Positions 1 through 64,000 of a stretch of DNA of 64,000 nt are shown piece after piece. Numbering within the stretch: the first letter of the stretch is position 1; every line of letters begins with the position of its first letter. The stretch is from Ancylobacter rudongensis (lineage in GTDB: Bacteria; Pseudomonadota; Alphaproteobacteria; Rhizobiales; Xanthobacteraceae): assembly GCF_900100155.1 (NCBI RefSeq), contig NZ_FMTP01000002.1:372001-436000 (forward strand), given 5' to 3'. The notes under the pieces are model-generated. The model was not told the DNA's origin. It saw only the letters and a list, made by a program, of their open reading frames with translations, and searched no databases. The position numbers were made by a program, and so were the translations under genes.

Positions 1-452
1 CCGCCTTTGCCGAATATGAGGGCTGCGTGTTCGACCGCGCCGCCGAATTCCCCGAACTCGACGCCATCGCCAGCCATTTCGCCGGGCGCGGCGGCACCAT
101 CTGGGTCGCCGAGGGCGGGGGCGGCGTCATCGGCTCGATGGCGCTGGCCCCCACACGCGACCCCGACGCCCCGCGCGGCGGGCTGGAAATCTTCAAGGTC
201 TATGTGGCGCGCGCGGCCCGCCGGCGCGGCATCGCCCGCGCCCTGTTTGAGACCGCCCTCGCCGCGGCCCGCGCCGCCGGCGCGCGGGAAATCCGGCTGT
301 GGACGGACACGCGCTTTGCCGACGCGCACCGCTTCTATGAGCGCTGCGGCTTCACCCGCGCGGGGCCGGCGCGGGAGTGCCACGATCTGTCCGCCACCTG
401 GGAATATTCCTACCGCCTGCCCCTCGCGGCGGTCGGAACGCGCGAAGGCTGA
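1..452 (+). CDS. GNAT family N-acetyltransferase (5' end outside window)
   Basis: The reading frame is open to the left edge, so the N-terminus is probably missing; an internal GTG at 27 is the first start-like codon inside the window. The visible 140-odd residues carry the GNAT acetyl-CoA loop in a VYVARAARRRGIARALF stretch (R/Q-x-x-G-x-G/A form) followed by the typical C-terminal AHRFYERCGF strand-helix motif. This family transfers an acetyl group from acetyl-CoA to an amine, and the substrate cannot be read from sequence. The stop is 5 bases before the start of the downstream transporter gene, so the two are probably co-transcribed. Confidence 0.85.
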   Translation, partial: AFAEYEGCVFDRAAEFPELDAIASHFAGRGGTIWVAEGGGGVIGSMALAPTRDPDAPRGGLEIFKVYVARAARRRGIARALFETALAAARAAGAREIRLWTDTRFADAHRFYERCGFTRAGPARECHDLSATWEYSYRLPLAAVGTREG

Positions 453-457
453 TCCCC

Positions 458-1372
458 ATGTGGCAGGCAACCCTTCGACGCGCCGTTCTCAACGGCCCCG
501 CGCTGGTGACGATCGCCGCCATCGGCATTCTGTCGATCATGGACGGCGTCATAAAATATGTGGCGGCCACCCATGGCACCGGGCAGATCGCGATGCTGCG
601 CTATGCCGTCGGCGCGCTGGCGGCGGGCGCGGTATTCGCCGCCTGCCGCACGCCGCTGCCCGGCCGGTCCATGCTGCGCCCGCATCTGTGGCGCTCGGTG
701 CTGGTGTCGATCACCGCCCTCACCTTCTTCTATTCGCTGTCCGTGCTGCAGCTGGCGGTGGCGCTGGCGCTGTCCTTCACCTCGCCGCTGTTCATCGCCC
801 TGTTCGCCGCGCTGTTCCTCGGCGAGCGACCGGGCAAGTCGATCCTGCTGGCCCTCGGCCTCGGCTTTGCCGGCGTGCTGGTGGTGCTGTGGAACGAGCT
901 GGACATGGGCGCCGGCGGCAGCCTCGCCAACGGGCCGGGCATCGCCGCCGCGCTGGTCGCGGCCGTCACCTATGCCCTCGCCATGGTGACGCTGAAGAGC
1001 CGGGCGGCGCGCGACCCGATCCCCACCATCGTGCTGCTGCAGAATGCGTTCGCCTGCGTGCTGGTGACGCCGCTCGGCGCCTGGCAGTGGGTGCCGGTGT
1101 CGGGCGGGGAACTGGGCCTGTTCGTGCTCATCGGCGTGCTCGGCACGGCGGGGCATCTGTGCATGGCCTGGGCCTATGGGCGGGCGGATGCCAGCCGGCT
1201 CGGCGTTTTCGAGTACACCGCCTTCCTCTGGGCGCTGGTGATCGGGCTGGTGGCGTTCAGCGAAATCCCCTCCCCCAGCACGCTCGCCGGCGCCGCGCTC
1301 ATTGCCGGCGGCGCGCTCATCGCCTCGCGGCGCAGCCGCCTGCGCGAGGCCGAGGTCGAAGTCGGCCCCTAG
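458..1372 (+). CDS. DMT superfamily (EamA-type) membrane transporter
   Basis: A 304-residue protein made almost entirely of hydrophobic segments, about ten transmembrane helices arranged as two EamA-like halves (roughly residues 10-140 and 155-290), with an RSRLREAEVEV cytoplasmic tail. The ATG at 458 is chosen over an upstream in-frame start at 377 because the longer form would overlap the acetyltransferase gene and add a non-hydrophobic leader. Family members export metabolites or drugs in inner-membrane antiport, and the substrate is unknown. It follows the GNAT gene after 5 bases; such pairs may be involved in modifying and exporting one compound, but that is inference. Confidence 0.85.
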   Translation: MWQATLRRAVLNGPALVTIAAIGILSIMDGVIKYVAATHGTGQIAMLRYAVGALAAGAVFAACRTPLPGRSMLRPHLWRSVLVSITALTFFYSLSVLQLAVALALSFTSPLFIALFAALFLGERPGKSILLALGLGFAGVLVVLWNELDMGAGGSLANGPGIAAALVAAVTYALAMVTLKSRAARDPIPTIVLLQNAFACVLVTPLGAWQWVPVSGGELGLFVLIGVLGTAGHLCMAWAYGRADASRLGVFEYTAFLWALVIGLVAFSEIPSPSTLAGAALIAGGALIASRRSRLREAEVEVGP

Positions 1373-1492
1373 GCCGCGCTTCACCGGCGCGGGGCTGGAC
1401 CCCGCGCCGCAAGACGATAGGTTAGGCCGCCAAACGCCCCCTCGACGTCCCCCATGTCGGCGCTGTCCCGTCGATCCACCCGGAGTTCTGCG

Positions 1493-2722
1493 ATGCGCCC
1501 CACCAAGCGCCTGCGCGCGGCCCTGTTCACCGCCGCGACCCTCGCCGCCGCGCTCGTGGCGCCGGTCCTCTCCTCCAGGGCGACGGCCGCCGAGCCGATC
1601 CGCATCGGCGAGCTCAACAGCTACAAGGCGCAGGCCGCCTTCCTCGATCCCTATCGCAAGGGCATGGAGCTGGCGCTGAAGGAGATCAACGCCGCCGGCG
1701 GGGTGATCGGCCGGCCGCTGGAACTCGTCTCGCGCGACGATGGCGGCAATCCCGGCGACGCGGTGCGGGTCGCCACCGAGTTGCTGACCCGCGACAAGGT
1801 GGACCTCCTCACCGGCACCTTCCTCTCCCATGTCGGGCTGGCGGTGTCGGATCTGGCCAAGCGCCGCAAGGTGTTCTTTCTCGCCGCCGAGCCGCTGACC
1901 GACAAGCTCACCTGGTCGGACGGCAACCGCTACACCTTCCGCCTGCGCCCCTCCACCTACATGCAGGTGGCGATGCTGATGCCGGAGGCGGTGAAGGCCA
2001 ACCGCAAGCGCTGGGCCATCGTCTATCCCAATTACGAATATGGCCAGTCGGCCGCCGAGACCTTCAAGCGCCTGCTCAAGGCGGCGCAGCCGGATGTCGA
2101 ATTCGTTGCCGAGCAGGCCACCCCGCTCGGCAAGATCGACGCCGGCCCGGTGGCGCAGGCGATCGCCGACGCCAAGCCCGATGCCGTGTTCAACGTGCTG
2201 TTCGCCGCCGACCTCGCCCGCTTCGTGCGCGAGGCCAATACCCGCCGGGCGCTGGAAGGCACCTTCGTCGTCAGCCTGCTGTCGGGCGAGCCGGAATATC
2301 TCGACCCGCTGAAGGAAGAGGCGCCGATCGGCTGGGTCGTCACCGGCTATCCCTGGTACGCGATCACGATTCCCGCGCATCAGGCCTTCCTCGATGCCTA
2401 CCGCGCCGCCTATGACGACTATCCGCGCCTGGGCTCCATCGTCGGCTACGCCACCATCAAATCCATCGCCGCCGGCATCGCCAAGGCCGGCAGCACCGAC
2501 ACGGAGAAGCTGGTCGACGCCTTCCAGGGGCTTGAGGTGAACGGGCCGTTCGGCCCCTTCGTCTACCGCGCCAGCGACCACCAGGCGACGCTGGGGGCCT
2601 TTGTCGGCACGCTGGCGGTTAAGCACGGGCGCGGCATCATGCTCGATCCCGTCTATATCGACGGCGCCAGCGTCCTGCCCTCGGATGCCGAGGTATCGAA
2701 GCTGCGGCCGGCGGCGAACTGA
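1493..2722 (+). CDS. ABC transporter substrate-binding protein (branched-chain amino acid type, periplasmic)
   Basis: A 409-residue type I periplasmic binding protein of the LivJ/LivK class. Residues 1-33 form a signal peptide (MRPTKRLRAALF start, ATAA-EP cleavage region), and the mature protein begins with the IRIGELNSYK strand typical of the family, followed by GMELALKEINAAGG. The ATG at 1493 is preferred over 1454 because it puts the basic n-region directly before the hydrophobic core. It is the first gene of a complete importer: fused permease, LivG and LivF follow in the same direction. The ligand need not be an amino acid; homologs bind amides, urea or aromatic compounds, and the nearby racemase gene hints at a nitrogen compound. 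Confidence 0.9.
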   Translation: MRPTKRLRAALFTAATLAAALVAPVLSSRATAAEPIRIGELNSYKAQAAFLDPYRKGMELALKEINAAGGVIGRPLELVSRDDGGNPGDAVRVATELLTRDKVDLLTGTFLSHVGLAVSDLAKRRKVFFLAAEPLTDKLTWSDGNRYTFRLRPSTYMQVAMLMPEAVKANRKRWAIVYPNYEYGQSAAETFKRLLKAAQPDVEFVAEQATPLGKIDAGPVAQAIADAKPDAVFNVLFAADLARFVREANTRRALEGTFVVSLLSGEPEYLDPLKEEAPIGWVVTGYPWYAITIPAHQAFLDAYRAAYDDYPRLGSIVGYATIKSIAAGIAKAGSTDTEKLVDAFQGLEVNGPFGPFVYRASDHQATLGAFVGTLAVKHGRGIMLDPVYIDGASVLPSDAEVSKLRPAAN

Positions 2723-2746
2723 CGCTTCGGAAGGCAGGAAGACGTC

Positions 2747-4636
2747 ATGTCGTTCGAGGCACTGCTGTTTCAGGCGGTCAACGGCTTCGCCTCGGCCTCC
2801 GGCCTGTTCCTCGTCGCGGCGGGACTGTCGATCATCTTCGGCGTCACCCGCATCGTGAACATGGCGCATGGCTCCTTCTACATGCTGGGGCTCTACCTCG
2901 CCGTCACCCTCGCCCCGCTGCTGGGCGAGGCGTTTGGCGGTGCGCTGGGCTTCTGGGGCGGCATTCTCGGGGCCGCGCTGGTGACGGCGGCGCTCGGCGC
3001 GCTGGTGGAGGTGGTGCTGCTGCGGCGCATCTATGCCGCGCCCGAGCTCTACCAGCTGCTCGCCACCTTCGCCCTGCTGCTCATCATCAACGACGCCGCC
3101 CTCGCCTTCTGGGGGCCGGAGGACATTCTCGGCCCGCGCGCGCCGGGCCTGTCGGGCTCGGTGGAGTTCCTGGGCCGGCGGCTGCCGGACTACGACATCT
3201 TCCTTGCTCTCATCGGCCCCGTCGTCCTCGTCGCCCTCCATATGCTCCTCACGCGCACCCGCTTCGGGCGGCTGATCCGGGCGGCGACGCAGGACCGCGA
3301 AATGGTCGCGGCGCTCGGCATCAACGAGGCGGTGCTGTTCACCGCCGTGTTCGCGCTCGGCACCGGCATCGCAGGCTTCGGCGGCGCGCTGCAGATGGCG
3401 CGCGAGCCCGCCAATCTCGCCCTCGACCTCTCCGTGCTGGGCGACGCCTTCGTCGTGGTGGTGGTCGGCGGCATGGGCTCGATCCGCGGCGCCTATCTCG
3501 CCGCCCTGCTGGTGGCGGAGGTGAAGGCGCTGTGCACGGCGCTCGGCCTGGTGGAGCTGGGCGGCTTCACCTTCAACATGTCGCGGCTGACGCTGGTGGC
3601 GGAGTTCCTCGTCATGGCGGTGGTGCTCGTCATCCGCCCGCACGGCCTGTTCGGCCGGCCGCAGCCGGCGCAGGCCCGGCGCGGGGAAGCCGAGGCGCCG
3701 CTGGTGCCGCTCGGCCGGACCGGGCGTCTCATCGCGCTGGCGGTGCTGGTGTGTTTCGCCGCCATCCCCTTGTTCAGCGCCGTCGCCAGCTACGCCCCGG
3801 TGCTGGCGCTGGATATGGTGATCGCCGCCCTGTTCGCCGCCTCGCTGCATCTGCTGATGGGGCCCGGCGGCCTCGCCTCCTTCGGCCACGCCGCCTATTT
3901 CGGCCTCGGCGCCTATGGCACCGCCTATGCCGCGACCGTGCTCGGCCTGCCGACGCCGCTGGCCTTCGGTGTCGGCATGGCGACGGCAGCGGCCGGCGCC
4001 GTGCTGTTCGGCTGGTTCTGCGTGCGGCTGGAGGGGGTGTATTTCGCCATGCTGACTTTGGCCTTCGCGCAGATCGTGTGGTCGATCGCCCATCAATGGG
4101 AAGAGGTCACCGGCGGCTCGAACGGTCTGTTCGGCGTCTGGCCCGACCCGCCCTTCGACAGCGCCAGCGGGCTTTATCTTGCCGCGCTGGGCGTGACCGT
4201 GCTGGGGCTGGTCCTGATCCGGCGGCTGGTCTTCGCGCCCTTCGGCCTCGCCTTGCGGGCGGGGCGGGATTCGCGGCTGCGGGCGGAAGCGCTTGGCATC
4301 GCCGTGGACAGGGTGCGCTGGCTCGCCTTCGCCATCGCCGGCACGCTGTGCGGCGCGGCGGGCGGGCTGTTCGCCTTCGCCAAGGGCTCGATCTCGCCGG
4401 AGGCGATCTCGGTCGGCCGCTCCATTGACGGGCTGGTGATGGTGCTGCTCGGCGGCGTGCACTCGCTGATGGGGCCGCTGCTCGGCGCCGGCGGGCTGAC
4501 CTTGCTGCAGGACATGGTGATGCGCGAGAGCCCCTATTGGCGCGGTCTGCTCGGCCTGATCATCCTCCTCATCGTCCTCATTTTCCCCTCCGGCCTCGCC
4601 GCCGGACTGCGCCGCAAAAGGGGGAGCGCAGCATGA
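2747..4636 (+). CDS. Fused LivH-LivM branched-chain amino acid type ABC permease
   Basis: At 629 residues this is about twice the size of one permease. Residues 1-300 match LivH (SIIFGVTRIVNMAHGSFYML near the start, EAA-type loop with RAATQDREMVAALGIN), and residues 320-629 match LivM (LLMGPGGLASFGHAAYFGLG, a second loop with RLRAEALGIAVDRVRWLAF). Both permease halves of the inner-membrane channel are therefore on one polypeptide. The linker around residues 295-320 is charged and probably cytoplasmic. The start is 24 bases after the binding protein gene, and the stop overlaps the start of the next gene (ATGA at 4633), indicating translational coupling. Confidence 0.93.
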   Translation: MSFEALLFQAVNGFASASGLFLVAAGLSIIFGVTRIVNMAHGSFYMLGLYLAVTLAPLLGEAFGGALGFWGGILGAALVTAALGALVEVVLLRRIYAAPELYQLLATFALLLIINDAALAFWGPEDILGPRAPGLSGSVEFLGRRLPDYDIFLALIGPVVLVALHMLLTRTRFGRLIRAATQDREMVAALGINEAVLFTAVFALGTGIAGFGGALQMAREPANLALDLSVLGDAFVVVVVGGMGSIRGAYLAALLVAEVKALCTALGLVELGGFTFNMSRLTLVAEFLVMAVVLVIRPHGLFGRPQPAQARRGEAEAPLVPLGRTGRLIALAVLVCFAAIPLFSAVASYAPVLALDMVIAALFAASLHLLMGPGGLASFGHAAYFGLGAYGTAYAATVLGLPTPLAFGVGMATAAAGAVLFGWFCVRLEGVYFAMLTLAFAQIVWSIAHQWEEVTGGSNGLFGVWPDPPFDSASGLYLAALGVTVLGLVLIRRLVFAPFGLALRAGRDSRLRAEALGIAVDRVRWLAFAIAGTLCGAAGGLFAFAKGSISPEAISVGRSIDGLVMVLLGGVHSLMGPLLGAGGLTLLQDMVMRESPYWRGLLGLIILLIVLIFPSGLAAGLRRKRGSAA

Positions 4637-5415
4637 GCGGAAACGCACCTGCGCCGGTGCTGGAGGTCTCGGCGCTCACCAAGCATTACGGTGGCGTGCG
4701 GGCGCTGGACGGCGTGAGCTTCGCCATCGCGCCCGGCGAATTGCTGGCGCTGATCGGCCCGAACGGCGCCGGAAAATCCAGCTGTTTCAACATCATCAAC
4801 GGCCAGCTGCGGCCGGATGCGGGCGAGGTCCGCCTGCATGGCCGCGCCATCACCGGGCTCGCCCCGCGCCGCATCGCCCGGCTGGGAGTGGGGCGCACCT
4901 TCCAGGTCGCCACCGTCTTCGGCTCGATGACGGCGCTGGAAAATGTCCAGATGGCGCTGATCGCCGCGCAGGGCCGCGTCTTTCGCCTGTGGGCGCCGGC
5001 GCGCCGCATGGCGCGCGAAGCGGCCCTCGCCCTTCTGGAACAGACCGGCACGGCCGCGCTGGCCGAGCGCCCCGCCGCCGCGCTCGCCTATGGCGATGTG
5101 AAGCGGCTCGAACTCGCCATGGCGCTGGCGGGCGACCCCAGCCTGCTGCTGATGGACGAGCCCACCGCCGGCATGTCGGCCGAAGAGCGGCAGGCGATGA
5201 TCGCCCTGGTGCGCCGGCTCACCCGGTCCCGCGGCCTTGCCGTTCTATTCACCGAGCACGCGATGGACGTGGTGTTCGGCCATGCCGACCGGGTCGTCGT
5301 GCTGGCGCGCGGTCGGCTCATCGCCAATGGCAGCGTCGAGGCGGTACAGGGCGACCCGGCGGTGCGCGAGGCCTATCTCGGCGGTGTCTCCGCCTCCATC
5401 AGCGAGACGCCATGA
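4633..5415 (+). CDS. ABC transporter ATP-binding protein, LivG type
   Basis: A 260-residue ATPase of the LivG class. Walker A GPNGAGKSS lies at residues 42-50, the family-specific signature LAYGDVKRLE replaces the canonical LSGGQ, and Walker B LLLMDEPTAG follows. It energises import through the fused LivHM permease together with LivF. The ATG at 4633 overlaps the permease stop, and its own stop overlaps the LivF start at 5412, so the three genes form one translationally coupled unit. Confidence 0.95.
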   Translation: MSGNAPAPVLEVSALTKHYGGVRALDGVSFAIAPGELLALIGPNGAGKSSCFNIINGQLRPDAGEVRLHGRAITGLAPRRIARLGVGRTFQVATVFGSMTALENVQMALIAAQGRVFRLWAPARRMAREAALALLEQTGTAALAERPAAALAYGDVKRLELAMALAGDPSLLLMDEPTAGMSAEERQAMIALVRRLTRSRGLAVLFTEHAMDVVFGHADRVVVLARGRLIANGSVEAVQGDPAVREAYLGGVSASISETP

Positions 5416-6152
5416 GCGCGACCACACCCCTGCTTCAGATCGAAGGCCTCAACGCCTGGTACGGCGAGGCGCAGATCCTGTTCGGCCTGACGCTCCACAT
5501 CGCACCCGGCGAAGCCGTCGCCCTTGTCGGCCGCAATGGCGCGGGCAAGTCCACCACGATGAAGGCGATCATCGGCCTCGTTCGGCGGCAGGCGCGCCGA
5601 CTGACCCTGGGCGGCGCCGACCTCTTGGCCTTGCCGACCCATGCCATCGCCCGTCTCGGTGTCGGCTACGTGCCAGAGGATCGGCACATCTTTGCCGACC
5701 TAACCGTCCTGGAAAACCTCGATCTCGGCCGCCGCCAGCGCCCGGCAGACATGACCTTGCCGGACTGGACAACGGATGCGGTGTTCGACCTCTTTCCCCA
5801 GCTTGCCGATATGCGTGGGCGCCTCGGCGGCCAGATGTCTGGCGGCGAGCAGCAGATGCTGGCAGTGGCTCGCGCCCTTGTCGGCAATCCCTCGCTTCTG
5901 CTGCTCGACGAGCCCTCCGAAGGAGTGGCGCCGATCGTCGTCGAGCAGATGACCCGCGCACTGGCGCGGTTGAAGGCAGGCGGCCTTTCCCTGCTGATCT
6001 CCGAGCAGAGTTCGGATTTATGCGCGGCGATCTGCGATCGGGCGTACCGCATCGAACAGGGCGAACTGCGTGCACACGGTCCTAGGACCGGGCAGGCATC
6101 GGAAACGTCGCTGAAGGCCGCCCTGGCGCCGGGGAACGCACCAACTCGCTGA
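5412..6152 (+). CDS. ABC transporter ATP-binding protein, LivF type
   Basis: A 246-residue ATPase with Walker A GRNGAGKST at residues 40-48, signature MSGGEQQML, and Walker B LLLLDEPSEG followed by the LivF-typical GVAPIVVEQ. It is the second nucleotide-binding subunit of the importer. The start overlaps the LivG stop. A MarR regulator gene begins 70 bases downstream on the same strand and may control the operon, though no operator could be identified. Confidence 0.95.
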   Translation: MSATTPLLQIEGLNAWYGEAQILFGLTLHIAPGEAVALVGRNGAGKSTTMKAIIGLVRRQARRLTLGGADLLALPTHAIARLGVGYVPEDRHIFADLTVLENLDLGRRQRPADMTLPDWTTDAVFDLFPQLADMRGRLGGQMSGGEQQMLAVARALVGNPSLLLLDEPSEGVAPIVVEQMTRALARLKAGGLSLLISEQSSDLCAAICDRAYRIEQGELRAHGPRTGQASETSLKAALAPGNAPTR

Positions 6153-6221
6153 CAATTTGCATTTGCGCGCCGGCTGCGCTGTGCTCTCATAGGTCGGAGG
6201 TACTCGAGGGGGATTGCGGTG

Positions 6222-6683
6222 ATGAACAGGGGCGGTCCGGACCAGCCGGACGGCGCCGGTCGCGAGGGCGCCGCCGCCTACAGGCTCGACGAGCAGGTGG
6301 GCTTCTTGATGCGCGTGGCCAGCCAGCGCCATACTGCCCTTTTCACCGCCCGCATGATCGAGGGATTGACCCCGCCGCAATTCGCCGCGCTCGCCAAACT
6401 GCGCGAAATCGGCGCCTGCTCGCAGAACCACCTGGGACGCCTGATCCATCTCGACGCCGCGACCATCAAGGGCGTCGTCGACAGGCTGCAGGCGCGCGAC
6501 TTGCTGGTCATCACCGACGACCCGCTGGACCGGCGCCGCCGCGCCGTTGACCTTTCCGCTCGCGGCCGCGAGGTCGTCGACGCCGCCATACTTGTCGCCG
6601 GAGAGATCTCTGCCGCGACGCTCGAACCGCTCACCGCCACGGAGCGCGAGCAGGCCATGCGGCTTCTGCGCAAGCTCGGCTGA
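6222..6683 (+). CDS. MarR family transcriptional regulator
   Basis: A 153-residue winged-helix protein. The central part, about residues 50-110, shows the MarR fold: GLTPPQFAALAKLREIGACSQ, recognition helix with LIHLDAATIKGVVDRLQARD, and a wing with DPLDRRRRAVDLSARG. The ATG at 6222 follows an in-frame GTG at 6219 that is also possible, and GGAGG-like bases lie about 20 upstream. It sits just after the ABC importer and converges on a racemase gene, so a role in sensing a related ligand is plausible but not shown. Confidence 0.88.
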   Translation: MNRGGPDQPDGAGREGAAAYRLDEQVGFLMRVASQRHTALFTARMIEGLTPPQFAALAKLREIGACSQNHLGRLIHLDAATIKGVVDRLQARDLLVITDDPLDRRRRAVDLSARGREVVDAAILVAGEISAATLEPLTATEREQAMRLLRKLG

Positions 6684-6689
6684 CGCACG

Positions 6690-7430
6690 TCACCCGCCGG
6701 TCGGGGCGAAATCGGCCATCCGGCCGCTATACGCCTTGGCGCGCGGGGGCGCATAGGCCCCGCTTTTCGAGGTCGCGAGCCCCACCCGCACGAGACCCTC
6801 GGCCAGGGCCACCGCGCTTGCCACGCCGTCAATCACCGGCACGCCATGTGTCTCGCCCAACGCGCGGGCGAGGTCCGCCATGCCGGCGCAGCCAAGCACA
6901 ATGGCCTCCGCCCGGTCCTCGCGCACGGCGCGGCCGATTTCTTCGGAGATGCGGGCGCGCGCATCGGAGGCAGGGTCCTCCAGCTCCAGCACCGCCACTT
7001 CCGAGGCCCGCACACGAGCGCAACGCCTCTCCAGCCCCGAGCGCAGGAGATTTGCCTCAATGACAGGGATCGAGCGCGAGAGCGTCGTCACCACCGTGAA
7101 GCGATGGGCAATGAGACTGGCGAAATGGTACCCGGCCTCGCCGATGCCGACGACCGGCGCGCGGGCAAGGCTTCGGGCCGCGTCCAGCCCGGTATCGTCG
7201 AAACAGGCGATGATATGGGCATCAACGCCCGAAGCCTCCGCCTGGGCAATGGCTGCCAGCAGGCCGGGCAGGGCGAGGGCGTCGTCATAGTGACCTTCGA
7301 TCGACGCCGGCCCCATGGTCGACGTCGCCTCGACGATCTCCGTTCCCGGTGCCGCCACTGCACGGGCCGCCGCCGCGATCTTCTCGGTCATGGAGCGGGT
7401 TGTGTTGGGATTGACGAGATGGATGCGCAA
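6690..7430 (-). CDS. Asp/Glu/hydantoin racemase family protein
   Basis: A 246-residue protein of the Asp/Glu racemase superfamily, close in layout to hydantoin and allantoin racemases. Its start, MRIHLVNPNTT, is characteristic of the hydantoin racemase branch. The two catalytic cysteines expected for cofactor-independent racemisation are visible as C76 (IIACFDDTG) and C181 (VLGCAGM). The substrate could be a 5-substituted hydantoin, allantoin or a similar compound; sequence alone does not separate these. It converges with the MarR gene with only 6 bases between stops. Nearby import genes suggest uptake and racemisation of one nitrogen compound (inference). Confidence 0.85.
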   Translation of the reverse strand: MRIHLVNPNTTRSMTEKIAAAARAVAAPGTEIVEATSTMGPASIEGHYDDALALPGLLAAIAQAEASGVDAHIIACFDDTGLDAARSLARAPVVGIGEAGYHFASLIAHRFTVVTTLSRSIPVIEANLLRSGLERRCARVRASEVAVLELEDPASDARARISEEIGRAVREDRAEAIVLGCAGMADLARALGETHGVPVIDGVASAVALAEGLVRVGLATSKSGAYAPPRAKAYSGRMADFAPTGG

Positions 7431-7615
7431 TGGAAAAGCCCGGCGATGGAAGAAGCCGCAGCCTTTCTAGCACGCTGCGGCACGCCGGGGGAACGCACAC
7501 GGGCAGCCTGCCCAAGCCGCCTTTGCACCGGCTTGAGGAGACAAGCATGCGATCGGCGGAAGTGTTCTGCGAAGCGCGCCGCGTCGCGACGACGCAGATG
7601 GGCGGGGCCGCTCGA

Positions 7616-8200
7616 TCAGTCGCGAAGTGGGCGGCGGGAGAGCGCAGCCACAACCGACTGCGCCAATTCATCGGGCGGGCGTTCGCCGCGCAGACGAAGC
7701 ACCGGTGCGGATTGCTCGTTTAACCAACGCTCATGCTGCGCCTGATTACGCCCTTCGAAGGAGGGATCGTCGTAGCGCGACGCCCACTCACGAAATGCGC
7801 AGTGGGCTTCATGCATGTCGCCGCCGGGTAAAATGCGCGGGCCATGCCGTTCCGCCTCGCGCGCCGCCAACCGCGCCAATCGAACGGCAGTGGGCGTCGA
7901 GAGGAAGACGATCAGATCAACGACCCGCACCAAAGCGTCACCCCAGCCGATGAATGACCCTGTGAGGACCCACCCCTCGGCGTCGTTCTGCCGCTGCGCG
8001 ATCAAGCGAACGCGGTCCTCCGGGTGACGTTTGACGCTGTAAGGGGGATCGGTCGGCATCCAGTAGAAGTCGTCGACATCGAGATGCGGCAGGCCGAGCC
8101 GAGCGGCCAGAGTGCTCCCCAGCGTGGAAACGCCGGAGCACGATGCTCCCATCACATAGAGGCGCGGCGGACCCATCGTCCCTCTCTCGGAGAATTCCAT
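7616..8200 (-). CDS. P-loop NTPase, adenylate-kinase-like (AAA family/topology-modulation type)
   Basis: A protein of up to 194 residues with an N-terminal P-loop, GASCSGVSTLG, in the GxxxSGxST form typical of small nucleotide- or substrate-kinase-like proteins once called topology modulation proteins. A DVDDFYW substrate-site motif and a WVLTGSFIGWGD segment follow, as in the adenylate-kinase-like set. The true substrate of these proteins is unknown. The start is uncertain: an internal ATG at 8176 (MGPPRLYV) would place the P-loop nearer the N-terminus, which is more usual. The gene stands alone; no RNA or gene was recognised in the 185 bases between it and the racemase gene. Confidence 0.75.
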   Translation of the reverse strand: MEFSERGTMGPPRLYVMGASCSGVSTLGSTLAARLGLPHLDVDDFYWMPTDPPYSVKRHPEDRVRLIAQRQNDAEGWVLTGSFIGWGDALVRVVDLIVFLSTPTAVRLARLAAREAERHGPRILPGGDMHEAHCAFREWASRYDDPSFEGRNQAQHERWLNEQSAPVLRLRGERPPDELAQSVVAALSRRPLRD

Positions 8201-8282
8201 AGCGGCTCACAAAGCACGCCGAGTCGTCGGCAGGCACGGCAGATGCAGAACTACGATTATGACATCAGCTGGATAATGGAGA

Positions 8283-8357
8283 TGGCTGGGGCGGGAGGAT
8301 TCGAACCTCCGCATGGGGGAATCAAAATCCCCTGCCTTACCGCTTGGCGACGCCCCA
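8283..8357 (-). tRNA. tRNA-Gln (anticodon TTG), CCA encoded
   Basis: On the minus strand the sequence folds as a 75-base tRNA: 7-bp acceptor stem TGGGGCG/CGCCCCA, discriminator G, encoded CCA, anticodon stem GGGGA/TCCCC around the loop TTTTGAT (anticodon TTG), and the T-arm with GGTTCGAATCC. It lies 175 bases from the divergently oriented tRNA-Pro gene. Confidence 0.97.
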
Positions 8358-8532
8358 ACGGGTCGCGACCGGGCCGGCGCGTTCCGTGGGCGCGGAGATA
8401 GCCACAGCTGGCCGCCGCTTTCAACCTCGACGCTTGGGCAGGCCACAGGCAGCTTATCCACCGATCCCCAAGCAAGTGGCGACAGGGCCCTTGTCGGCCC
8501 GCTCATTCGCATGCTAGAGGCTCGCGCCAAGG

Positions 8533-8609
8533 CGGAGTGTAGCGCAGCCTGGTAGCGCACCTCGTTCGGGACGAGGGGGTCGCAGGTTCAAATCCTGCCA
8601 CTCCGACCA
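8533..8609 (+). tRNA. tRNA-Pro (anticodon CGG), CCA encoded
   Basis: A 77-base cloverleaf with acceptor stem CGGAGTG/CACTCCG, anticodon stem CCTCG/CGAGG around TTCGGGA (anticodon CGG), T-arm GCAGGTTCAAATCCTGC and encoded CCA. The D-arm contains the CCTGGTAGCGC form typical of proline tRNAs. No partial repeat of its 3' end was seen downstream within the window. Confidence 0.97.
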
Positions 8610-8750
8610 TAATTTCCCGAGACTATCCACGTTTCTGCCGAGACGACCCGCCGCCCCTCGGGGCGGTGCCGGCGGCGTGTGAGGCGCGTCTGGACAAGAC
8701 GCGCGCGCTCCCCATATCCGGCCGATGAGACAGACCCGCTGGCACCTCAC

Positions 8751-9653
8751 GTGAGCGCGCCTTCCCCGCCTTTTCATTCGCTGACCTCGCGGTTGACGGT
8801 GGACGGCCGCCCAAGGCTGGTCGGCGTCGAGATCGAGTTCACCCGTCTGTCCGAACGCAAGGCCGCCGAATGCCTGCGGGGATTACTCGGCGGCATGGTC
8901 GAGGAAGAGGACCCGCACGCCTTTCGGCTCCGGGGCTCGCGGCTCGGCGATATCGGCGTTGAGCTGGACATGCGCCATGTCCATCCCCGGCGCAACGGGC
9001 CAGGGCGCTGGCTGGCACCGCCGCTCTCCACCTGGCTCGGCGCGGCGGTGCAGGCCTTCGTGCCGCGGGAGATGATCACCGGGCCGCTGGCGCCGGAGCG
9101 GCTCGGCGAGATCGACACGGTCACGCAGAGGCTGCGCGGGGCGGGAGCAGGCGGCGAAGGCGCAATCCTGAGCGATTCGCTCGGTCTGCATTTCAACATC
9201 ATGCCGGTGGCAACCGATGCGCCCGCCTTGCTGAGGCTGCTGCAGGCCTATCTGGTGCTGGAGCCTGGCCTGCGCGCGGAAAGCCTCACCAGCCGGCTGG
9301 AGCGCTTTCACGCGCCGCCGCCCTATCCGGCGGCCTATATCAGGCGGACGCTTTCGCCCAACTACCGACCCGACATTGAGCAACTGTGCGCGGACTATCT
9401 GGCCGCCAATCCGACGCGCAAGCGGTCGCTGGATTTGCTGCCGCTCTTCCTGCAGCTGTTTCCCCATCAGGTAGGCCCACGCATTCGCGGCAAGGTGAAG
9501 CCGCGCGCCGTGCTGCACTATCGGCTGCCGCTGGCCTATGTGGGCCGGCCCGGCTGGAGCCTGGCGGCGGACTGGAACCGTTGGGTCGCTGTCGAGGCGC
9601 TCGCCGCCGATCCGGACCGGCTCGCCGAGGCGTGCCGGCGGGCCAGTGGCTAG
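8751..9653 (+). CDS. Amidoligase-family (COOH-NH2 ligase fold) protein
   Basis: About 300 residues. The diagnostic feature is LVGVEIEFTRL near residues 23-33, the conserved VEIEF strand of the amidoligase branch of the glutamine-synthetase-like COOH-NH2 ligases. It is followed by a basic/acidic GDIGVELDMRHVHP strand, a SDSLGLHFNIMP segment with the expected LHxN motif, and a late KVKPRAVLHYRLP strand. Such enzymes are predicted to join a carboxylate and an amine using ATP, often to make peptide tags or modified cell-wall or storage compounds. A GTG start at 8751 is chosen because the upstream extension to 8679 is Arg-rich and overlaps the tRNA flank. No glutamine amidotransferase partner, common in this family, is adjacent. 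Confidence 0.72.
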   Translation: MSAPSPPFHSLTSRLTVDGRPRLVGVEIEFTRLSERKAAECLRGLLGGMVEEEDPHAFRLRGSRLGDIGVELDMRHVHPRRNGPGRWLAPPLSTWLGAAVQAFVPREMITGPLAPERLGEIDTVTQRLRGAGAGGEGAILSDSLGLHFNIMPVATDAPALLRLLQAYLVLEPGLRAESLTSRLERFHAPPPYPAAYIRRTLSPNYRPDIEQLCADYLAANPTRKRSLDLLPLFLQLFPHQVGPRIRGKVKPRAVLHYRLPLAYVGRPGWSLAADWNRWVAVEALAADPDRLAEACRRASG

Positions 9654-9677
9654 AACATTACAAGCCCGCCGAGGGTT

Positions 9678-10223
9678 TCAGCTGGCGATCGCCACGGCCA
9701 CCGGGCCATGCCCACCCTTTCCCAACGCGCGGGGATTGAGCCGCTTTTCGGCCAGCTGGCGCATCGTCTCCGCCGTCCGCTGATGCTGGACCAACCCGGC
9801 CTGGAGCAGCCGCGCGCAGTCAGGGCGCCCGACAGCGTCGAGCCAACCCATCAATGTGGTGTAGCGACCCGATGTGTAGATCGCGGCCGACTCGACGGCA
9901 CCGGCGATGGCCGTATCGAGCACACGGCAGTCGTCTATCTCGCCGGAAAGCTCCTCCGCACCGATGAAGATGCCGTCAATCGCCGGGCTCTCCGCCACCT
10001 GCGGCCGGCAGTCACGCCGCCGACAGACCTGCTCGATTTGGGCGAGGTTGGCGGTGCCGGCGTTCGCACACTGATCCAGTGCCTGCCCGAGAGCTGTGTC
10101 CGAGGCCTTGCCAGCCATGATCGCCAGTGTCTTGGCGACCCGGCGCTCGGTGTAGAGAAGCTCGCCCAGACCCTGGACGAGGAGATCATCGAATGACCTG
10201 ATATCTTTCGAGAGCAGTCCCAT
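9678..10223 (-). CDS. YciE/YciF ferroxidase-like (DUF892) stress protein
   Basis: A 181-residue four-helix-bundle, ferritin-like protein. The opening MGLLSKDIRSFDDLLVQGLG and the TERRVAKTLAIMA helix are typical of the YciF/DUF892 family, and acidic helices with VLDTAIAGAVESAAIY follow. Members are induced by general stress and are thought to bind di-iron. The ATG at 10223 has a GGAGG-like ribosome binding site 6-7 bases upstream, so an upstream extension to 10268 is rejected. A near-perfect EcfG-type promoter (GGAAC-N17-CGTT) sits 52 bases upstream, pointing to the alphaproteobacterial general stress response. Confidence 0.85.
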   Translation of the reverse strand: MGLLSKDIRSFDDLLVQGLGELLYTERRVAKTLAIMAGKASDTALGQALDQCANAGTANLAQIEQVCRRRDCRPQVAESPAIDGIFIGAEELSGEIDDCRVLDTAIAGAVESAAIYTSGRYTTLMGWLDAVGRPDCARLLQAGLVQHQRTAETMRQLAEKRLNPRALGKGGHGPVAVAIAS

Positions 10224-10274
10224 GGCACATCCTCCCGCCGTGACTGAAGGTCGGGAGAACCCGGCCATTCGCGA

Positions 10275-10300
10275 AACGCCTGGGTGGCCAGCCGGGTTCC
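10275..10300 (-). promoter_or_regulatory. EcfG-type general stress promoter of the YciF-like gene
   Basis: Read on the minus strand, GGAAC (10300-10296) and CGTT (10278-10275) are separated by 17 bases, matching the alphaproteobacterial sigma-EcfG consensus GGAAC-N16/17-CGTT exactly. The start codon lies 52 bases downstream. The match is seen directly; its use is inferred from the known regulation of this gene family. Confidence 0.75.
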
Positions 10301-10321
10301 ATGCTCGTTAGGCCGATAGTA

Positions 10322-10936
10322 TTAGGCCGGAGCGAAGGTGCCATCCGGGCGCAGTTTTTCGAGCACGCCAGTGGCAACGGCGAAATAGGCGCCCTGCAAG
10401 GTGAGCCGGCCATCCTCGATCCGCTCGCGCACCCAGGGAAAGGTCTCGAGATTGCGCAGGGAGAGCTTGACGCACTGATATTCGAGAATGGTCCGGCGCT
10501 CGGCAGGATCGTCGCTGAGCTTCAGCGCGATGTCGCGGGCCGGGCCGCCGATGCGTATCCAGTCCGGCAGAAAGTCCTGCGCCTGCGGCGGCGCCCCGTC
10601 GACCAGTGCGCCAGCACCGCCGCACAGCGCATGGCCGAGCACCACGATCTCGCGCACTTCGAGAACCCGCACGGCAAACTCGATCGCCGCGCTGGTCCCG
10701 TGGTGCAGGTGGTCGGGGATGGTGTAGGGCGGAACCAGATTGGCGACGTTGCGGACGACGAAAAGCTCGCCCGGCCCCGCATCGAAGATCATGGACGGAT
10801 CGACGCGGCTGTCGGAGCAGGCAATGACCAGCGTCTCGGGCTTCTGCCCAAGAGCCGCCAGCCGTTCAAAAAGCGCCTTGCGTTCCGGCCAGGCGGTGAC
10901 GCGAAATCGGCGATAGCCGTCGAGCAGTTTGTCCAT
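10322..10936 (-). CDS. Beta-class carbonic anhydrase
   Basis: A 204-residue beta-carbonic anhydrase that interconverts CO2 and bicarbonate. The zinc ligands are visible as C40 (ACSDSRVDP), H102 and C105 (LGHALCGG); the D42-R44 dyad of the CSDSR motif is intact. Length and motif spacing are normal for the family. It is divergent from the MBL-fold hydrolase gene (110-base gap), which probably holds both promoters, and its stop is 98 bases from the start of the YciF-like gene on the same strand. Confidence 0.95.
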   Translation of the reverse strand: MDKLLDGYRRFRVTAWPERKALFERLAALGQKPETLVIACSDSRVDPSMIFDAGPGELFVVRNVANLVPPYTIPDHLHHGTSAAIEFAVRVLEVREIVVLGHALCGGAGALVDGAPPQAQDFLPDWIRIGGPARDIALKLSDDPAERRTILEYQCVKLSLRNLETFPWVRERIEDGRLTLQGAYFAVATGVLEKLRPDGTFAPA

Positions 10937-11046
10937 CCCTCATCCTTGCGATAGGCAGTCCGCGCAGTAGCTGAATAGACGTGCCGGGGCCGGCGCGCAA
11001 ACGGGGCGGAGCCGACGCGCGGAGCGGCTGCCGCAAGAGGCATGCC

Positions 11047-11958
11047 ATGGCGGAAGACATTCCCTTCGACCGGCGCTTCGACGCCCTGCCAGGGGTGGTA
11101 GACGAGGTGGCACCTGGCGTGCGCCGGGTGCTGGCGCCCAATCCCGGGCCGTTCACCTTCACCGGCACCTGCACCTATATCGTCGGACGCGGCGAGGTGG
11201 CGATCATCGACCCGGGACCGGACGACGCCTCGCATGTCGCTGCCGTGCTGGCGGCGGTGCGCGGAGAGAGGGTGACGCACCTCTTCCTGACCCATACCCA
11301 TCGCGACCATAGTGGCGCACTGGCGGCGCTGAAGGCGGCGACGGGGGCGCCGACCTATGGCGAGGGACCGCACCGCTCCGCCCGCCCGCTGCACGCGCAG
11401 GAGATCCCCGCTCTCGACTCCGCCGGTGACCGGGCCTTCCTGCCCGATGTCGCACTGGCCGACGGCACCCGGGTCCAGGGCACTGACTGGACGCTCACGG
11501 CATTGGCAACGCCGGGCCATACCGCCAATCATATGGCCTTCGTGCTGGAGCAGGCGGCCGCCATCTTTGTCGGCGATCATGTTATGGGCTGGTCCACTAC
11601 CGTGGTGGCCCCACCCGACGGCTCGATGAACGACTACATGCACTCGCTGCGCCGGCTCGGAGAGCGGCCAGAGACACTGTATCTTCCAGGCCATGGCGGG
11701 GTGATCACGCGGGGCCCGGCCTTCGTGGAGCGCTTCCTTCGTCACCGCCAGGCCCGCGAGACGGCCATCTTGCGGGCGCTCGAACGGGGCCCGCGCGCGA
11801 TACCGGAGATCGTGCGGGCGATCTATTTCGGCCTCGACCCCCGGCTTGCCGGCGCGGCGGGCTTGTCCACCCTGGCCCACCTTGAGGACCTGGTGGAGCG
11901 CGGCGACGTGGTCACGGAGGGCCCTGCCACGCTCACGGGCCTCTACCGTCTGCCCTGA
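11047..11958 (+). CDS. Metallo-beta-lactamase-fold hydrolase, LACTB2-like
   Basis: A 303-residue MBL-fold protein. The zinc site THTHRDHSG is complete (H83, H85, D87, H88), with later GHTANHM and PGHGG histidine motifs. The C-terminal 70 residues (FLRHRQARETAILRALERGP onward) form the winged-helix extension typical of the LACTB2/hydroxyacylglutathione-hydrolase-like branch, whose human member acts as an RNA nuclease; the bacterial role is not settled. The ATG at 11047 is chosen because the protein then begins shortly before the first strand; the 66-base upstream extension is Arg/Gly-rich. Confidence 0.87.
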   Translation: MAEDIPFDRRFDALPGVVDEVAPGVRRVLAPNPGPFTFTGTCTYIVGRGEVAIIDPGPDDASHVAAVLAAVRGERVTHLFLTHTHRDHSGALAALKAATGAPTYGEGPHRSARPLHAQEIPALDSAGDRAFLPDVALADGTRVQGTDWTLTALATPGHTANHMAFVLEQAAAIFVGDHVMGWSTTVVAPPDGSMNDYMHSLRRLGERPETLYLPGHGGVITRGPAFVERFLRHRQARETAILRALERGPRAIPEIVRAIYFGLDPRLAGAAGLSTLAHLEDLVERGDVVTEGPATLTGLYRLP

Positions 11959-12022
11959 GCCGCGCTAGCACCGGCCTGCTCTCCAGGTCGCCTGGACGGC
12001 CGGTCGGGGGCGCTGAGCCACC

Positions 12023-12814
12023 TCAGCGGCGCAGCGGGCGGCCCTGCTGGTCGGCGAGTTCGGCGAAGAGCTGGGAAATGCGCCGGGCGTTGGAGCCGAA
12101 ATCGACATCACCGCTGCGCGCCGTGGAGCGCATGTCGACCCGCGTGCCGGTCGCGATCGGGCGAACACGAATCACCAGATCATCGCGCAGGCCGAAGGGC
12201 AGGCTGCGGGCCACGGCCTCGACGCGGCCGTCACGGCCCTCGCGCGGCGGCACCGCATCGACGATCAGCCATTTATGGCGCTTGGCCAACAGCAGCAGCC
12301 CACGGAATATCTCGTCAGGTGGCGCATCGAAAGTCATCGGCTTGATCCCAGGATAGAGATCGAGCTGCACCCCCGCCAGCCTGTCGCCCGGATAGACCAG
12401 GCTGTTGGCGACGCGCGAGCGAACCGCACCGAGCGTGACGAAATCAGGCGGATCCACCGTGTCGGTGGTCACATCGGGCAGGTTGCGCACGCCCATGCCG
12501 AAGGCGGCCAGGGTGGCCGTCGGCACGATGAGCACCAGCGCCAGCAAGACGGCACCGATGACGCGCCATAGCCCCTTCAGCCCCTCGGCCCAGATCACCA
12601 CGAAGCCCGCCAGCGCCAGCCCCAACGCCAGCGCCGCCACGCCCACCCCGGCCAGCACGGTATATAGCGCGCTGCGGAAATCGAGCGTCTCGGTCGCGTA
12701 GAGCACGGCGCCGATGAAAGTCACGGGAAAGGCGAAGATGGCGGTGCGCAGACTCCAGACGGCGAGCCGCGACATGCGCTCCTCAATATAAAGCCGTCGG
12801 CGGATCACTGCCAT
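12023..12814 (-). CDS. DUF1499 membrane protein
   Basis: A 263-residue protein with three transmembrane helices in the first half (about residues 20-40, 48-75 and 82-108) and a C-terminal DUF1499 domain (residues 120-255), recognised by NLPDVTTDTVDPPDF, the AVPPREGRDGRVEAVARS strand and DDLVIRVRP. The function of DUF1499 is unknown. It converges with the MBL-fold gene and lies 16 bases after the HAD phosphatase gene on the same strand, so it is probably co-transcribed with it. Both ATG 12814 and an internal ATG (MSRLAVWSLR, 12775) are possible starts. Confidence 0.8.
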   Translation of the reverse strand: MAVIRRRLYIEERMSRLAVWSLRTAIFAFPVTFIGAVLYATETLDFRSALYTVLAGVGVAALALGLALAGFVVIWAEGLKGLWRVIGAVLLALVLIVPTATLAAFGMGVRNLPDVTTDTVDPPDFVTLGAVRSRVANSLVYPGDRLAGVQLDLYPGIKPMTFDAPPDEIFRGLLLLAKRHKWLIVDAVPPREGRDGRVEAVARSLPFGLRDDLVIRVRPIATGTRVDMRSTARSGDVDFGSNARRISQLFAELADQQGRPLRR

Positions 12815-12830
12815 ATTTCCCCCGCTCGCC

Positions 12831-13601
12831 TCACGCCAAGGCGACCTGGACCTCCGCCGCGCCGAGGATCAACGCGGCGAGTTCCTCTACAGTGTCGACG
12901 ACGAGGTCGGCCTCATGAGCGAAATCGTCCACCGGTGCGGGACCGCACCGCACAAGGACCGCCATCGCGCCGGCGGCACGGGCAGTTTCAAGATCATGCC
13001 GGGTATCGCCCACCAGCGCGATGGCGGCCGGGGGCAGGCCGGTCAGCGCGGCGAAGGCCTGCACCATGCCGGGCGCTGGCTTCGAGCCATAACCCGAATC
13101 ATGGCCATAGACGGCGCTCAGATAGGGCGAAAGGCCGAGACGGTCGGCCTGCAGACGCGCATTCGGCTCCGCGTCATTGGTGGCAATGCCGAGCGGCAGG
13201 CCGAAAGCGTGCAGTCGCGCCAGCGTTTCAGCAGGCCGCCCGATGGGGGTCAGGAATCGTTCTCCTTCTTCGCAGAAGAGAAGGTCGACCTGATGATAGA
13301 AGGCCGCATCAGCCACGCGCGTCAGAATCTCCGCCCAGAGCGGACCGTATTGGCGCGAGGAACCGGCGATAAGTGGCGAGGTCTGCAGGAATCGCCGTTC
13401 ATGGGCGACATAGTGGCTGGCGTGGAACAGCCGTTCCAGCGTTTCGCCTTCGTCTCCCGCTAGACGCCGCATCACCGCACCGGCGGCGGGTCCCCAGGTA
13501 TGGTCAAAGTCGACAAGAGTACCATCCTTGTCGAACAGAATGGCGCGTGGCGCGTTCACTGTCTGTCGCAATCCGGTTGGTCCGGGCCTGTAAGCCGGCA
13601 T
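12831..13601 (-). CDS. HAD-superfamily phosphatase (phosphoglycolate phosphatase-like)
   Basis: A 256-residue class IA haloacid dehalogenase-type phosphatase. Motif I FDKDGTLVDF supplies the nucleophile and acid Asp (D24, D26), motif III is YGSKPAPGM, and motif IV is VGDTRHDLETARAAG. This set matches phosphoglycolate phosphatases and related sugar-phosphate phosphatases; the substrate is not certain. A GTG at 13559 giving MNAPRAILFDKDG is an equally reasonable start and would place motif I near residue 10, as usual. The gene is divergent from, and in its longest form close to, the extensin-like gene. Confidence 0.88.
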   Translation of the reverse strand: MPAYRPGPTGLRQTVNAPRAILFDKDGTLVDFDHTWGPAAGAVMRRLAGDEGETLERLFHASHYVAHERRFLQTSPLIAGSSRQYGPLWAEILTRVADAAFYHQVDLLFCEEGERFLTPIGRPAETLARLHAFGLPLGIATNDAEPNARLQADRLGLSPYLSAVYGHDSGYGSKPAPGMVQAFAALTGLPPAAIALVGDTRHDLETARAAGAMAVLVRCGPAPVDDFAHEADLVVDTVEELAALILGAAEVQVALA

Positions 13602-13616
13602 TGGAGGCCTGATAGC

Positions 13617-14990
13617 ATGGATTTTCCCCGGCTCCCATCCGGCCCCGGCTTTCCCCTCTTGCGTCTCCCCGCACTCGTGGCGGGCCTCGCGTTCCTGCTG
13701 GCAGGTAGCTTGGCACTCTCGGCAGAGCCGGTTCAGGAGCTGAAGCAGTCGATCGACCAGGCGGGCACCGCCGTCAACCGCCAGCTCGGTGAATGGCTTG
13801 GCGTGGCGCCCGAAAGGCCTGCCCGACGCAAGGCGTCGACAAAGCCAAGGGCAAGCGCCAGCATACCGCTTCCGCGCCCCCGCCCGCAGGATATAGCGGC
13901 CGCGACGGCGGCGGGCACAGCGGCGGAGGCCACCTCGGCCACGCCAGTCGATGCTACCGAAACCGCAAGCGCCCCAACGGACACTGACGTTTCTGCTCCC
14001 GTGACACTGGCGTCGCCCGCCTCCCCTGTGGTCCCGGTGGAGCCGCGCCCGAGCCGCAGGGACCAGGCTATCGCGGCATCGCCTGCGCCGGAAAGCGTCA
14101 CAGGGCCGGATGAGACACCTTCGCCGCAGGTCCGCCCGGACACGCCATCAGAGCCAGCTGGAGCGGCCGCCGTCCCTCTCCCCACGCCCGGGCCGGAGCG
14201 CCAGTTGGCCGCTCTTCCGCCCGTGCCGCCCTCGCCCCCGATCCCTGCACCCACCGACGCGCCGCAGGCCAGCGCCGCCCTGCCTACCATCTGCCCGGAA
14301 CTCTCGAATGAAGACCTCGGTGTCTTCACCCCCGTTGCGGTCACGGCCACCAACACGGCCTGCACCGTCGACCGGGGCGTCAGCCTTTCCGCCGTGCGGA
14401 TGAAGGATGGCCGGCTGGTGACGCTGGAGCCAGCGGCAACACTTCGCTGCGAGATGGCTGCCGCCGTTGCGCGCTGGGTGCGCGAAGGGGTGGAGCCCGC
14501 CGTCGCCACGCTCGGCGCGCCGCTCGACAAGGTGCTGGTCGCCGCCTCGCAGCAATGCCGTCCCCGCAATCGCGTGGCCGGCGCCAAAATCAGCGAGCAT
14601 GGCAGGGGCAACGCCATCGACACCCGCGGCTATGTGCTGAAGGATGGTCGGCGCTTCATCATCGGCGCGCCTGCGCCGGGCAGCGCTGACCAGCCGATGC
14701 CGGTCGCCTTCCAGGAATTGCTGAAGGCAAGCGCCTGCGCGGAGTTCACCACCATCCTCGGGCCCGGCTCGGATGGCTATCACGAGTTGCACCTGCATGT
14801 GGACCGGGCCGAGCGGCGCAGCAGGGCGGTGCTCTGCCGCTGGGCCGTCGAGGCGAAGGCCAAGGTGCCGAGCCCGCCGAAAAGGCCGGATATTCCCGCC
14901 GCGACTGACGATGGGGAAGATGCCGAGAGAGCGGATCACCCAGCCCCGGAGGGCGCTTCGGCCACCGAAAACCCCGGCACAAGTCAATAG
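13617..14990 (+). CDS. Secreted extensin-like C-terminal domain protein
   Basis: A 457-residue exported protein. A signal peptide lies at residues 1-40 (hydrophobic LPALVAGLAFLLAGSLAL). Residues 75-220 are low-complexity Pro/Ala/Thr/Ser, resembling a cell-wall spacer. The C-terminal half is the bacterial extensin-like domain: CPELSNEDLGVFTPV, then CEMAAAVARWV, QQCRPRN, and a KISEHGRGNAIDTRGY motif whose His and Asp resemble the metal site of the D-Ala-D-Ala peptidase/LAS fold, and HELHLHVDRAERR. A role in peptidoglycan handling is likely but unproven. Paired cysteines suggest periplasmic disulfides. Confidence 0.85.
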   Translation: MDFPRLPSGPGFPLLRLPALVAGLAFLLAGSLALSAEPVQELKQSIDQAGTAVNRQLGEWLGVAPERPARRKASTKPRASASIPLPRPRPQDIAAATAAGTAAEATSATPVDATETASAPTDTDVSAPVTLASPASPVVPVEPRPSRRDQAIAASPAPESVTGPDETPSPQVRPDTPSEPAGAAAVPLPTPGPERQLAALPPVPPSPPIPAPTDAPQASAALPTICPELSNEDLGVFTPVAVTATNTACTVDRGVSLSAVRMKDGRLVTLEPAATLRCEMAAAVARWVREGVEPAVATLGAPLDKVLVAASQQCRPRNRVAGAKISEHGRGNAIDTRGYVLKDGRRFIIGAPAPGSADQPMPVAFQELLKASACAEFTTILGPGSDGYHELHLHVDRAERRSRAVLCRWAVEAKAKVPSPPKRPDIPAATDDGEDAERADHPAPEGASATENPGTSQ

Positions 14991-15081
14991 GAATGCACGT
15001 CCGACCAAGGGCGCGCTTCCGGCGCGCCCGCCGGCGCTTTAGGGTGGGATCCGGTTCCACCCGGCCGGCGGAGTAGCTGCC

Positions 15082-16464
15082 ATGCTTACCAATCTTCAGG
15101 CTCGCGACGTCGAGACCCTTATCCACCCCTATACCAATCTCGCCAGCATTCGCGAGACCGGGCCGCTCATCCTCGAACGCGGCAAGGGCGTGTGGGTGCA
15201 CGATGTCGACGGCAAGCCCTATCTCGAAGGCATGGCCGGGCTCTGGTGCACGGCGCTAGGCTATGGCAACGACGAACTGGTCGATGCCGCGGCGACGCAG
15301 ATGCGCAAGCTGCCCTTCACCCACATCTTCGGCGGCAAGAGCCACGATCCCGCGATCGAGCTGGCGGAAAAGCTGAAGGAGATGGCCCCGGTGCCGATCT
15401 CCAAGGTATTTTTCACCAATTCCGGCTCCGAAGCCAACGACACCCAGATGAAGCTCGTCTGGTACATGAACAATGCGCTGGGCCGGCCGAAGAAGAAGAA
15501 GATCATCTCCCGCATGCGCGCCTATCACGGCGTGACCATCGCTTCGGCCTCGCTGACCGGCCTTGCCGGCAACCATAACGACTTCGACCTGCCTATCGCC
15601 GGCGTGCGGCACACCAGCTGCCCGCACTATTACCGGCTGGCGGAAGCGGGGGAGAGCGAGGAGGACTTCGCCACCCGCCTCGCCGCTGACCTGGAAGCCC
15701 TCATCATCGCCGAGGGTCCGGAGACGGTCGCCGCCTTCATCGCCGAGCCTGTGATGGGCGCCGGCGGGGTGATCGTGCCGCCCAAGACCTACTATCCGAA
15801 GATCCAGGCCGTGCTGAAGAAGTACGACGTGTTCTTCATCGGCGACGAGGTCATCACCGGCTTCGGGCGCCTGGGCACCGCCTTCGGCAGCGAAGCGATG
15901 GAGATGCAGCCCGATTCGATCTCGGTGGCCAAGGCGCTCTCCTCCGCCTACCAGCCGATCGGCGCGGTGATGATCCCGGAGATGATGTATGAGGCCATGC
16001 TGACCGAGAGCACCAAGCTCGGCAATTTCGGCCATGGCTACACCTATTCCGGCCACCCGGTGGCCGCCGCCGTGGCGGTGAAGACGCTGGAGATCTATGA
16101 GCGCGAGAGCATCTTTGAGCGGGTGCGGGCGAAGATTCCGCAGTTCGACGCCCGCTGCGCTGCGCTGGAAGATCACCCGCTGGTGGGCGAGGCCCGCCGC
16201 AAGGGGCTGGTGGCCGGCATTGAGCTGGTGGCGGACAAGAAGACCAAACACCAGTTCGACCCCAAGCTCGCCATGGCGGCCAAGTGCGTCGCCTTCTGCC
16301 AGCAGGAAGGGTTGATCCTGCGCAACGTGTTCAGCGACGCCGTCACCATCTGCCCGCCGCTGGTCATTTCCCCGGCGGAGATCGACGAATTGTTCGACCG
16401 CCTCACCCGGGCCCTCGACAAGACGCTGGACTATGCCGTGCGCGAGAACCTGCTGGCGGCGTGA
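15082..16464 (+). CDS. Class III PLP-dependent aminotransferase (omega-amino acid:pyruvate type)
   Basis: A 460-residue fold-type I transaminase. The Schiff-base lysine is K284 in SVAKALSSAYQPIGAV, the PLP-pyridine Asp is D255 in FIGDEVITGFGR, and the phosphate-binding NSGSEAND segment is at 113-120. The family moves amino groups from omega-amino acids, amines or aspartate-like donors to pyruvate or 2-oxoglutarate; the donor cannot be read here. The gene is monocistronic, followed by an intergenic palindrome and a strong bidirectional hairpin before the convergent L,D-transpeptidase gene. Confidence 0.93.
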   Translation: MLTNLQARDVETLIHPYTNLASIRETGPLILERGKGVWVHDVDGKPYLEGMAGLWCTALGYGNDELVDAAATQMRKLPFTHIFGGKSHDPAIELAEKLKEMAPVPISKVFFTNSGSEANDTQMKLVWYMNNALGRPKKKKIISRMRAYHGVTIASASLTGLAGNHNDFDLPIAGVRHTSCPHYYRLAEAGESEEDFATRLAADLEALIIAEGPETVAAFIAEPVMGAGGVIVPPKTYYPKIQAVLKKYDVFFIGDEVITGFGRLGTAFGSEAMEMQPDSISVAKALSSAYQPIGAVMIPEMMYEAMLTESTKLGNFGHGYTYSGHPVAAAVAVKTLEIYERESIFERVRAKIPQFDARCAALEDHPLVGEARRKGLVAGIELVADKKTKHQFDPKLAMAAKCVAFCQQEGLILRNVFSDAVTICPPLVISPAEIDELFDRLTRALDKTLDYAVRENLLAA

Positions 16465-16488
16465 GGCGGCGACGCATTCCGATCGTCA

Positions 16489-16576
16489 TCCCCGGGCTGG
16501 ACCCGGGGATGCAGGACGTCGGGCGAGCCGCACGAAAAGACGCATCATGGCCGGGACAGGCCCGGCCATGATGTCC
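16489..16576. repeat. GC-rich intergenic palindromes
   Basis: Two adjacent inverted repeats: ATCCCCGGGCTGGACCCGGGGAT (first arm ATCCCCGGG) and ATCATGGCCGGGACAGGCCCGGCCATGAT. They lie downstream of the transaminase gene and resemble the other CCGG-type palindromes scattered between genes in this window. They can fold in RNA or DNA; no coding potential is apparent. Confidence 0.7.
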
Positions 16577-16637
16577 CCAGCCTGAATTGCCGTCTGGGAC
16601 GACGTCACCAAGGGCCCAGACTTGCCCCGCACAAACA

Positions 16638-16668
16638 AAAAGGGCGCTGCCGACGGCAGCGCCCTTTT
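16638..16668. terminator. Bidirectional rho-independent terminator
   Basis: A 14-bp perfect stem AAAAGGGCGCTGCC (16638-16651) / GGCAGCGCCCTTTT (16655-16668) with a 3-base loop, giving a T-run on either strand. It sits between the convergent transaminase and L,D-transpeptidase genes and can stop transcripts from both sides. Confidence 0.9.
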
Positions 16669-16690
16669 CATAACAACCGTGACGCCAGCG

Positions 16691-17293
16691 TCAGAGGACG
16701 ACGACGTTGGCCCCCTGCGGGACGCGGGTATAGAGGTCGATCACGTCCTCGTTGAGCATGCGGATGCAGCCCGAGGAGATCGCGAAGCCGATATATTCGG
16801 GCTGGTTGGTGCCGTGGATGCGGAACAGCGTGTCCTTGTTGCCCTGGTAGAGATAGAGGGCGCGGGCACCCATCGGGTTGTGCGGGCCAGGACCGACGAA
16901 GTTCGGAATGCCCGTGAGCCGCTGCTTGATCTCCGGGGTCGGCGTCCAGGTCGGCCATTCGGCCTTGCGCCCCACCTTGGCTTCGCCCTTGAACGCCAGG
17001 CCTTCCTCGCCGACGGTCACGCCGTAGCGGATCGCCTTGCCGTTGCCCTCGACGAGATACAGGAACTTCTTGTCCGTATCGACGACGATCGTGCCGGGCT
17101 TCTCGCTGCCGGCATAATCGACGATCGCCCGCTGATACATCTCCGGCGGCAGCACCTTCTTGTACGGCGCACTGGCCAGCAGCTTCTTGTCCCGCGGCGT
17201 CAACGACGCCTCGGGTGCCGCCTGCCGCTGTGCATTGCTGCACGCACCCAGAAGAACCGCCAACAGGACAACCGCCGCCCCGCGCAAAACCAT
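16691..17293 (-). CDS. L,D-transpeptidase lipoprotein (YkuD domain)
   Basis: A 200-residue lipoprotein. Signal peptide MVLRGAAVVLLAVLLGAC ends in the lipobox LLGAC with lipidated C18. The YkuD catalytic domain occupies residues 70-200, with the invariant HGTNQPEYIGFAISSGCIRM (catalytic His and Cys). These enzymes make 3-3 peptidoglycan cross-links or anchor proteins to peptidoglycan in the periplasm. The start at 17293 is chosen for the lipoprotein signal; a much longer upstream reading frame to 17680 lacks a signal peptide and is discarded. Confidence 0.93.
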   Translation of the reverse strand: MVLRGAAVVLLAVLLGACSNAQRQAAPEASLTPRDKKLLASAPYKKVLPPEMYQRAIVDYAGSEKPGTIVVDTDKKFLYLVEGNGKAIRYGVTVGEEGLAFKGEAKVGRKAEWPTWTPTPEIKQRLTGIPNFVGPGPHNPMGARALYLYQGNKDTLFRIHGTNQPEYIGFAISSGCIRMLNEDVIDLYTRVPQGANVVVL

Positions 17294-17587
17294 TTCCAAA
17301 GCTCCGAATCCCGCCACGCGCGCCTCGCGCGTCAAATCGCTCGCTACCCGTCGATTAGACCAAGTGCGGTCCGCCTTGAAGGGGCCACATGAGAGACACG
17401 GGTTCGTCGCCATAAGTTGTTGCGGAAAAACATCAGTTCCGTTGGAAGAGGTCGAAAAAGCCGAGAGGATGCCGGCTACGCAACGAGAGGCCTTATCTCG
17501 GACCCCAACTTTGCATATTTTTGACGCAGTCGGCGCCCACTTCGTCGGCAGCCACCCGGAGCGGGATGGTTCAACCTGGAGAACGTG

Positions 17588-17836
17588 ATGTCTACCGAAG
17601 AAGAAAGCCCGGCCCAACAGAGCCGCGCGACCGAGAGCCGCCCCAGCGAGCGTTGGGACCGCGCAGAGCAGAGCGCCCATTGGCGCGAGATCGGCATTTC
17701 GGCCGTTGCCGCCGCCGCCCGCTACGCCTCCTCCAAGAAGACGGTATCCGATGCCCCCGTTCCGGGCGCGGCGCGGACCGACGATGCGGAAGCCAAAATC
17801 ATTACGCTTCGCGACGTGGAATATTTCGCGGCCTGA
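17588..17836 (+). CDS. Small hypothetical protein
   Basis: An 82-residue hydrophilic protein, MSTEEESPAQQSRATE start, with an acidic-polar N-terminus, a short amphipathic stretch IGISAVAAAARYASSKK, and an acidic C-terminus ending DVEYFAA. It has a GGAG motif 8 bases upstream of the ATG, which supports translation. No domain is recognised. It is divergent from the L,D-transpeptidase gene across a 294-base gap that is presumably promoter DNA. Confidence 0.55.
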   Translation: MSTEEESPAQQSRATESRPSERWDRAEQSAHWREIGISAVAAAARYASSKKTVSDAPVPGAARTDDAEAKIITLRDVEYFAA

Positions 17837-18083
17837 CGCCGCCCCTTTTCCCAGAGCCGATGAAGGACGAACCGCCCCGACCGGGTGCCGCGCTGGCGTG
17901 CGCCCGGACAGGACAGGCGCGCCCGATTCGCGCTGGGAGACCGCAATGGTGCGGCTCTGCGCCTTGGCACTTTCTGAATGATCGGGTGTTTCCGCCTATC
18001 GGAAAGGCGTCGGGCAGGGCCCGCTGGAATCCGCTTGCGATCCAGAGCATGGTCGGCGCCGACGCGACATTGCCGGAGGGGCC

Positions 18084-19061
18084 ATGATCACCGCTTATTG
18101 CATCCGCGAGGGATTGCTCGCCCCGGTTCCCGTGCGGACCGTGGACGACATGCCCGCCGACGCCGTCTGGGTCGACCTGTTCCGGCCCTGCGAGGGCGAG
18201 GACCGGATCATCGAGGCCGCGCTGGCCCTTTCGGTGCCGACGCGCGAGGAAATGGTCGAGATCGAACCCTCCAGCCGCCTGCGGGTGGAGAATGGCGCGC
18301 GCTACATGACGGGCGCCATCGTCACCAACAGCGAGGGCGACAAGCCGGCCCTGGCCGAGATTTCCTTCATCCTCGCTGGCAGCCAGCTCGTGACCGTGCG
18401 TTATGAGGAGCCAAAGCCGTTCCGCCTTGTCATCGCCAAGCTGGATCGTGCCTGCCCGCCGGGCACACGCGGCGAACGGCTGCTGCTGATTCTGCTCGAC
18501 ACCATCATCGACCGCGCCGCCGACATCATCGAGAGGCTGTCGGCCGATATCGATTCGGTCTCGCAACAGGTGTTCGAGACCGAATCGGAAGGCGCCGGCG
18601 ACAGTGGTCGCTTCCGTACTATTCTCAAGCTGCTCGGCCGTCGCGGCGATCTCGCCTCCAAGGTGCGCGAGAGTCTCGTCTCGATGGGGCGGCTCGTCAC
18701 CTTCCTGGCCACCGAGGGCGAAGCGCAGCGCTTCGACAAGGACCAGCGCGCATTGCTGAAAAGCATGCAGCGCGACGTGGTCTCGCTGAACGACCACGTG
18801 TCCTATCTCGGCAGCAAGATCACCTTCCTGCTCGACGCCACGCTCGGCATGGTGGGGATCGAGCAGAACAACATCATCAAGATCTTTGCCGTGCTTTCGG
18901 TGGTGTTCATGCCGCCGACCCTGATCGCGTCGGTCTATGGCATGAACTTCCAGGACATGCCGGAACTCGACGAGCGCTGGGGCTACCCGCTCGCCCTCAT
19001 CGCCATGCTGGCGGCGGCGATAGGCCCCTATCTGTTCTTCAAGTGGAAGCGCTGGCTGTGA
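18084..19061 (+). CDS. corA: CorA-family magnesium/cobalt transporter
   Basis: A 325-residue CorA-type channel. The N-terminal 240 residues are the soluble cytoplasmic domain with long helices (RADIIERLSADIDSVSQQVF). Two transmembrane helices close the protein, the first ending in the selectivity motif YGMNF (residues 285-289), followed by the acidic QDMPELDE loop and a positively charged KWKRWL tail. It conducts Mg2+ (and Co2+ or Ni2+) across the inner membrane. A GGAGG ribosome binding site precedes the ATG at 18084. The 247 bases upstream hold no recognised gene or riboswitch. Confidence 0.94.
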   Translation: MITAYCIREGLLAPVPVRTVDDMPADAVWVDLFRPCEGEDRIIEAALALSVPTREEMVEIEPSSRLRVENGARYMTGAIVTNSEGDKPALAEISFILAGSQLVTVRYEEPKPFRLVIAKLDRACPPGTRGERLLLILLDTIIDRAADIIERLSADIDSVSQQVFETESEGAGDSGRFRTILKLLGRRGDLASKVRESLVSMGRLVTFLATEGEAQRFDKDQRALLKSMQRDVVSLNDHVSYLGSKITFLLDATLGMVGIEQNNIIKIFAVLSVVFMPPTLIASVYGMNFQDMPELDERWGYPLALIAMLAAAIGPYLFFKWKRWL

Positions 19062-19126
19062 GACGATAGCCCGTCCTTCCGGTCGCCGTGCAGCGGAGGG
19101 ATGGGATCGCTCTACACTCCGCCAAC

Positions 19127-19160
19127 GATCCCGGATCGGCCCGCTGCCGTCCGGGATGAC
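19127..19160. repeat. Interspersed palindrome GATCCCGG...CCGGGATGAC
   Basis: A 34-base imperfect palindrome, beginning GATCCCGGATCGG and ending GTCCGGGATGAC. Near-copies occur at 38748-38783, 47427-47460 and 33786-33900. It is a short intergenic repeat family of unknown role. Confidence 0.75.
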
Positions 19161-19178
19161 GCCGTCATGCCGCCCGCA

Positions 19179-19919
19179 TCAGACGTGCTGGCCGCCATTG
19201 ATGTGGATTTCGGCTCCGTTCAGATAGGACGAGGTCTCCGTGCACAAGACATAGATGATCTTGGCCACCTCGTCGGGCGTGCCGAGGCGCTGCATCGGGA
19301 TCTGCTCGACGAGCTTCTCCGTGCCCGGGGACAGGATCGAGGTGTCGATCTCACCCGGTGCGATGGCATTCACCCTCACGCCCAGCCGGCCGAAATCGGC
19401 CGCCATCTCCCGCGTAAGGCCGGCCAGCGCCGCCTTCGAGGTCGCGTAGGCCGCTCCGGCGAAGGGATGCACCCGCGAGCCGGCGATGGAGGTGACGTTC
19501 ACCACCGCGCCATGCGTGCGCTTCAGTTCCTCCAGCAGGCCGCGCGCCAGCAGGATGGGGGCGAAGAAGTTCACCTGGAACACCCGCCGCCAGTCCTCCT
19601 CGGGCGTGTTGAGCGTGCCGAGCCGCGCGCCACCCGCCCCCTTGGGCGAAATGCCGGCATTGTTGACCAACGCATGCAGTTCGCCATTGGCCAGCCGGTC
19701 CTTGATTTCGTCGACCGCCCGCAGCGTGTCCACCGGGTCGGAGAGGTCGACCTGGATATGGTCCTCAGGCCCCATCTCCCACGGACAGTTCTCGGGAAAA
19801 GCATGGCGCGAGCAGGTGATGACGCGCCACCCTGCCGCCGAGAAGCGCTTGACGGTGGCGTGGCCGATACCGCGCGAGGCGCCGGTGAGCAGGAGGGTGC
19901 GGCGAGGCTGATTGTTCAT
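19179..19919 (-). CDS. Short-chain dehydrogenase/reductase (SDR)
   Basis: A 246-residue classical SDR. The cofactor motif TGASRGIG is at residues 12-19, the NNAG motif at 86-89, and the catalytic triad is S144, Y158 and K162 (YATSK). The C-terminal segment YLNGAEIHINGGQHV is the usual closing strand. It oxidises or reduces an alcohol/ketone pair with NAD(P); the substrate is unknown. It converges with corA across a gap holding the 19127-19160 repeat, and is followed on the minus strand side by pdxH in the same direction with a 64-base gap. Confidence 0.9.
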   Translation of the reverse strand: MNNQPRRTLLLTGASRGIGHATVKRFSAAGWRVITCSRHAFPENCPWEMGPEDHIQVDLSDPVDTLRAVDEIKDRLANGELHALVNNAGISPKGAGGARLGTLNTPEEDWRRVFQVNFFAPILLARGLLEELKRTHGAVVNVTSIAGSRVHPFAGAAYATSKAALAGLTREMAADFGRLGVRVNAIAPGEIDTSILSPGTEKLVEQIPMQRLGTPDEVAKIIYVLCTETSSYLNGAEIHINGGQHV

Positions 19920-19983
19920 GGGACGATGTCTTAGCTCAGAGGCAGGGCGGTGTCAGGGACAAAGCCGCTCGGTGAAAGGCCAC

Positions 19984-20610
19984 TCACGGGAAAAGGCGGG
20001 TCTTCGTCCAGTCGGGCATGTCGGCATTATCGCGCGCGAACAAGACACGGTCATGCAGCCGGAACGGCCGATCGTGCCAGAATTCGATCTGGACCGGGCG
20101 GATGCGGAAGCCGGTCCAGTGCGGCGGGCGCGGCACCGAGCCCAGAGCGTATTGCGCCGTGACCTTCGCCACCGCCGCCTCCAGCGCGAAACGCCCTTCC
20201 ATGGGCCGCGACTGCTGGCTCGCCCAGGCGCCGATCTGCGACAGGCGCGGGCGCGAGGCGAAATAGGCGTCGGCTTCCGCGTCGCTCACCGTTTCCACCG
20301 CGCCCCTCACCCGCACTTGCCGGCGCAGCGATTTCCAGTGGAACACGGCCGCCGCCTTCGGCACGGCGGCAAGCTCGCGCCCCTTCGCGCTGCCTGTATT
20401 GGTGAAAAACACGAAGCCACGCGCATCGCGCTGGTTCAGCAGCACCATCCGCACATCGGGCAGGCCATCGGCGTCCACCGTGGCGAGGGCCATGGCGTTG
20501 GGATCGTTCGGCTCGCTCTTCTTGGCCTCATCAAACCATTCCTCAAACAGGAGAAAAGGCTCCGTCGAGGCAGTGAAATCACCGGATGTTAACTGTTCAG
20601 GCGCTTCCAT
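19984..20610 (-). CDS. pdxH: Pyridoxamine/pyridoxine 5'-phosphate oxidase
   Basis: A 208-residue FMN enzyme that makes pyridoxal 5'-phosphate from PNP or PMP. Typical motifs are present: [34 protein letters not shown] (FMN site), [23 protein letters not shown] and the C-terminal [11 protein letters not shown], which carries the substrate-binding Arg and His residues. ATG 20610 is preferred to 20658, since the longer form would approach the divergent lipoprotein start. The intergenic region to that gene is only 33 bases, so promoters must overlap the coding ends. Confidence 0.95.
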
Positions 20611-20643
20611 GAGGGTCTCTTCAGGCGGAAGAATACGGGACCC

Positions 20644-21138
20644 ATGGGCATGTTCCACAGGCGGCGGAGGCGGACGGCAGGCGGTGCGGCGAGCACCGGC
20701 CTCCCATATAAGCCCGCGGCATCGCTCCGCACAGCACCCTGCGCGCTGACTTTGGTCGGCGTGGCCCTGCTTTTGGGCGGCTGCTCATCGGGGCCGAACC
20801 TCGACACGCTGGCCACCGGCTCGGTGACGCCCCGCGCCTATGCCCGAGAGCCGGTGCCGAAGGGCATCGCACCTGACGATTGGGCCGCCGCCCGCACCGC
20901 TCTCGCCGAAGCGCTGCACGAGAAGGAAGCCGCCCCCAGCGTGCCGTGGGAGAACTATGCCAGCGCCACGCGCGGCACGGTGACGCCGCTCAGCGAGACG
21001 CGCGACGGTGGCAGATGCCGCGAGTTCCTGATGAGCTTCGTCCGCGAGAGCCGCGAAGACTGGCTGCAGGGTGAGGCCTGCCGCTCCGGCAAGAGCGGCT
21101 GGAAGGTCGACCAGGCGCGCCTGCTCGACCGGAGTTGA
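20644..21138 (+). CDS. RT0821/Lpp0805-type surface lipoprotein
   Basis: A 164-residue lipoprotein. The signal core [14 protein letters not shown] ends in lipobox LLGGC near residue 47; the 30-residue n-region before it is Arg-rich and unusually long, so a later start cannot be excluded. The C-terminal domain has [47 protein letters not shown], the signature of the small surface-antigen family (17-kDa antigen relatives). It is probably outer-membrane anchored; its function is unknown. Confidence 0.82.
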
Positions 21139-21240
21139 TCCGCTCACGCGCGTTCTCAACCCGCGCTTCCTGCCGTTGCATCACGGCAACACCGTCACTA
21201 CATGCTCGAAAGCCGGAACCGCCGGACGAGAACACCATCC

Positions 21241-22197
21241 ATGCGCGATCCCTATGACATCCTCGGCGTCGCTCGCAACGCCGACCAGAACGAGATCAAG
21301 CGGGCTTTTCGCAAGCTCGCCAAGAAGCTGCACCCGGACGCCAACAAGGACAGCCCGAAGGCGCAGGAGCAGTTCGCCGAATTGAACGCGGCGCATGAAA
21401 TCCTGTCGGACGTCGACAAGCGTGGCCAGTTCGACCGCGGCGAAATCGATGCCGAAGGCAAGCCGCGCGGCTTCGAGGGCTTTCCCGGCGGCGGATTCAA
21501 TCGCGGCTTCCGTCGCGCTTCCCCGGGCGAAAATCCGTATGAGAGCTTTTCCTTCGGCCCCGAGGGCGCGCGCCGTTCCGGCCATGGCCCCCATGATGCG
21601 GGCGGCTTCGACGATGTGATCGCCGACATACTCGGCGGCCTCGGCGGGCGAGGTCGGGGCAAGGCACGCGGCGCGGGCGGCGAGATGCCGCGCGGCGGCG
21701 ACGTCGACATCACCGTGCCGGTCGCGCTGGAGCGAATCGTCGAGGGTGGGTCGGTGAAGGTCCACCTGCCCAATGGACGCGCCGTGGAGGTGAAGATCCC
21801 CGCCGGCGCGGTCGAAGGCCATCGCATGCGACTGAAGGGACAGGGCGAGCCGAGCCCGTTCGGCGGCGCGCCAGGCGATGCCTATGTGGTCGTTGCCTAT
21901 GCCCCGCACCGGCATTTTCGCATCGAGGGCACCGACCTGCGCACCGATGTGTCGCTCCCGCTCACCGATGCCGTGCTCGGCGGCAAGGTGCGGGTACCGA
22001 CGCTGGGTGGCGAGGTCTCGCTTTCCGTTCCCGCCCACACCCAGTCGGGCCGCACCTTCCGCTTGCGCGGCAAGGGCCTGCCAAAGGCCGACGGCGCGTC
22101 GGGCGATCTGCTCGCCACCATGCGGATCATGCTTCCCGAGGCCCCGGACCCGGAACTTGAGGAACTGATGCGCCGCCGGCGCGAGGCCAAGGCCTGA
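21241..22197 (+). CDS. DnaJ-family chaperone without zinc finger (CbpA-like)
   Basis: A 318-residue Hsp40. Residues 1-65 are the J domain with the HPD motif at 31-33. A Gly/Phe-rich linker follows (about 70-120: [14 protein letters not shown]), then two beta-sandwich substrate domains ending in the dimerisation tail [14 protein letters not shown]. There are no CxxCxGxG repeats, so it is a type II/CbpA-like co-chaperone of DnaK rather than DnaJ itself. The ATG at 21241 begins [10 protein letters not shown], the canonical J-domain start. Confidence 0.93.
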
Positions 22198-22315
22198 GCC
22201 ATGCCTGCGGCGGGAACCGCCCGCGCGCCACCGCTCGCTTGAGCGGGTCCTGTTGCTGTGCGATAGGAACCTGCGCCCAGAAAGGTGGGCAGCAGTACGG
22301 AGCATCGTGACGAGC

Positions 22316-23131
22316 ATGGCATCGGGCGGATTGATGAGCGGCAAGCGCGGCCTGGTGATGGGAGTGGCGAACAACCGCTCCATTGCCTGGGGTATCGCGA
22401 AGGCGGCCCACGCGCAGGGGGCGAAGCTCGCCCTCACCTATCAGGGCGAACCGCTGCGCAAGCGCGTCGAGCCTCTCGCCACCGAACTTGACGCCGCCAT
22501 CGTCGGCCATTGCGACGTCACAGACCCCGCCACCATCGACGCGGTGTTCGCCGAAACCGAGCGCCAGCTCGGCGGGCTGGACTTCCTCGTCCACGCCATC
22601 GCCTTCTCGGACAAGAACGAGCTGGATGGCCGCTATGTCGACACCACGGCAGAGAATTTCAGCAAGACCATGCTGATCTCCTGCTACAGCTTCACCGCCG
22701 TCGCCCAGCGGGCTGAGAAGCTGATGTCCAATGGTGGCTCGATGCTCACCCTCACCTATTACGGCGCCGAGAAATGGATGCCGCACTACAACGTCATGGG
22801 CGTTGCCAAGGCCGCCTTGGAGGCCAGCGTGCGCTATCTCGCCGCCGATCTCGGCCCGAAGAATATCCGCGTCAACGCCATTTCGGCCGGCCCGATCAAG
22901 ACGCTGGCCGCCTCCGGCATCGGTGATTTCCGTTACATTCTGAAGTGGAACGAGCTGAACGCCCCGCTGCGCCGCACCGTCACCATCGATGAGGTGGGCG
23001 ATGCCGGCATGTACCTGCTCTCCGATCTCGGACGCGCCGTCACCGGCGAGGTGCACCATGTGGATGCGGGCTACCATATTGTCGGTATGAAGAACCCCGA
23101 CGCGCCCGACCTCACCCTCGATCGCGACTGA
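22316..23131 (+). CDS. fabI: Enoyl-ACP reductase FabI (first copy)
   Basis: A 271-residue NADH-dependent enoyl-ACP reductase, the last step of each fatty-acid elongation round. FabI marks are the nucleotide site GVANNRSIAWGIA, LVHAIAFSDKNEL and the catalytic Y-x6-K unit (Y158, K165) with Y148 before it. The start may be ATG 22316 or the internal ATG 22334 (MSGKRGLVMG). This is one of two FabI copies in the window; the other (38811-39644) is in the fabA/fabB block. Confidence 0.93.
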   Translation: MASGGLMSGKRGLVMGVANNRSIAWGIAKAAHAQGAKLALTYQGEPLRKRVEPLATELDAAIVGHCDVTDPATIDAVFAETERQLGGLDFLVHAIAFSDKNELDGRYVDTTAENFSKTMLISCYSFTAVAQRAEKLMSNGGSMLTLTYYGAEKWMPHYNVMGVAKAALEASVRYLAADLGPKNIRVNAISAGPIKTLAASGIGDFRYILKWNELNAPLRRTVTIDEVGDAGMYLLSDLGRAVTGEVHHVDAGYHIVGMKNPDAPDLTLDRD

Positions 23132-23156
23132 GGCGACCCCCAGCGGAGCACGCGCC

Positions 23157-23774
23157 ATGATGAAGGCTCGCTTGAAAAAGCTCTTCGGCCCCAGCGCCCT
23201 GACGGCACTGGCCGCCGCCGCGACGCTCGTGGTCGCCGTGGCCGGCACCGCCCCGGCAGCGGCACAGTCCGGCCCCATCATCATCAATCCGCCGCCCGGG
23301 TCGGGACTTCCCTATGTTCCCCCGCCGGACGCGCAGGACAGCGGCGTGCCGCCGACCTTCCAGCAATACCCGCTGATGAACCGCATCTTCGGCTTCGGCG
23401 GAGCAATTTTCCCCGGCTATGTGAGCCCCAGCGACGGGCGCGACGATTATGACCGGCGCGGCTTCCTGACCGGGGGGCGTCAGGGCCGGGTGCTGTTCGC
23501 CGCAGGCTCCGCCGATTCGCTGTGCCAGATGACGCAGGCGCCGCAGGTGAAGGTGCTCTCCGCACCGCCGGGGGTGAAGCTGAACTTCACTATCGGCAAG
23601 TTCACCGCGACGGGCGTCGATGGCGGCTCGCATCGCTGCCTGGGTCGCACCGTCGGCGGCGTCCTCGTGACCGCCAAGGGGCGGGCGCCGGCGGGCGCCA
23701 CTGCGACGCTCCGCGTCTCCTATCCCTTCAAGCGGATCAGCTACACGCATGTCGTGAGCTTGCCGTCCAAATGA
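23157..23774 (+). CDS. Secreted hypothetical protein
   Basis: A 205-residue protein with a signal peptide (residues 1-36, hydrophobic core LTALAAAATLVVAVAGTA, cleavage near AAAQ). The mature part begins with a Pro/Gly-rich segment and contains two cysteines (C123 and C162 approximately) that could form a disulfide; the C-terminal half is beta-rich and ends VSYPFKRISYTHVVSLPSK. No family is recognised. Its stop overlaps the ATG of the histidine phosphatase gene (ATGA), so both are translated from one mRNA; fabI lies 25 bases upstream and may belong to the same unit. Confidence 0.7.
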   Translation: MMKARLKKLFGPSALTALAAAATLVVAVAGTAPAAAQSGPIIINPPPGSGLPYVPPPDAQDSGVPPTFQQYPLMNRIFGFGGAIFPGYVSPSDGRDDYDRRGFLTGGRQGRVLFAAGSADSLCQMTQAPQVKVLSAPPGVKLNFTIGKFTATGVDGGSHRCLGRTVGGVLVTAKGRAPAGATATLRVSYPFKRISYTHVVSLPSK

Positions 23775-24358
23775 CCCGTCGCATCTTCCTCGTCCGGCAT
23801 GGTGAGACCGATTGGAACCTCGCTGGCCGCCTGCAGGGCACCCATGACATTCCGCTGAACGATCTCGGCCGCGAGCAGGCGGCCGACACGGCGCGCGTGG
23901 TGGAGCGCCTGAGCGGTGGCGCGCGCCATCTCGATTTCGTGGCCAGCCCCCTCAGCCGCGCCGCCCAGACCATGGCGATCCTGCGCGCCGAGCTCGGCCT
24001 GCCGCCCGACACCTTCCGTCGCGACCCCCGCCTGCGCGAGATCAGCTTTGGACGCTGGGAAGGCTCGACCTGGCCGGAACTGCGCCGGCGTGACCCGGTG
24101 AGCCTCGCCGCGCGCGATGCCGACCCCTGGAATTTCGCCCCGCCCGGCGGGGAGAGCTACACCGAACTTTCGACCCGGGTGCTGGCCGCCATCGGCGAGC
24201 TCCAGGGCGACAGTGTGGTGGTGACGCATGGCGGGGTGGTGCGGGCCATGCTGCACGCCTTTGCCGGCATGCCGCCCGCCCAGGCGGTCGAGCTTCCCGT
24301 CCGCCAGGGTGCGGTCTACCTGATCGAGAACGGCGCGTTTGAACTCGCCGTCGCCTGA
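23771..24358 (+). CDS. Histidine phosphatase family protein (phosphoglycerate-mutase-like)
   Basis: A 195-residue branch-1 histidine phosphatase. The RHGE motif with catalytic H10 is at residues 9-12 (LVRHGETDWNLAGRLQG), the second Arg and His are in SPLSRAAQT and VVTHGGVVRAML, and the acid residue is in the REISFGRWEG segment. This pattern is typical of phosphatases such as GpmB/PhoE/CobC-like proteins; the substrate is not known. It starts within the stop codon of the preceding gene. Confidence 0.9.
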   Translation: MTRRIFLVRHGETDWNLAGRLQGTHDIPLNDLGREQAADTARVVERLSGGARHLDFVASPLSRAAQTMAILRAELGLPPDTFRRDPRLREISFGRWEGSTWPELRRRDPVSLAARDADPWNFAPPGGESYTELSTRVLAAIGELQGDSVVVTHGGVVRAMLHAFAGMPPAQAVELPVRQGAVYLIENGAFELAVA

Positions 24359-24379
24359 CGGCGCTTGCGGAGACGACCC

Positions 24380-25759
24380 ATGGCCGCCCAGCTAATCCAT
24401 GCCGACGCGGCCCTCTCGCCCCGTCCCATCTGGTGCGTGACACCGACGAACTGGCGCACCGTTGCTGGCGACCTCCCCGCCCCGGCGCTCGCCTTCGCAG
24501 AAGCCAGCGGCTTCAAGGCGGAAACTGGCGCACTGCTGGTGCTGCCGGCGGCGGATGGCGCGATTGCCGGCGTGCTGTTCAGCTGCGAGGAGGCCCCGCG
24601 CGACCCGCTGAGCTTCGGCAAGCTCGCCACCACGCTGCCGGCGGGCGACTATGTCCTCGCCCACCCCCCGGCCGATCCACGCCTTGCCGCGCTCGGATTC
24701 CTGCTGGGAGGCTACCGCTTCACCCGCTACGGCAAGCGACCCGTGGCCGATGTGCGCCTCGTGGTGCCCGATGGGACCGATGAGGGCTATCTCCGCCGCA
24801 CCGCCGACGCGGTGGTGCTGACCCGCGACCTCGTCAACACCCCGGCCAACGATCTCGGCCCGGCCGAGATCGAGGCAGCGGTGCGGGCGCTGGCCGCGCG
24901 CTTCGACGCGCAGGTGAGCGTGACCACCGGCGACGATCTGCTTGCAGCCAATTTCCCGCTCATCCACGCCGTCGGCCGCGCCTCGCCGCGCGCGCCACGC
25001 CTGATCGACCTGAGCTGGGGCGACCCGGATGCGCCCAAGGTGACGCTGGTCGGCAAGGGCGTGGCTTTTGATACTGGCGGGCTCGACATCAAGCCGTCGA
25101 GCGGCATGCTGCTGATGAAGAAGGACATGGGCGGCGCCGCCAACGCCATCGGTCTCGCGCAAATGGTCATGGGGCGCGGGCTGAAGGTGCGGCTGCGCCT
25201 CATCGTGGCGGCAGTGGAGAATGCCATTGACGGCTCGGCCTTCCGCCCAGGCGACATATTCCCCTCGCGCAAGGGCCTCACTGTCGAGATCGGCAACACC
25301 GATGCCGAGGGCCGGCTGATCCTCGCCGACGCGCTGAGCCTCGCCGATGAGGAAGCGCCCGAGTTGCTGATCGACTTCGCCACCCTCACCGGCGCCGCCC
25401 GCGTCGCGCTGGGGCCGCAGCTGCCGCCGGCCTATACTGAGGATGACGTACTCGCCGTCGACCTTGCCCGCCATGGCGCGGCGGAGGCCGATCCTTCCTG
25501 GCGCATGCCGCTCTGGCAGCCCTACGCCTCGATGCTCGACAGCAAGATTGCCGACCTCAACAACGCCCCCGGCAGCGGCTTTGCCGGCTCGATCACGGCG
25601 GCGCTGTTCCTGCAACGCTTCGTCTCCCGCGCCGGCACCTGGCTGCATCTCGACATCTTTGCCTGGAACCCCTCCTCCCGCCCCGGCCGGCCGGAAGGCG
25701 GCGAGGCGCAGACCATTCGCGCGCTCGATTCCCTGCTTGCGGAGCGCTACGGCACCTGA
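24380..25759 (+). CDS. M17 leucyl aminopeptidase family protein
   Basis: A 459-residue cytosolic aminopeptidase. The metal site and signature NTDAEGRLILADAL are intact, with KGVAFDTGGLDIKPSSGMLLMKKDMGGAA supplying the other metal ligands and catalytic Lys. The N-terminal 150 residues are less conserved, as usual. It removes N-terminal residues from peptides using two divalent metal ions. It follows the phosphatase gene by 21 bases and precedes a MarR gene and an NlpC/P60 gene. Confidence 0.93.
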   Translation: MAAQLIHADAALSPRPIWCVTPTNWRTVAGDLPAPALAFAEASGFKAETGALLVLPAADGAIAGVLFSCEEAPRDPLSFGKLATTLPAGDYVLAHPPADPRLAALGFLLGGYRFTRYGKRPVADVRLVVPDGTDEGYLRRTADAVVLTRDLVNTPANDLGPAEIEAAVRALAARFDAQVSVTTGDDLLAANFPLIHAVGRASPRAPRLIDLSWGDPDAPKVTLVGKGVAFDTGGLDIKPSSGMLLMKKDMGGAANAIGLAQMVMGRGLKVRLRLIVAAVENAIDGSAFRPGDIFPSRKGLTVEIGNTDAEGRLILADALSLADEEAPELLIDFATLTGAARVALGPQLPPAYTEDDVLAVDLARHGAAEADPSWRMPLWQPYASMLDSKIADLNNAPGSGFAGSITAALFLQRFVSRAGTWLHLDIFAWNPSSRPGRPEGGEAQTIRALDSLLAERYGT

Positions 25760-25872
25760 GGCCACGCGACGCTGCGTCATATGCCGCGCCGTTAATCCTT
25801 TCTTCGTCGCGAAGCCGCCATAGTCCGGGGAACAATCCGCAACCGTAACGATTGCGGACCGGGAACACGGCA

Positions 25873-26223
25873 ATGGCGGTCGAGCTGCGTCCATCGCAGG
25901 CGTTGCGTCTCCTGCACGAGCTCTCCCTCGCGCAGGTGCGCGACGACGCGCCCGATCTAAGCCCCCGCCAGCTCGCCATCCTGCTCAGCGTCTACCTCGA
26001 AGCGCCGCCGCACACGGTGCGTGGCCTTGCCGCCCGTCTCGGCGTCACCAAGCCGGTCATCACCCGCGCGCTCGATACGATGGGCCAGCTCCGCCTCGTC
26101 TCCCGCCGGCGCGACGAGGCGGATCGACGCAATGTCATCATCCAGCGTACGGTGGAGGGTGCGCTCTATCTGGAGCGGCTGGGCGATCTCGTCGTCGCCA
26201 CCGCGAAAGCCCTGCCTCGATGA
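25873..26223 (+). CDS. Small MarR-type winged-helix protein
   Basis: A 116-residue protein consisting of little more than one winged helix: LSPRQLAILLSVYLEAPPHTVRGLAARLGVTKPVITRALDTM (helices) and RRRDEADRRNVIIQRT (wing). It lacks the long C-terminal dimerisation helices of full MarR proteins. The ATG at 25873 is preferred to 25852. Its stop overlaps the start of the NlpC/P60 gene (ATGA at 26220), a coupling that links the DNA-binding protein and the wall peptidase. Confidence 0.85.
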   Translation: MAVELRPSQALRLLHELSLAQVRDDAPDLSPRQLAILLSVYLEAPPHTVRGLAARLGVTKPVITRALDTMGQLRLVSRRRDEADRRNVIIQRTVEGALYLERLGDLVVATAKALPR

Positions 26224-27077
26224 CTGCCGTGACGCTCGACCCCCGCCTCACTCCCGCCCGACCCGACCTTGCCGCGCACCACCTCAAAGGCGTGGTGACG
26301 GCAGAGCGCTTTGTCGCCGGGGAGCCCCACCGCGTCATCCGCCCCGCAACCCCGGTGCGCGGCACGCCGGATCCGACGGCGCCCCTGGTCACGGAAGCGC
26401 TGTTCGGGGAGACCATGACCGTATACGAAATTGACGTCGAAGGCTGGGCCTGGGGCCAGTTGGACGCGGATTCCTATGTCGGCTGGCTGCCCGCCGAGGC
26501 GCTCGTTCCGGCGGGTCCCGTGCCGACGCACAAGGTGGCCGCGCTGCGGACCCCGGTTTTCCCCGGCCCCTCGATCAAGCTGCCGCCGAACGAGCTTCTC
26601 TCCTTCGGCAGCCGCCTCACCCTCGCCGGTACCCGCGAGCGCTTCGCGGTAACTGCAGAGGCCGGCTTCGTCTTCGCCGACCACCTGGCCCCGCTCAATG
26701 CCTTCGAGGAGGATTTCGTCGCGGTTGCCGCCCGCTTTCTCGGTGCCGCCTATCTCTGGGGCGGGCGCTCCAGCCTCGGGCTGGACTGTTCCGGCCTCGT
26801 GCAGGTGGCGCTGAATGCCTGCGGCGTTCCCTGCCCGCGCGACACGGACATGCAGGAACATGCGGTTGGGGCGCCGGTGGCCTTCTCCGGCGATCTTGGC
26901 GAATTGCGGCGCGGCGATCTGCTCTACTGGCCGGGCCATGTCGGCATTGTCGAGGACGGCGCCACCCTGCTGCACGCCACCGCCCATTTCATGTCTGTGG
27001 TGCGCGAACCGCTCGGAGCGGCGCTCGCCCGCATCGAGGCCTCCGGCACGCCGCTGCGCAGCGTGCGCCGGCTCTAA
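26220..27077 (+). CDS. NlpC/P60 family cysteine peptidase with SH3-like domains
   Basis: A 285-residue protein. Residues 30-150 hold two SH3-like segments (VRGTPDPTAPLVTEALFGE and the SYVGWLPAEALV region). The NlpC/P60 catalytic domain covers 160-285 with C190 in LDCSGLVQ, H240 in GHVGIV and H252 in HATAH. It is predicted to cleave gamma-D-Glu-containing peptides of peptidoglycan. No signal peptide is visible, so it may act in the cytoplasm on recycled muropeptides or be exported otherwise. Coupled to the upstream MarR gene. Confidence 0.92.
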   Translation: MTAVTLDPRLTPARPDLAAHHLKGVVTAERFVAGEPHRVIRPATPVRGTPDPTAPLVTEALFGETMTVYEIDVEGWAWGQLDADSYVGWLPAEALVPAGPVPTHKVAALRTPVFPGPSIKLPPNELLSFGSRLTLAGTRERFAVTAEAGFVFADHLAPLNAFEEDFVAVAARFLGAAYLWGGRSSLGLDCSGLVQVALNACGVPCPRDTDMQEHAVGAPVAFSGDLGELRRGDLLYWPGHVGIVEDGATLLHATAHFMSVVREPLGAALARIEASGTPLRSVRRL

Positions 27078-27721
27078 CGATTTGCCTCGACAAAGGCCGC
27101 GACCCGCGCCCGGTTCAGCGCGAACCATTGCAGTGCGATCAGCACGAATCCATTGGCGAAGGACGTGGGAAACGGCGCCGTAAGGCCCGCCAGAGCCTCA
27201 TCGACGGGAACGAAAAACGGCCGCGTCAGCTCAGTCTCGCCCGGCTCGCCGGCCACATCAGGCACGTCAGTGGAATCGATCAGGCCGAGATAGACCGTGG
27301 CATGTTCATCGGTCACGCCCGGCGTCGGCAGGAAGCGGGCGATCGGCAGCAGGGCGCGCGGCGCCACGCCGATCTCCTCAACGCATTCGCGGCGGGCCGC
27401 GGTCTCAACGTCTTCGCCCGGATCGACAATGCCGGCCGCGATCTCGACCAATTCGCCCTCGCCGGTGGCAAGCTGCGCGCCAAGCCGGAACTGGCGGATA
27501 AAGACGAAGCATGACGCCAACGGATCATAGGCCAGCACGCCGACCACCGAGCCGACCCGCAATATGTCGCGCTGCTGGCGCAGCCGTGCCCCTCCGGCAC
27601 CCTCAAATGTCGCGATGAAGCGGTGATAGGGCCGGAAGCCCGTGGCGACCTCCTCGGGCCCGGTGAGATCGAGGTCGATGGAGCGATCAACGAGCCTGCC
27701 CGTCTTGGCCGGCCCGCTCAT
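27074..27721 (-). CDS. NUDIX hydrolase (ADP-ribose/nucleoside-diphosphate-sugar type)
   Basis: A 215-residue NUDIX protein. The NUDIX box spans residues 97-119 (GIVDPGEDVETAARRECVEE and IG), with the metal-binding REcxEE core intact. The N-terminal strand-rich segment and FLPTPGVTDEHATVYLG match ADP-ribose or GDP-mannose pyrophosphatases (NudK/NudF-like). Its ATG overlaps the stop of the dual ABC ATPase gene by 4 bases, so it is the last gene of the Yej-type transporter operon. Its 3' end overlaps the NlpC gene end by 4 bases on the opposite strand. Confidence 0.93.
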   Translation of the reverse strand: MSGPAKTGRLVDRSIDLDLTGPEEVATGFRPYHRFIATFEGAGGARLRQQRDILRVGSVVGVLAYDPLASCFVFIRQFRLGAQLATGEGELVEIAAGIVDPGEDVETAARRECVEEIGVAPRALLPIARFLPTPGVTDEHATVYLGLIDSTDVPDVAGEPGETELTRPFFVPVDEALAGLTAPFPTSFANGFVLIALQWFALNRARVAAFVEANR

Positions 27722-29355
27722 GAAGCGTCCACCGCTGTCTCCATGTCGAAGGCGGCCGCGAACAGCGCCCTTGTATAGGCGGTCTTCGGCTGGGCGAAGA
27801 GATCGGCGGCCGGTCCCTCCTCCACCACAACCCCGCCCTTCATCACCATCACCCGCGAGGCCAGGGCCGCGACGACGCGCAGATCATGGCTGATGAACAA
27901 GTACGTCAGGCCGCGCTTCTGCTGCAGATCGCGCAGCAGGTCGACGATCTGAGCCTGAACGATCATGTCGAGGGCACTGGTCGGTTCGTCCAGCACGACG
28001 AAGGACGGCTCAAGCACGATGGCGCGGGCGATCGCGACACGCTGGCGCTGACCGCCGGAGAACTCGTGAGGATAGCGGTGCCGGGCCTCGGGATCGAGCC
28101 CGACATCGATAAGCGCCGCGACAACGCGGGCATCGCGCTCCTCGGCACTCAGCTTGGGCTGATGGACGCGCAGCCCCTCCCCGATGATGTCCGTGACCGA
28201 CATGCGCGGGCTGAGCGAGCCGAACGGGTCCTGGAACACCACCTGCATCGCCCGGCGCCGCGAACGCATCTGCTTGAAGCCGAGCGTATCGATGGGATCG
28301 CCCATGAACACGATCGGCCCTTGACTGGAGATGAGCCGCAGCAAAGCGAGGCCGAGCGTCGTCTTGCCCGAGCCGCTCTCCCCCACCACACCCAGCGTCT
28401 CGCCGCGCCGGATCTCGACCGAGATGCCGTCCACCGCCTTGATGTGGCCGACGGTGCGGCGCATCACCCCGGCCTTGATCGGGAACCAGACCTTGAGGCC
28501 GGTGGTCTCCAGGACCACGGGGGCTTCCGGGTGAGGCGAGGCCGGATTTCCTCGCGGCTGGGCGGCGATCAGCGCCTGCGTGTAGAGATGCCGGGGATGG
28601 GCGAAAAGCTCCGCCACCGGCCCTTCCTCGACGATCTTGCCATGGTTCATCACGCAGACCCGGTCGGCGATCTTGCGCACGATGCCGAGGTCATGGGTGA
28701 TGAACAGCATCGCCATGCCGAGGCGACGCTGGAGATCCTTCAGCAGGGCGAGGATCTGCGCCTGCACCGTGACGTCGAGCGCCGTCGTCGGTTCGTCGGC
28801 GATCAGCAATTGCGGCTCATTGGCGAGCGCCATGGCGATCATCACTCGCTGGCGCTGGCCGCCGGAAAGCTGGTGCGGGTAGGAACCGAGCCGCGTCTCC
28901 GGCTCGGGAATGCCAACCTCGGTGAGAAGTTCGATAACCCGCTTCCGCGCCGCCGGCCCGCGCATGCCGCGATGCAGGAACAGGATCTCGGCGATCTGCT
29001 GCTCGACCGTGTGCAGCGGATTGAGCGAGCTCATCGGCTCCTGGAACACCATGGTGATGTCGTTGCCACGCACCCGGCGAATGTCGCCCTCCGCCATGGC
29101 GAGCAGGTCCTCGCCCTGAAACAGCACCTGGCCCGAGGGATGGCTGGCGGCGGGATATTGCAGCAGCTTGAGGATGGAGAGCGCCGTGACCGACTTGCCG
29201 GAGCCGCTCTCGCCGACCAGCGCAACCGTCTCGCCGCGGTTGACGTCGAAGGACACGCGGTCGACGGCAAGCGTGGAGCGTGCCCCCTGCGCGAAGGCGA
29301 CGGAAAGATCGCGAATGGAAAGGAGGGGGGCGTCTTTCAACGGCGTTTCGCTCAC
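27718..29355 (-). CDS. yejF: Peptide ABC transporter dual ATP-binding protein, YejF-like
   Basis: A 545-residue protein with two complete ABC domains. The first Walker A GESGSGKS is at residues 48-55, with signature LSGGQRQRV and Walker B LLIADEPT; the second has GESGSGKT near 330, FSGGQRQRV and FVVLDEPT. The fused arrangement is typical of YejF, which powers import of oligopeptides. The start is GTG 29355, overlapping the permease stop by 4 bases. Confidence 0.95.
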
Positions 29356-30518
29356 TGGAAGGTCTTCCGGGGATCAAAGGCGTCGCGCACCGCTTCGCCG
29401 ATGAAGATGAGCAGGCTCAGCATGATGGCGACGGTGAAGAAGCCCGTGAGGCCGAGCCAGGGCGCCTGGACGTTCGACTTGCCCTGAGCCAGCAATTCAC
29501 CCAGCGAGGGCGAGCCGGGCGGCAGGCCGAAGCCGAGAAAGTCGAGCGCAGTCAGCGTCATCACTGAGGAGGAGACGATAAAGGGCAGCATGGTCAGCGT
29601 CGCCACCATCGCGTTGGGCAGCATGTGCCGCCACATGATGACGCCATTCGACACCCCGAGCGCCCGCGCGGCCTGGACATATTCAAAGTTGCGGGCGCGC
29701 AGGAATTCCGCTCGCACCAGCCCCACCAGCGATACCCAGGAGAACAGCAGCAGGATGCCGAGCAGCACCCAGAAGCCGGGGGCGAGGATGGAGGAGATGA
29801 TGAGGAGGAGATAGAGCGCGGGGATCGAGGTCCAAATCTCGATGAAGCGCTGGAAGATCAGGTCGGTCCAGCCACCGAAATAGCCCTGCACCGCGCCGGC
29901 GGCGACGCCGATGACGGAGGAGATGATGGTGAGCACGAGGCCGAACACGACCGAGAGGCGGAAGCCGTAGATCAGACGGGCCAACACGTCGCGTCCCTGG
30001 TCATCGGTACCCAGCCAGTTCCACTCCAGCGCGTCGCAGCCGCCACTGCGCCCGAGCCTTTCCACCACCGGAGCGCATTGCGCGTCGGTCAGCATCCAGG
30101 TCGGCGGCGACGGGGCGGGGGTCGGGAGATTGAGATTGTGCGTGGAATAGGAATAGCGGATCGGCGGCCACACCATCCAGCCGCCCTTCTCATGAATGAG
30201 GTTCTGCAGATAGGGGTCGCGGTAGTCCGCCTCGGTTTCGAAATCGCCACCGAAAGTGGTCTCGGGGTAGGCGATCAGGCCGGGGAAATAATAGCCGCCG
30301 TCATATTCGATCAGGAATGGCTTGTCGTTGGCGATGAATTCCGCCCCAAGGCTGAGGATGAACAGCACGGAGAAGAGCCAGAAGCTCCACCAGCCGCGGC
30401 GGTTGCGCTTGAAATTGGCCCAGCGGCGCTGGTTGAGCGGCGACAGAAAGGGGCGGCGCGGTCGGTCGGACGCGGTATCCACCGGGGTGGGCGTCAGGGC
30501 GGTGTTGGCGGCGTCCAT
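29352..30518 (-). CDS. yejE: Peptide ABC transporter permease, YejE-like
   Basis: A 388-residue inner-membrane permease. A basic N-terminus (LSPLNQRRWANFKRNRRG) precedes the first helix, then comes a large periplasmic loop containing IRYSYSTHNLN and the GTDDQGRDVLARLIYGFR motif that starts the core domain. The binding-protein-dependent transport loop EYVQAARALGVSNGVIMWRHMLPN (coupling helix) is near residue 280-300. ATG 30518 begins MDAANTALTP; an in-frame extension up to 31301 only overlaps the upstream permease gene. The start lies 2 bases after the YejB stop. Confidence 0.95.
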   Translation of the reverse strand: MDAANTALTPTPVDTASDRPRRPFLSPLNQRRWANFKRNRRGWWSFWLFSVLFILSLGAEFIANDKPFLIEYDGGYYFPGLIAYPETTFGGDFETEADYRDPYLQNLIHEKGGWMVWPPIRYSYSTHNLNLPTPAPSPPTWMLTDAQCAPVVERLGRSGGCDALEWNWLGTDDQGRDVLARLIYGFRLSVVFGLVLTIISSVIGVAAGAVQGYFGGWTDLIFQRFIEIWTSIPALYLLLIISSILAPGFWVLLGILLLFSWVSLVGLVRAEFLRARNFEYVQAARALGVSNGVIMWRHMLPNAMVATLTMLPFIVSSSVMTLTALDFLGFGLPPGSPSLGELLAQGKSNVQAPWLGLTGFFTVAIMLSLLIFIGEAVRDAFDPRKTFQ

Positions 30519-30520
30519 GC

Positions 30521-31627
30521 TCAGACGTCCCGCGTGTCGAAGTCGATGCGCGGATCGACCCAGGTGTAGGTGAGGTCGGAAATCAGGTTCACCACCAGCC
30601 CGACCAGCGAGAAGATGAAGAGATTGGCGAACACGACCGGGTAGTCGCGGTTGAGCACGCTCTCGAAGCCGAGCAGACCCAGCCCGTCGAGCGAGAAGAT
30701 GGTTTCGATCAGCAAGGAGCCGGAGAAGAAGGCCGCGACGAACGCGCTGGGAAAGCCGGCGATGATGATGAGCATGGCGTTGCGAAACACATGCCGGTAA
30801 AGAACCGCCCGCTCCGACAGCCCCTTCATGCGCGCAGTGACGACATATTGCTTGCGGATCTCGTCGAGGAACGAGTTCTTGGTCAGCAGCGCCATGGTGG
30901 CAAAGGCGCCGAGCACCATGGAGGTGATTGGCAGCGCCAGATGCCAGAAATAGTCGAGGATCTTCCCTCCCAGCGAAAGCTCGTCCCAATTCTCCGAGGT
31001 CAGCCCGCGCAAGGGGAACCAGGAGAAGAACGAGCCGCCAGCAAACACGATGATGAGCAGGATGGCGAAGAGAAAGCTCGGAATAGCATAGCCGACAATG
31101 ATGACCGCCGAGGTCCACACATCGAAGCGCGAGCCGTCCCGCACCGCCTTGGCAATGCCGAGCGGGATGGAGATGGCGTAGGTGATGAGCGTCATCCAGA
31201 GGCCGAGCGAGATCGACACCGGCATCTTCTCGGCGATCAGGTCGATCACCGACACGTCGCGGAAATAGGAGCGGCCGAAATCGAAGCGGACATAGTCCCA
31301 CATCATTTTCAGGAAGCGCTCATGCGCCGGCCGGTCGAAGCCGAATTGCTTCTCCAGATCCTTGATGAAAGCCGGGTCCAACCCCTGCGCGCCGCGATAT
31401 TTCGAGGAGACCGGGTCGCCGCCCGGCGCGCTCTGCTGCATGCCGCCGAAATCACCGCCGCCGCCGGAGATGCGGGCGGTGGCGGAGCTACCTTGCCCGG
31501 TCAGTTCGGCGATGACCCGCTCGACCGGCCCGCCCGGCGCGAACTGCACGACGGCGAAGGAAACCAGCATGATGCCGATGACAGTGGGCACCATCAGGGC
31601 GATGCGTCGGACGATATAGGCCAGCAT
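30521..31627 (-). CDS. yejB: Peptide ABC transporter permease, YejB-like
   Basis: A 368-residue permease with the standard N-terminal MLAYIVRRIALMVPTVIG helix and a long insert (residues 45-90, Gly-rich) typical of YejB. The coupling motif appears as RKQYVVTARMKGLSERAVLYRHVFRNA. The start at 31627 begins directly at the first helix, so an upstream start at 31657 is rejected. A repeat element separates it from the upstream binding-protein gene. Confidence 0.95.
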   Translation of the reverse strand: MLAYIVRRIALMVPTVIGIMLVSFAVVQFAPGGPVERVIAELTGQGSSATARISGGGGDFGGMQQSAPGGDPVSSKYRGAQGLDPAFIKDLEKQFGFDRPAHERFLKMMWDYVRFDFGRSYFRDVSVIDLIAEKMPVSISLGLWMTLITYAISIPLGIAKAVRDGSRFDVWTSAVIIVGYAIPSFLFAILLIIVFAGGSFFSWFPLRGLTSENWDELSLGGKILDYFWHLALPITSMVLGAFATMALLTKNSFLDEIRKQYVVTARMKGLSERAVLYRHVFRNAMLIIIAGFPSAFVAAFFSGSLLIETIFSLDGLGLLGFESVLNRDYPVVFANLFIFSLVGLVVNLISDLTYTWVDPRIDFDTRDV

Positions 31628-31755
31628 ACGATCAGGTTTCCTCCGCGAGGCGGGCACAAGGTGGAGGGCGGGCGCACCCGCGTCAACTTAACGTCCGTTC
31701 ATGCGGCGGCTCGAGCGATTACAGGCGTTACGAAATGTCTGCCGCATGGATCGCC

Positions 31756-31860
31756 GTCATCCTGAGGTGCCGGCCGCAGGCCGGCCTCGAAGGATGGGGA
31801 CCACCGGCACGCCGAGGCCGGCATCCTTCGCGGCTCGCTTCGCTCGCACCTCAGGATGAC
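31756..31860. repeat. 105-base palindromic intergenic repeat
   Basis: Begins GTCATCCTGAGGTGCCGGC and ends GCACCTCAGGATGAC, forming long imperfect inverted arms. A related single arm occurs at 48379-48421. It lies between the second binding-protein gene and yejB inside the presumed operon, where it could fold in the mRNA and reduce or stabilise downstream expression. This kind of repeat is common between genes in Hyphomicrobiales. Confidence 0.8.
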
Positions 31861-31879
31861 GTTGCGCACGCATGGCCCA

Positions 31880-33808
31880 TCACCTCGCCGACCTCGTGCG
31901 TGCCGACCAGAGTTCCGGAATGGCACGGGCATAGGTGGGGCGCGGCGCGGCGGGCCAGCCGAACTCGTCCCAGAAAGCGATGCGGAATTCGGCCGAATAC
32001 CATTGCGGCACCCAGTAGCGCCCCGCGCGCAGCCGGCGGTCGAGCACACGGCAGGCGGTGCGCAGCTGATCGCGCGTCGGCGCCGCGATCACCTCCTCGA
32101 TCAACAGGTCAACGATCGGATCGGCGATGCCGGACAGATTGTTGGAACCGGGCGTGTTTGCCGCCGACGAGCCGAAATAGTTGCGCAGCGATTCACCCGG
32201 GACGGTGGAGAGCGAGAAGCGGCGCACCGTGGTGTCGAAGTCGAAGTCGTTGAGGCGGCGCTGGTATTGCGGGGAATCGACCAGGCGGAAATGCGCCTGG
32301 ATGCCGAGCAGTTCGAGGTTCTTGATGAAGGGGGCCGTGTGGCGCTCCAGCCCGTTCTCGTCATCGAGGAATTCGATGGTGAGACCCTCGCCCTGCGGGT
32401 CGACGAGGCGGCCATTCTTGACCGTCCAGCCCGCCTCGCGCAGTAGCTGCGTACCCCGGCGCCGGAGCGCCCGGTCCTGGCCCGACCCGTCGGAAACCGG
32501 CGGCGACCAGGGCGGGGCCTTGAGCACCGCCACGTCCTCAGCGCTCAGCCGGTCGCCCAGGCGTGCGATCAGCGCCACCTCATCCGGGCCGGCCGGGCCT
32601 TCCGCCTTCAGGTCAGAATTCTCGAAGAAGGATGTCGTGCGCTTGTAGGCGTCGTACATCAGGTTCTTGTTGGTCCACTCGAAATCGAAGGCGTAGGACA
32701 GCGCCTCGCGCACGCGCGGATCGGCGAATTTCGACCGCCGCAGATTGAGGAACCAGCCCTGCGCACCCGATGGCGTGCGATCGGGCAGGATCTCGCGCTT
32801 CACCCTTCCCTCGTTCAGCGCCGGGAAATCGTAGCCAGTGGCCCAGGTGCGGGCGGTGAACTCCTGCCGGAACAGATAGGCCCGCGCCTTGAACGCCTCG
32901 AAGCCGACCTCGCGGTCGCGAAAATACTCGTAGCGCAGCACGTCGAAATTGTTGACGCCGACATTCACCGGCAGGTCGTTGCCCCAATAATCGGGATCGC
33001 GACGATACTCGATGAAACGCCCGACCTCGAACCGCCCGACCTTGTAGGCACCCGAGCCGAGGGGCGGCTCCAGCGAACTCGCGTCGAAGGGGGTGGCGCT
33101 GTAGTAGGCCTTGGAGAAGATCGGCAGCGAGGCGGCGAACAGCGGCACGTCGCGTGCACGCCGGGGCGCGAAACGCAGCACGACCGTCTCGGTGCCATCG
33201 GCCTCGGCGCTCTCCAAATCGCGCAGGTTCTGGGCGATGATGGGATGGCCCTTGCTCTTCAAAAGAGTGAGCGAGAAGGCGACATCCTCGGCGGTCAGCC
33301 TTGAGCCGTCATGGAAGCGCGCCTGCGGCCGCAGGCGGAAGCGGTAGACCGTCCCGTCTTCCGAAATTGCGACACTCTGCGCCACCAGACCGTAAATGGC
33401 GTCCGGCTCGTCGAAAGCCCGCGCCATCAGCGTGTCGAAGATGAGATCGAGCCCCTGCGCGCCATCGCCCTTCAAGATGTAGCCGTTCAATGAATTGAAG
33501 GTCTGGAACGACTGATTGAACGCTGCGGTAGGGCCAATCTGCGAGAAGGTGCCGCCCCTGGGTGAGGCGGGGTCGACATAGTCGAAATGGACGAAATCGG
33601 CGGGATATTTCAGGTCGCCGAACACCGACAGGCCGTGACGCTCCGGACCGTAGCCGGGAGCGCCGGTCGCCTGAGGAGCGGCGGAAGGGGGCGCGGCCTC
33701 CTGAGCAAAGGTCTGCCGGCCGAGCCAGGGCACGAGCGAGGCGCCGGCGGCGAAAGCGAGCAGGGCGCGGCGGGAGACCCCAAAGCCGTCATCCCGGACG
33801 GCCGCCAC
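31880..33808 (-). CDS. Peptide ABC transporter substrate-binding protein, YejA-like (second copy)
   Basis: About 640 residues, family 5 extracellular solute-binding protein. A likely export signal with twin Arg (SRRALLAFAAGASLVPWLG) lies just after the start. The mature domain opens RHGLSVFGDLKYPADFVHFDYV, very similar in layout to its neighbour's RHGLSLMGEPKYPAGFKHFAYV, and contains RLRPQARFHDGSRLTAEDVAFS. GTG 33808 is a best guess: the DNA upstream of the signal is an intergenic palindrome (33786-33900), so no convincing ribosome binding site is seen. The gene is a diverged tandem duplicate of the upstream binding-protein gene. Confidence 0.88.
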   Translation of the reverse strand: MAAVRDDGFGVSRRALLAFAAGASLVPWLGRQTFAQEAAPPSAAPQATGAPGYGPERHGLSVFGDLKYPADFVHFDYVDPASPRGGTFSQIGPTAAFNQSFQTFNSLNGYILKGDGAQGLDLIFDTLMARAFDEPDAIYGLVAQSVAISEDGTVYRFRLRPQARFHDGSRLTAEDVAFSLTLLKSKGHPIIAQNLRDLESAEADGTETVVLRFAPRRARDVPLFAASLPIFSKAYYSATPFDASSLEPPLGSGAYKVGRFEVGRFIEYRRDPDYWGNDLPVNVGVNNFDVLRYEYFRDREVGFEAFKARAYLFRQEFTARTWATGYDFPALNEGRVKREILPDRTPSGAQGWFLNLRRSKFADPRVREALSYAFDFEWTNKNLMYDAYKRTTSFFENSDLKAEGPAGPDEVALIARLGDRLSAEDVAVLKAPPWSPPVSDGSGQDRALRRRGTQLLREAGWTVKNGRLVDPQGEGLTIEFLDDENGLERHTAPFIKNLELLGIQAHFRLVDSPQYQRRLNDFDFDTTVRRFSLSTVPGESLRNYFGSSAANTPGSNNLSGIADPIVDLLIEEVIAAPTRDQLRTACRVLDRRLRAGRYWVPQWYSAEFRIAFWDEFGWPAAPRPTYARAIPELWSARTRSAR

Positions 33809-33900
33809 GGCCGATCCGGGACCGCGCTCCGTCGACGGCCAATGAGGATGACGATCCCGGCTCTCCGGCGCCGCCTCCGGCCGGGATGACGGCAAACGGC
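33786..33900. repeat. Tandem intergenic palindromes overlapping a gene start
   Basis: Two units: one from GTCATCCCGGACGG to GATCCGGGAC, the other from GATCCCGGCTCTCC to GGCCGGGATGAC. They belong to the same repeat family as 19127-19160 and 38697-38783. The first unit reaches into the predicted 5' end of the second YejA-like gene, making its true start uncertain. Confidence 0.75.
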
Positions 33901-33915
33901 GCGTCCCGCCGCCGC

Positions 33916-35859
33916 TCACCGTGCCGCTCCGGTCTTGGCCGCCTTCTCCGCGTCCCACCACCAGATGGTGGGGAAAGAGTCCCCACCATATTCAGGCATC
34001 TGGTCGGGGTGGCTGAAACGGTTCCAGCGCGCCGTGCGGGTGTTTGGGTAGTTCCAGCTTGGAACCACATAGTCATGCGCCAGCAGCACGCGGTCGAGCG
34101 CGCGGGTCGCGGCGACCAGTTCCTCGCGGCTGGTGGCGTAGATGACCTTTTCGATCAGGGCGTCGACGCCGGGATCCTTGATGCCGGCATAATTGCCCGA
34201 GCCCTCGCGATCAGCGGCGCTGGAACCCCAGAAATCGCGCTGCTCATTGCCCGGCGAGAGCGACTGGCCCCAACCCGTGATGATCATGTCGTAGTCGCGG
34301 GCGCGCAGGCGGTTGATGTACTGGGACGTATCGACCTGACGAACAGTAACGGTGATGCCAAGTCGTTCCAGCGAGGGCTTGTAGAACAGAGCGACACGCT
34401 CGAAAGCGGGATTGGAGATCAGAATCTCCATGGTGAAGGGCTCGCCCTTCGCATTCACCAGCTTGCCACCCTTCACCTCATAGCCGGCTTCCTTGAGCAG
34501 GTTCGCCGCCTCGCGCAGATTCTTGCGTCGCAGCCCTTCGCTCCAGCCCTCGGGGTTGGTGTAGGGTGCGGTGAAGACGCTGGCGGGGATCTTGTCCTTC
34601 ACGCTTTCCAGAATATCCAGCTCCAGCCCCTGCGGCAGGCCGGAAGAGGCCAGCTCGGTGTTCTGGAAATAGCTCGACGTCCGCTTGTACTGGCCGAAGA
34701 ACAGGGTTCGGTTCATGCCGTCGAAGTCGAGCGCGAGATTGAGAGCGCGCCGCACCCGCTGGTCCTGGAATTTCTCGCGGCGCAGATTGGGAATGAACGC
34801 CTGCATCGATCCTGAAGACCTGTTGGGAAATTCTTCAAGGATGACCTTGCCTTCTTTCACAGCCGGAAAATTATAGGCTGTGGCCCAGTCCTTGGCCGAC
34901 GATTCGATGCGGAAATCATACTGGTCGCCCTTGAAAGCTTCCAGCTCAACCGTCGAGTCGCGGAAATACTCGTAGCGCTGCTCGGCGAAATTGTCGGTGC
35001 CGATGTTCACCGGCAGGTCCTTGCCCCAGTAGTCCGGCACGCGCTCGAAGGAGATCGAGCGGCCGGGCTGCACCTCTTTGACCCTGTAGGGACCGGAGCC
35101 GAGCGGCACCTCCAGCGTACCCTGGCTGATGTCGCGCGGCTTGCCGTCCGGCCCGTTCGCCGTCCACCAGTGCTTGGGCATGACGCGCAACTGGCCGACG
35201 ATCTGCGGCAGTTCGCGGTTGCCGGCCTGGTCGAAGGTGAACGTCACCTCGCGCTCGCCAGTGACGGCTGCGCCCTTCACATGGCTGTAGTAGTAAGCCT
35301 GCCGGGGATTGTTCTTGGTCAACTGCTCGAACGACCACACCACGTCGTCCGCCGTGATCGGCTGACCATCATGCCATTTCGCCTCCGGCCGCAGGCGGTA
35401 GGTCACGGAAGAGAAATCGGCGGGATAGCGCACGCTTTCTGCGATCAGGCCATACTCGGTCGCCACCTCGTCATAGGCCGACGTCATCAGCGTATCGTAG
35501 ATCAGGTGAAGCCCGGCGGCCGGCGTCCCGCGCGGAATGATGTCATTCAGCGAATCGAACGTGCCGTCGACCGACTGCCGCACGAGGCCGACCTTCGGCG
35601 CATCCGGATTCACATAAGCAAAATGCTTGAAGCCGGCCGGGTATTTCGGCTCGCCCATCAGCGAGAGACCATGCCGCCATTCACCCGCCCCCGACGGCGC
35701 TGCGGCGGCCGGGGCGGGCGCGGTCTCCTGAGCCATGGCCGGGCCGAGCAGTCCGACGCCGAGGGCGACGACCGCCAGGGACCGGGTCATCGCGCCGCTC
35801 CATGCTGGCGGGCGCCGGCCATAAGCGGCGGGTCGGTCGGAGCGGCGGAACGGGGTCAT
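33916..35859 (-). CDS. yejA: Peptide ABC transporter substrate-binding protein, YejA-like (first copy)
   Basis: A 647-residue family 5 solute-binding protein. The signal peptide is best seen from an internal ATG at 35793 (MTRSLAVVALGVGLLGPAMAQ), which also has GGAG 7 bases upstream; ATG 35859 has a GAGGG 9-10 bases upstream and would add 22 basic residues. Family segments include RLRPEAKWHDGQPITADDVVWS, VPLGSGPYRVKEV and RYEYFRD. It captures oligopeptides in the periplasm for the YejB-YejE-YejF importer encoded downstream and is the first gene of that cluster. Confidence 0.92.
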   Translation of the reverse strand: MTPFRRSDRPAAYGRRPPAWSGAMTRSLAVVALGVGLLGPAMAQETAPAPAAAAPSGAGEWRHGLSLMGEPKYPAGFKHFAYVNPDAPKVGLVRQSVDGTFDSLNDIIPRGTPAAGLHLIYDTLMTSAYDEVATEYGLIAESVRYPADFSSVTYRLRPEAKWHDGQPITADDVVWSFEQLTKNNPRQAYYYSHVKGAAVTGEREVTFTFDQAGNRELPQIVGQLRVMPKHWWTANGPDGKPRDISQGTLEVPLGSGPYRVKEVQPGRSISFERVPDYWGKDLPVNIGTDNFAEQRYEYFRDSTVELEAFKGDQYDFRIESSAKDWATAYNFPAVKEGKVILEEFPNRSSGSMQAFIPNLRREKFQDQRVRRALNLALDFDGMNRTLFFGQYKRTSSYFQNTELASSGLPQGLELDILESVKDKIPASVFTAPYTNPEGWSEGLRRKNLREAANLLKEAGYEVKGGKLVNAKGEPFTMEILISNPAFERVALFYKPSLERLGITVTVRQVDTSQYINRLRARDYDMIITGWGQSLSPGNEQRDFWGSSAADREGSGNYAGIKDPGVDALIEKVIYATSREELVAATRALDRVLLAHDYVVPSWNYPNTRTARWNRFSHPDQMPEYGGDSFPTIWWWDAEKAAKTGAAR

Positions 35860-35965
35860 GCGCGTCTTCCCTCTGGCACGTCGTCTGGCGGAGCGGCCGC
35901 GCGGCCGCTCATGACGATTATGAACATTGGTGGCGATTATGAAGGGGGCAGTCCGGAAAAGAATA

Positions 35966-35994
35966 AGGCCGGCGACGCATTGCGCCGCCGGCCT
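35966..35994 (-). terminator. Rho-independent terminator of the cytochrome c gene
   Basis: Arms AGGCCGGCG (35966-35974) and CGCCGGCCT (35986-35994) pair perfectly. On the minus strand the hairpin is followed by TTATTCTTTTCC, a T-rich tract. It lies about 40 bases after the cytochrome c stop and before the yejA promoter region. Confidence 0.8.
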
Positions 35995-36034
35995 GACGTG
36001 ATCGTGAAAGAATGTGCCCTGTCGGGCGGTCGCC

Positions 36035-36829
36035 TCAAGGCGTGGCGGGCGCCGCCGGAGCAGGCTCGGCCGGAGCCGGTTCCGCTGGCGCGGGAGCGGC
36101 AGGTGCTTCGGAAGCCGGGGCCTCGGGAGCGGGAGCCACAGGCGCCTCGGACGCGGGGGCCTCCGGCGCAGCCGGCGCGGGTGCCGGCACGGTGGTGGCG
36201 GGCGCGGCGGAGCCGGCCGGCGGCGGCACATTGCCGCCCGTCTCGCCAGAAGCCGGCTGTGTGGCCGCAGGCTCGGCGGCGGCGGGCGTCGCTTCCGGCG
36301 AGGGCAACGGCAAAGGGTTGTGCGACAGAGTGTTGAGGTAGGCGATCAGATCGGCGCGGTCGGTGTCCTTGGCGATGCCGGCGAAGCCCATCGAAGTACC
36401 GGGAATATGCGTCTTCGGGCTCTTGATGAAGCCATTCAGCTCCTCGAAGGTCCAGTCGCCGCCATGCGCCTTCATAGCGGCGGAATAGGCGAAGCCTTCT
36501 GCACTCGCTACCGGACGGCCGACAACGCCGTAGAGGTCCGGACCAACCTTGGCGCCGGCGCCTTCCACGAAATTGTGGCAGGCCGCGCACTTCTTCGACT
36601 GGGCCTCGCCCTTCTCAGGACTGGCGGCGGCGAGCAGCTGGGCCAGAGGAACCGCGGCCGGCTCGGCCTGTGCCTCGCCCGTCAGTTCCTCCTGCACGGC
36701 GATCTCGTAGCCGGCCTTCTCCGGCCCATGGCTGGAGAACAGGATGTCGGCGAACACGTTCAGACCGAGCGTCAACGTCAGCACGCCCAGGACCGCACCA
36801 GCAACCTTGTTCAGCTCGAAGCTGTCCAT
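36035..36829 (-). CDS. Membrane-anchored class I cytochrome c (CycM-like) with Pro/Ala tail
   Basis: A 264-residue protein. Residues 6-28 form an uncleaved N-terminal anchor (VAGAVLGVLTLTLGLNVFADI). The heme motif CAACH lies near residue 80 and the distal Met ligand in PGTSMGFAGI, within a single cytochrome c domain (70-172). This matches the membrane-bound c552/CycM electron carriers that serve terminal oxidases. The last 90 residues are an unusual low-complexity tail, with repeats such as APASEAPVAPAPE. ATG 36829 (MDSFELNKV) is the canonical CycM start. Confidence 0.9.
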   Translation of the reverse strand: MDSFELNKVAGAVLGVLTLTLGLNVFADILFSSHGPEKAGYEIAVQEELTGEAQAEPAAVPLAQLLAAASPEKGEAQSKKCAACHNFVEGAGAKVGPDLYGVVGRPVASAEGFAYSAAMKAHGGDWTFEELNGFIKSPKTHIPGTSMGFAGIAKDTDRADLIAYLNTLSHNPLPLPSPEATPAAAEPAATQPASGETGGNVPPPAGSAAPATTVPAPAPAAPEAPASEAPVAPAPEAPASEAPAAPAPAEPAPAEPAPAAPATP

Positions 36830-37046
36830 CGAAATATTCGCTCCCTCACCCGGCACGCGGACCATCCGGCTGGCCTGCAATACCCTGCGCGCAATGTATC
36901 AGCGCTCGCCTACGACCGCCAATGGCGCGCGGGAACTAATCATTTTGACGGTTCGCGTGCAACCCGTATAAGCGCGCTGCGGTGCTACGTTTCGCCACTC
37001 TGAGAGAGGCGCCCGTCACCGCGCAGGACGATGACAAGGCACCAAC

Positions 37047-37829
37047 ATGTCCTCCCAGGACACACTTATTCTTATTCCAGCCCGCATGGCCTCGACCCGC
37101 TTGCCGGGAAAGCCGCTCGCCGATCTTGGCGGCCGGTCGATGATCGTCGAAGTGGCGCGGCGTTCGGCCGCGGCAGGCATCGGCCGGGTGGTCGTCGCCA
37201 CCGATGATGCCGGCGTGCAGGCTGCGGTTCAGAGCGCCGGATTCGAGGTCGCCATGACCCGCGCCGACCATGCCAGCGGCTCGGACCGAATCTTTGAGGC
37301 GCTCGGGCGCCTCGACCCGGACCGACAGGTGGCGCGCATCGTCAATGTGCAGGGCGACCTGCCGACGCTCGACCCCTCGCTCATCCGCGCCGCGCTGGAC
37401 CTGCTCGACGACGCGGCGGTCGACATCGGCACGCTGGCCGCCGAAATCACCGATGCGGGCGAGCGCACCAATCCCAATGTGGTGAAGGCCGTCGGCAGCC
37501 CGATCACCCCGCGGCGGCTGCGCGCGCTCTATTTCACCCGCGCCACCGCCCCTTACGGCGAGGGGCCGCTGTTCCACCATATCGGCCTCTATGCCTATCG
37601 CCGCAGCGCGCTGGAGCGCTTCGTCACCCTGCCGCCGTCACCACTCGAGAGCCGGGAGAAGCTGGAACAGCTGCGTGCGCTGGAGGCCGGCATGCGGATC
37701 GATGTCGCCATCGTCGACACCGTCCCGCTCGGGGTCGATACGCCGGAAGATCTGGAAAAGGCGCGCGCCATGCTCGCCCGGGAAGCGGCGCATGTTCAGG
37801 CCGCTCACGAATCAAGGACACTCTCATGA
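37047..37829 (+). CDS. kdsB: 3-deoxy-manno-octulosonate cytidylyltransferase
   Basis: A 260-residue CMP-Kdo synthetase that activates Kdo with CTP for lipid A core synthesis. The start [29 protein letters not shown] is the diagnostic nucleotide-binding motif; [24 protein letters not shown] and [16 protein letters not shown] follow in order. It is divergent from the cytochrome c gene. The stop overlaps the ATG of pheA (ATGA), as in many alphaproteobacteria. Confidence 0.96.
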
Positions 37830-38677
37830 CCAGCCGCCGCACCATCGTCTTCCAGGGCGAGCCGGGCGCGAACTCGCATATCGCCTGCCGCGAGGTTTAT
37901 CCCGATCACGAGGCCTTGCCCTGCGCTACCTTCGAGGACGCCTTCGCCGCGCTCCAGAATGGCGAGGCCGATCTCGGCATGATCCCGATCGAGAATTCGG
38001 TCGCCGGGCGGGTGGCGGACATCCACCACCTGATGCCGACCTCCGGGCTCACCATCATCGGCGAGTTCTTCCTGCCGCTCTCCCACCAGCTGATGGCCAT
38101 CAAGGGCGCCTCGCTGGCGACGGTGAAGTCGGCGGAGAGCCATGTCATGGCGCTCGGCCAGTGCCGCAACATCATCCGCAAGCTGGGGCTTAAGGCCATT
38201 GTCGGTGCCGACACCGCCGGCTCGGCGCGTCTGGTGGCGGAATCGCAGGACCCGACGCGCGCCGCCATCGCCTCGCGCCTCGCCGCCGAAATCTATGGCC
38301 TCGACATTATCGCCGAGAATATCGAGGACGAGGCCCACAATACCACCCGCTTCGTCATACTGGCGAAGGAGGGCGAATGGGCTCCGGCCAATAACGGGCC
38401 GACCGTGACCACCTTCGTGTTCCGCGTGCGCAACGTGCCGGCGGCGCTGTACAAGGCGATGGGCGGATTCGCCACCAATGGCGTGAACATGACGAAGCTG
38501 GAATCCTACCAGCTCGACGGCGAGTTCTTCGCCACCCAGTTCTATGCCGATGTCGACGGCCATCCGGACGATCCGGCCCTCAAGCTGGCGCTGGAGGAGC
38601 TGTCGTTCTTCTCAAAGGAAGTACGGATTCTGGGGGTTTATCCCGCCCACGCCTACCGGATCGCGCTGAGGGCCTGA
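37826..38677 (+). CDS. pheA: Prephenate dehydratase
   Basis: A 283-residue monofunctional prephenate dehydratase (phenylalanine synthesis). The catalytic domain (1-185) shows [29 protein letters not shown] and the NTTRFVIL motif; the regulatory ACT domain (195-283) has [23 protein letters not shown], the usual Phe-binding site. Without a chorismate mutase domain, it differs from the E. coli P-protein. Start overlaps the kdsB stop. Confidence 0.95.
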
Positions 38678-38696
38678 GGGGCACGCCGGCGCCGAC

Positions 38697-38783
38697 GTCA
38701 TCCCGGCCGAGCACGGCGAGAGCCGGAATCGTTCTCCGGCGTCTCGCGATCCCGGATCGGTCCTGCGGACCGTCCGGGATGAC
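38697..38783. repeat. Interspersed palindromic repeat pair
   Basis: Starts GTCATCCCGGCCGAGCACGG and ends GGACCGTCCGGGATGAC; the second half (38748-38783) is almost the same as 19127-19160. It lies between the convergent pheA and fabI genes and may act as a bidirectional terminator or DNA structural element. Confidence 0.75.
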
Positions 38784-38810
38784 AATGCAACGAAGAGCGG
38801 TGGACCCGCC

Positions 38811-39644
38811 CTACTCCGCCGCCTCACCAGCGGCGCGTTCCTCGGCATCCTCGATGGTCTTCAAGGCGTCGGGATGCGGCATAGAGATGATGTTGTAGCC
38901 GGAATCGACGAAATGGACCTCGCCGGTAACGCCGGTCGAGAGGTCCGAGAGCAGATACAGCGCGGCGCCGCCGACCTCGTCGATCGAGACGGTGCGGCGC
39001 AGCGGGGCATGGCGCTTCTGGTAGTTGAACATGAGGCGCGCATCGGCGATGCCGGCACCCGCCAGGGTACGGATCGGGCCAGCGGAAATCGCGTTCACGC
39101 GCACCCCCTGCGGACCGTAATCGGCGGCGAGGTAGCGCACGCTCGCCTCCAGCGCCGCCTTGGCGACGCCCATCACATTGTAGTTGGGCATCACCCGCGT
39201 GGAACCGCCATAGGTGAGCGTGATCAGCGAACCGCCATCCGTCATCAGCGGCGCCGCACGCTTGGCGAGCTCGGTGAAGGAGAAGCAGGAAATCACCATG
39301 GTGCGCGTGAAGTTCGCCCGCGTGGTGTCGGCGTAGAGGCCCTTCAGCTCGTTCTTGTCGGAGAAGCCTATGGCATGGACGAGAAAGTCCAACGTGCCCC
39401 ACTTTTCCTTCAGCGCCGCGAAGACCGCGTCGACAGAGGCAAGGTCCTCGACATCGCAGGGCAGCAGCGTGTCGCTGCCCAGGCTCTGCGCGAGCGGCTT
39501 GACCCGGCGGCCGAGCGCCTCGCCCTGATAGGTGAAGGCGAGTTCGGCGCCCTGCGCCGCCAGCGTCCGGGCAATGCCCCAGGCGATGGAATGGTCATTC
39601 GCGACGCCCATGATAAGGCCGCGCTTCCCCTGCATCAGGCTCAT
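38811..39644 (-). CDS. fabI: Enoyl-ACP reductase FabI (second copy)
   Basis: A 277-residue FabI. GVANDHSIAWGIA binds NADH, LVHAIGFSDKNEL follows, and the active site has Y145, Y155 and K162. ATG 39644 (MSLMQGKRGLIMG) is the natural start; a longer frame back to 39764 runs into fabB. It is the third gene of the fabA-fabB-fabI block, with 34 bases after fabB. It differs widely from the other FabI (22316-23131) in the C-terminal tail, which here is acidic and Ala-rich. Confidence 0.95.
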   Translation of the reverse strand: MSLMQGKRGLIMGVANDHSIAWGIARTLAAQGAELAFTYQGEALGRRVKPLAQSLGSDTLLPCDVEDLASVDAVFAALKEKWGTLDFLVHAIGFSDKNELKGLYADTTRANFTRTMVISCFSFTELAKRAAPLMTDGGSLITLTYGGSTRVMPNYNVMGVAKAALEASVRYLAADYGPQGVRVNAISAGPIRTLAGAGIADARLMFNYQKRHAPLRRTVSIDEVGGAALYLLSDLSTGVTGEVHFVDSGYNIISMPHPDALKTIEDAEERAAGEAAE

Positions 39645-39678
39645 GCTGGCTGTCCCTTCCGCCGCCGCGCCGCGTCGA

Positions 39679-40899
39679 TCAAGCTTCGGGATGCTGGAAG
39701 ACCAGCACCGCATTGGCTCCGCCGAAGCCGAAGCCGTTGGAGAGCACCCGCTCCAGCCGCACATTGTCGACGCGCTCGCGCACGATCGGCATGTCGGCGA
39801 AGGCTGGGTCGATCTCGTCGATATGGGCGCTGGCCGAGATGAAGCCGTTCTGCATCATCAGCATCGAGTAGATCGCCTCATGCACACCGGTCGCGCCCTG
39901 CGAATGGCCAGTGAGCGACTTGGTGGCCGAAATCGGCGGCGCCTTGTCGCCGAACACGGCACGGATCGCCTCGATCTCCTTGAGATCGCCGATCGGGGTC
40001 GAGGTGGCGTGCGGATTGATGTAGTCGATGCCGCCCTTCACGCCGGACATAGCCAGCTTCATGGCGCGGGCCGCGCCCTCGCCCGAAGGGGCGACCATGT
40101 CGGCGCCGTCCGAGGTGGCGCCATAGCCGACGATCTCGGCATAGATACGCGCGCCACGGGCCTTGGCATGTTCCAGTTCTTCGAGAACCAGCACGCCGGC
40201 GCCGCCGGAGATGACAAAGCCGTCGCGATTCTTGTCATAGGGGCGGGAGGCAACGGCCGGACGGTCATTATAATCGGACGACATGGCGCCCATGGCGTCG
40301 AACAGGCAGGACAGCGTCCAGTCGAGATCCTCGCAGCCGCCAGCGAACATGATGTCCTGCTTGCCGTACTGGATCATCTCGGCAGCATTGCCGATGCAGA
40401 TATTGGTCGTCGCGCAGGCGGCCGAAATCGAATAGCTCAGCCCCTTGATCTTGAACCAGGTGGACAGCGTGGCCGACGCCGTCGAGCCCATCGCCTTCGG
40501 CACAGCGAAGGGGCCGACGCGCTTCGGGCTCGAATTCTTGCGGGTGATGTCCGCCGCCTCGACGATGGTGCGGGTGGAGGAGCCGCCCGAGCCCATGATG
40601 AGGCCGGTGCGTTCATGCGAGATTTCGTGCTCTTCCAGCCCGGCATCCCGGATCGCCTGGTCCATGGCCACATGGTTCCAGGCGGTGCCGCCGCCATGGA
40701 AGCGCATGGCGCGGCGGTCGACCACCTCGCTGGCGTCCAGCTGAGGCGCGCCATGCACCTGGCTGCGGAAGCCGAGTTCGGCATAGGTTTCGGCCCGGCG
40801 AATGCCGCTTCGGCCCTCACGCAGCGAGGCGAGAACCTCCTGCGTGGAGTTGCCGATGGACGAGACGATGCCCATTCCGGTTACGACAACACGGCGCAT
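39679..40899 (-). CDS. fabB: Beta-ketoacyl-ACP synthase I
   Basis: A 406-residue condensing enzyme. The Cys-His-His triad is C162 ([12 protein letters not shown]), H297 ([11 protein letters not shown]) and H332 ([11 protein letters not shown]), and K327 is in place. Beginning [16 protein letters not shown], it is a FabB-type enzyme that elongates cis-unsaturated acyl chains made by FabA. The neighbouring fabA confirms the assignment over FabF. Confidence 0.95.
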
Positions 40900-40982
40900 A
40901 GGCTTCCTTTCCTTCAAAGCACGCGAGGGGATCTAGGCACGCGAAATGGCCCTGCGGGTACACCCCCGCAAGGGCGCGGGCG

Positions 40983-41522
40983 TCAGGACTGGAACAGGCC
41001 GACCTTCAGGTCGCCCGCCCGATAGATGACCTCGCCATCGGCTTCCACCCAGCCATCGGCAATGCCGAGAACCAGCTTGGAGCGCATGACGCGCTTGAAA
41101 TCGATCCCGTACACAACCTTCTTTACGGTCGGCAGAACCTGACCGGAAAACTTGATCTCGCCGGCACCGAGCGCCCGACCGCGGCCGGGGGAACCGAGCC
41201 AGCCGAGATGGAAGCCAACCAGCTGCCAGAGCGCATCGAGGCCGAGGCAGCCAGGCATGACAGGGTCGCCAATGAAGTGGCAGCCGAAGAACCAGAGGTC
41301 CGGCCGGATGTCGAGTTCGGCGCGCACATGGCCCTTACCGTTCGGGCCGCCATCCTCGGAAATCTCGGTGATGCGATCGAACATCAGCATCGGCGGCGCG
41401 GGAAGCTGCGCGTTGCCCGGTCCGAAAAGCTCTCCGCGCCCGCACGCGAGCAGTTCCTCGTAAGTGAAGCTCGTCTGCCGCTCGACCATCGTTTCGGTAA
41501 TACCCACGCTTGCTGTTTCCAT
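40983..41522 (-). CDS. fabA: 3-hydroxydecanoyl-ACP dehydratase/isomerase
   Basis: A 179-residue hot-dog-fold enzyme that introduces the cis double bond in unsaturated fatty acid synthesis. The catalytic pair is H82 and D96, 14 residues apart as in E. coli FabA (H70/D84), within [20 protein letters not shown]. It heads the fabA-fabB-fabI operon. The operon is divergent from irr with over 400 bases between start codons. Confidence 0.96.
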
Positions 41523-41780
41523 TGCCTTGAGCGACCCGCGGCCGCCGTTCTTCGCGGCATGGGCGCGGGCTTGTTCCCGCTCCGGCCGCCTGACGCAGCG
41601 CGCTTCCTATCACAGCGCCCCGCCCGCTCAAAGCCGCTGCGCCCCGGCGGGAGCATTCAAAATGTCACCTAGGTGACGGCACCCTGGCACCATGACACGG
41701 GAAAAGTACAGCCGCCCCTCGCGGCATTGCGGCGTCGATGGCGGCGCAGATTGGAACCATTACGATTATTCCGCACGATA

Positions 41781-41810
41781 TTGCCCCACCGCCCGGCGTA
41801 CCGATATAAT
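41781..41810 (+). promoter_or_regulatory. Candidate sigma-70 promoter of irr
   Basis: TTGCCC (41781-41786) and a perfect TATAAT (41805-41810) are separated by 18 bases on the plus strand. Transcription would begin about 125 bases upstream of the irr ATG. No reading frame with a good ribosome site occurs in the leader. Assigned by consensus match only. Confidence 0.5.
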
Positions 41811-41940
41811 GCTTGGTGAAAATGGCACCGTGCGCGTGCTTCCCGCGTCGCCGGGCGGTGCGCCTGATGCCTGTTGTGCTGCGGATCGACCTTACCCCCT
41901 TCGGGGCGGGAAAGGCGGTAATGATGGTTCGGAAGAAAAG

Positions 41941-42465
41941 ATGAGCGAAGGCTTTCGCCCCCAGAACCTGGCCTTCTCCCGCATGGTCGTGGAGGAAGAT
42001 GGCCCCATCCTGCCCGTCGCCAAGCTGCGTGACGGCGCCGGCCGTACCGGCTGCCCGTTCCACGACGTGCGGCACATGTTGCGCGATGTCGGCCTGCGCC
42101 CCACCCGCCAGCGCCTTGCGCTCGGCTGGCTGCTATTCGCCAAGGGCGACCGCCACGTATCGGCGGAAATCCTGCACGAAGAGGCGATCAAGGCGCGCTT
42201 CCCGGTGTCGCTGGCCACTGTCTACAACACGCTGCATCAGTTCACCGAGGTTGGCCTGCTGCGCGAGTTGGCGGTCGACGGGTCGAAGACCTATTTCGAC
42301 ACCAATCCGTCGGATCACCACCACTTCTTCCTGGAAGGCGAGAACAATCTCGTCGACATTCCCAGCGCCTCGGTCGAGGTGGAGCGCATTCCCGAGCCGC
42401 CGGAAGGCTATGAGGTTGCGCGTGTCGACGTGGTGGTCCGCCTGCGCCCCAAGCGCCGCTCGTAG
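41941..42465 (+). CDS. irr: Iron response regulator Irr (Fur family)
   Basis: A 174-residue Fur-family regulator. Features specific to Irr are the N-terminal heme regulatory motif GCPFHDV (C38-P39), and HHH at residues 126-128, the second heme site. The winged helix lies at about 45-110 (VGLRPTRQRLALGWLLF, SLATVYNTLHQFTE). Irr represses or activates iron and heme genes and is itself destabilised or inactivated by heme. A GGAAG ribosome site is 6 bases upstream of ATG 41941. Its position opposite fabA is characteristic of Hyphomicrobiales. Confidence 0.93.
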   Translation: MSEGFRPQNLAFSRMVVEEDGPILPVAKLRDGAGRTGCPFHDVRHMLRDVGLRPTRQRLALGWLLFAKGDRHVSAEILHEEAIKARFPVSLATVYNTLHQFTEVGLLRELAVDGSKTYFDTNPSDHHHFFLEGENNLVDIPSASVEVERIPEPPEGYEVARVDVVVRLRPKRRS

Positions 42466-42491
42466 CACCACAGGCGCTCCGCATTGCTTTC

Positions 42492-42519
42492 AAAGGCCGG
42501 TCGGGTGACCGGCCTTTTT
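42492..42519 (+). terminator. Rho-independent terminator of irr
   Basis: An 11-bp stem AAAGGCCGGTC (42492-42502) / GACCGGCCTTT (42507-42517), loop GGGT, and a T-run to 42519. It stands 27 bases after the irr stop, before the convergent LysR gene. Confidence 0.92.
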
Positions 42520-42557
42520 CATTGCGGTCCCGCAGAGCAGGCGCCGGTCGGCGTGGT

Positions 42558-43424
42558 TCAATCGGATCGTATCGCGCTCTGGCCGGCCCGCAGAAACGCC
42601 GCCAGTTCGCGCAGCGCCGCCTTGGCGGACGCGTCGCCGGTGCGGGCGACCAGCATCACCGTGGCCGCCGGGAGCGCCGGCAGGCCCAGCGCCGGGCCGA
42701 CATCCACACTGCCGAGGGGCGCAAGATGGGCGGCCAGCGGCGCCACGGCCAGCCCCGCGGCAACTGCCGCGCCGACCGAAGAGACGCTACCGCCGGTGAA
42801 GGCCTCGTGCCAGGCGATACTGGCGGAATCGAGCCCCTCGATCGCCTTGGCGCGCACGCCGCAGGGTGACGCCAGCAACGCCAGCGGCAGCGAATCGCCG
42901 CGCGCCTGCCAGTCGCCGGCGGCAAACCAGCCATAGCGATCCTGCCGCAGATTCTCCCCTTCCCTCCGGCTGCCCTCGCGCCGCACCACGGCCGCGTCGA
43001 GTTCACCAGCATCGAAGGCGTCGCAAAGCACCTGCGAGAACCCCATGCGGATGTCGAACACGATGCCGGGACTGACCGCCGCAAGTCGACGCAGCAGTGC
43101 CGGCAGCGTATCGCCGGTGGTGTGGTCACTGATGCCCAGCCGCAGCCTGCGCGTGGGCGCCGTATCCCACAGGCGAGCCTCACGATCCGCCGCCAGCAAG
43201 CGGTGGGCGCGCTCCAGAAACTGCGAGCCATCGGCGGTGAGACGCACCAGGCGCGGCGTGCGCTCCAGCAGAGTGCGGCCGAGCCGCGCCTCCAACTTGC
43301 GCAGCTTGAGGCTCACCCCCGCCTGCGTGCCGCCCAGCGCCTCGGCGGCGCGGGTGAAGCTGGAGAGCTCGGCCACATGCACGAAGGCGCGGACGAGGTC
43401 GAGATCGAGGGGGCGATCAGTCAT
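42558..43424 (-). CDS. LysR family transcriptional regulator
   Basis: A 288-residue LysR-type regulator. The N-terminal helix-turn-helix covers residues 8-66 (LVRAFVHVAELSSFTRAAEALGGTQAGVSLKLRKLEARLG), with the usual effector domain after residue 90. It is divergent from a tautomerase-like gene, 97 bases away, and an extended palindrome sits right between the two starts. LysR proteins usually autoregulate and activate the divergent gene in response to a small molecule. Confidence 0.93.
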   Translation of the reverse strand: MTDRPLDLDLVRAFVHVAELSSFTRAAEALGGTQAGVSLKLRKLEARLGRTLLERTPRLVRLTADGSQFLERAHRLLAADREARLWDTAPTRRLRLGISDHTTGDTLPALLRRLAAVSPGIVFDIRMGFSQVLCDAFDAGELDAAVVRREGSRREGENLRQDRYGWFAAGDWQARGDSLPLALLASPCGVRAKAIEGLDSASIAWHEAFTGGSVSSVGAAVAAGLAVAPLAAHLAPLGSVDVGPALGLPALPAATVMLVARTGDASAKAALRELAAFLRAGQSAIRSD

Positions 43425-43429
43425 AATGA

Positions 43430-43468
43430 AATGCTATCATTGATAGTTTTAATGATAGCATTCTATCA
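43430..43468. promoter_or_regulatory. Candidate LysR operator (12-bp perfect inverted repeat)
   Basis: AATGCTATCATT (43430-43441) and AATGATAGCATT (43451-43462) are exact inverted copies separated by 9 bases; the pair is extended by TGATAG (43441-43446) and CTATCA (43463-43468). It is markedly AT-rich against the surroundings and begins 5 bases upstream of the LysR ATG, so binding could block LysR transcription and activate the divergent gene. Confidence 0.8.
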
Positions 43469-43520
43469 TGTATCGGCACGCTCTACGACTCCCCTCACAC
43501 ACCGCGAAGGGAGCCCTGCC

Positions 43521-43925
43521 ATGCCGATGATCCAGATACGATTCGCCACGCCCTCGGGCGTCCCGGGGCTGGAGGCCGCGATCGCTCAACGCGCCGCGCA
43601 GCTGGCGCAGGACCGGCTGGGCAAGGACCCTTCGGTGACCGCCGTTCTGGTAGAGCCGGCCGATCCGGCGCACTGGTTCTGCGCCGGAAAAAGCTTGGCA
43701 GAACAAGGCCTTGCTGCGTTCTGGCTCGACATCCGCGTGACCGAAGGGACCAACACCAAGGACGAGAAGGCCGCCTTCATCGCCGCTTCCTTCGCAGCGA
43801 TGGGCGAACTTCTGGGGCCGCTCCACATGGAGAGCTATGTGCATGTGGTGGAAGCGCGCGGCGACGCCTATGGCTATGGCGGGCTCACCCAGGAGCGGCG
43901 CTATATCGCCGCCCGCCTGGGGTGA
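43521..43925 (+). CDS. Tautomerase-like protein
   Basis: A 134-residue protein beginning MPMIQIRFATPSGV. Pro2, exposed after Met removal, would be the catalytic base as in 4-oxalocrotonate tautomerase and MIF-like enzymes. The length (about twice the 60-residue monomer), with a second half starting near ESYVHVVEARGDAYGYGG, indicates a fused two-unit form. A GGGAG ribosome site lies 8 bases upstream of ATG 43521. It is the probable target of the divergent LysR regulator. Confidence 0.82.
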   Translation: MPMIQIRFATPSGVPGLEAAIAQRAAQLAQDRLGKDPSVTAVLVEPADPAHWFCAGKSLAEQGLAAFWLDIRVTEGTNTKDEKAAFIAASFAAMGELLGPLHMESYVHVVEARGDAYGYGGLTQERRYIAARLG

Positions 43926-43928
43926 CGC

Positions 43929-44513
43929 TCACTCCAGCTTTTCGCCGGGATAGACGCCCCAAAGGCGTTCCTGCTCGATATAGCCGTCGAAGCCATTGTC
44001 GAAGAAGCGGCACCATTTGCCGTCGCAATGCTCGACCTTGCCGAGCACGCCGGCCTCGAGCCGGGCGCGGACCGGCGAGCCCGTGGAAGGTTCAGCATAA
44101 AGCGATATTTCCTCGCCGGCCTTCCACGGATTGACCAGTGCCGTGCGCCGACCCGACAGCATGGAGTGATAGACCCAGCCCTCCGCCCCATCGGCATCGC
44201 GGATCCGCCGCCATGTCTCGAATTCGGCAGTAATTTCAACGGGTAACCCGGCGCGGGTGAACACCCAGGCCACGCCATGATCGCGGGTGGGGCCGGAGCG
44301 GACGTTCACTTTGTCGGCCTTCAGGCTGACAAAGCGCGGCACGGGCAGGCCGCTGGTGCGCCCAACCGGGCCCGCCATATCGGCTGGCGCCGGCTCCTGA
44401 GCCCTGGCCGGTGAGTACGATGTGGTGGACAGTGAGGCCGAAGAGACCACACAGGCCAGCAGAAAACTCGTCATCGGCAGCTTCGTCCGGCCTCGAAGCT
44501 TGTTGTTATGCAT
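43929..44513 (-). CDS. Secreted bacterial SH3-domain protein
   Basis: A 194-residue exported protein. A signal peptide (LPMTSFLLACVVSSASLS) precedes AQEPAP, with cleavage near residue 39. Two SH3-like domains follow: residues 62-125 (SLKADKVNVRSGPTRDHGVAWVF, EGWVYHSMLSGRR) and 130-194 (EISLYAEPSTGSPVRARLEAGV, WCRFFDNGFDGYIEQERLWGVYPGE). Such proteins bind wall or protein ligands in the periplasm. The start may be ATG 44513 or the internal ATG 44474. Confidence 0.85.
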   Translation of the reverse strand: MHNNKLRGRTKLPMTSFLLACVVSSASLSTTSYSPARAQEPAPADMAGPVGRTSGLPVPRFVSLKADKVNVRSGPTRDHGVAWVFTRAGLPVEITAEFETWRRIRDADGAEGWVYHSMLSGRRTALVNPWKAGEEISLYAEPSTGSPVRARLEAGVLGKVEHCDGKWCRFFDNGFDGYIEQERLWGVYPGEKLE

Positions 44514-44714
44514 CGTCTCAATCACCCTTCGCCCATCGCGGCGGCACCTGTCCGGCAGCACGATCGTGAAAACACGCCTGCACTGCGAATCGGTGCATTT
44601 TTGTGTTTCCCGGACCTGTCTGCTAAGGAACGCCTCGCCCGGTTTTGGCGCGAGTGTGGGGCCCGTAGCGTTAACGGGAGCTTGATCGCCACGGTGAATC
44701 GTACGGGGAGCAAC

Positions 44715-45716
44715 ATGGCCCGCAGGAAGCCGCTGGTCGTCGTGACGCGAAAGCTGCCCGACAAGATCGAAACCCGCATGCGCGAGCTGTTCGACGCGCG
44801 GCTCAATGTCGACGACGTGCCGATGAGCCAGGCCGACCTGTGCGAGGCGATGGCCACCGCCGACGTGCTGGTTCCCGCCATCTGCGACCGGATCGACGCC
44901 CGGGTGATCGAGGCCGCTGGCCCCAATCTCAAGCTGATCGCCAATTTCGGCAATGGCGTCGACCATATCGACGTCACGGGCGCGACGAATCGCGGCATCA
45001 CCATCACCAACACGCCGGGCGTCCTCACCGAGGACACCGCCGACATGACCATGGCGCTGATTCTCGCCGTGCCGCGCCGGCTCACCGAGGGGGCGGCGCT
45101 GATTACCAGCGATGACGGCGCCTGGCCCGGCTGGTCGCCGACCTGGATGCTGGGCCACCGCATCTGGGGCAAGCGGCTCGGCATCATCGGCATGGGCCGC
45201 ATCGGCCAGGCGGTCGCCCGCCGCGCCCGCGCCTTCGGCCTGCAGATCCACTACCACAACCGCCGTCCCCTGCCCGCCCAGATCGAGGAAGATCTGGAAG
45301 CGACCTATTGGGACAGCCTCGACCAGATGCTGGCGCGGATGGACATTCTCTCCATCAACTGCCCGCACACGCCGGCCACCTTCCATCTGCTCTCCGCCCG
45401 CCGGCTGAAGCTGGTGCGGCCGGACGCCTATATCGTCAACACCGCGCGCGGCGAGGTGATCGACGAGCATGCGCTGATCCGCATGATCGAGCATGGCGAG
45501 ATCGCCGGCGCCGGCCTCGACGTGTTCGAGCGCGAGCCGGCGGTAAGCCCGAAGCTGCTCAAGCTCGCCCGCGCCGGCAAGGTGGTGCTGCTGCCGCATA
45601 TGGGCTCGGCCACGGTGGAGGCCCGCGTCGACACCGGCGAGAAGGTGATCGTCAACATCAAGGCGTTCATGGACGGCCACCGCCCGCCCGACCGGGTGCT
45701 GCCGGCGATGCTGTAG
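44715..45716 (+). CDS. D-2-hydroxyacid dehydrogenase (glyoxylate/hydroxypyruvate reductase-like)
   Basis: A 333-residue NAD(P)-dependent enzyme. The Rossmann motif GMGRIG is at 159-164, and the catalytic residues are R245 (NTARGEVID), E274 (LDVFEREP) and H295 (LPHMGSAT). The N-terminal VVTRKLPDKIETRM resembles glyoxylate/hydroxypyruvate reductases, so reduction of a 2-oxo acid is likely. ATG 44715 has GGGGAG 5 bases upstream; the longer form would overlap the SH3 gene. Confidence 0.93.
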   Translation: MARRKPLVVVTRKLPDKIETRMRELFDARLNVDDVPMSQADLCEAMATADVLVPAICDRIDARVIEAAGPNLKLIANFGNGVDHIDVTGATNRGITITNTPGVLTEDTADMTMALILAVPRRLTEGAALITSDDGAWPGWSPTWMLGHRIWGKRLGIIGMGRIGQAVARRARAFGLQIHYHNRRPLPAQIEEDLEATYWDSLDQMLARMDILSINCPHTPATFHLLSARRLKLVRPDAYIVNTARGEVIDEHALIRMIEHGEIAGAGLDVFEREPAVSPKLLKLARAGKVVLLPHMGSATVEARVDTGEKVIVNIKAFMDGHRPPDRVLPAML

Positions 45717-45749
45717 GGCGGGCTGAGGCCTGCATGCGTGCCCCCGGAC

Positions 45750-45866
45750 CAGCCGCGCCTCGCGCGGCGCCGATCCGGGCCCAGGAGAGGCCTCGCGCCA
45801 GCGCATTGGGCTTTCACCCCTCGTACCTGCGTGCTTCGAGGCGCGCTGCGCGCGCACATCAGCATG
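45750..45866. repeat. Intergenic repeat, left copy flanking the AT-rich patch
   Basis: Contains CGCGCCTCGCGCGGCGCCGA, then a variable centre and a 31-base core at 45827-45857 that recurs exactly at 48255-48285, followed by TCAGCATG. The same order of blocks is found at 48184-48294 on the same strand. The copies are diverged outside the core, consistent with a genomic repeat family rather than a recent duplication. Confidence 0.75.
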
Positions 45867-45902
45867 ATGGGGCCTTTTTTCGGCGGGAGGACCGAGGGAA
45901 CG

Positions 45903-46220
45903 ATGACAATTCGTTTCGCGCCCATCATCGCGGAGGCGAGATTGATAAAGCCATTCCACTCCAGTAACGAGGTCAGCTTCATGGATGAATTCATCTCTGT
46001 ATTCATGAGAGAAGAAGTGACCCCCTATATCAGAAAAATGATATGCGATAAAATATTTAACAGAACATCAATAATTATTGAAACAATAAATTTGAACAGA
46101 TATAATATTATAATCGATTTTGAAAATAATACTGTATTGATTGATGAGATAACATTTATCGAATTTGCGGAAAGTCGAAAAATGTCTATTTCCGAATTCT
46201 CTGAAATTATCAATTGCTAA
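45903..46220 (+). CDS. AT-rich orphan hypothetical protein
   Basis: A 105-residue protein, MTIRFAPIIAEARLIKPF start, with GAGGGAA 3 bases upstream of the ATG. The last 75 residues are encoded by DNA far richer in A/T than the rest of the window, with many AAT, ATA and TTA codons that are rare elsewhere here. The content is acidic and Ile-rich (IIIETINLNRYNIIIDFENN), consistent with a small alpha/beta soluble protein; immunity-type proteins often look like this, but no family is recognised. The codon use indicates transfer from a low-GC source. Confidence 0.6.
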   Translation: MTIRFAPIIAEARLIKPFHSSNEVSFMDEFISVFMREEVTPYIRKMICDKIFNRTSIIIETINLNRYNIIIDFENNTVLIDEITFIEFAESRKMSISEFSEIINC

Positions 46221-46223
46221 TAA

Positions 46224-46512
46224 CTTTCGTGGCTATTTTCATACTCCAAAGGAGGGTAGCGAGATAACGGATATTTTTTACAGCCTTTTCTTGGAAGATG
46301 ATTTGATCTCGGAGCTCCGTTAAGCCACCTCACGGCATGTAAGCGGCGCCGCATACACTAGTTGCACGCGCCTCTGGGCGCTTCGCGACCATCGCGCGGC
46401 GCTGCCACGATGAGTGTGTGCGAACACCCTGTCCGGCAACGCATGTCCGTTCCTCGCCGGCGCCGCCTCAGAGCCTGTGCGAAAATTCGATAGTCGGATG
46501 GGGAACTGGCAC
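46224..46512. other. Non-coding stretch in the accessory patch
   Basis: About 290 bases of mixed composition between the AT-rich orphan and the convergent secreted orphan. Short reading frames exist but have no ribosome sites or codon bias. No tRNA, hairpin terminator or promoter was identified with confidence. Confidence 0.5.
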
Positions 46513-46932
46513 TTAACTGTCCATCGGCTCTTTTCGGGCTCGTTGCCACTCCTCCCAGCAATTTTCGGGATCGATATCGAGGTAACCTCGTGCTTCATCG
46601 ATCTTCCGGGCAACGTCGGGCGGAACAGCAACCGCTTCACAATTGTCGCGGATTTCGATCACCTCTTCCTCAGTCAAAGGGCTTCCCTTGTCTCGCTCCC
46701 GGCTGATTAGAGTGGAGACAAGACTGGGAATTGGATAGATAATGAGATATTCGTCCTTGCTCATGGAACATCCTTCAAAGCGGTGACTCATCTTGGCTTG
46801 AAGGCGGCTGTAGAGCCCTGAGCAAACAGCCCACTTCTGCGAGAACAGCGAGGCTGAATTCATAGGGGCGATCTCGCCCGCCAATGCAATACCTGATTGT
46901 AGTAATGCTATTCCGAGCAAGAGCAACCTCAT
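46513..46932 (-). CDS. Orphan protein with signal peptide and LTEEEV/DIDPENCWEEW domain
   Basis: A 139-residue protein. Residues 1-18 (MRLLLLGIALLQSGIALA) form a signal peptide, with GAGAGG 6 bases before ATG 46932. The C-terminal part (from residue 57) resembles small uncharacterised proteobacterial proteins with PLTEEEVIEIRD and DIDPENCWEEWQRAR. An internal ATG at 46764, MSKDEYLIIYPIPS, has its own AAGGA 7 bases upstream, so an 82-residue cytoplasmic form may also be made. Two cysteines (C37, C55) lie in the extension. Function unknown. Confidence 0.65.
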   Translation of the reverse strand: MRLLLLGIALLQSGIALAGEIAPMNSASLFSQKWAVCSGLYSRLQAKMSHRFEGCSMSKDEYLIIYPIPSLVSTLISRERDKGSPLTEEEVIEIRDNCEAVAVPPDVARKIDEARGYLDIDPENCWEEWQRARKEPMDS

Positions 46933-47086
46933 ACCCTACCTCTCCCCTGAATAGCGCGACGATAGAACTCCCCTGAGCCTGACGTCAACTTCAGTCCGGC
47001 AACCGATGACATAGTTCTCCCGCAGATGGCCGGAATGGTCGCCTAACTACTGATTCCAGGCCGACTTATGCCTAAACGGAAACGCT

Positions 47087-47370
47087 ATGTGGAACCCGAC
47101 CACCCGGCGACAGTATAGTCGCGGTCGGCCACGATACGAAGCCGACCTGACGCATGCTGAATGGGAAGTGATCGCTCTGCTTCTTCCAGACCGAGCGTCG
47201 AGAGGGCGTAAACCAGTCTGGCCGCTGCGCGAAATCGTCAACGCCATCTTCTATGTTCTGCGGGGCGGCATCCCATGGCGCCTGATCCCGAAAGACCTTC
47301 CTCCCAAGAGCACTGTGTTTGGCTATTTCTGCAACTGGCGCGACGCTGGCGTCTTCACGCCGATCAATCG
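47087..47370 (+). pseudogene. IS5-family transposase, N-terminal fragment
   Basis: The first 90 or so residues match the start of IS5-type transposases: W-x-TTRRQYSRGRPRYEADLTHAEW, then GRKPVWPLREIVNAIFYVLRGGIPWRLIPKD and GYFCNWRDAGV. The similarity stops near 47370, after which the frame runs into the palindrome at 47427-47460. The DDE catalytic residues are absent, so it is inactive. No clear terminal inverted repeats remain. It shows that mobile DNA entered this patch. Confidence 0.85.
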
Positions 47371-47426
47371 GACGGCCGAAGGCCGATCCGGGATCACGCC
47401 GAAGGATCGCGCGCAACGATAACCCC

Positions 47427-47460
47427 GATCCCGGTTCTCGCGCCGCCCGGCCGGGATGAC
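47427..47460. repeat. Interspersed palindrome GATCCCGG...CCGGGATGAC
   Basis: A 34-base copy of the family seen at 19127-19160, placed just beyond the breakpoint of the transposase fragment. It may mark where the insertion sequence was truncated. Confidence 0.75.
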
Positions 47461-47492
47461 GCCAGCCTGAAGCCATGCGGGATGCGCCGCTT

Positions 47493-47524
47493 CAGCGCCT
47501 ATGCCCCCCCCCCCCGACAGATCC
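47493..47524. repeat. Partial copy of the moeB-like gene end with a 12-C run
   Basis: CAGCGCCTATG followed by twelve C (47504-47515) and GACAGATCC mirrors CAGCGCCTATGACCCGACAGATCC at 48453-48476, the 3' end of the MoeB/ThiF-family gene. The two copies are in direct orientation and bracket the AT-rich membrane protein gene. The C-run is a slippage-prone homopolymer and possible sequencing weak point. Confidence 0.7.
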
Positions 47525-47663
47525 GCGCCCGACCGAGCCACCCCATGGCACGTGAACACCCTGTCGCGTTGCCTCGCGTCCATTCAAAGGGTAATGATCT
47601 TAGCGATTACGGCCTCACATCGCAGATTTTGCCGAGCTAATCGGTCTATGCACGGAGCCGCAT

Positions 47664-48056
47664 ATGATAAAACGTGCATTATTTGCTATATTTGGATTCT
47701 TATCATTATATATATCATTATTTATATTTATGATAAGCTTAAATATTATAGTATTTGTCGTACATGTGGAAAATTTTCCTGGTGGCACCATCGAAATAGG
47801 CGACGGCACCCGGCATATTTCAAAAAAAGATGGATATATAGCGTTCATCCAACAATTAAATAGCGGCTCCGGCGTCACCTTGAAGTGCGCAGAATCTGTA
47901 GATAGAGATGGATATTTTCTACCTCTACTTGATCAGTTTATATACATTGAAATAGATGGCTGCCATATAAAGTATGTCTGGGGATATGATTTAATATATC
48001 CATTTATGATTATATTCGATTTTTTAATTCAAATTTACATTTATATGTTCAACTGA
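47664..48056 (+). CDS. AT-rich orphan membrane protein
   Basis: A 130-residue protein. Residues 5-35 (ALFAIFGFLSLYISLFIFMISLNIIVFVV) are a transmembrane segment, the middle is a soluble domain with two cysteines, and the C-terminus (YPFMIIFDFLIQIYIYMF) is hydrophobic again. CGGAG is 7 bases upstream of ATG 47664. The DNA is strongly AT-rich, unlike the flanks, implying recent acquisition. No family recognised. Confidence 0.6.
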   Translation: MIKRALFAIFGFLSLYISLFIFMISLNIIVFVVHVENFPGGTIEIGDGTRHISKKDGYIAFIQQLNSGSGVTLKCAESVDRDGYFLPLLDQFIYIEIDGCHIKYVWGYDLIYPFMIIFDFLIQIYIYMFN

Positions 48057-48183
48057 GCACTCATCTACATCCACAACAGCGGCCCGCGCGCTACTGGCCT
48101 GACGTAGATCGCCGCACATTGCTCAGGTCTCTGTTCGGCCCGCTCGCCGGAGGGACAGTACAGCCCCCGCGCGCTCGGCTTCC

Positions 48184-48294
48184 CCGGACACGTCGCGCCT
48201 CGCGCGACGCCGATCCGGGACCCGGGAGAGCGTCTTCAGCCTCACACCTACGCATCTGCGTGCTTCGAGGCGCGCTGCGCGCGCACCTCAGCAT
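48184..48294. repeat. Intergenic repeat, right copy flanking the AT-rich patch
   Basis: Begins near GTCGCGCCTCGCGCGACGCC and contains the same 31-base core (48255-48285) and TCAGCATG as the left copy at 45750-45866. Together with the element at 48379-48421 it fills the 395-base gene-free stretch between the orphan membrane protein and the MoeB/ThiF gene. Confidence 0.75.
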
Positions 48295-48378
48295 GGCGTG
48301 GTCCGGCCTCTGGCAGATCGTCCCCAGTGCGACGCTTCGCTTGCGGCTCAGCATAACGCAGCCCTGCCTGGGTGCAGC

Positions 48379-48421
48379 GTCATCCTGAGGTGCCCGGGCG
48401 AAGCCCGGGCCTCGAAGGATG
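48379..48421. repeat. Palindrome arm GTCATCCTGAGGTG...CTCGAAGGATGG
   Basis: Matches the left half of the 105-base repeat at 31756-31860, with an internal stem CCCGGGC/GCCCGGG. It lies 3' of the MoeB/ThiF-family gene and could terminate or protect its transcript. Confidence 0.7.
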
Positions 48422-48451
48422 GGCCTCGAAGAAGGACCCACCCGCTGCCGG

Positions 48452-49300
48452 TCAGCGCCTATGACCCGACAGATCCTTGATCGTCGGGTTCTCGCCGGTC
48501 AGCGGGTTGTCCGGGTCCCAGCCATAGCTCAGCGTCTCGAAGCGCATGGTGAGGGTGTCGATCATCAACAGCCGCCCGACCAGCCCCTCGCCGAAGCCGA
48601 CCACGGCGCGCACGGCCTCCAGCGCCACCAGCGTGCCGGCGACCCCGGCCACCGCGCCGAGAATGCCGGCCTCGGCGCAGCTGGGCACCAGCCCCGCCGG
48701 CGGCGGCTGCGGGAACAGGCAGCGATAGGTCGGGTTCGGCGTGCCGTCTGCCGCCTTCTCATGCGGGCGCAGCGTCGTCACCGTGGCATCAAAACGCCCC
48801 AGCGCGGCGGAGACGAGAGGCACGCCGGCCAGCGCGCAGGCGTCCGAGACGAGATAGCGGGTGGAGAAATTGTCCGAACCGTCGATCACCACATCGGCCC
48901 CGCCCACCAGCGCCAGCGCGTTTTCCGCCGTCAGCCGGGCGTTGATGCCTTCAAACGCCACATGCGGGTTGAGCGCGGCGATGAACGCGCCCGCGCTCTC
49001 GGTCTTGCGCCGGCCGATGGCGGCGGTGGTGTGGATGATTTGCCGCTGCAGATTGGACAGCGACACCTCGTCATCATCAATGACCGTGAGATGGCCGACC
49101 CCGGCGGCGGCGAGATACATCAGCGCCGGCGCGCCGAGCCCGCCCGCGCCCACAACCAGCATCCGCGCCTTTTTCAGCTTCTGCTGGCCCGGTCCGCCGA
49201 TTTCAGCGAGCACGAGATGGCGGGCATAACGCTCCACCTCCTCGGGGGAGAACAGCGGCGCGCGCGGCGGCGGGGCAGAGGCGGCGGGAGTGTCTGTCAT
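48452..49300 (-). CDS. HesA/MoeB/ThiF family adenylyltransferase (MoeB-like)
   Basis: A 282-residue E1-like enzyme that adenylates the C-terminus of a sulfur-carrier protein. RYARHLVLAEIGGPGQQKL opens the domain; the ATP site GAGGLG is at 51-56, and DDDEVSLSNLQRQI and the Asp in IDGSDNF follow. The Cys motifs are YRCLFP and SCAEAGILG, but the paired CxxC zinc ligands of E. coli MoeB are not seen. Likely partner is MoaD or ThiS, neither encoded nearby. ATG 49300 lies in a short 93-base divergent gap to the SHMT-like gene. Confidence 0.9.
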   Translation of the reverse strand: MTDTPAASAPPPRAPLFSPEEVERYARHLVLAEIGGPGQQKLKKARMLVVGAGGLGAPALMYLAAAGVGHLTVIDDDEVSLSNLQRQIIHTTAAIGRRKTESAGAFIAALNPHVAFEGINARLTAENALALVGGADVVIDGSDNFSTRYLVSDACALAGVPLVSAALGRFDATVTTLRPHEKAADGTPNPTYRCLFPQPPPAGLVPSCAEAGILGAVAGVAGTLVALEAVRAVVGFGEGLVGRLLMIDTLTMRFETLSYGWDPDNPLTGENPTIKDLSGHRR

Positions 49301-49393
49301 GGCTGAGCTATATAACAACCCGCCGCCCGCTCGCCACACTCTGCGTGGCGAGGCCGCATTGGCCGCGCGGCGATTAGCGGCTATCTCCGTGGC

Positions 49394-50617
49394 ATGACAC
49401 CGGACCATGCAACGCTCTTCGCCGCCGCCGCGCGCCATGGCGACACGCTCGCCCGCCAGCGCCTCGTGCTCTATGCCGGCGCCAACCTGCCCTCGCCGGA
49501 GGTGATCGCCGCCACGGCGCCCGGGCTCGGTGCCATGCCCTCGATGGGGCCGAGCTTCGACAAGGAGCAGCCGGGCACGGAACTCGTCTCGCAGTTCGAG
49601 GTGGCGGTGCGGCAGGAGGCCTGCGCCCTCTTTCGCGCCGGCTGGGCCGAGCCGCGCCTGCCGAGCGCCACTTTGTGCAATCTCGCGGTGTTCCACGCCT
49701 TCGCCCGGCCGGGCGAGCTGATGCTGGCGCCTGACAAGGCGCAGGGCGGGCATCTGAGCCAGCGGCGCGGCGGCACGCCTGATCTTGCCGGGCTGGTCTG
49801 CGACGAGCTTCCTTTTGATGCCGCCGGCCTGTGCCTCGACGCGACAGGCGCCGCGCGGATGGTGGAAGAGCGGCGGCCGCGCCTCGTCATGCTCGGGCGC
49901 AGCGCGATGGTGCGGGCGGACGATATCGCGCCCGTGGTCGCGGCGGCGCGCGCGGTGGGGGCAACCACCGTGTTCGACGCCTCGCATGTCGCCGGGCTGA
50001 TTGCGGGCGGCACCTATCCCAACCCGCTGGAGGCCGGCGTCGACGTGCTTGTCACCTCGACCTACAAGACCCTGCCCGGCCTGCCGCACGGCCTCATCCT
50101 CGGCCGCGACCCGGCGCAGGGCGAGGCGCTGACGCGGCTGCTGGATGCGCGCTTCCTCGCCAATTCCAACGCCGCCCTGCTGCCGCCGCTGCTGCGCCTG
50201 CTCACCGACATGCGCGCCGGCGCGACTGACTACGCCGGGCGCGTGGTGGCCAACACCGCCGCCCTCGCCGAGGCCTGCCGCGCGCGCGGCCTGCCGGTGA
50301 TCGCGCCCGAGGCCGGCCACACGCACCAGATGCTGATCCCGATCGCGGCGGGCGCCGCGCCGCGTGCGCTGGTGGCGGCGCTGGCGGAAAGCGGCGTCAT
50401 CATCGGCCTCTGCCCCGACATCACCCGGCCGGGGGGAACCGCGCTGCGGGTCGGCACGCAGTTTCTGGCGACGCTGGGGCTTCTCGCCCCCGACATGGAG
50501 GCCGTCGCCGACATCCTCGCCGGCCTGCTGTCAGGCGACGACGGTGTCGGCCTGCGCCCGGACCCGGCGCCGGGCACCCCGGCGCGGATCGAGGACCTGC
50601 TCGCCGGGCCGGCGTGA
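49394..50617 (+). CDS. SHMT-like fold-type I PLP enzyme
   Basis: A 407-residue protein of the aspartate aminotransferase fold resembling serine hydroxymethyltransferase: YAGANLPSPEVIAA and GPSFDKEQPG at the N-terminus, DASHVAGLIAGGTYPNPL with the PLP Asp (D195), and the Schiff-base lysine K225 in VTSTYKTLPGLPHG. The true SHMT folate residues and the THKTLRGPRGG form are altered, so another aldol or transaminase-like reaction is possible. It lies 111 bases before the pyruvate decarboxylase gene on the same strand. Confidence 0.8.
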   Translation: MTPDHATLFAAAARHGDTLARQRLVLYAGANLPSPEVIAATAPGLGAMPSMGPSFDKEQPGTELVSQFEVAVRQEACALFRAGWAEPRLPSATLCNLAVFHAFARPGELMLAPDKAQGGHLSQRRGGTPDLAGLVCDELPFDAAGLCLDATGAARMVEERRPRLVMLGRSAMVRADDIAPVVAAARAVGATTVFDASHVAGLIAGGTYPNPLEAGVDVLVTSTYKTLPGLPHGLILGRDPAQGEALTRLLDARFLANSNAALLPPLLRLLTDMRAGATDYAGRVVANTAALAEACRARGLPVIAPEAGHTHQMLIPIAAGAAPRALVAALAESGVIIGLCPDITRPGGTALRVGTQFLATLGLLAPDMEAVADILAGLLSGDDGVGLRPDPAPGTPARIEDLLAGPA

Positions 50618-50728
50618 GCGCGCCTGAGGCCGGCCCGAGAGCGCGCGCGGCGTTCATTCGAGATACCGGCGGGCCGGGGATGCTGCTAGGTTCCGGGGAC
50701 CTTCCTCAAGGCAATGACCGAGCGCAAC

Positions 50729-52414
50729 ATGACGTACACCGTAGGTAGCTATCTTGCCGCCCGTCTCGCCCAGATCGGGCTGAAGCACCATTTCGCCGTG
50801 GCCGGCGACTTCAATCTGGCACTGCTCGACCAATTGCTGACCAATGAGGAAACCGAGCAGGTCTATTGCTGCAACGAGCTCAATTGCGGCTATGCCGCCG
50901 AGGGCTATGCCCGGGCCAATGGCGCCGCGGCGGCCGTCGTCACCTTCAGCGTCGGCGGTCTGTCGATCATCAACGCCATTGCCGGCGCCAATGCGGAGAA
51001 CCTGCCGGTGATCCTGATCTCCGGCGCGCCGAACACCAATGACCGCGCCACCGACCATCTGCTGCACCACACGATGGCGACCTCCGATCTCTCCTACCAG
51101 CTGGACATCGCCGCCCGGATCACCTGCTGCGCGGTGGCGATCACCTCGCCCGAGCAGGCGCCCTCCCAGATCGACACGGCGATCCGCACCGCCCTGCGCG
51201 AAAGCAAGCCGGCCTATATCGAGATCGCCTGCAACATTGCCGGCGCTCCCTGCGCCGCGCCGGGGCCGGTGAGCGGCCTTCTCGCCGGCGCGCCCAGCGA
51301 TGCCGCGACGCTTGAGGCGGCGGTGGCGGCCGCGGCGGACTTCATCAAGGGCCGCAAGAAACCGGTCATCCTCATCGGCTGCAAGCTGCGCGCGGCCAAG
51401 GCCGAGCGCGCGGCGCTGGCGCTGGCGCAGGCGCTGGGCTGCCCGGTGGCGGTGATGGCGGCGGCCAAGAGCTTCTTCCCCGAGACGCACCCGCAATTTG
51501 CCGGCATCTACTGGGGCGAGGTCTCCGCGCCGGGCACGCGCGAGATCGTCGACTGGTCGGACGGGCTGATCTGCATCGGCACGCTGTTCAACGACTATTC
51601 CACCGTCGGCTGGACCTCGAACCCGGCCGGGGCGAACGTTCTCACCCTCGATATCGACCATGTCACCCTTGCCGGGCATGATTTCAGCGGCCTGCACCTT
51701 GCCGAGGTGCTGGACGGCCTGGCGGCACGGGTGGACGCGAACCCCACCGCCCTGAACGAGTTCCACCGGCTGCGCGCCGCGCCGGCCACGGTGCCGGAGG
51801 CGCCGCCGGAGGCCAAGCTCTCGCGCACCGAGATGATGCGCCAGATCCAGGGGCTGCTGACCGGCGACAGCACGGTCCTCGTCGAGACCGGCGATTCCTG
51901 GTTCAACGGCATGCGCCTCGCCTTGCCCGAAGGCGCGCGCTTCGAGATCGAGATGCAGTGGGGCTCGATTGGCTGGGCGGTGCCGGCCACCTTCGGCTAT
52001 GCGGTGGGCGCGCCCGGCAGGCGCGTGATCGCGATGATCGGCGACGGTTCGTTCCAGCTCACCGCGCAGGAGGTGGCGCAGATGATCCGGCGCAAGCTGC
52101 CGATCATCATCTTCCTCATCAATAATCGCGGCTACACGATCGAGGTCGAAATCCATGACGGCCCGTATAACAACATCAAGAACTGGGACTATGCCGGGCT
52201 GATCAACGTCTTCAACGCCGAGGACGGGGAAGGGCTCGGCCTGCGCGCCGGCACCGGCGGCGAACTCGCCGAGGCGATCACGCGGGCGCTCGGCAACACC
52301 AAGGGGCCGACCCTGATCGAATGCGCCCTCGACCGCGACGATTGTTCGCCCGACCTCATTTCCTGGGGACGCCGCGTCGCCACCGCCAATGCGCGCCCAC
52401 CGCAGCCGAAGTGA
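50729..52414 (+). CDS. pdc: Thiamine-diphosphate pyruvate decarboxylase, Zymomonas type
   Basis: A 561-residue non-oxidative pyruvate decarboxylase making acetaldehyde and CO2. From ATG 50729 ([13 protein letters not shown]) the numbering agrees with Zymomonas mobilis PDC: D27 (AGDFN), E50 (CCNELNCG), H113 and H114 (LLHHT) are in place, and the later catalytic Glu is E472 ([10 protein letters not shown]). The ThDP-binding GDGSFQ...NN motif is at 438-466. Long stretches look the same as Zymomonas PDC from memory. An upstream ATG at 50714 adds five residues. Pyruvate decarboxylase of this type is rare in bacteria; no alcohol dehydrogenase gene is adjacent. Confidence 0.93.
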
Positions 52415-52423
52415 ACCAAGGCC

Positions 52424-52457
52424 TGCCGGCACGGCCCTGATGCGGGGCGTGCCGGCA
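52424..52457 (+). terminator. Hairpin downstream of pdc
   Basis: TGCCGGCACG (52424-52433) and CGTGCCGGCA (52448-52457) form a 10-bp perfect stem starting 10 bases after the pdc stop. It lacks a clear T-run, so it may be a rho-assisted stop or an mRNA stabiliser. Confidence 0.6.
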
Positions 52458-52555
52458 CGGTTAGGTGCGCTCCCGACGAAAGGCCCCTCGCACCCGGTTG
52501 CCGGGGGGCCATGGTTCGATTATGAAGACGCGGCACAGGCGCCTCGCGCGCCTCG

Positions 52556-52632
<77 letters not shown>

Positions 52633-52749
52633 CTTCGGCACAAAACTGCGAACGCCGTTCGCCGCCGCTCCTACACTTGATCCGGCCGCAAGCGTGCGCA
52701 GCAGGTCCGATTTGTTTCCCATCCGCTGAATCTCCGACCTGCTCACCAC

Positions 52750-53219
52750 CTAGACGCGCTGAGCGAGCGCTCGAAGATGGTCACGGTGATACTCGCCGGT
52801 CTCGATGCGCAGCATGGCGCTGGCGATCTCGGAGAAGCGCTTCAGGCCTCAGCGGTGACGATGGGGCCGACCCGCTCGACCGCGGCTTGCGCACGCTCAG
52901 CGTCTGCCTCGGTCTGGTCGCGAATCGCGGCCAGTTCGGCAATGCGGTCCTTCAATCAGAGATCGGCCAGGTTGATCAGGCCGTTCTCGATCGCCTCATG
53001 AAGGCGCTGCAGCTTGGCCTCAGCTTCGGTCGCCCGCTTATTGAGCTCGGTGATGTGGCTGCGCCGCCGCTCGACCCATTCCTCGCGCCGGTCGAGAAGC
53101 TGCTCCAGAAGGGTGGACAGGCGTTCCGGATCGAGGATGCGCCGTTCCAGATGATCGATGACGGCGCGGTCAAACCGGTCCATCCGGACGGCAAGGCCCT
53201 TGCACTCCGTCTTGCCCAT
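52750..53219 (-). pseudogene. Serine recombinase, C-terminal remnant
   Basis: Read on the minus strand, MGKTECKGLAVRMDRFD, then IDHLERRILDPERLSTLLEQLLDRREEW resembles the zinc-ribbon/coiled-coil C-terminal part of large serine recombinases. An in-frame TGA at 52956-52958 interrupts ...NGLINLADL, after which LKDRIAELAAIRDQTEADAE continues in the same frame to about 52845; a frameshift there leads to LKRFSEIASAMLRIETGEY and a stop at 52750. The N-terminal resolvase domain with the catalytic Ser is missing. The gene is dead. Confidence 0.75.
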
Positions 53220-53671
53220 CCGCCCGTTTCGGTGGGATGGATGTGTCGGAGGCCAAACGACGTCGGGTTCTCGAGGACGAAAACGGCAATCGGACCGCGC
53301 ATGCTGGCCTTTGCCATGCTCGACAATGTGGTGCTGAAGGATCTGACCGAATGGCAAGACTGGCAACACGCAGCCCGAGGTTTGCGTCCGGCGTCCTTGG
53401 GATGCCGCGTTCCTAAAGCAGCCCCCCGGAAAACGACCGCGAAAACGGGACGTCTCACCTGCCGGCGGTTCAGGTCTGCTTTTAAGAAATAGAAAGCAAG
53501 GCCTGAACGACCGAGAAGGCGGCGCAAAGCGGCCAGTTACAACGGCGTGCCGGGAGGGCCGCTTGAGTATCAAAAGCGCCAGCTCTGTGTATGGCACCTC
53601 CCAATTCTGTCCCGTTTGAGTAAGACTGTGCCGACGATTGGGAAGGCGCTGCGTCGAATGAGATCCCTGTG
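53220..53671. other. Stretch without a recognised gene
   Basis: About 450 bases between the recombinase remnant and the regulator gene. Open frames exist on both strands but show no family motifs; part may be further decayed recombinase sequence. No RNA gene was seen. The regulator promoter probably lies in the last 150 bases. Confidence 0.5.
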
Positions 53672-54571
53672 ATGGAGATCCAGCCTCTGCTGTCGGCGAA
53701 CGACATCCTGGCGCAACCGCGCTTCGGGCTGGCGCGCGAGATCTATGTCCGCGACATGCTCGAACTGCACGAGAACCAGCCGGCCGAGAACCGGCTGCTG
53801 ATCGATGGCGGCGCAGCGACGATCTTCATGAGCGTCATCATCATGGACGCCGGACATCGACCCCACGACCGCGCGACATGGCCGACCATGCAACTGCTTA
53901 AAAGGCAGATGGAGGCCCATGGCATCGCGAGCTGGCGCCGCACCCACGATATCGTCCGCCGTCTTGCGGATACCGGATACATCTCGGCCTACCGGGCGCC
54001 GAACGATCGCCGCGTCACATTGCTGGCGCCCACGGACAGGATGCTCATCCATGATCGCCGCGCGCTCCGCGTCTATTATCACCCGCTGCACGTCCTCTTT
54101 CCGGACCCCGGATATCCCGAACCGGTCAACCACGACCCGGCCTTTCATCGCATGGCGCGCGAAATATGTGCCGCGTTCCTGGCCCATGCGCAGCAATTCA
54201 TCCTGGCCAATCCGGTGATCGCCTTCTTCCTGCCCCGGCAGGCCGGCCACATGATACTGACCAAGCTCATGCATGTGTGCGCCCATCAGGACGATCAGGC
54301 GCCGCCGCAGGTGTCCTTTCTCAAGATCGGCGACAGCTTCGGCGTGTCCCGTACCCATGTGCGCAAGTTGCTGCAGGGGGCGGCGGAACTCGGCTTCGTG
54401 CGGCTGTCGGGCAACAGCGTCGACGTCACGCCCAAATGTCGCGCCGGCTTCGACCGATTCCTGGCCGACACCATGGCTGGCCATGATCTCATTTATCGCA
54501 TGGCGAAAGCACGCATGGCCCCTGGCGAAGACGCCGCAGCGGCCCCAATCGCGACCGTTGAAGCCCTTTGA
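53672..54571 (+). CDS. Putative two-domain winged-helix (MarR-like) regulator
   Basis: A 299-residue protein with two apparent winged-helix units. The first (residues 65-130) has MQLLKRQMEAHGIASWRRTHDIVRRLADTGYISAYRAPNDRRVTLLAPT; the second (205-265) has FLKIGDSFGVSRTHVRKLLQGAAELGFVRLSGNSVDVTP. The middle, with paired His and an ICAAFLAHAQQFIL helix, may sense a ligand. Start by ATG 53672 (GTG 53669 also possible); no strong ribosome site. It may control the cupin gene 177 bases downstream. It is not assigned to a named family. Confidence 0.65.
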   Translation: MEIQPLLSANDILAQPRFGLAREIYVRDMLELHENQPAENRLLIDGGAATIFMSVIIMDAGHRPHDRATWPTMQLLKRQMEAHGIASWRRTHDIVRRLADTGYISAYRAPNDRRVTLLAPTDRMLIHDRRALRVYYHPLHVLFPDPGYPEPVNHDPAFHRMAREICAAFLAHAQQFILANPVIAFFLPRQAGHMILTKLMHVCAHQDDQAPPQVSFLKIGDSFGVSRTHVRKLLQGAAELGFVRLSGNSVDVTPKCRAGFDRFLADTMAGHDLIYRMAKARMAPGEDAAAAPIATVEAL

Positions 54572-54748
54572 CGGTATAAAGTAACCTGCAGCACCGCCTT
54601 TCGCTTTCCTTCGCCAATGCAGGCGAAAAGTTCCGTAACGCCCCTACGTTGGTGCCTTTAGTGTCGGTGCGTCGGGACGTGGCGCGCGGCTCATCAGGTG
54701 GCCAGCAGCGCCCCGTGGCGATTGAAGCATCAGTATCGGAGGGATGTC

Positions 54749-55171
54749 ATGGTACCCATTGTTGCCGCCGACACGCTCGCGCGGATCCATGTGCACGGCG
54801 CGACGGACCCGTCCGTCAACTGGCTCGGAGCCTTCGCCACCTGCGGCGGGCATGGCGCGAGCCAGTCCTCCACCATCGTCTACGAGATTCCGCCCGGCGG
54901 GCGCCTGGGCTGGCACACCGATGCCACGGAAGAGACCCAGTACATCCTCGCCGGGACCGGCGAACTCCTGATGGAGGACGGCAGCCGCACCATCGGCGCG
55001 GGCAGCGTCTTTGCCTTGCCGCCGAACGTGCGGCACGACATCGTCAATACGGGCAGCGAGACGCTGCATGCGGTAGCCTTCTTCGCGGCGGCCATGTTCA
55101 CGCAGACCTTCGACCAGGTGATGCTGCCGCCCGATACACATGTGCTCGGCACGCCGAACCGGGACGGCTGA
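54749..55171 (+). CDS. Cupin domain protein
   Basis: A 140-residue single cupin. Motif 1 is IPPGGRLGWHTDATEETQYILAGTGEL, in which the usual second His is replaced by Thr (WHTD instead of HxH), so metal binding may be altered; motif 2 is ALPPNVRHDIVNTG. GGAGGG lies 6 bases before ATG 54749. Function unknown; small cupins act as oxygenases, isomerases or ligand-binding proteins. It is the last gene before the tRNA fragment. Confidence 0.85.
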   Translation: MVPIVAADTLARIHVHGATDPSVNWLGAFATCGGHGASQSSTIVYEIPPGGRLGWHTDATEETQYILAGTGELLMEDGSRTIGAGSVFALPPNVRHDIVNTGSETLHAVAFFAAAMFTQTFDQVMLPPDTHVLGTPNRDG

Positions 55172-55227
55172 CGTCCGGCGCTGAAGCGCCCTCTCTTTTC
55201 TGATAATTAAGTTAGCCGACTATTTAA

Positions 55228-55272
55228 TCCGAAAAGCAGAGGTCTCACCTTCAAATCGCGCCGGATGCGCCA
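55228..55272 (+). repeat. Degenerate tRNA-Arg 3' half (att-site remnant)
   Basis: TCCGAAAAGCAGAGGTCTCACC and on to GCCGGATGCGCCA resembles the tRNA-Arg sequence from its anticodon to CCA (52596-52632) with one insertion and about seven substitutions. It cannot form the 5' half of a tRNA. Such fragments mark the far end of islands that integrate in tRNA genes. Confidence 0.75.
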
Positions 55273-55335
55273 TTCTCCAGCGCACGATCAGTGACCGATC
55301 AATCGACCCTTTCGGGTATGTCGCAAACACGTCGC

Positions 55336-56115
55336 TCAGGCCTCGCTGCGTATCTGCCGGCGCAGCTCATCGGCCAGCGGATGCAGCCGGTCCGGGGCCA
55401 CCGCTCCGACGAGGCTGTAGCCGAGGCCATCATCGGCCCAGGCGAAGCCGTTGAGTGCGCCGTCGGTGTGAGGCGACATTGGCAGGGCCGGATCGGCCTT
55501 CATCGGGCGCGCCAGCATCACGAGCCGCGTTCCGCGATCGTCGTCAAACATGAACAGCGCGGCAGGGCCGTGCTCGGTCGGCACTACGCGCCCGCCCATC
55601 AGCCGATAGCCCGCCGCCGTCAGGTCCGGAATGCCGATCGGACGGCCAATGCGCTTGGCGGTCCAGGCCGCGAGCACGTCGCGATCGCTGGCACGGATCT
55701 CGACCGGCCGCACCTGGTCCGGCACATAGGTCGCATAGCTCGCGGCCGCCTCGCGGGCGAGCGCCTGGACACCTTCGGAGGTCGGAGGACTCAGGTCGCG
55801 CAGCGACCAGCCGCCGGCGGCGCCCACCGACAGCAGCAGCACCGCCGCCGCGGCCATCGCCCAGCGTGGCGCCTGCCGTGGCAGGCGGCGCTCCTCGATC
55901 ATGCGCGAGAGGTCGAGCTCCGTCGGCACCGGCTCGTCCATGACAGGCGCGAAGGCGTCGCGCAGCATGTCGCGCTGCTCGCCATAGACCGCGATGCGTC
56001 GGCCAATATGCGGATGGGCGTCGAGATAGGCGCTCACCTCGGCGTGGCGTTCGGGCGTGAGCGTGCCGTCGACAAAGCCGTTCAGGTCGTCTTCGGTGAT
56101 CGGAAGAGGGTTCAT
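55336..56115 (-). CDS. Anti-sigma factor (membrane-anchored)
   Basis: A 259-residue protein. Residues 1-80 form the cytoplasmic sigma-binding part (ITEDDLNGFVDGTLTPERHAEVSAYLDAHP), without the zinc-binding HxxxCxxC, one transmembrane helix lies at 85-103 (WAMAAAAVLLLSVGAAGG) and residues 105-259 are periplasmic. Its ATG overlaps the sigma factor stop by 4 bases, which is the standard sigma/anti-sigma coupling; it is expected to hold the sigma factor inactive until a signal arrives. Confidence 0.9.
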   Translation of the reverse strand: MNPLPITEDDLNGFVDGTLTPERHAEVSAYLDAHPHIGRRIAVYGEQRDMLRDAFAPVMDEPVPTELDLSRMIEERRLPRQAPRWAMAAAAVLLLSVGAAGGWSLRDLSPPTSEGVQALAREAAASYATYVPDQVRPVEIRASDRDVLAAWTAKRIGRPIGIPDLTAAGYRLMGGRVVPTEHGPAALFMFDDDRGTRLVMLARPMKADPALPMSPHTDGALNGFAWADDGLGYSLVGAVAPDRLHPLADELRRQIRSEA

Positions 56116-56642
56116 TTCACGCTCCGGAGATGGGGCGACGGACGGGCTGCGCGCGGGTCGGCGGACATCAGCCTGGCAAGGCGTTCGCGGGCACGCGACA
56201 GACGCGACATGACCGTGCCGATCGGCACGCCCAGCACCTGCGCCGCGTCGGCATAGGAGAGTTCCTCGACCGTGACCAGCAGAAGCACGGTCCGCTGCTC
56301 ATCCGGCAGCTGCGCCAGCGCGTTGACGAGGTCCTGGCAGCGCAGCCCGTCCTCCTGTCGGGCCGCCGAGGCGAAGCTCGCCGGATCGGCGTCGTCGAGC
56401 CCGATATGGATCGGGCGCTGCGTCGACCGGCGCAGCCGCGTCATCGCGAGATTGTGCAGGATGGTGAAGATCCAGGCCCGCGGGTCCTCGCCCGGCCGCC
56501 GCTGATGCCAGCGGCTGATGGCGCGCTCCAGACAATCCTGCACCAGATCGTCCGCCGCCGTCCGCTCGCGCATCAGCGCCCGCGCATAGCGCCGCAATGC
56601 CGGAATCAGCGGCTCGATGAGGCGCACCATCTCGTGGTTCAC
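56112..56642 (-). CDS. ECF-type RNA polymerase sigma factor
   Basis: A 176-residue extracytoplasmic-function sigma factor. Region 2 is LIPALRRYARALMRERTAADDLVQDCLERAI, with the -10 recognition helix WIFTILHNLAMTRLR; region 4 is ALAQLPDEQRTVLLLVTVEELSYADAAQVLGVPIGTVMSRLSRARERL. The start is GTG 56642, with AGGAGA 5 bases upstream, rather than ATG 56678. It is followed by its anti-sigma gene. Its likely target promoters are the three GGAATAA-N15-GTCY sites found at 58726, 58842 and 63813. Confidence 0.94.
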   Translation of the reverse strand: MNHEMVRLIEPLIPALRRYARALMRERTAADDLVQDCLERAISRWHQRRPGEDPRAWIFTILHNLAMTRLRRSTQRPIHIGLDDADPASFASAARQEDGLRCQDLVNALAQLPDEQRTVLLLVTVEELSYADAAQVLGVPIGTVMSRLSRARERLARLMSADPRAARPSPHLRSVK

Positions 56643-56708
56643 GGTGTCTCCTTTCGAGGAGAGGCGCGCCTCCCCCATCAGCGACTGTCCTGGCGCAGGC
56701 GGGGCGCG

Positions 56709-58166
56709 TCAATCCAGCGTCTGGCGCTGGACGACGGCGCCGGGCTGGGCGACCGTGCCCTGCGTGATGACGAGATAGCGGCGCTCGGCCTTGGCCGCGT
56801 TCTGCACGATCTGGCGGATGGGTCCGGCGGCGTTGACGATCGCCGAGCCGGCGGGATTGGACATGAAGGCCGAGAGCGGTTCGATCGCGCCCGTGCCGTC
56901 GGGCTGGCTGGCCAGCGCCAGTACATGCGGCTTCTTCGGCGCGAGGCCGGTTACTGACGCCTGCAGGACCTGGATCAGACCCTGGTCGAACAGCGTGATG
57001 CTGGTCGGGGGCGTGTCGGCGGCCTTGCCGTCCGTGGTCAGGCTGAGATGGGCCGCCTGCCCGGCGACGCCGAGCGGCTGGAGGTTCTGCGTGCCCTCGC
57101 CCTCCGGCACGGCGCCGGGCACGTAGTTGACCGCCTGCGGCGCCTGGCCGATCGGGATGGTCGCCACCACCGTGTTGGTCAGCGTGTCGATGGCCGCGAG
57201 AGCATCGGCGTTTTCCAGCCCGACATAGACGCGCGAGCCATCACCCGACGGCCAGAGGCCATGCGGCAGCTTGCCGACAGGAATGGTCGCCACCGGCGTG
57301 AAGTCGTCGGTGCGGAACACCTTGACCTCGTTGAGCCCGCCCACCGTCACATAGGCGAAGCTACCCTTGGCATTGCGGGCGAAGTTGACATGGTTGGTGA
57401 TCGGGCCGGTCTCTAGCGTCTTGATGACCTCGAACGGCGGCTGCGCGTTGAACACCTGCACCTTGCCGATATCCTTCAGCGTGAACCAGACCTGCTTGCC
57501 GTCCGGCGTCGCCGCGATGTTGGGACAGAACGGGCTTTCCTGCTTCACACGGCCGACAATCCTATGGTCGGCGACCGAGATGACCACGGTCTCGGGCATG
57601 AAGGAGGAGCAGACATAGCCGTATTTCCCGTCGGGCGAGAAGATCTGCATGCCCGGGCCGTTCGGCACCTTGATGCGCGTCTTCTCCTCATAGGTCGCGC
57701 TGTCCAGCACGGCGATGTAGTCCTCGCCGCGCACCGTCACCCAGACCTCCTTGCCATCAGGCGTGAAGAACGCCTCGTGCGGCGAGCGGCCGATATAGGT
57801 CGTGTGCTTCACGGCATTGGTCGACGTGTCGATGAAGGTGACAGCGTTCGAGCCGATTGACACCACGGCGAGCGTCTTACGATCCGGCGAGAAGCCCATG
57901 CCGTGCACCAGCACCTGCCCCTTGTAGAGCGGGCTGAAGTTCGTCGGCTGCGGCTCACCCAGCCGGATGATGCCGACCAGCTTGTTGGTCGCGGGATCGG
58001 TGACGGAGATGGTGTTGGAGAACTGCTCGGCGGCATAGACGCGGTCGCGGCTGCTCAGCGGAATGTCCGGGGCGGAGGCGGCGAACGGCGCCTGTCCGGC
58101 GAAGGCGGGCACCGCACAGGCGAGCAGGACGCTGGCGAGCACGCCGGTGAGGACGGATGTGTTCAT
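56709..58166 (-). CDS. Secreted YncE-like beta-propeller protein
   Basis: A 485-residue exported protein with signal peptide MNTSVLTGVLASVLLACAVPAFA. The following repeats (PATNKLVGIIRLGEPQPTNF, STNAVKHTTYIGRSPHEAFF, GKEVWVTVRGEDYIAVLDS, and others up to about 330) are seven-bladed YVTN/YncE-type propeller units. A C-terminal extension (350-485) is less repetitive. Function unknown; such proteins are often periplasmic, sometimes tied to metal or redox stress. ATG 58166 has AGGAA 7 bases upstream. It lies 10 bases after the DUF305 stop and 67 bases upstream of the sigma gene start. Confidence 0.88.
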   Translation of the reverse strand: MNTSVLTGVLASVLLACAVPAFAGQAPFAASAPDIPLSSRDRVYAAEQFSNTISVTDPATNKLVGIIRLGEPQPTNFSPLYKGQVLVHGMGFSPDRKTLAVVSIGSNAVTFIDTSTNAVKHTTYIGRSPHEAFFTPDGKEVWVTVRGEDYIAVLDSATYEEKTRIKVPNGPGMQIFSPDGKYGYVCSSFMPETVVISVADHRIVGRVKQESPFCPNIAATPDGKQVWFTLKDIGKVQVFNAQPPFEVIKTLETGPITNHVNFARNAKGSFAYVTVGGLNEVKVFRTDDFTPVATIPVGKLPHGLWPSGDGSRVYVGLENADALAAIDTLTNTVVATIPIGQAPQAVNYVPGAVPEGEGTQNLQPLGVAGQAAHLSLTTDGKAADTPPTSITLFDQGLIQVLQASVTGLAPKKPHVLALASQPDGTGAIEPLSAFMSNPAGSAIVNAAGPIRQIVQNAAKAERRYLVITQGTVAQPGAVVQRQTLD

Positions 58167-58176
58167 GGGACGGTTC

Positions 58177-58686
58177 CTAATTCGCCGGGGCCGACAGGGC
58201 CGGCATCGCCATGGTGCTGGCGGGCATCGGGCGGAGCGACAGGGTGCCTGGGGGCATGGCGGAAGGGTCATGGGCGGCGCCGGTCCCGGGCAGGGTTGGC
58301 GCCGGCGCGGAAGGCGGCAGGGGCTGGCCGAGCGCAAGCCGCATCGCGGCGATCTCCTGCTGCTGCTCGATGACGATCTCCTGCGCGAGGCGGCGCAGCT
58401 GCGGGTTCTGGCCGTAGCGCAGATAGGCGACCGCCATGTCGATGGCGCCCTGATGGTGCGGGATCATCATCGCCGTGAAGTCGGCGTCGATGTCGCCGGT
58501 CGGCGTCACCTCCATGTCCGCCATCATCTTGTCCATGGCGGCGGCGTTCTCGGCGAGAAACGGCGATTCGGCGCGGGTTGTGGAAGCCGTGTCGGCGCCA
58601 TGGCTGTGGTCGCCCGCCGCGACCGCGCTCCCAGTCAGGCAGAGCGCGAGCAGCACGCCGACACGAGACAGGTGTCGTTGTCGCAT
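58177..58686 (-). CDS. Secreted DUF305 protein
   Basis: A 169-residue protein with signal peptide MRQRHLSRVGVLLALCLTGSAVAA. The DUF305 hallmark is FTAMMIPHHQGAIDMAVAYL (residues 80-99) after DKMMADMEV; the paired His residues suggest metal binding. The C-terminal 35 residues are Pro/Met-rich. AAGGAG lies 8 bases before ATG 58686. It is the first gene of a unit with the beta-propeller gene and is preceded by a GGAATAA-N15-GTCC site. Confidence 0.9.
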   Translation of the reverse strand: MRQRHLSRVGVLLALCLTGSAVAAGDHSHGADTASTTRAESPFLAENAAAMDKMMADMEVTPTGDIDADFTAMMIPHHQGAIDMAVAYLRYGQNPQLRRLAQEIVIEQQQEIAAMRLALGQPLPPSAPAPTLPGTGAAHDPSAMPPGTLSLRPMPASTMAMPALSAPAN

Positions 58687-58725
58687 GGACTTTTCTCCTT
58701 CGGGCGATGACGCCTTCGGGAGGTT

Positions 58726-58751
58726 GGACTCGCAGCCGGCGCGATTATTCC
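58726..58751 (-). promoter_or_regulatory. Candidate ECF promoter of the DUF305/beta-propeller unit
   Basis: On the minus strand GGAATAA (58751-58745), 15 bases, then GTCC (58729-58726), continuing AACC. The DUF305 ATG is 40 bases downstream. The same spaced elements occur at two other starts in this block. An AAAAT segment lies 12 bases upstream of GGAATAA. Confidence 0.7.
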
Positions 58752-58841
58752 GCCCCGGCGCGAATTTTCTCCGGCCTTCGCCTGACCCGCCCGACGCCCA
58801 CCCCGTGCGACGCGAAAATCGGAACGCACGCCCCGTCAGGC

Positions 58842-58867
58842 GGAATAAAGCGCCGCGACGAGAGTCT
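58842..58867 (+). promoter_or_regulatory. Candidate ECF promoter of the NTF2-like gene
   Basis: GGAATAA (58842-58848), 15 bases, then GTCT (58864-58867). It lies 33 bases upstream of ATG 58900. Spacing is the same as in the other two sites, the fourth -10 base being T rather than C. Confidence 0.7.
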
Positions 58868-58899
58868 CCCGATGCAGGCCACATTGGAGATTCAGGCAC

Positions 58900-59325
58900 A
58901 TGCGCCTTTCAACCCTCGCCGCGACGTTCGTCCTTATCGCCGCTTCCGGCTCGGCCGCGCTGGCGGGTTCTGCCGAAGACCTCGCCAGGTGGCGCATCGC
59001 CGCCATTGCCGGCGGCGACCTCGCTGTTGTGTCGGCGGCCTACGGCCCCGGCGCGACGCTGCACTGGGTCGGCGGCCCGCTCGACGGCACCTATAGCCAG
59101 CCGGGCGCGATCAGGGAGATCTGGTCGAAATTCTTCGCCGCCCAGGGCGCCCAGACGGCGACCATCGCCATGGCGGTAGCGGCGGCCAATCCCAAGGGTG
59201 GCACGGTCACGGCCGATGTCACCTTCGCCGGCAAGAACACGGTCAAGGTGCGCTACGTGCTGCTCTATCGCGGCGACAGGCTGGTCGACGAAATCTGGCA
59301 GGTCAATCCGACCGCGACTTACTGA
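58900..59325 (+). CDS. Secreted NTF2-like (SnoaL-type) protein
   Basis: A 141-residue protein with signal peptide MRLSTLAATFVLIAASGSAALA. The mature part is an NTF2-like cone fold: ARWRIAAIAGGDLAVVSAAYGPGATLHWVGG, IREIWSKFFAAQGA and a beta sheet ending RLVDEIWQVNPTATY. Such proteins bind small ligands or act as lyases or isomerases; this one is periplasmic. It lies divergent from the DUF305 gene with an ECF-like promoter facing each. Confidence 0.8.
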   Translation: MRLSTLAATFVLIAASGSAALAGSAEDLARWRIAAIAGGDLAVVSAAYGPGATLHWVGGPLDGTYSQPGAIREIWSKFFAAQGAQTATIAMAVAAANPKGGTVTADVTFAGKNTVKVRYVLLYRGDRLVDEIWQVNPTATY

Positions 59326-59622
59326 ACGGACCGATCGCGCGGGGGGGCGTTCACGTCCCCCCAACGGACGGGCGAGCTGGCGCGGCACAGGTCCACGCCG
59401 GACGGCCGACACGTCCACCCCCATGCCGGCGTGAGCCGACCGGGCCGCTGCCCGGGCGATCGGCTGCGCACGGCTGGCGCGGACACGAGCGGGGCCCCGA
59501 CGCCACGGCAACGAGGCCCTGCTGTCTCGCGTCGCGGTTCGCCGCCGCGATTTAGCATAAAGGCTATATTTGATTAATTTGATAAAATTGATACCACGTC
59601 GCCATTCAGAGGAGTTTGCGAC
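59326..59622. other. Intergenic region upstream of the GMC oxidoreductase gene
   Basis: About 300 bases. The left part is GC-rich with no gene; the last 65 bases are AT-rich (ATATTTGATTAATTTGATAA) and end with GAGGAG before ATG 59623, so they probably hold the promoter. A similar ATTTGATTAAAA string occurs at 62660-62672. No GGAATAA-N15-GTCY site is present here. Confidence 0.5.
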
Positions 59623-61239
59623 ATGAGCGAGATCGACAAGGACGACGCGCCGGACTTCGCCAGGCGGGTCGCCGAGAACCAGAACCGGCTGCGGGAGCGG
59701 CCTCCGGCGCAGTACAATTTCATCGTCTGCGGCGCCGGGTCTTCCGGTTCGGTCGTGGCGAGGCGCCTGGCCGAGAACCCCGATGTCGATGTGCTCCTCG
59801 TCGAGGCGGGGGGCGATGACGAAGCCGACACGGTGCTCGACCCCTCGCAATGGCCGCTCAATCTCGGCAGCGCGCGTGACTGGGGCTTTCAGGCGACGCC
59901 CAATCCACACCTCGACGGCCGGACCCTGTCGATGTCGATGGGCAAGGGCCTGGGCGGCGGGTCCAGCATCAATGTGATGGTGTGGGCGCGCGGGCACCGC
60001 AGCGACTGGGACTTCTTTGCCAAGGAGAGCGGCGATCCCGCCTGGGGCTACCCGGCGGTGCTCGACATCTATCGTCGGATCGAGAACTGGCAGGGCACGC
60101 CCGATCCGCACTATCGCGGCACAGCGGGCCCGGTGTGGGTGCAGCCGCCGCGCGATCCCAGCCCGGTGGCGCTCGCCCTGCTCGATGCCGCGACCGAAAT
60201 CGGCATCCCGCGCTTCGATCATCCCAATGGCGCGATGATGGAAGGCGCTGGAGGCGTCGCCCTCTCCGACATGCTGGTGCGGGATGGGCGACGCCACTCC
60301 CTTTTCCGCGCCTATGCGCGGCCCTGGATGGACCGGCCCAACCTGACGGTGCTCACCGGAACGACGGTGCGCCGGGTGATCTTCGAGGGCCGGCGCGCCG
60401 TTGGGATCGACGTGGTTCGCGACGGAGAGGTCTCGCGCATTTGCGCCAGTGCGGAAGTGGTCCTGTCGCTCGGCGCCATCCATACGCCGAAAGTCCTTAT
60501 GTATTCGGGCATTGGCGACGCCTCGGAACTTGGCCGGCATGGCATCCCCGTCCGCCAGCATCTACCCGGCGTCGGCGCGAACCTGCAGGATCACACGGCC
60601 TTCTGCTGCATCTGGGAGTATCGCGACGCTCTCGCGCCGCGCAATAATGGCAGCGAAGCGAAACTGTACTGGAAGACGCGTCCCGAGCTTGAATCGCCCG
60701 ACCTGCTGTTCTGCCAGGCCGAGTTTCCGGTGCCGAGCGAACGGACGGCGGCACGGGGCGTGCCCGCGCAGGGGTGGACGATGTTCGCCGGCCTGGCGCG
60801 GCCAAGCAGCCGTGGCCGGCTTCGCCTCACCGGCGCGGATCCGCTCTCGGCGATCGAGATCGACGCGAACATGCTGTCGGACCCCGCCGATATGGAGACG
60901 GCGCTCGCCTGCATCGAGCTCTGCCGCGAGCTTGGCAATGCCAGGGCCTTCCAGCCTCTGGTGAAGGGCGAGGCGCTGCCGGGCCCGCTCAAGGGCGAAG
61001 CGATGAAGCAGTTCGTGCGCGAGTCCGCCGTCACCTACTGGCATCAGAGCTGCACGGCGAAGATGGGGCGTGACGCGATGTCGGTCGTGGACGCCTCTCT
61101 CAATGTCTATGGGGTCGAGGGTCTGCGGATCGCCGATGCCTCGATCATGCCGCGCGTCACCACCGGAAACACGCAGGCCCCCTGTGCCGTCATCGGCGAG
61201 CGTGCCGCCGAGCTGATCCGCCGGACCTACGACCTCTGA
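59623..61239 (+). CDS. GMC family FAD-dependent oxidoreductase
   Basis: A 538-residue flavoprotein of the glucose-methanol-choline family. The FAD-binding GAGSSGSVVA is at 37-46, the second signature SLGAIHTPKVLMYSGIG is near 285-301, and the C-terminal active site has His in YWHQSCTAKMG and Asn in TGNTQAPCAVIGERAAE. It oxidises an alcohol such as choline or a related compound; substrate unknown. No signal peptide, so it is cytoplasmic. GAGGAG precedes the ATG. Confidence 0.93.
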   Translation: MSEIDKDDAPDFARRVAENQNRLRERPPAQYNFIVCGAGSSGSVVARRLAENPDVDVLLVEAGGDDEADTVLDPSQWPLNLGSARDWGFQATPNPHLDGRTLSMSMGKGLGGGSSINVMVWARGHRSDWDFFAKESGDPAWGYPAVLDIYRRIENWQGTPDPHYRGTAGPVWVQPPRDPSPVALALLDAATEIGIPRFDHPNGAMMEGAGGVALSDMLVRDGRRHSLFRAYARPWMDRPNLTVLTGTTVRRVIFEGRRAVGIDVVRDGEVSRICASAEVVLSLGAIHTPKVLMYSGIGDASELGRHGIPVRQHLPGVGANLQDHTAFCCIWEYRDALAPRNNGSEAKLYWKTRPELESPDLLFCQAEFPVPSERTAARGVPAQGWTMFAGLARPSSRGRLRLTGADPLSAIEIDANMLSDPADMETALACIELCRELGNARAFQPLVKGEALPGPLKGEAMKQFVRESAVTYWHQSCTAKMGRDAMSVVDASLNVYGVEGLRIADASIMPRVTTGNTQAPCAVIGERAAELIRRTYDL

Positions 61240-61378
61240 CGTCCTCGCGCCGGGGCCGTCCATGAGGGGCGGGCCGGCGCCGGGGCTGCGGGTCAGGAAG
61301 GCATCGCGCGCGTCCCTCCACCTCCGTCGGGTGAAGCCGGCCTTGGGAGGTTTCAAGCCCTGCGGGGTGATGGAAAGC

Positions 61379-62554
61379 TCATACCCGATCCGGAAGACGC
61401 GCAGGCCCGGCGGGCGCGGCCGGGGCGCTGTGGCCTTGGCCAGCTGTGTGCCGCTCCGCCTTGCCGAGCGCGTTCCGCAGCTGCCGCTCGATGGCGCGCA
61501 GCCGCACCTCGTCCGATGCCAGCGCCGCAAGCGCCATCAGGGCCCGCCGCTCGCCGTCGTCCAGCGTGCGCGGCCTCCGGTCGATGATGCACAGCGACCC
61601 CACGGTGAAGCCCTCACCGTCATGGACGGGGGCGCCGGCGTAGAAGCGGAAGCCGAGATCACCCGCGACGGCCGGATTGGCGGCGAAGCGCGGATCGCTC
61701 GGCAGGTTCTCGACCGAGAACACCGCCTTCTGCAGGATCGTATGATTGCAGAACGCCCAGCTTCGCGGGGTTTCCGGCGCATCAACGCCGATGCGCGACT
61801 TGAACCATTGCCGTGTGGGAGTGAGCAGGGTCAGCAGCGCGATCGGCGCGTCGAGCGTGCGGGAGGCCAGCCAGGTCAGGCGGTCGAACGCTTCCTCGGG
61901 AAGCGTGTCCAACAGCCCCGAGCGCTCGAGTGCCACCAGCCTCTGGCTCTCATTGAGCGCGATTGGAAACAGCGCCTCGGCGGGCGGCGGGGTCGGCGTG
62001 CCGGTGTCGATCAGCGACACGCGTATCGCGGCGGCTGCCTGTTCGGCGGTCTCGACAGGCACGACGCGGCCGGGCAGATCGCCACTGGCGATCGTGCCTG
62101 CGGCCACGACCGCGAGAATCCGGCTGTGACCCAACGACGGGTTGGCAGAGAGGCTGTGCAGCAGCCTCACCCGCTCGGCATCGGGCGGCGCGAGATCGAC
62201 GATGATGGCGTGCGGCCGGACGGAGCCGATGGCAAACAGCGCCCGGTGGACATTGTCGAAGGCTTCCACCGTGCATTCGGGAATGCCGGCCAACAGGCGA
62301 TCATAGTGGGCAAGCCGTTCGGACGAAGCGACAAGGATGACGGTGGCGGACGGGAGCGGCGCGCCGGGCGCGCCCGGCGCGGGCCGCTCGATCAGTGCCA
62401 TGACGTCCGCGCGGTAGACCCGGCGGTGCCCGCCCGGTGTCTTCCACGACGGCACCGAGCCACCCTCGATCAGCAGCTGGGCGGTGCGGACCGACACGCC
62501 GAGTATTCTGGCGGTCTCGGCCGTGGTCAGGATGTCCTTGTCGGTCTTTCCCAT
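61379..62554 (-). CDS. Regulator with excisionase/MerR-type HTH, pseudo-receiver and GAF domains
   Basis: A 391-residue protein. Residues 5-58 are a DNA-binding domain (LTTAETARILGVSVRTAQLLIEGGSVPSWKTPGGHRRVYRADV) of the excisionase/MerR type. Residues 70-180 look like a response-regulator receiver (ATVILVASSERL, then IIVDLAPPD), but the first acidic pair is lost, so classical phosphorylation is doubtful. Residues 205-365 are a GAF domain (RLVALERSGLLDTLPEEAFDRLTWLASRTLDAPIALLTLL, then GSLCIIDRRPRTL). ATG 62554 is chosen; the longer form is basic and less plausible. Confidence 0.85.
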   Translation of the reverse strand: MGKTDKDILTTAETARILGVSVRTAQLLIEGGSVPSWKTPGGHRRVYRADVMALIERPAPGAPGAPLPSATVILVASSERLAHYDRLLAGIPECTVEAFDNVHRALFAIGSVRPHAIIVDLAPPDAERVRLLHSLSANPSLGHSRILAVVAAGTIASGDLPGRVVPVETAEQAAAAIRVSLIDTGTPTPPPAEALFPIALNESQRLVALERSGLLDTLPEEAFDRLTWLASRTLDAPIALLTLLTPTRQWFKSRIGVDAPETPRSWAFCNHTILQKAVFSVENLPSDPRFAANPAVAGDLGFRFYAGAPVHDGEGFTVGSLCIIDRRPRTLDDGERRALMALAALASDEVRLRAIERQLRNALGKAERHTAGQGHSAPAAPAGPARLPDRV

Positions 62555-62712
62555 CGCCTTCCCCACACGCGGAGATCGCGCACCACCCGGCAAAGGCACC
62601 GGGAGGGCGCGGATCCCGCACTATAGGGCGCGCGGCGGCAAAATGGGAGAGTTGCTGGATTTGATTAAAACGATAGAAGGCGCAACCAGTGCGTGGCGTC
62701 AAGGAAGCGGCC

Positions 62713-62761
62713 CCGCCTTGCCGGGCCAGCGCCCCCTGAGGGTGCCGGCCCGGCAAGGCGG
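62713..62761 (-). terminator. 15-bp inverted repeat downstream of the hydrolase gene
   Basis: CCGCCTTGCCGGGCC (62713-62727) pairs exactly with GGCCCGGCAAGGCGG (62747-62761). It begins 14 bases after the hydrolase stop on the minus strand. It lacks a T-run, so it may work with Rho or as an mRNA stabiliser. Confidence 0.6.
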
Positions 62762-62774
62762 CCGCATCGACCGC

Positions 62775-63566
62775 TCACGGCCGCTTGGAAACCGTCCGCG
62801 CCGCCTTGTCGATGGTGTCGGCGACGACCTTGGGCTGGGTCATGAAGAGCGCGTGGCTGGCGGAGACCGTGGTGATGTCGGCACCGATCCGCTTGGCCAT
62901 GTGCAGCAGCATCGCCTGGTCGAACGCCTTGTCCTCCGTCGCGATCACCGCCCAGCTCGGCTTGGAGCGCCAGGCCGCGTGCGTCAGCTTGGTGCCGAAC
63001 GCGGACAGGTTGATCGGCACCTGCGAGTCCCGCATGAAGGCGACGTCCTGATCGCTGACGTCATGGGCGAAGCCGGCCTTGAATTTCTCGCGGTCGACAA
63101 AGGCGAAGCCGTCCGCCGCCTTGTCGAGCACGAACTCCGTCGCCGGCGCAAAGCCTTCATATTGCTGGCCGGTCGTTTCTCCCGCGTCGGGCGACAGCGC
63201 GGAGACATAGACGAGCCCTGCCACCTTCGGAGTGTCGCCGGCCTCGGTAATGACCGTGCCGCCCCAGGAGTGCCCGACGAGAATGGCCGGGCCGCTCTGC
63301 CGTTCCAGCACGCGCGTGGTGGCCGCGACATCGTCTGCGAGCGAGGTCAGCGGGTTCTGGACGATGGTGACGCGATAACCGCGCTGGGTCAGCTCGTCAT
63401 AGACGCCGCGCCAGCCGGACCCGTCGGCGAACGCCCCGTGCACAAGCACGACGTTCTTGACCGCCTGGCTCTGCGGGATGGGGTCGGCCGCGCGCGCCGG
63501 GTCCATGCCGAGGACAGCGGCGGCGGCCGCGGTGGCGGCAAGGATGTTTCTTGTCTTGGTGTTCAT
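62775..63566 (-). CDS. Secreted alpha/beta hydrolase
   Basis: A 263-residue exported hydrolase. Residues 1-27 are a signal peptide (MNTKTRNILAATAAAAAVLG, ARAA). The oxyanion hole is HGAFADGSGW (43-52), the nucleophile S100 lies in VGHSWGGT, and the catalytic His is in VSASHALFM near the C-terminus. This set matches the alpha/beta hydrolase group often linked with lactonase or esterase activity. AAGGA precedes ATG 63566. A GGAATAA-N15-GTCC site lies about 250 bases upstream. Confidence 0.9.
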   Translation of the reverse strand: MNTKTRNILAATAAAAAVLGMDPARAADPIPQSQAVKNVVLVHGAFADGSGWRGVYDELTQRGYRVTIVQNPLTSLADDVAATTRVLERQSGPAILVGHSWGGTVITEAGDTPKVAGLVYVSALSPDAGETTGQQYEGFAPATEFVLDKAADGFAFVDREKFKAGFAHDVSDQDVAFMRDSQVPINLSAFGTKLTHAAWRSKPSWAVIATEDKAFDQAMLLHMAKRIGADITTVSASHALFMTQPKVVADTIDKAARTVSKRP

Positions 63567-63812
63567 GAGGCTTTTCCTTTTCTTGCCCGATACCATTATC
63601 GGCAATTTCTGCTTGATCCGCTGTTGTGACGGCCGCGCGCGGCTGCAATCGCGAAAACGACTTCCGCGGTTACGTGGCCATTACTTGGTGAGGTGGATGT
63701 CGAGGCCGGATCGGCGCTGCCGGCGGCGGTGGTCAGCCGATCAATCGCGCCGCGCGTGTTTCGCGGTGTCGCATGGCGTTGTCCTTCGGTGGCATGGTGG
63801 CGTCTGAAGGAT

Positions 63813-63838
63813 GGACTCCGTGCCGCGCCGCTTATTCC
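63813..63838 (-). promoter_or_regulatory. Candidate ECF promoter of the alpha/beta hydrolase gene
   Basis: On the minus strand GGAATAA (63838-63832), 15 bases, then GTCC (63816-63813), continuing ATCC. An AAAAT segment is again 12 bases upstream. The start of the hydrolase gene is about 250 bases downstream, giving a long leader. Confidence 0.6.
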
Positions 63839-63888
63839 CGTCCGGTACGGATTTTCTCCGGGCGGCCCCGGGTTTGTTCGGCCCCGGC

Positions 63889-64000
63889 CTAGGCGGTGGG
63901 AACCGTGCCGCCGTCAATGAGATATTCGGTGCCGGTGATCGCCGCCGCGCGGTCCGAGGCGAGAAAGGCGATGAGGCTGGCCACTTCGTCCGGCTTGGCC
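63889..64000 (-). CDS. Short-chain dehydrogenase, C-terminal part (runs off window)
   Basis: The last 36 codons of a minus-strand gene whose 5' part lies to the right of the window. [20 protein letters not shown] and [16 protein letters not shown] form the characteristic final helix and strand of SDR enzymes (FLASD...TG...DGG). Nothing can be said about its catalytic residues or substrate. Confidence 0.85.

Follow-up and report, generated by a model that had tools for sequence, protein, structure and literature searches.

A probable RpoE1-type (ECF26) sigma factor module with a small local regulon in Ancylobacter rudongensis

Three copies of the sequence GGAATAA-N15-GTCY lie in the neighborhood of an ECF sigma factor gene and its anti-sigma factor gene in Ancylobacter rudongensis, raising the question of whether this sigma factor controls its own locus and, if so, which genes it controls and in response to what. 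The block is very probably a sigma/anti-sigma module of the RpoE1 type (ECF26) controlling a small regulon close by, in which the sigma factor, once released by a signal, would fire the promoters P1 and P2. The features of the window (the whole stretch of 64,000 nucleotides that was analyzed) are as follows.

55336..56115, minus strand: anti-sigma factor, gene downstream of and overlapping the sigma gene; likely a single membrane helix (judged by eye) plus a periplasmic domain
56112..56678, minus strand: ECF sigma factor of the RpoE1 type, probable member of group ECF26 (PF04542, PF08281)
56709..58166, minus strand: YVTN-type beta-propeller protein (TIGR02276, 94.2 bits, above cut-off; PF21783)
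58177..58686, minus strand: DUF305 protein (PF03713, 65.9 bits)
58726..58751, minus strand: P1, ECF26-type promoter GGAATAA-N15-GTCC of the DUF305-propeller-sigma-anti-sigma operon (exact match)
58763..58768, minus strand: A/T tract of P1, centered 14 nt upstream of the -35 element
58815..58819, plus strand: A/T tract of P2, centered 24-25 nt upstream of the -35 element
58842..58867, plus strand: P2, ECF26-type promoter GGAATAA-N15-GTCT of the NTF2-like gene (exact match)
58900..59325, plus strand: NTF2-like (SnoaL_2) protein (PF12680, 28.0 bits, cut-off 27); signal-peptide-like start by eye
62775..63566, minus strand: alpha/beta hydrolase (PF12697, 83.8 bits)
63733..63774, minus strand: 13-codon ORF that follows P3 and aligns with the start of DUF305
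63813..63838, minus strand: P3, ECF26-type promoter GGAATAA-N15-GTCC upstream of the hydrolase (exact match)

The original prediction described a local ECF regulon with a shared promoter and possible feedback through the DUF305 operon, a picture that the analysis supports. Its three sites are present with no mismatch, and their positions, the GGAATAA and the 15-base spacer are correct; the last four bases, given as GTCC, GTCC and GTCT, are in fact GTCC (minus, 58726), GTCT (plus, 58867) and GTCC (minus, 63813). The distance from the last base of GTCY to the ATG is 39 nt for the DUF305 gene, 32 nt for the NTF2-like gene and 246 nt for the hydrolase gene. The products of these genes were also said to be exported, as judged by eye from their N-termini.

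The closest known system is the SnRpoE1 circuit of Starkeya novella (Snov_0990-0993). The order of the DUF305, YVTN propeller, sigma and anti-sigma genes is the same, P1 has the same N15 spacer, the sigma factors are 83% identical, and the two organisms fall into one genus in the genome collection; by synteny and high identity the window's sigma factor is an ortholog of SnRpoE1. The gap between the DUF305 and propeller genes is 8 or 11 nt, depending on the start codon chosen, and 12 in the S. novella paper (PMC6527743). In that work SnRpoE1 activated the DUF305 promoter in a reporter assay and the operon was induced on tetrathionate. Since the operon is orthologous to this tested one, the core of the system is already known, and an anonymous locus is tied to a tested sulfur-stress circuit. 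Relative to S. novella, one overlooked partner gene (NTF2-like) and one doubtful one (the hydrolase) are added.

A second point of comparison is Sinorhizobium meliloti RpoE1 (SMc01418-rpoE1-ecfR1), a member of ECF26. Its sigma operon likewise has a GGAATAA...GTCT promoter, a downstream anti-sigma gene and a first gene for a hypothetical signal-peptide protein, but the spacer is N16, one base longer than in the window, and the accounts in PMC3511301 and PMC6180224 describe it without mention of DUF305 or a propeller. Its inducers are thiosulfate and taurine, both regarded as sources of sulfite (PMC3511301, PMC6180224). The ECF26 consensus (Rhodius 2013 and others, as quoted in PMC6180224) consists of -35 GGAATA and -10 GT, and the window sites have both. 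The sigma factor itself matches the region of S. meliloti RpoE6 (ECF26), located by its published promoter strings in a record without annotation, with 45% identity and 116 bits, compared with 39% and 93 bits for EcfG of its own genome. Phylogenetic placement, as the original prediction had suggested, gave a tentative join to RpoE6, with support of 84/56 in a tree of 24 of the 80 relatives. ECF26 sigma genes are expected to be followed directly by a gene for a membrane anti-sigma factor of COG5662 type; the product of the overlapping downstream gene here shares 32% identity, along 81 residues, with what follows RpoE6 on pSymA.

These likenesses suggest how the module might work. At rest, the membrane anti-sigma factor would hold the sigma factor until a periplasmic signal releases it, most likely a reactive oxidized sulfur species related to tetrathionate or sulfite, or damage caused by it; this signal is proposed by analogy with the S. 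novella ortholog. Sigma-RNA polymerase would then start at P1, yielding DUF305, the propeller protein, more sigma factor and more anti-sigma factor (a positive loop that carries its own brake), and also at P2, which is divergent, yielding the NTF2-like protein; P3 may additionally feed the hydrolase gene. The feedback would depend on read-through from P1 into the sigma gene because, in S. novella, a 270-bp stretch immediately before that gene showed no activation, and the sigma transcript was roughly tenfold more abundant than that of the anti-sigma factor (PMC6527743). The signal, called unknown in the original prediction, is not wholly so in view of the S. novella results. The suggestion of envelope stress in general found no specific support. 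An HOCl-responsive Brucella system (PMC8315932) was set aside, being ECF16 with another promoter.

The module is widely conserved. The order DUF305-propeller-sigma-anti-sigma occurs in 57 of the 80 named relatives, and the anti-sigma gene lies at most 200 nt downstream of sigma in all 80. In 76 a promoter site precedes the operon's first gene by at most 700 nt; the other four lack it where expected, one of them at a contig edge. Across the relatives' loci (1.47 Mb) GGAATA-N16-GTC occurs 110 times, compared with 1 to 16 times for other spacers and 3 to 18 times for altered -10 words. The same promoter form precedes molybdopterin-oxidoreductase, catalase-like, MsrB and PCuAC copper-chaperone genes in other relatives, in keeping with a theme of oxidants and sulfur. 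That DUF305 and the propeller are so widely conserved with this sigma factor suggests a shared role in the periplasm, for which no assignment was found in the literature searched; any functions of the module's proteins are presumptive. The DUF305 protein matches the CopM copper chaperone family NF049983 (NCBIfam) with 86.1 bits, under the cut-off of 90, and is filed as DUF305 only. The anti-sigma factor matched no Pfam family, its NCBIfam anti-sigma matches were all under cut-off, and a sequence search of solved structures gave nothing convincing (best E 0.036). Its identity to 50 aligned relatives (50 of the 79 segments listed) is 45-98%. It was considered an improbable sensor of thiol redox state, as it has no cysteine here or in 61 of 80 relatives; the other 19 have one to three.

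Divergent from P1 lies P2, presumably an active promoter driven by the window's sigma factor. In the 13 genus loci the -35 and GTC columns of both P1 and P2 are invariant whereas most spacer and flank columns vary; downstream of P2 only 1 of 34 columns is invariant. The divergent NTF2-like promoter is kept in all 13 loci, and the S. novella genome sequence has both a P1 and a P2 site. Of 30 genomes of the genus, 12 have the NTF2-like gene, and these are the very genomes with sigma orthologs of at least 77% identity. Neither this conservation nor this co-occurrence was found in the literature searched, and the words NTF2 and divergent do not appear in the main text of PMC6527743; the candidate target adjoins a promoter already studied in S. 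novella.

Each promoter also has an upstream A/T tract. AAAAT ends 12, 22 and 12 nt before GGAATAA (58764-58768, 58815-58819 and 63851-63855), as the original prediction had noted, and the tract of P2 does lie about one helix turn further out than that of P1. Measured from the -35 element, the tract is centered 13-16 nt upstream in all 13 DUF305 promoters of the genus and 23-28 nt upstream in 11 of its 13 NTF2 promoters. Among relatives, 67 of 88 promoters have an A/T run of at least 5, compared with 3.8% of random 13-mers; some sites of other species lack the tract or have a longer spacer (L055, L063, L124). The promoter alignment comprised the window's P1 and 61 of 62 representatives (L124:8225-8280 was left out). 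The ECF26 consensus as quoted in PMC6180224 does not include an A/T tract 12-20 nt upstream, whereas one is present here. Rhodius 2013 set synthetic A/T-rich UP elements before GC-rich promoters (PMC3817407). The tracts here are probably a contact for the alpha subunit of RNA polymerase. A tentative extension is that divergent ECF promoters served by one sigma factor, with alpha contacts one turn apart, give two fixed output ratios from one signal, and that in Ancylobacter, Xanthobacter and Microvirga the sulfur-stress module of RpoE1, DUF305 and propeller regularly includes an exported NTF2-like protein as a partner not described so far. Two promoters with one sigma factor and two tract spacings would offer a natural system for how A/T tracts tune ECF promoters in GC-rich bacteria.

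Could the three sites be chance similarity in GC-rich intergenic DNA? With one mismatch allowed, the pattern is found 76 times in the genome and its reversed control 97 times, and 100 shuffles of the window gave a mean of 0.68 matches, with at least three in 6 of them. Since the one-mismatch pattern is no more common than its control, only the exact form is informative, and in the genome-wide search that the original prediction called for it occurs 5 times in 4.5 Mb (reversed control, 1). Three of the five fall in this window within 5.1 kb; the remaining two are antisense, inside ORFs of 637 and 802 codons. GGAATA with spacers of 15-17 gave 56 matches and 20 in the control, and as matches in such loose scans are not separable singly, reliance was placed on the exact form and on a promoter-model search. 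In the latter (150 of 834 first-look candidates scored, six places listed) P1 was the best match (E 1.3e-5, P1 being in the training set), P3 had E 1.2e-4 from outside the training set, and P2, with E 0.25, was no better than two coding matches. No further strong copy emerged among the candidates scored, in keeping with the original prediction. Exact form, clustering and conservation among relatives make chance a highly improbable explanation, and for P1 it is already refuted by the published reporter assay on the S. novella ortholog (PMC6527743). A sulfite-oxidase target was also looked for: the genome has three PF00174 genes, one of them in a sox-like cluster (L131), and none of the six model-scan places is near any of these. 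A one-mismatch site at C16:143013 was dropped because it lies inside an ORF of the sox-like cluster.

The promoters might instead be served, wholly or partly, by another sigma factor, or there might be cross-talk between the two. The genome contains a second ECF26-like sigma/anti-sigma pair (C17:450812; L132) whose sigma factor is 40-46% identical, and S. meliloti and S. novella provide documented cases of cross-recognition among ECF26 sigma factors (PMC6180224, PMC6527743). This is unlikely, however, given that the sites sit at the locus of the window's sigma factor in the 76 relatives noted above and that the NTF2-like gene is accompanied by its promoter in the same 12 genomes as that factor's close orthologs. 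Control of P1 and P2 by the window's own sigma factor is preferred. More evenly balanced is the case of the hydrolase gene, for which there is about an even chance that it is not a target, P3 being a relic copied from P1 in which the start of DUF305 has decayed, and the gene having its own promoter near its start codon. The P3 region, probably a copy of the P1 region, aligns to it through the start codon with a score of 58, compared with at most 31 in 500 mononucleotide shuffles and 18-32 for the DUF305 promoters of six distant genera. The 246-nt leader contains the 13-codon ORF, possibly a remnant of the duplicated DUF305 5' end, the length of which differs in a sister genome. P3 is missing from one of five linked orthologs (L162), which retains sequence near the start codon, and the loci of all seven unlinked orthologs (67-77% identical) lack GGAATA-N15..17-GTC. 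Of the six unlinked orthologs with upstream DNA examined, five carry repeats of the TATCGCGATAA type close to the start, a test for inverted repeats covering L167 only, and the sixth (L164) lies divergently to an ORF that looks MarR-like by eye. S. novella differs from the window in having no P3 copy in the stretch examined; the best match to the hydrolase there has about 50% identity and lies at a distance of 0.5 Mb. Of the three targets originally proposed, the hydrolase gene is doubtful, a possible but unproven target of P3. On the other side, the window's leader has no inverted repeat of at least 7 nt near the hydrolase start codon, so no operator is claimed there. P3, which may be active, is intact with its A/T tract and is kept in four of the five linked orthologs (window included), and both a Rhodospirillaceae MAG (L056) and a Sphingomonas (L058) have a hydrolase of 67-72% identity preceded by a divergent promoter of ECF26 type.

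The core of this system is of a published kind and was already known; new here are a predicted NTF2-like target, a conserved shift of an upstream A/T tract and a duplicated promoter, P3. The original prediction of three GGAATAA-N15-GTCY sites around an ECF sigma/anti-sigma pair was right as an observation, and its interpretation (a local ECF regulon with possible feedback) was right in outline. Each site is exact at its claimed position, and AAAAT ends 12, 22 and 12 nt before GGAATAA at P1, P2 and P3, as claimed; the end word of P1 stood, and those of P2 and P3 had been interchanged. The features are as follows.

58751-58726, minus strand: P1, exact GGAATAA-N15, end word GTCC
58842-58867, plus strand: P2, exact GGAATAA-N15, end word GTCT
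63838-63813, minus strand: P3, exact GGAATAA-N15, end word GTCC
From P1, minus strand, in this order: DUF305 (PF03713), YVTN propeller, ECF sigma, anti-sigma
From P2, plus strand: NTF2-like gene (SnoaL_2, barely above cut-off), then GMC oxidoreductase
From P3, minus strand: alpha/beta hydrolase

The exact form GGAATAA-N15-GTC occurs five times in the organism's own genome (4,498,808 bases, 18 contigs) versus once for the reversed control. The two matches beyond P1-P3 are antisense within ORFs of 637 and 802 codons (by eye, asparagine-synthase-like and penicillin-binding-protein-like). When one mismatch is allowed, the genome holds 76 matches versus 97 for the control, and at least three matches in the window are reached in 6 of 100 shuffles. 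Commonness across the genome, which would count against such a regulon, is therefore found for the loose form but not for the exact form.

Judged by its sequence, the promoter is of the ECF26 form, the consensus of which is quoted as GGAATA / GT in PMC6180224. The same text gives GGAATAA-N16-GTCT for the S. meliloti rpoE1 operon, a spacer one base longer than the N15 of the window. In Starkeya novella, Snov_0990 to Snov_0993 encode DUF305, a YVTN propeller, SnRpoE1 and an anti-sigma; reporter assays showed that SnRpoE1 activates the DUF305 promoter and that a 270-bp stretch immediately before the sigma gene is silent; on tetrathionate, the propeller is highly expressed (PMC6527743). The Snov_0990-0993 locus is present in G155, a genome taken as S. 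novella, with a sigma 83% and an NTF2-like protein 77% identical to those of the window, and the window's module is thus taken as the SnRpoE1 ortholog. The genes of the P1 operon are closely packed (gaps of 10 nt between DUF305 and propeller and 30 nt between propeller and sigma, and a 4-nt overlap of sigma and anti-sigma). No exact site directly precedes the sigma gene in the own-genome scan; therefore, any feedback of the sigma on its own gene would proceed via P1. Elsewhere in the genome, contig C17 carries another ECF26-like sigma paired with an anti-sigma of its own (L132 3999-5511) and has no exact GGAATAA-N15-GTC match.

Among the best 80 of 520 confirmed sigma relatives (named, genus members included), DUF305, propeller, sigma and anti-sigma follow in order in 57, the propeller alone adjoins sigma in 3, and neither does in 20. 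In 76 of these 80, a GGAATA-N15..17-GTC site lies no more than 700 nt before the first operon gene; it is missing at L087, L060 (at a contig edge), L118 and L121, the last three of which carry sites in other parts of the locus. Over 1,473,181 bases of the relatives' loci, GGAATA-N16-GTC occurs 110 times, versus 11, 1, 12, 16 and 13 times for spacers of 13, 14, 15, 17 and 18, and 4 and 7 times for spacers of 6 and 26. Replacing GTC with CAG or CTG gives 18 and 3 occurrences, and the reversed six-base form gives 4. Loci L079 and L125, labelled Frankia and Mycobacterium, look alphaproteobacterial and are probably mislabelled.

A set of 53 non-redundant operon promoters was selected with GGAATA-N16-GTC, which fixes the box columns in advance. 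Beyond the boxes and their flanking bases, its strongest signal is an A/T tract from -20 to -12 (counted from the -35 GGAATAA), with A at -19 to -16 in 31, 36, 38 and 36 promoters. In this zone, 67 of 88 promoters (operon and divergent ones) have an A/T run of at least five bases, versus 3.8% of random 13-mers from the same loci. Within the genus (Ancylobacter including S. novella), the six bases richest in A/T have their centre at -13 to -16 in 13/13 DUF305 promoters and, among NTF2 promoters, at -23 to -28 in 11/13 (L151 tied with -15, L156 only 4/6 A/T); the exceptions are L149, with the tract at -15/-16, and L152, at -12. Thus, the shift by one helix turn noted in the original prediction is a largely conserved property. 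We infer that the tract is an alpha-subunit contact; Rhodius (2013; PMC3817407) used A/T-rich UP elements to provide such a contact at ECF promoters.

The NTF2-like gene is found in the same 12 of 30 genus genomes that carry a sigma at least 77% identical, and in no other (a line placed afterwards, at the gap down to 66%). Co-occurrence gives a Fisher p of 1.2e-8, which ignores shared descent and linkage; as the genes are neighbours, one event moves both. One of the 12, G062, has a sigma frame with one in-frame TAA (L043, G062:C18:44140-44688), and three genomes beyond these 12 lack NTF2 and carry only sigmas that are more distant (51-64%). Both divergent sites are kept in 13/13 NTF2 loci (12 genomes including the window; G150 twice, with two sigma/NTF2 loci). 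The -35 and GTC columns are invariant at P1 and P2, as are 6/15 spacer columns at P2 and 3/15 at P1; P1 of L149 ends in GTCG. Outside the genus, the Xanthobacter loci L053 and L054 pair an NTF2-like gene with a divergent site whose spacer has one extra base (at L054 the protein matches only in part). The NTF2-like gene of Microvirga (L050), also with a divergent site, faces the sigma gene itself. Counting against P2 is its E of 0.25 in the genome scan with a promoter model, behind two coding matches (0.13, 0.16), a low score put down to the shifted tract. The words NTF2 and divergent are absent from the main text of PMC6527743, and the literature searched for ECF26, DUF305/sigma factor and SnRpoE1, mostly available without subscription, gave no account of the gene as a sigma target. 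Directly after the NTF2-like gene, G150 (L169) and G171 (L176) carry hydrolases of only ~50% identity.

P3 is the second-best match of the same scan (E 1.2e-4), the training set of the model containing P1 and, from L056 and L058, the sites on the hydrolase side, but not P3. From tract through start codon, the P3 and P1 regions align with a score of 58, versus at most 31 in 500 mononucleotide shuffles; the scores of DUF305 promoters from other genera are 18-32 with P3 (48 for Xanthobacter) and 15-39 with P1 (58 for Xanthobacter). Behind P3 is a 13-codon ORF with a DUF305-like start, longer in a sister genome, and the hydrolase lies 246 nt from P3. Linked hydrolase orthologs (92-100%, window included) have the site in 4/5, L162 lacking it; at unlinked orthologs (67-77%) a GGAATA site was found at 0/7 loci, and ortholog locus L172 contains a GGAATG match at a distance of 1.3 kb. 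In L056 and L058, a related hydrolase and then a GMC oxidoreductase lie behind a divergent site. P3 is read as a real promoter arisen by duplication, with the hydrolase as a candidate target. Upstream of five unlinked orthologs (L164-L168), TATCGCGATAA-type repeats lie near the hydrolase start, and L164 has a MarR-like ORF (2336-2893, by eye) divergent from the hydrolase.

The anti-sigma has no cysteine, as in 61 of the best 80 of 520 relatives, and its C-terminal part has nearly invariant residues including methionines 173, 205 and 213; sensing via methionine oxidation or metal binding is possible, only as a suggestion. Among the genes that stand behind ECF26-form promoters in relatives are those for MsrB (L055, where the A/T tract is missing), PCuAC (L124, with a short tract), a molybdopterin oxidoreductase (L063, whose spacer is longer) and catalase-like proteins (L118; L116, recognised by eye; L121 and L123, put with L118 on shared words). 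In S. novella (L178 444-2920), a TauE/SafE sulfite exporter and a BLH-phosphatase/pyridine-nucleotide oxidoreductase fusion adjoin the NTF2-like gene convergently. All of this agrees, indirectly, with periplasmic stress from oxidised sulfur or oxidants. In nine Methylobacterium loci (L072, L092, L096, L098, L099, L101, L106, L114, L115), the divergent target, opposite the sigma gene, is a small protein (89-104 aa) that looks secreted; the one copy scanned, from L072, matched no Pfam family. The window's own genome carries a sox-type cluster (L131, C16:140000-149500) with one PF00174 gene and, by eye, cytochrome, SoxB-like and SoxYZ-like ORFs.
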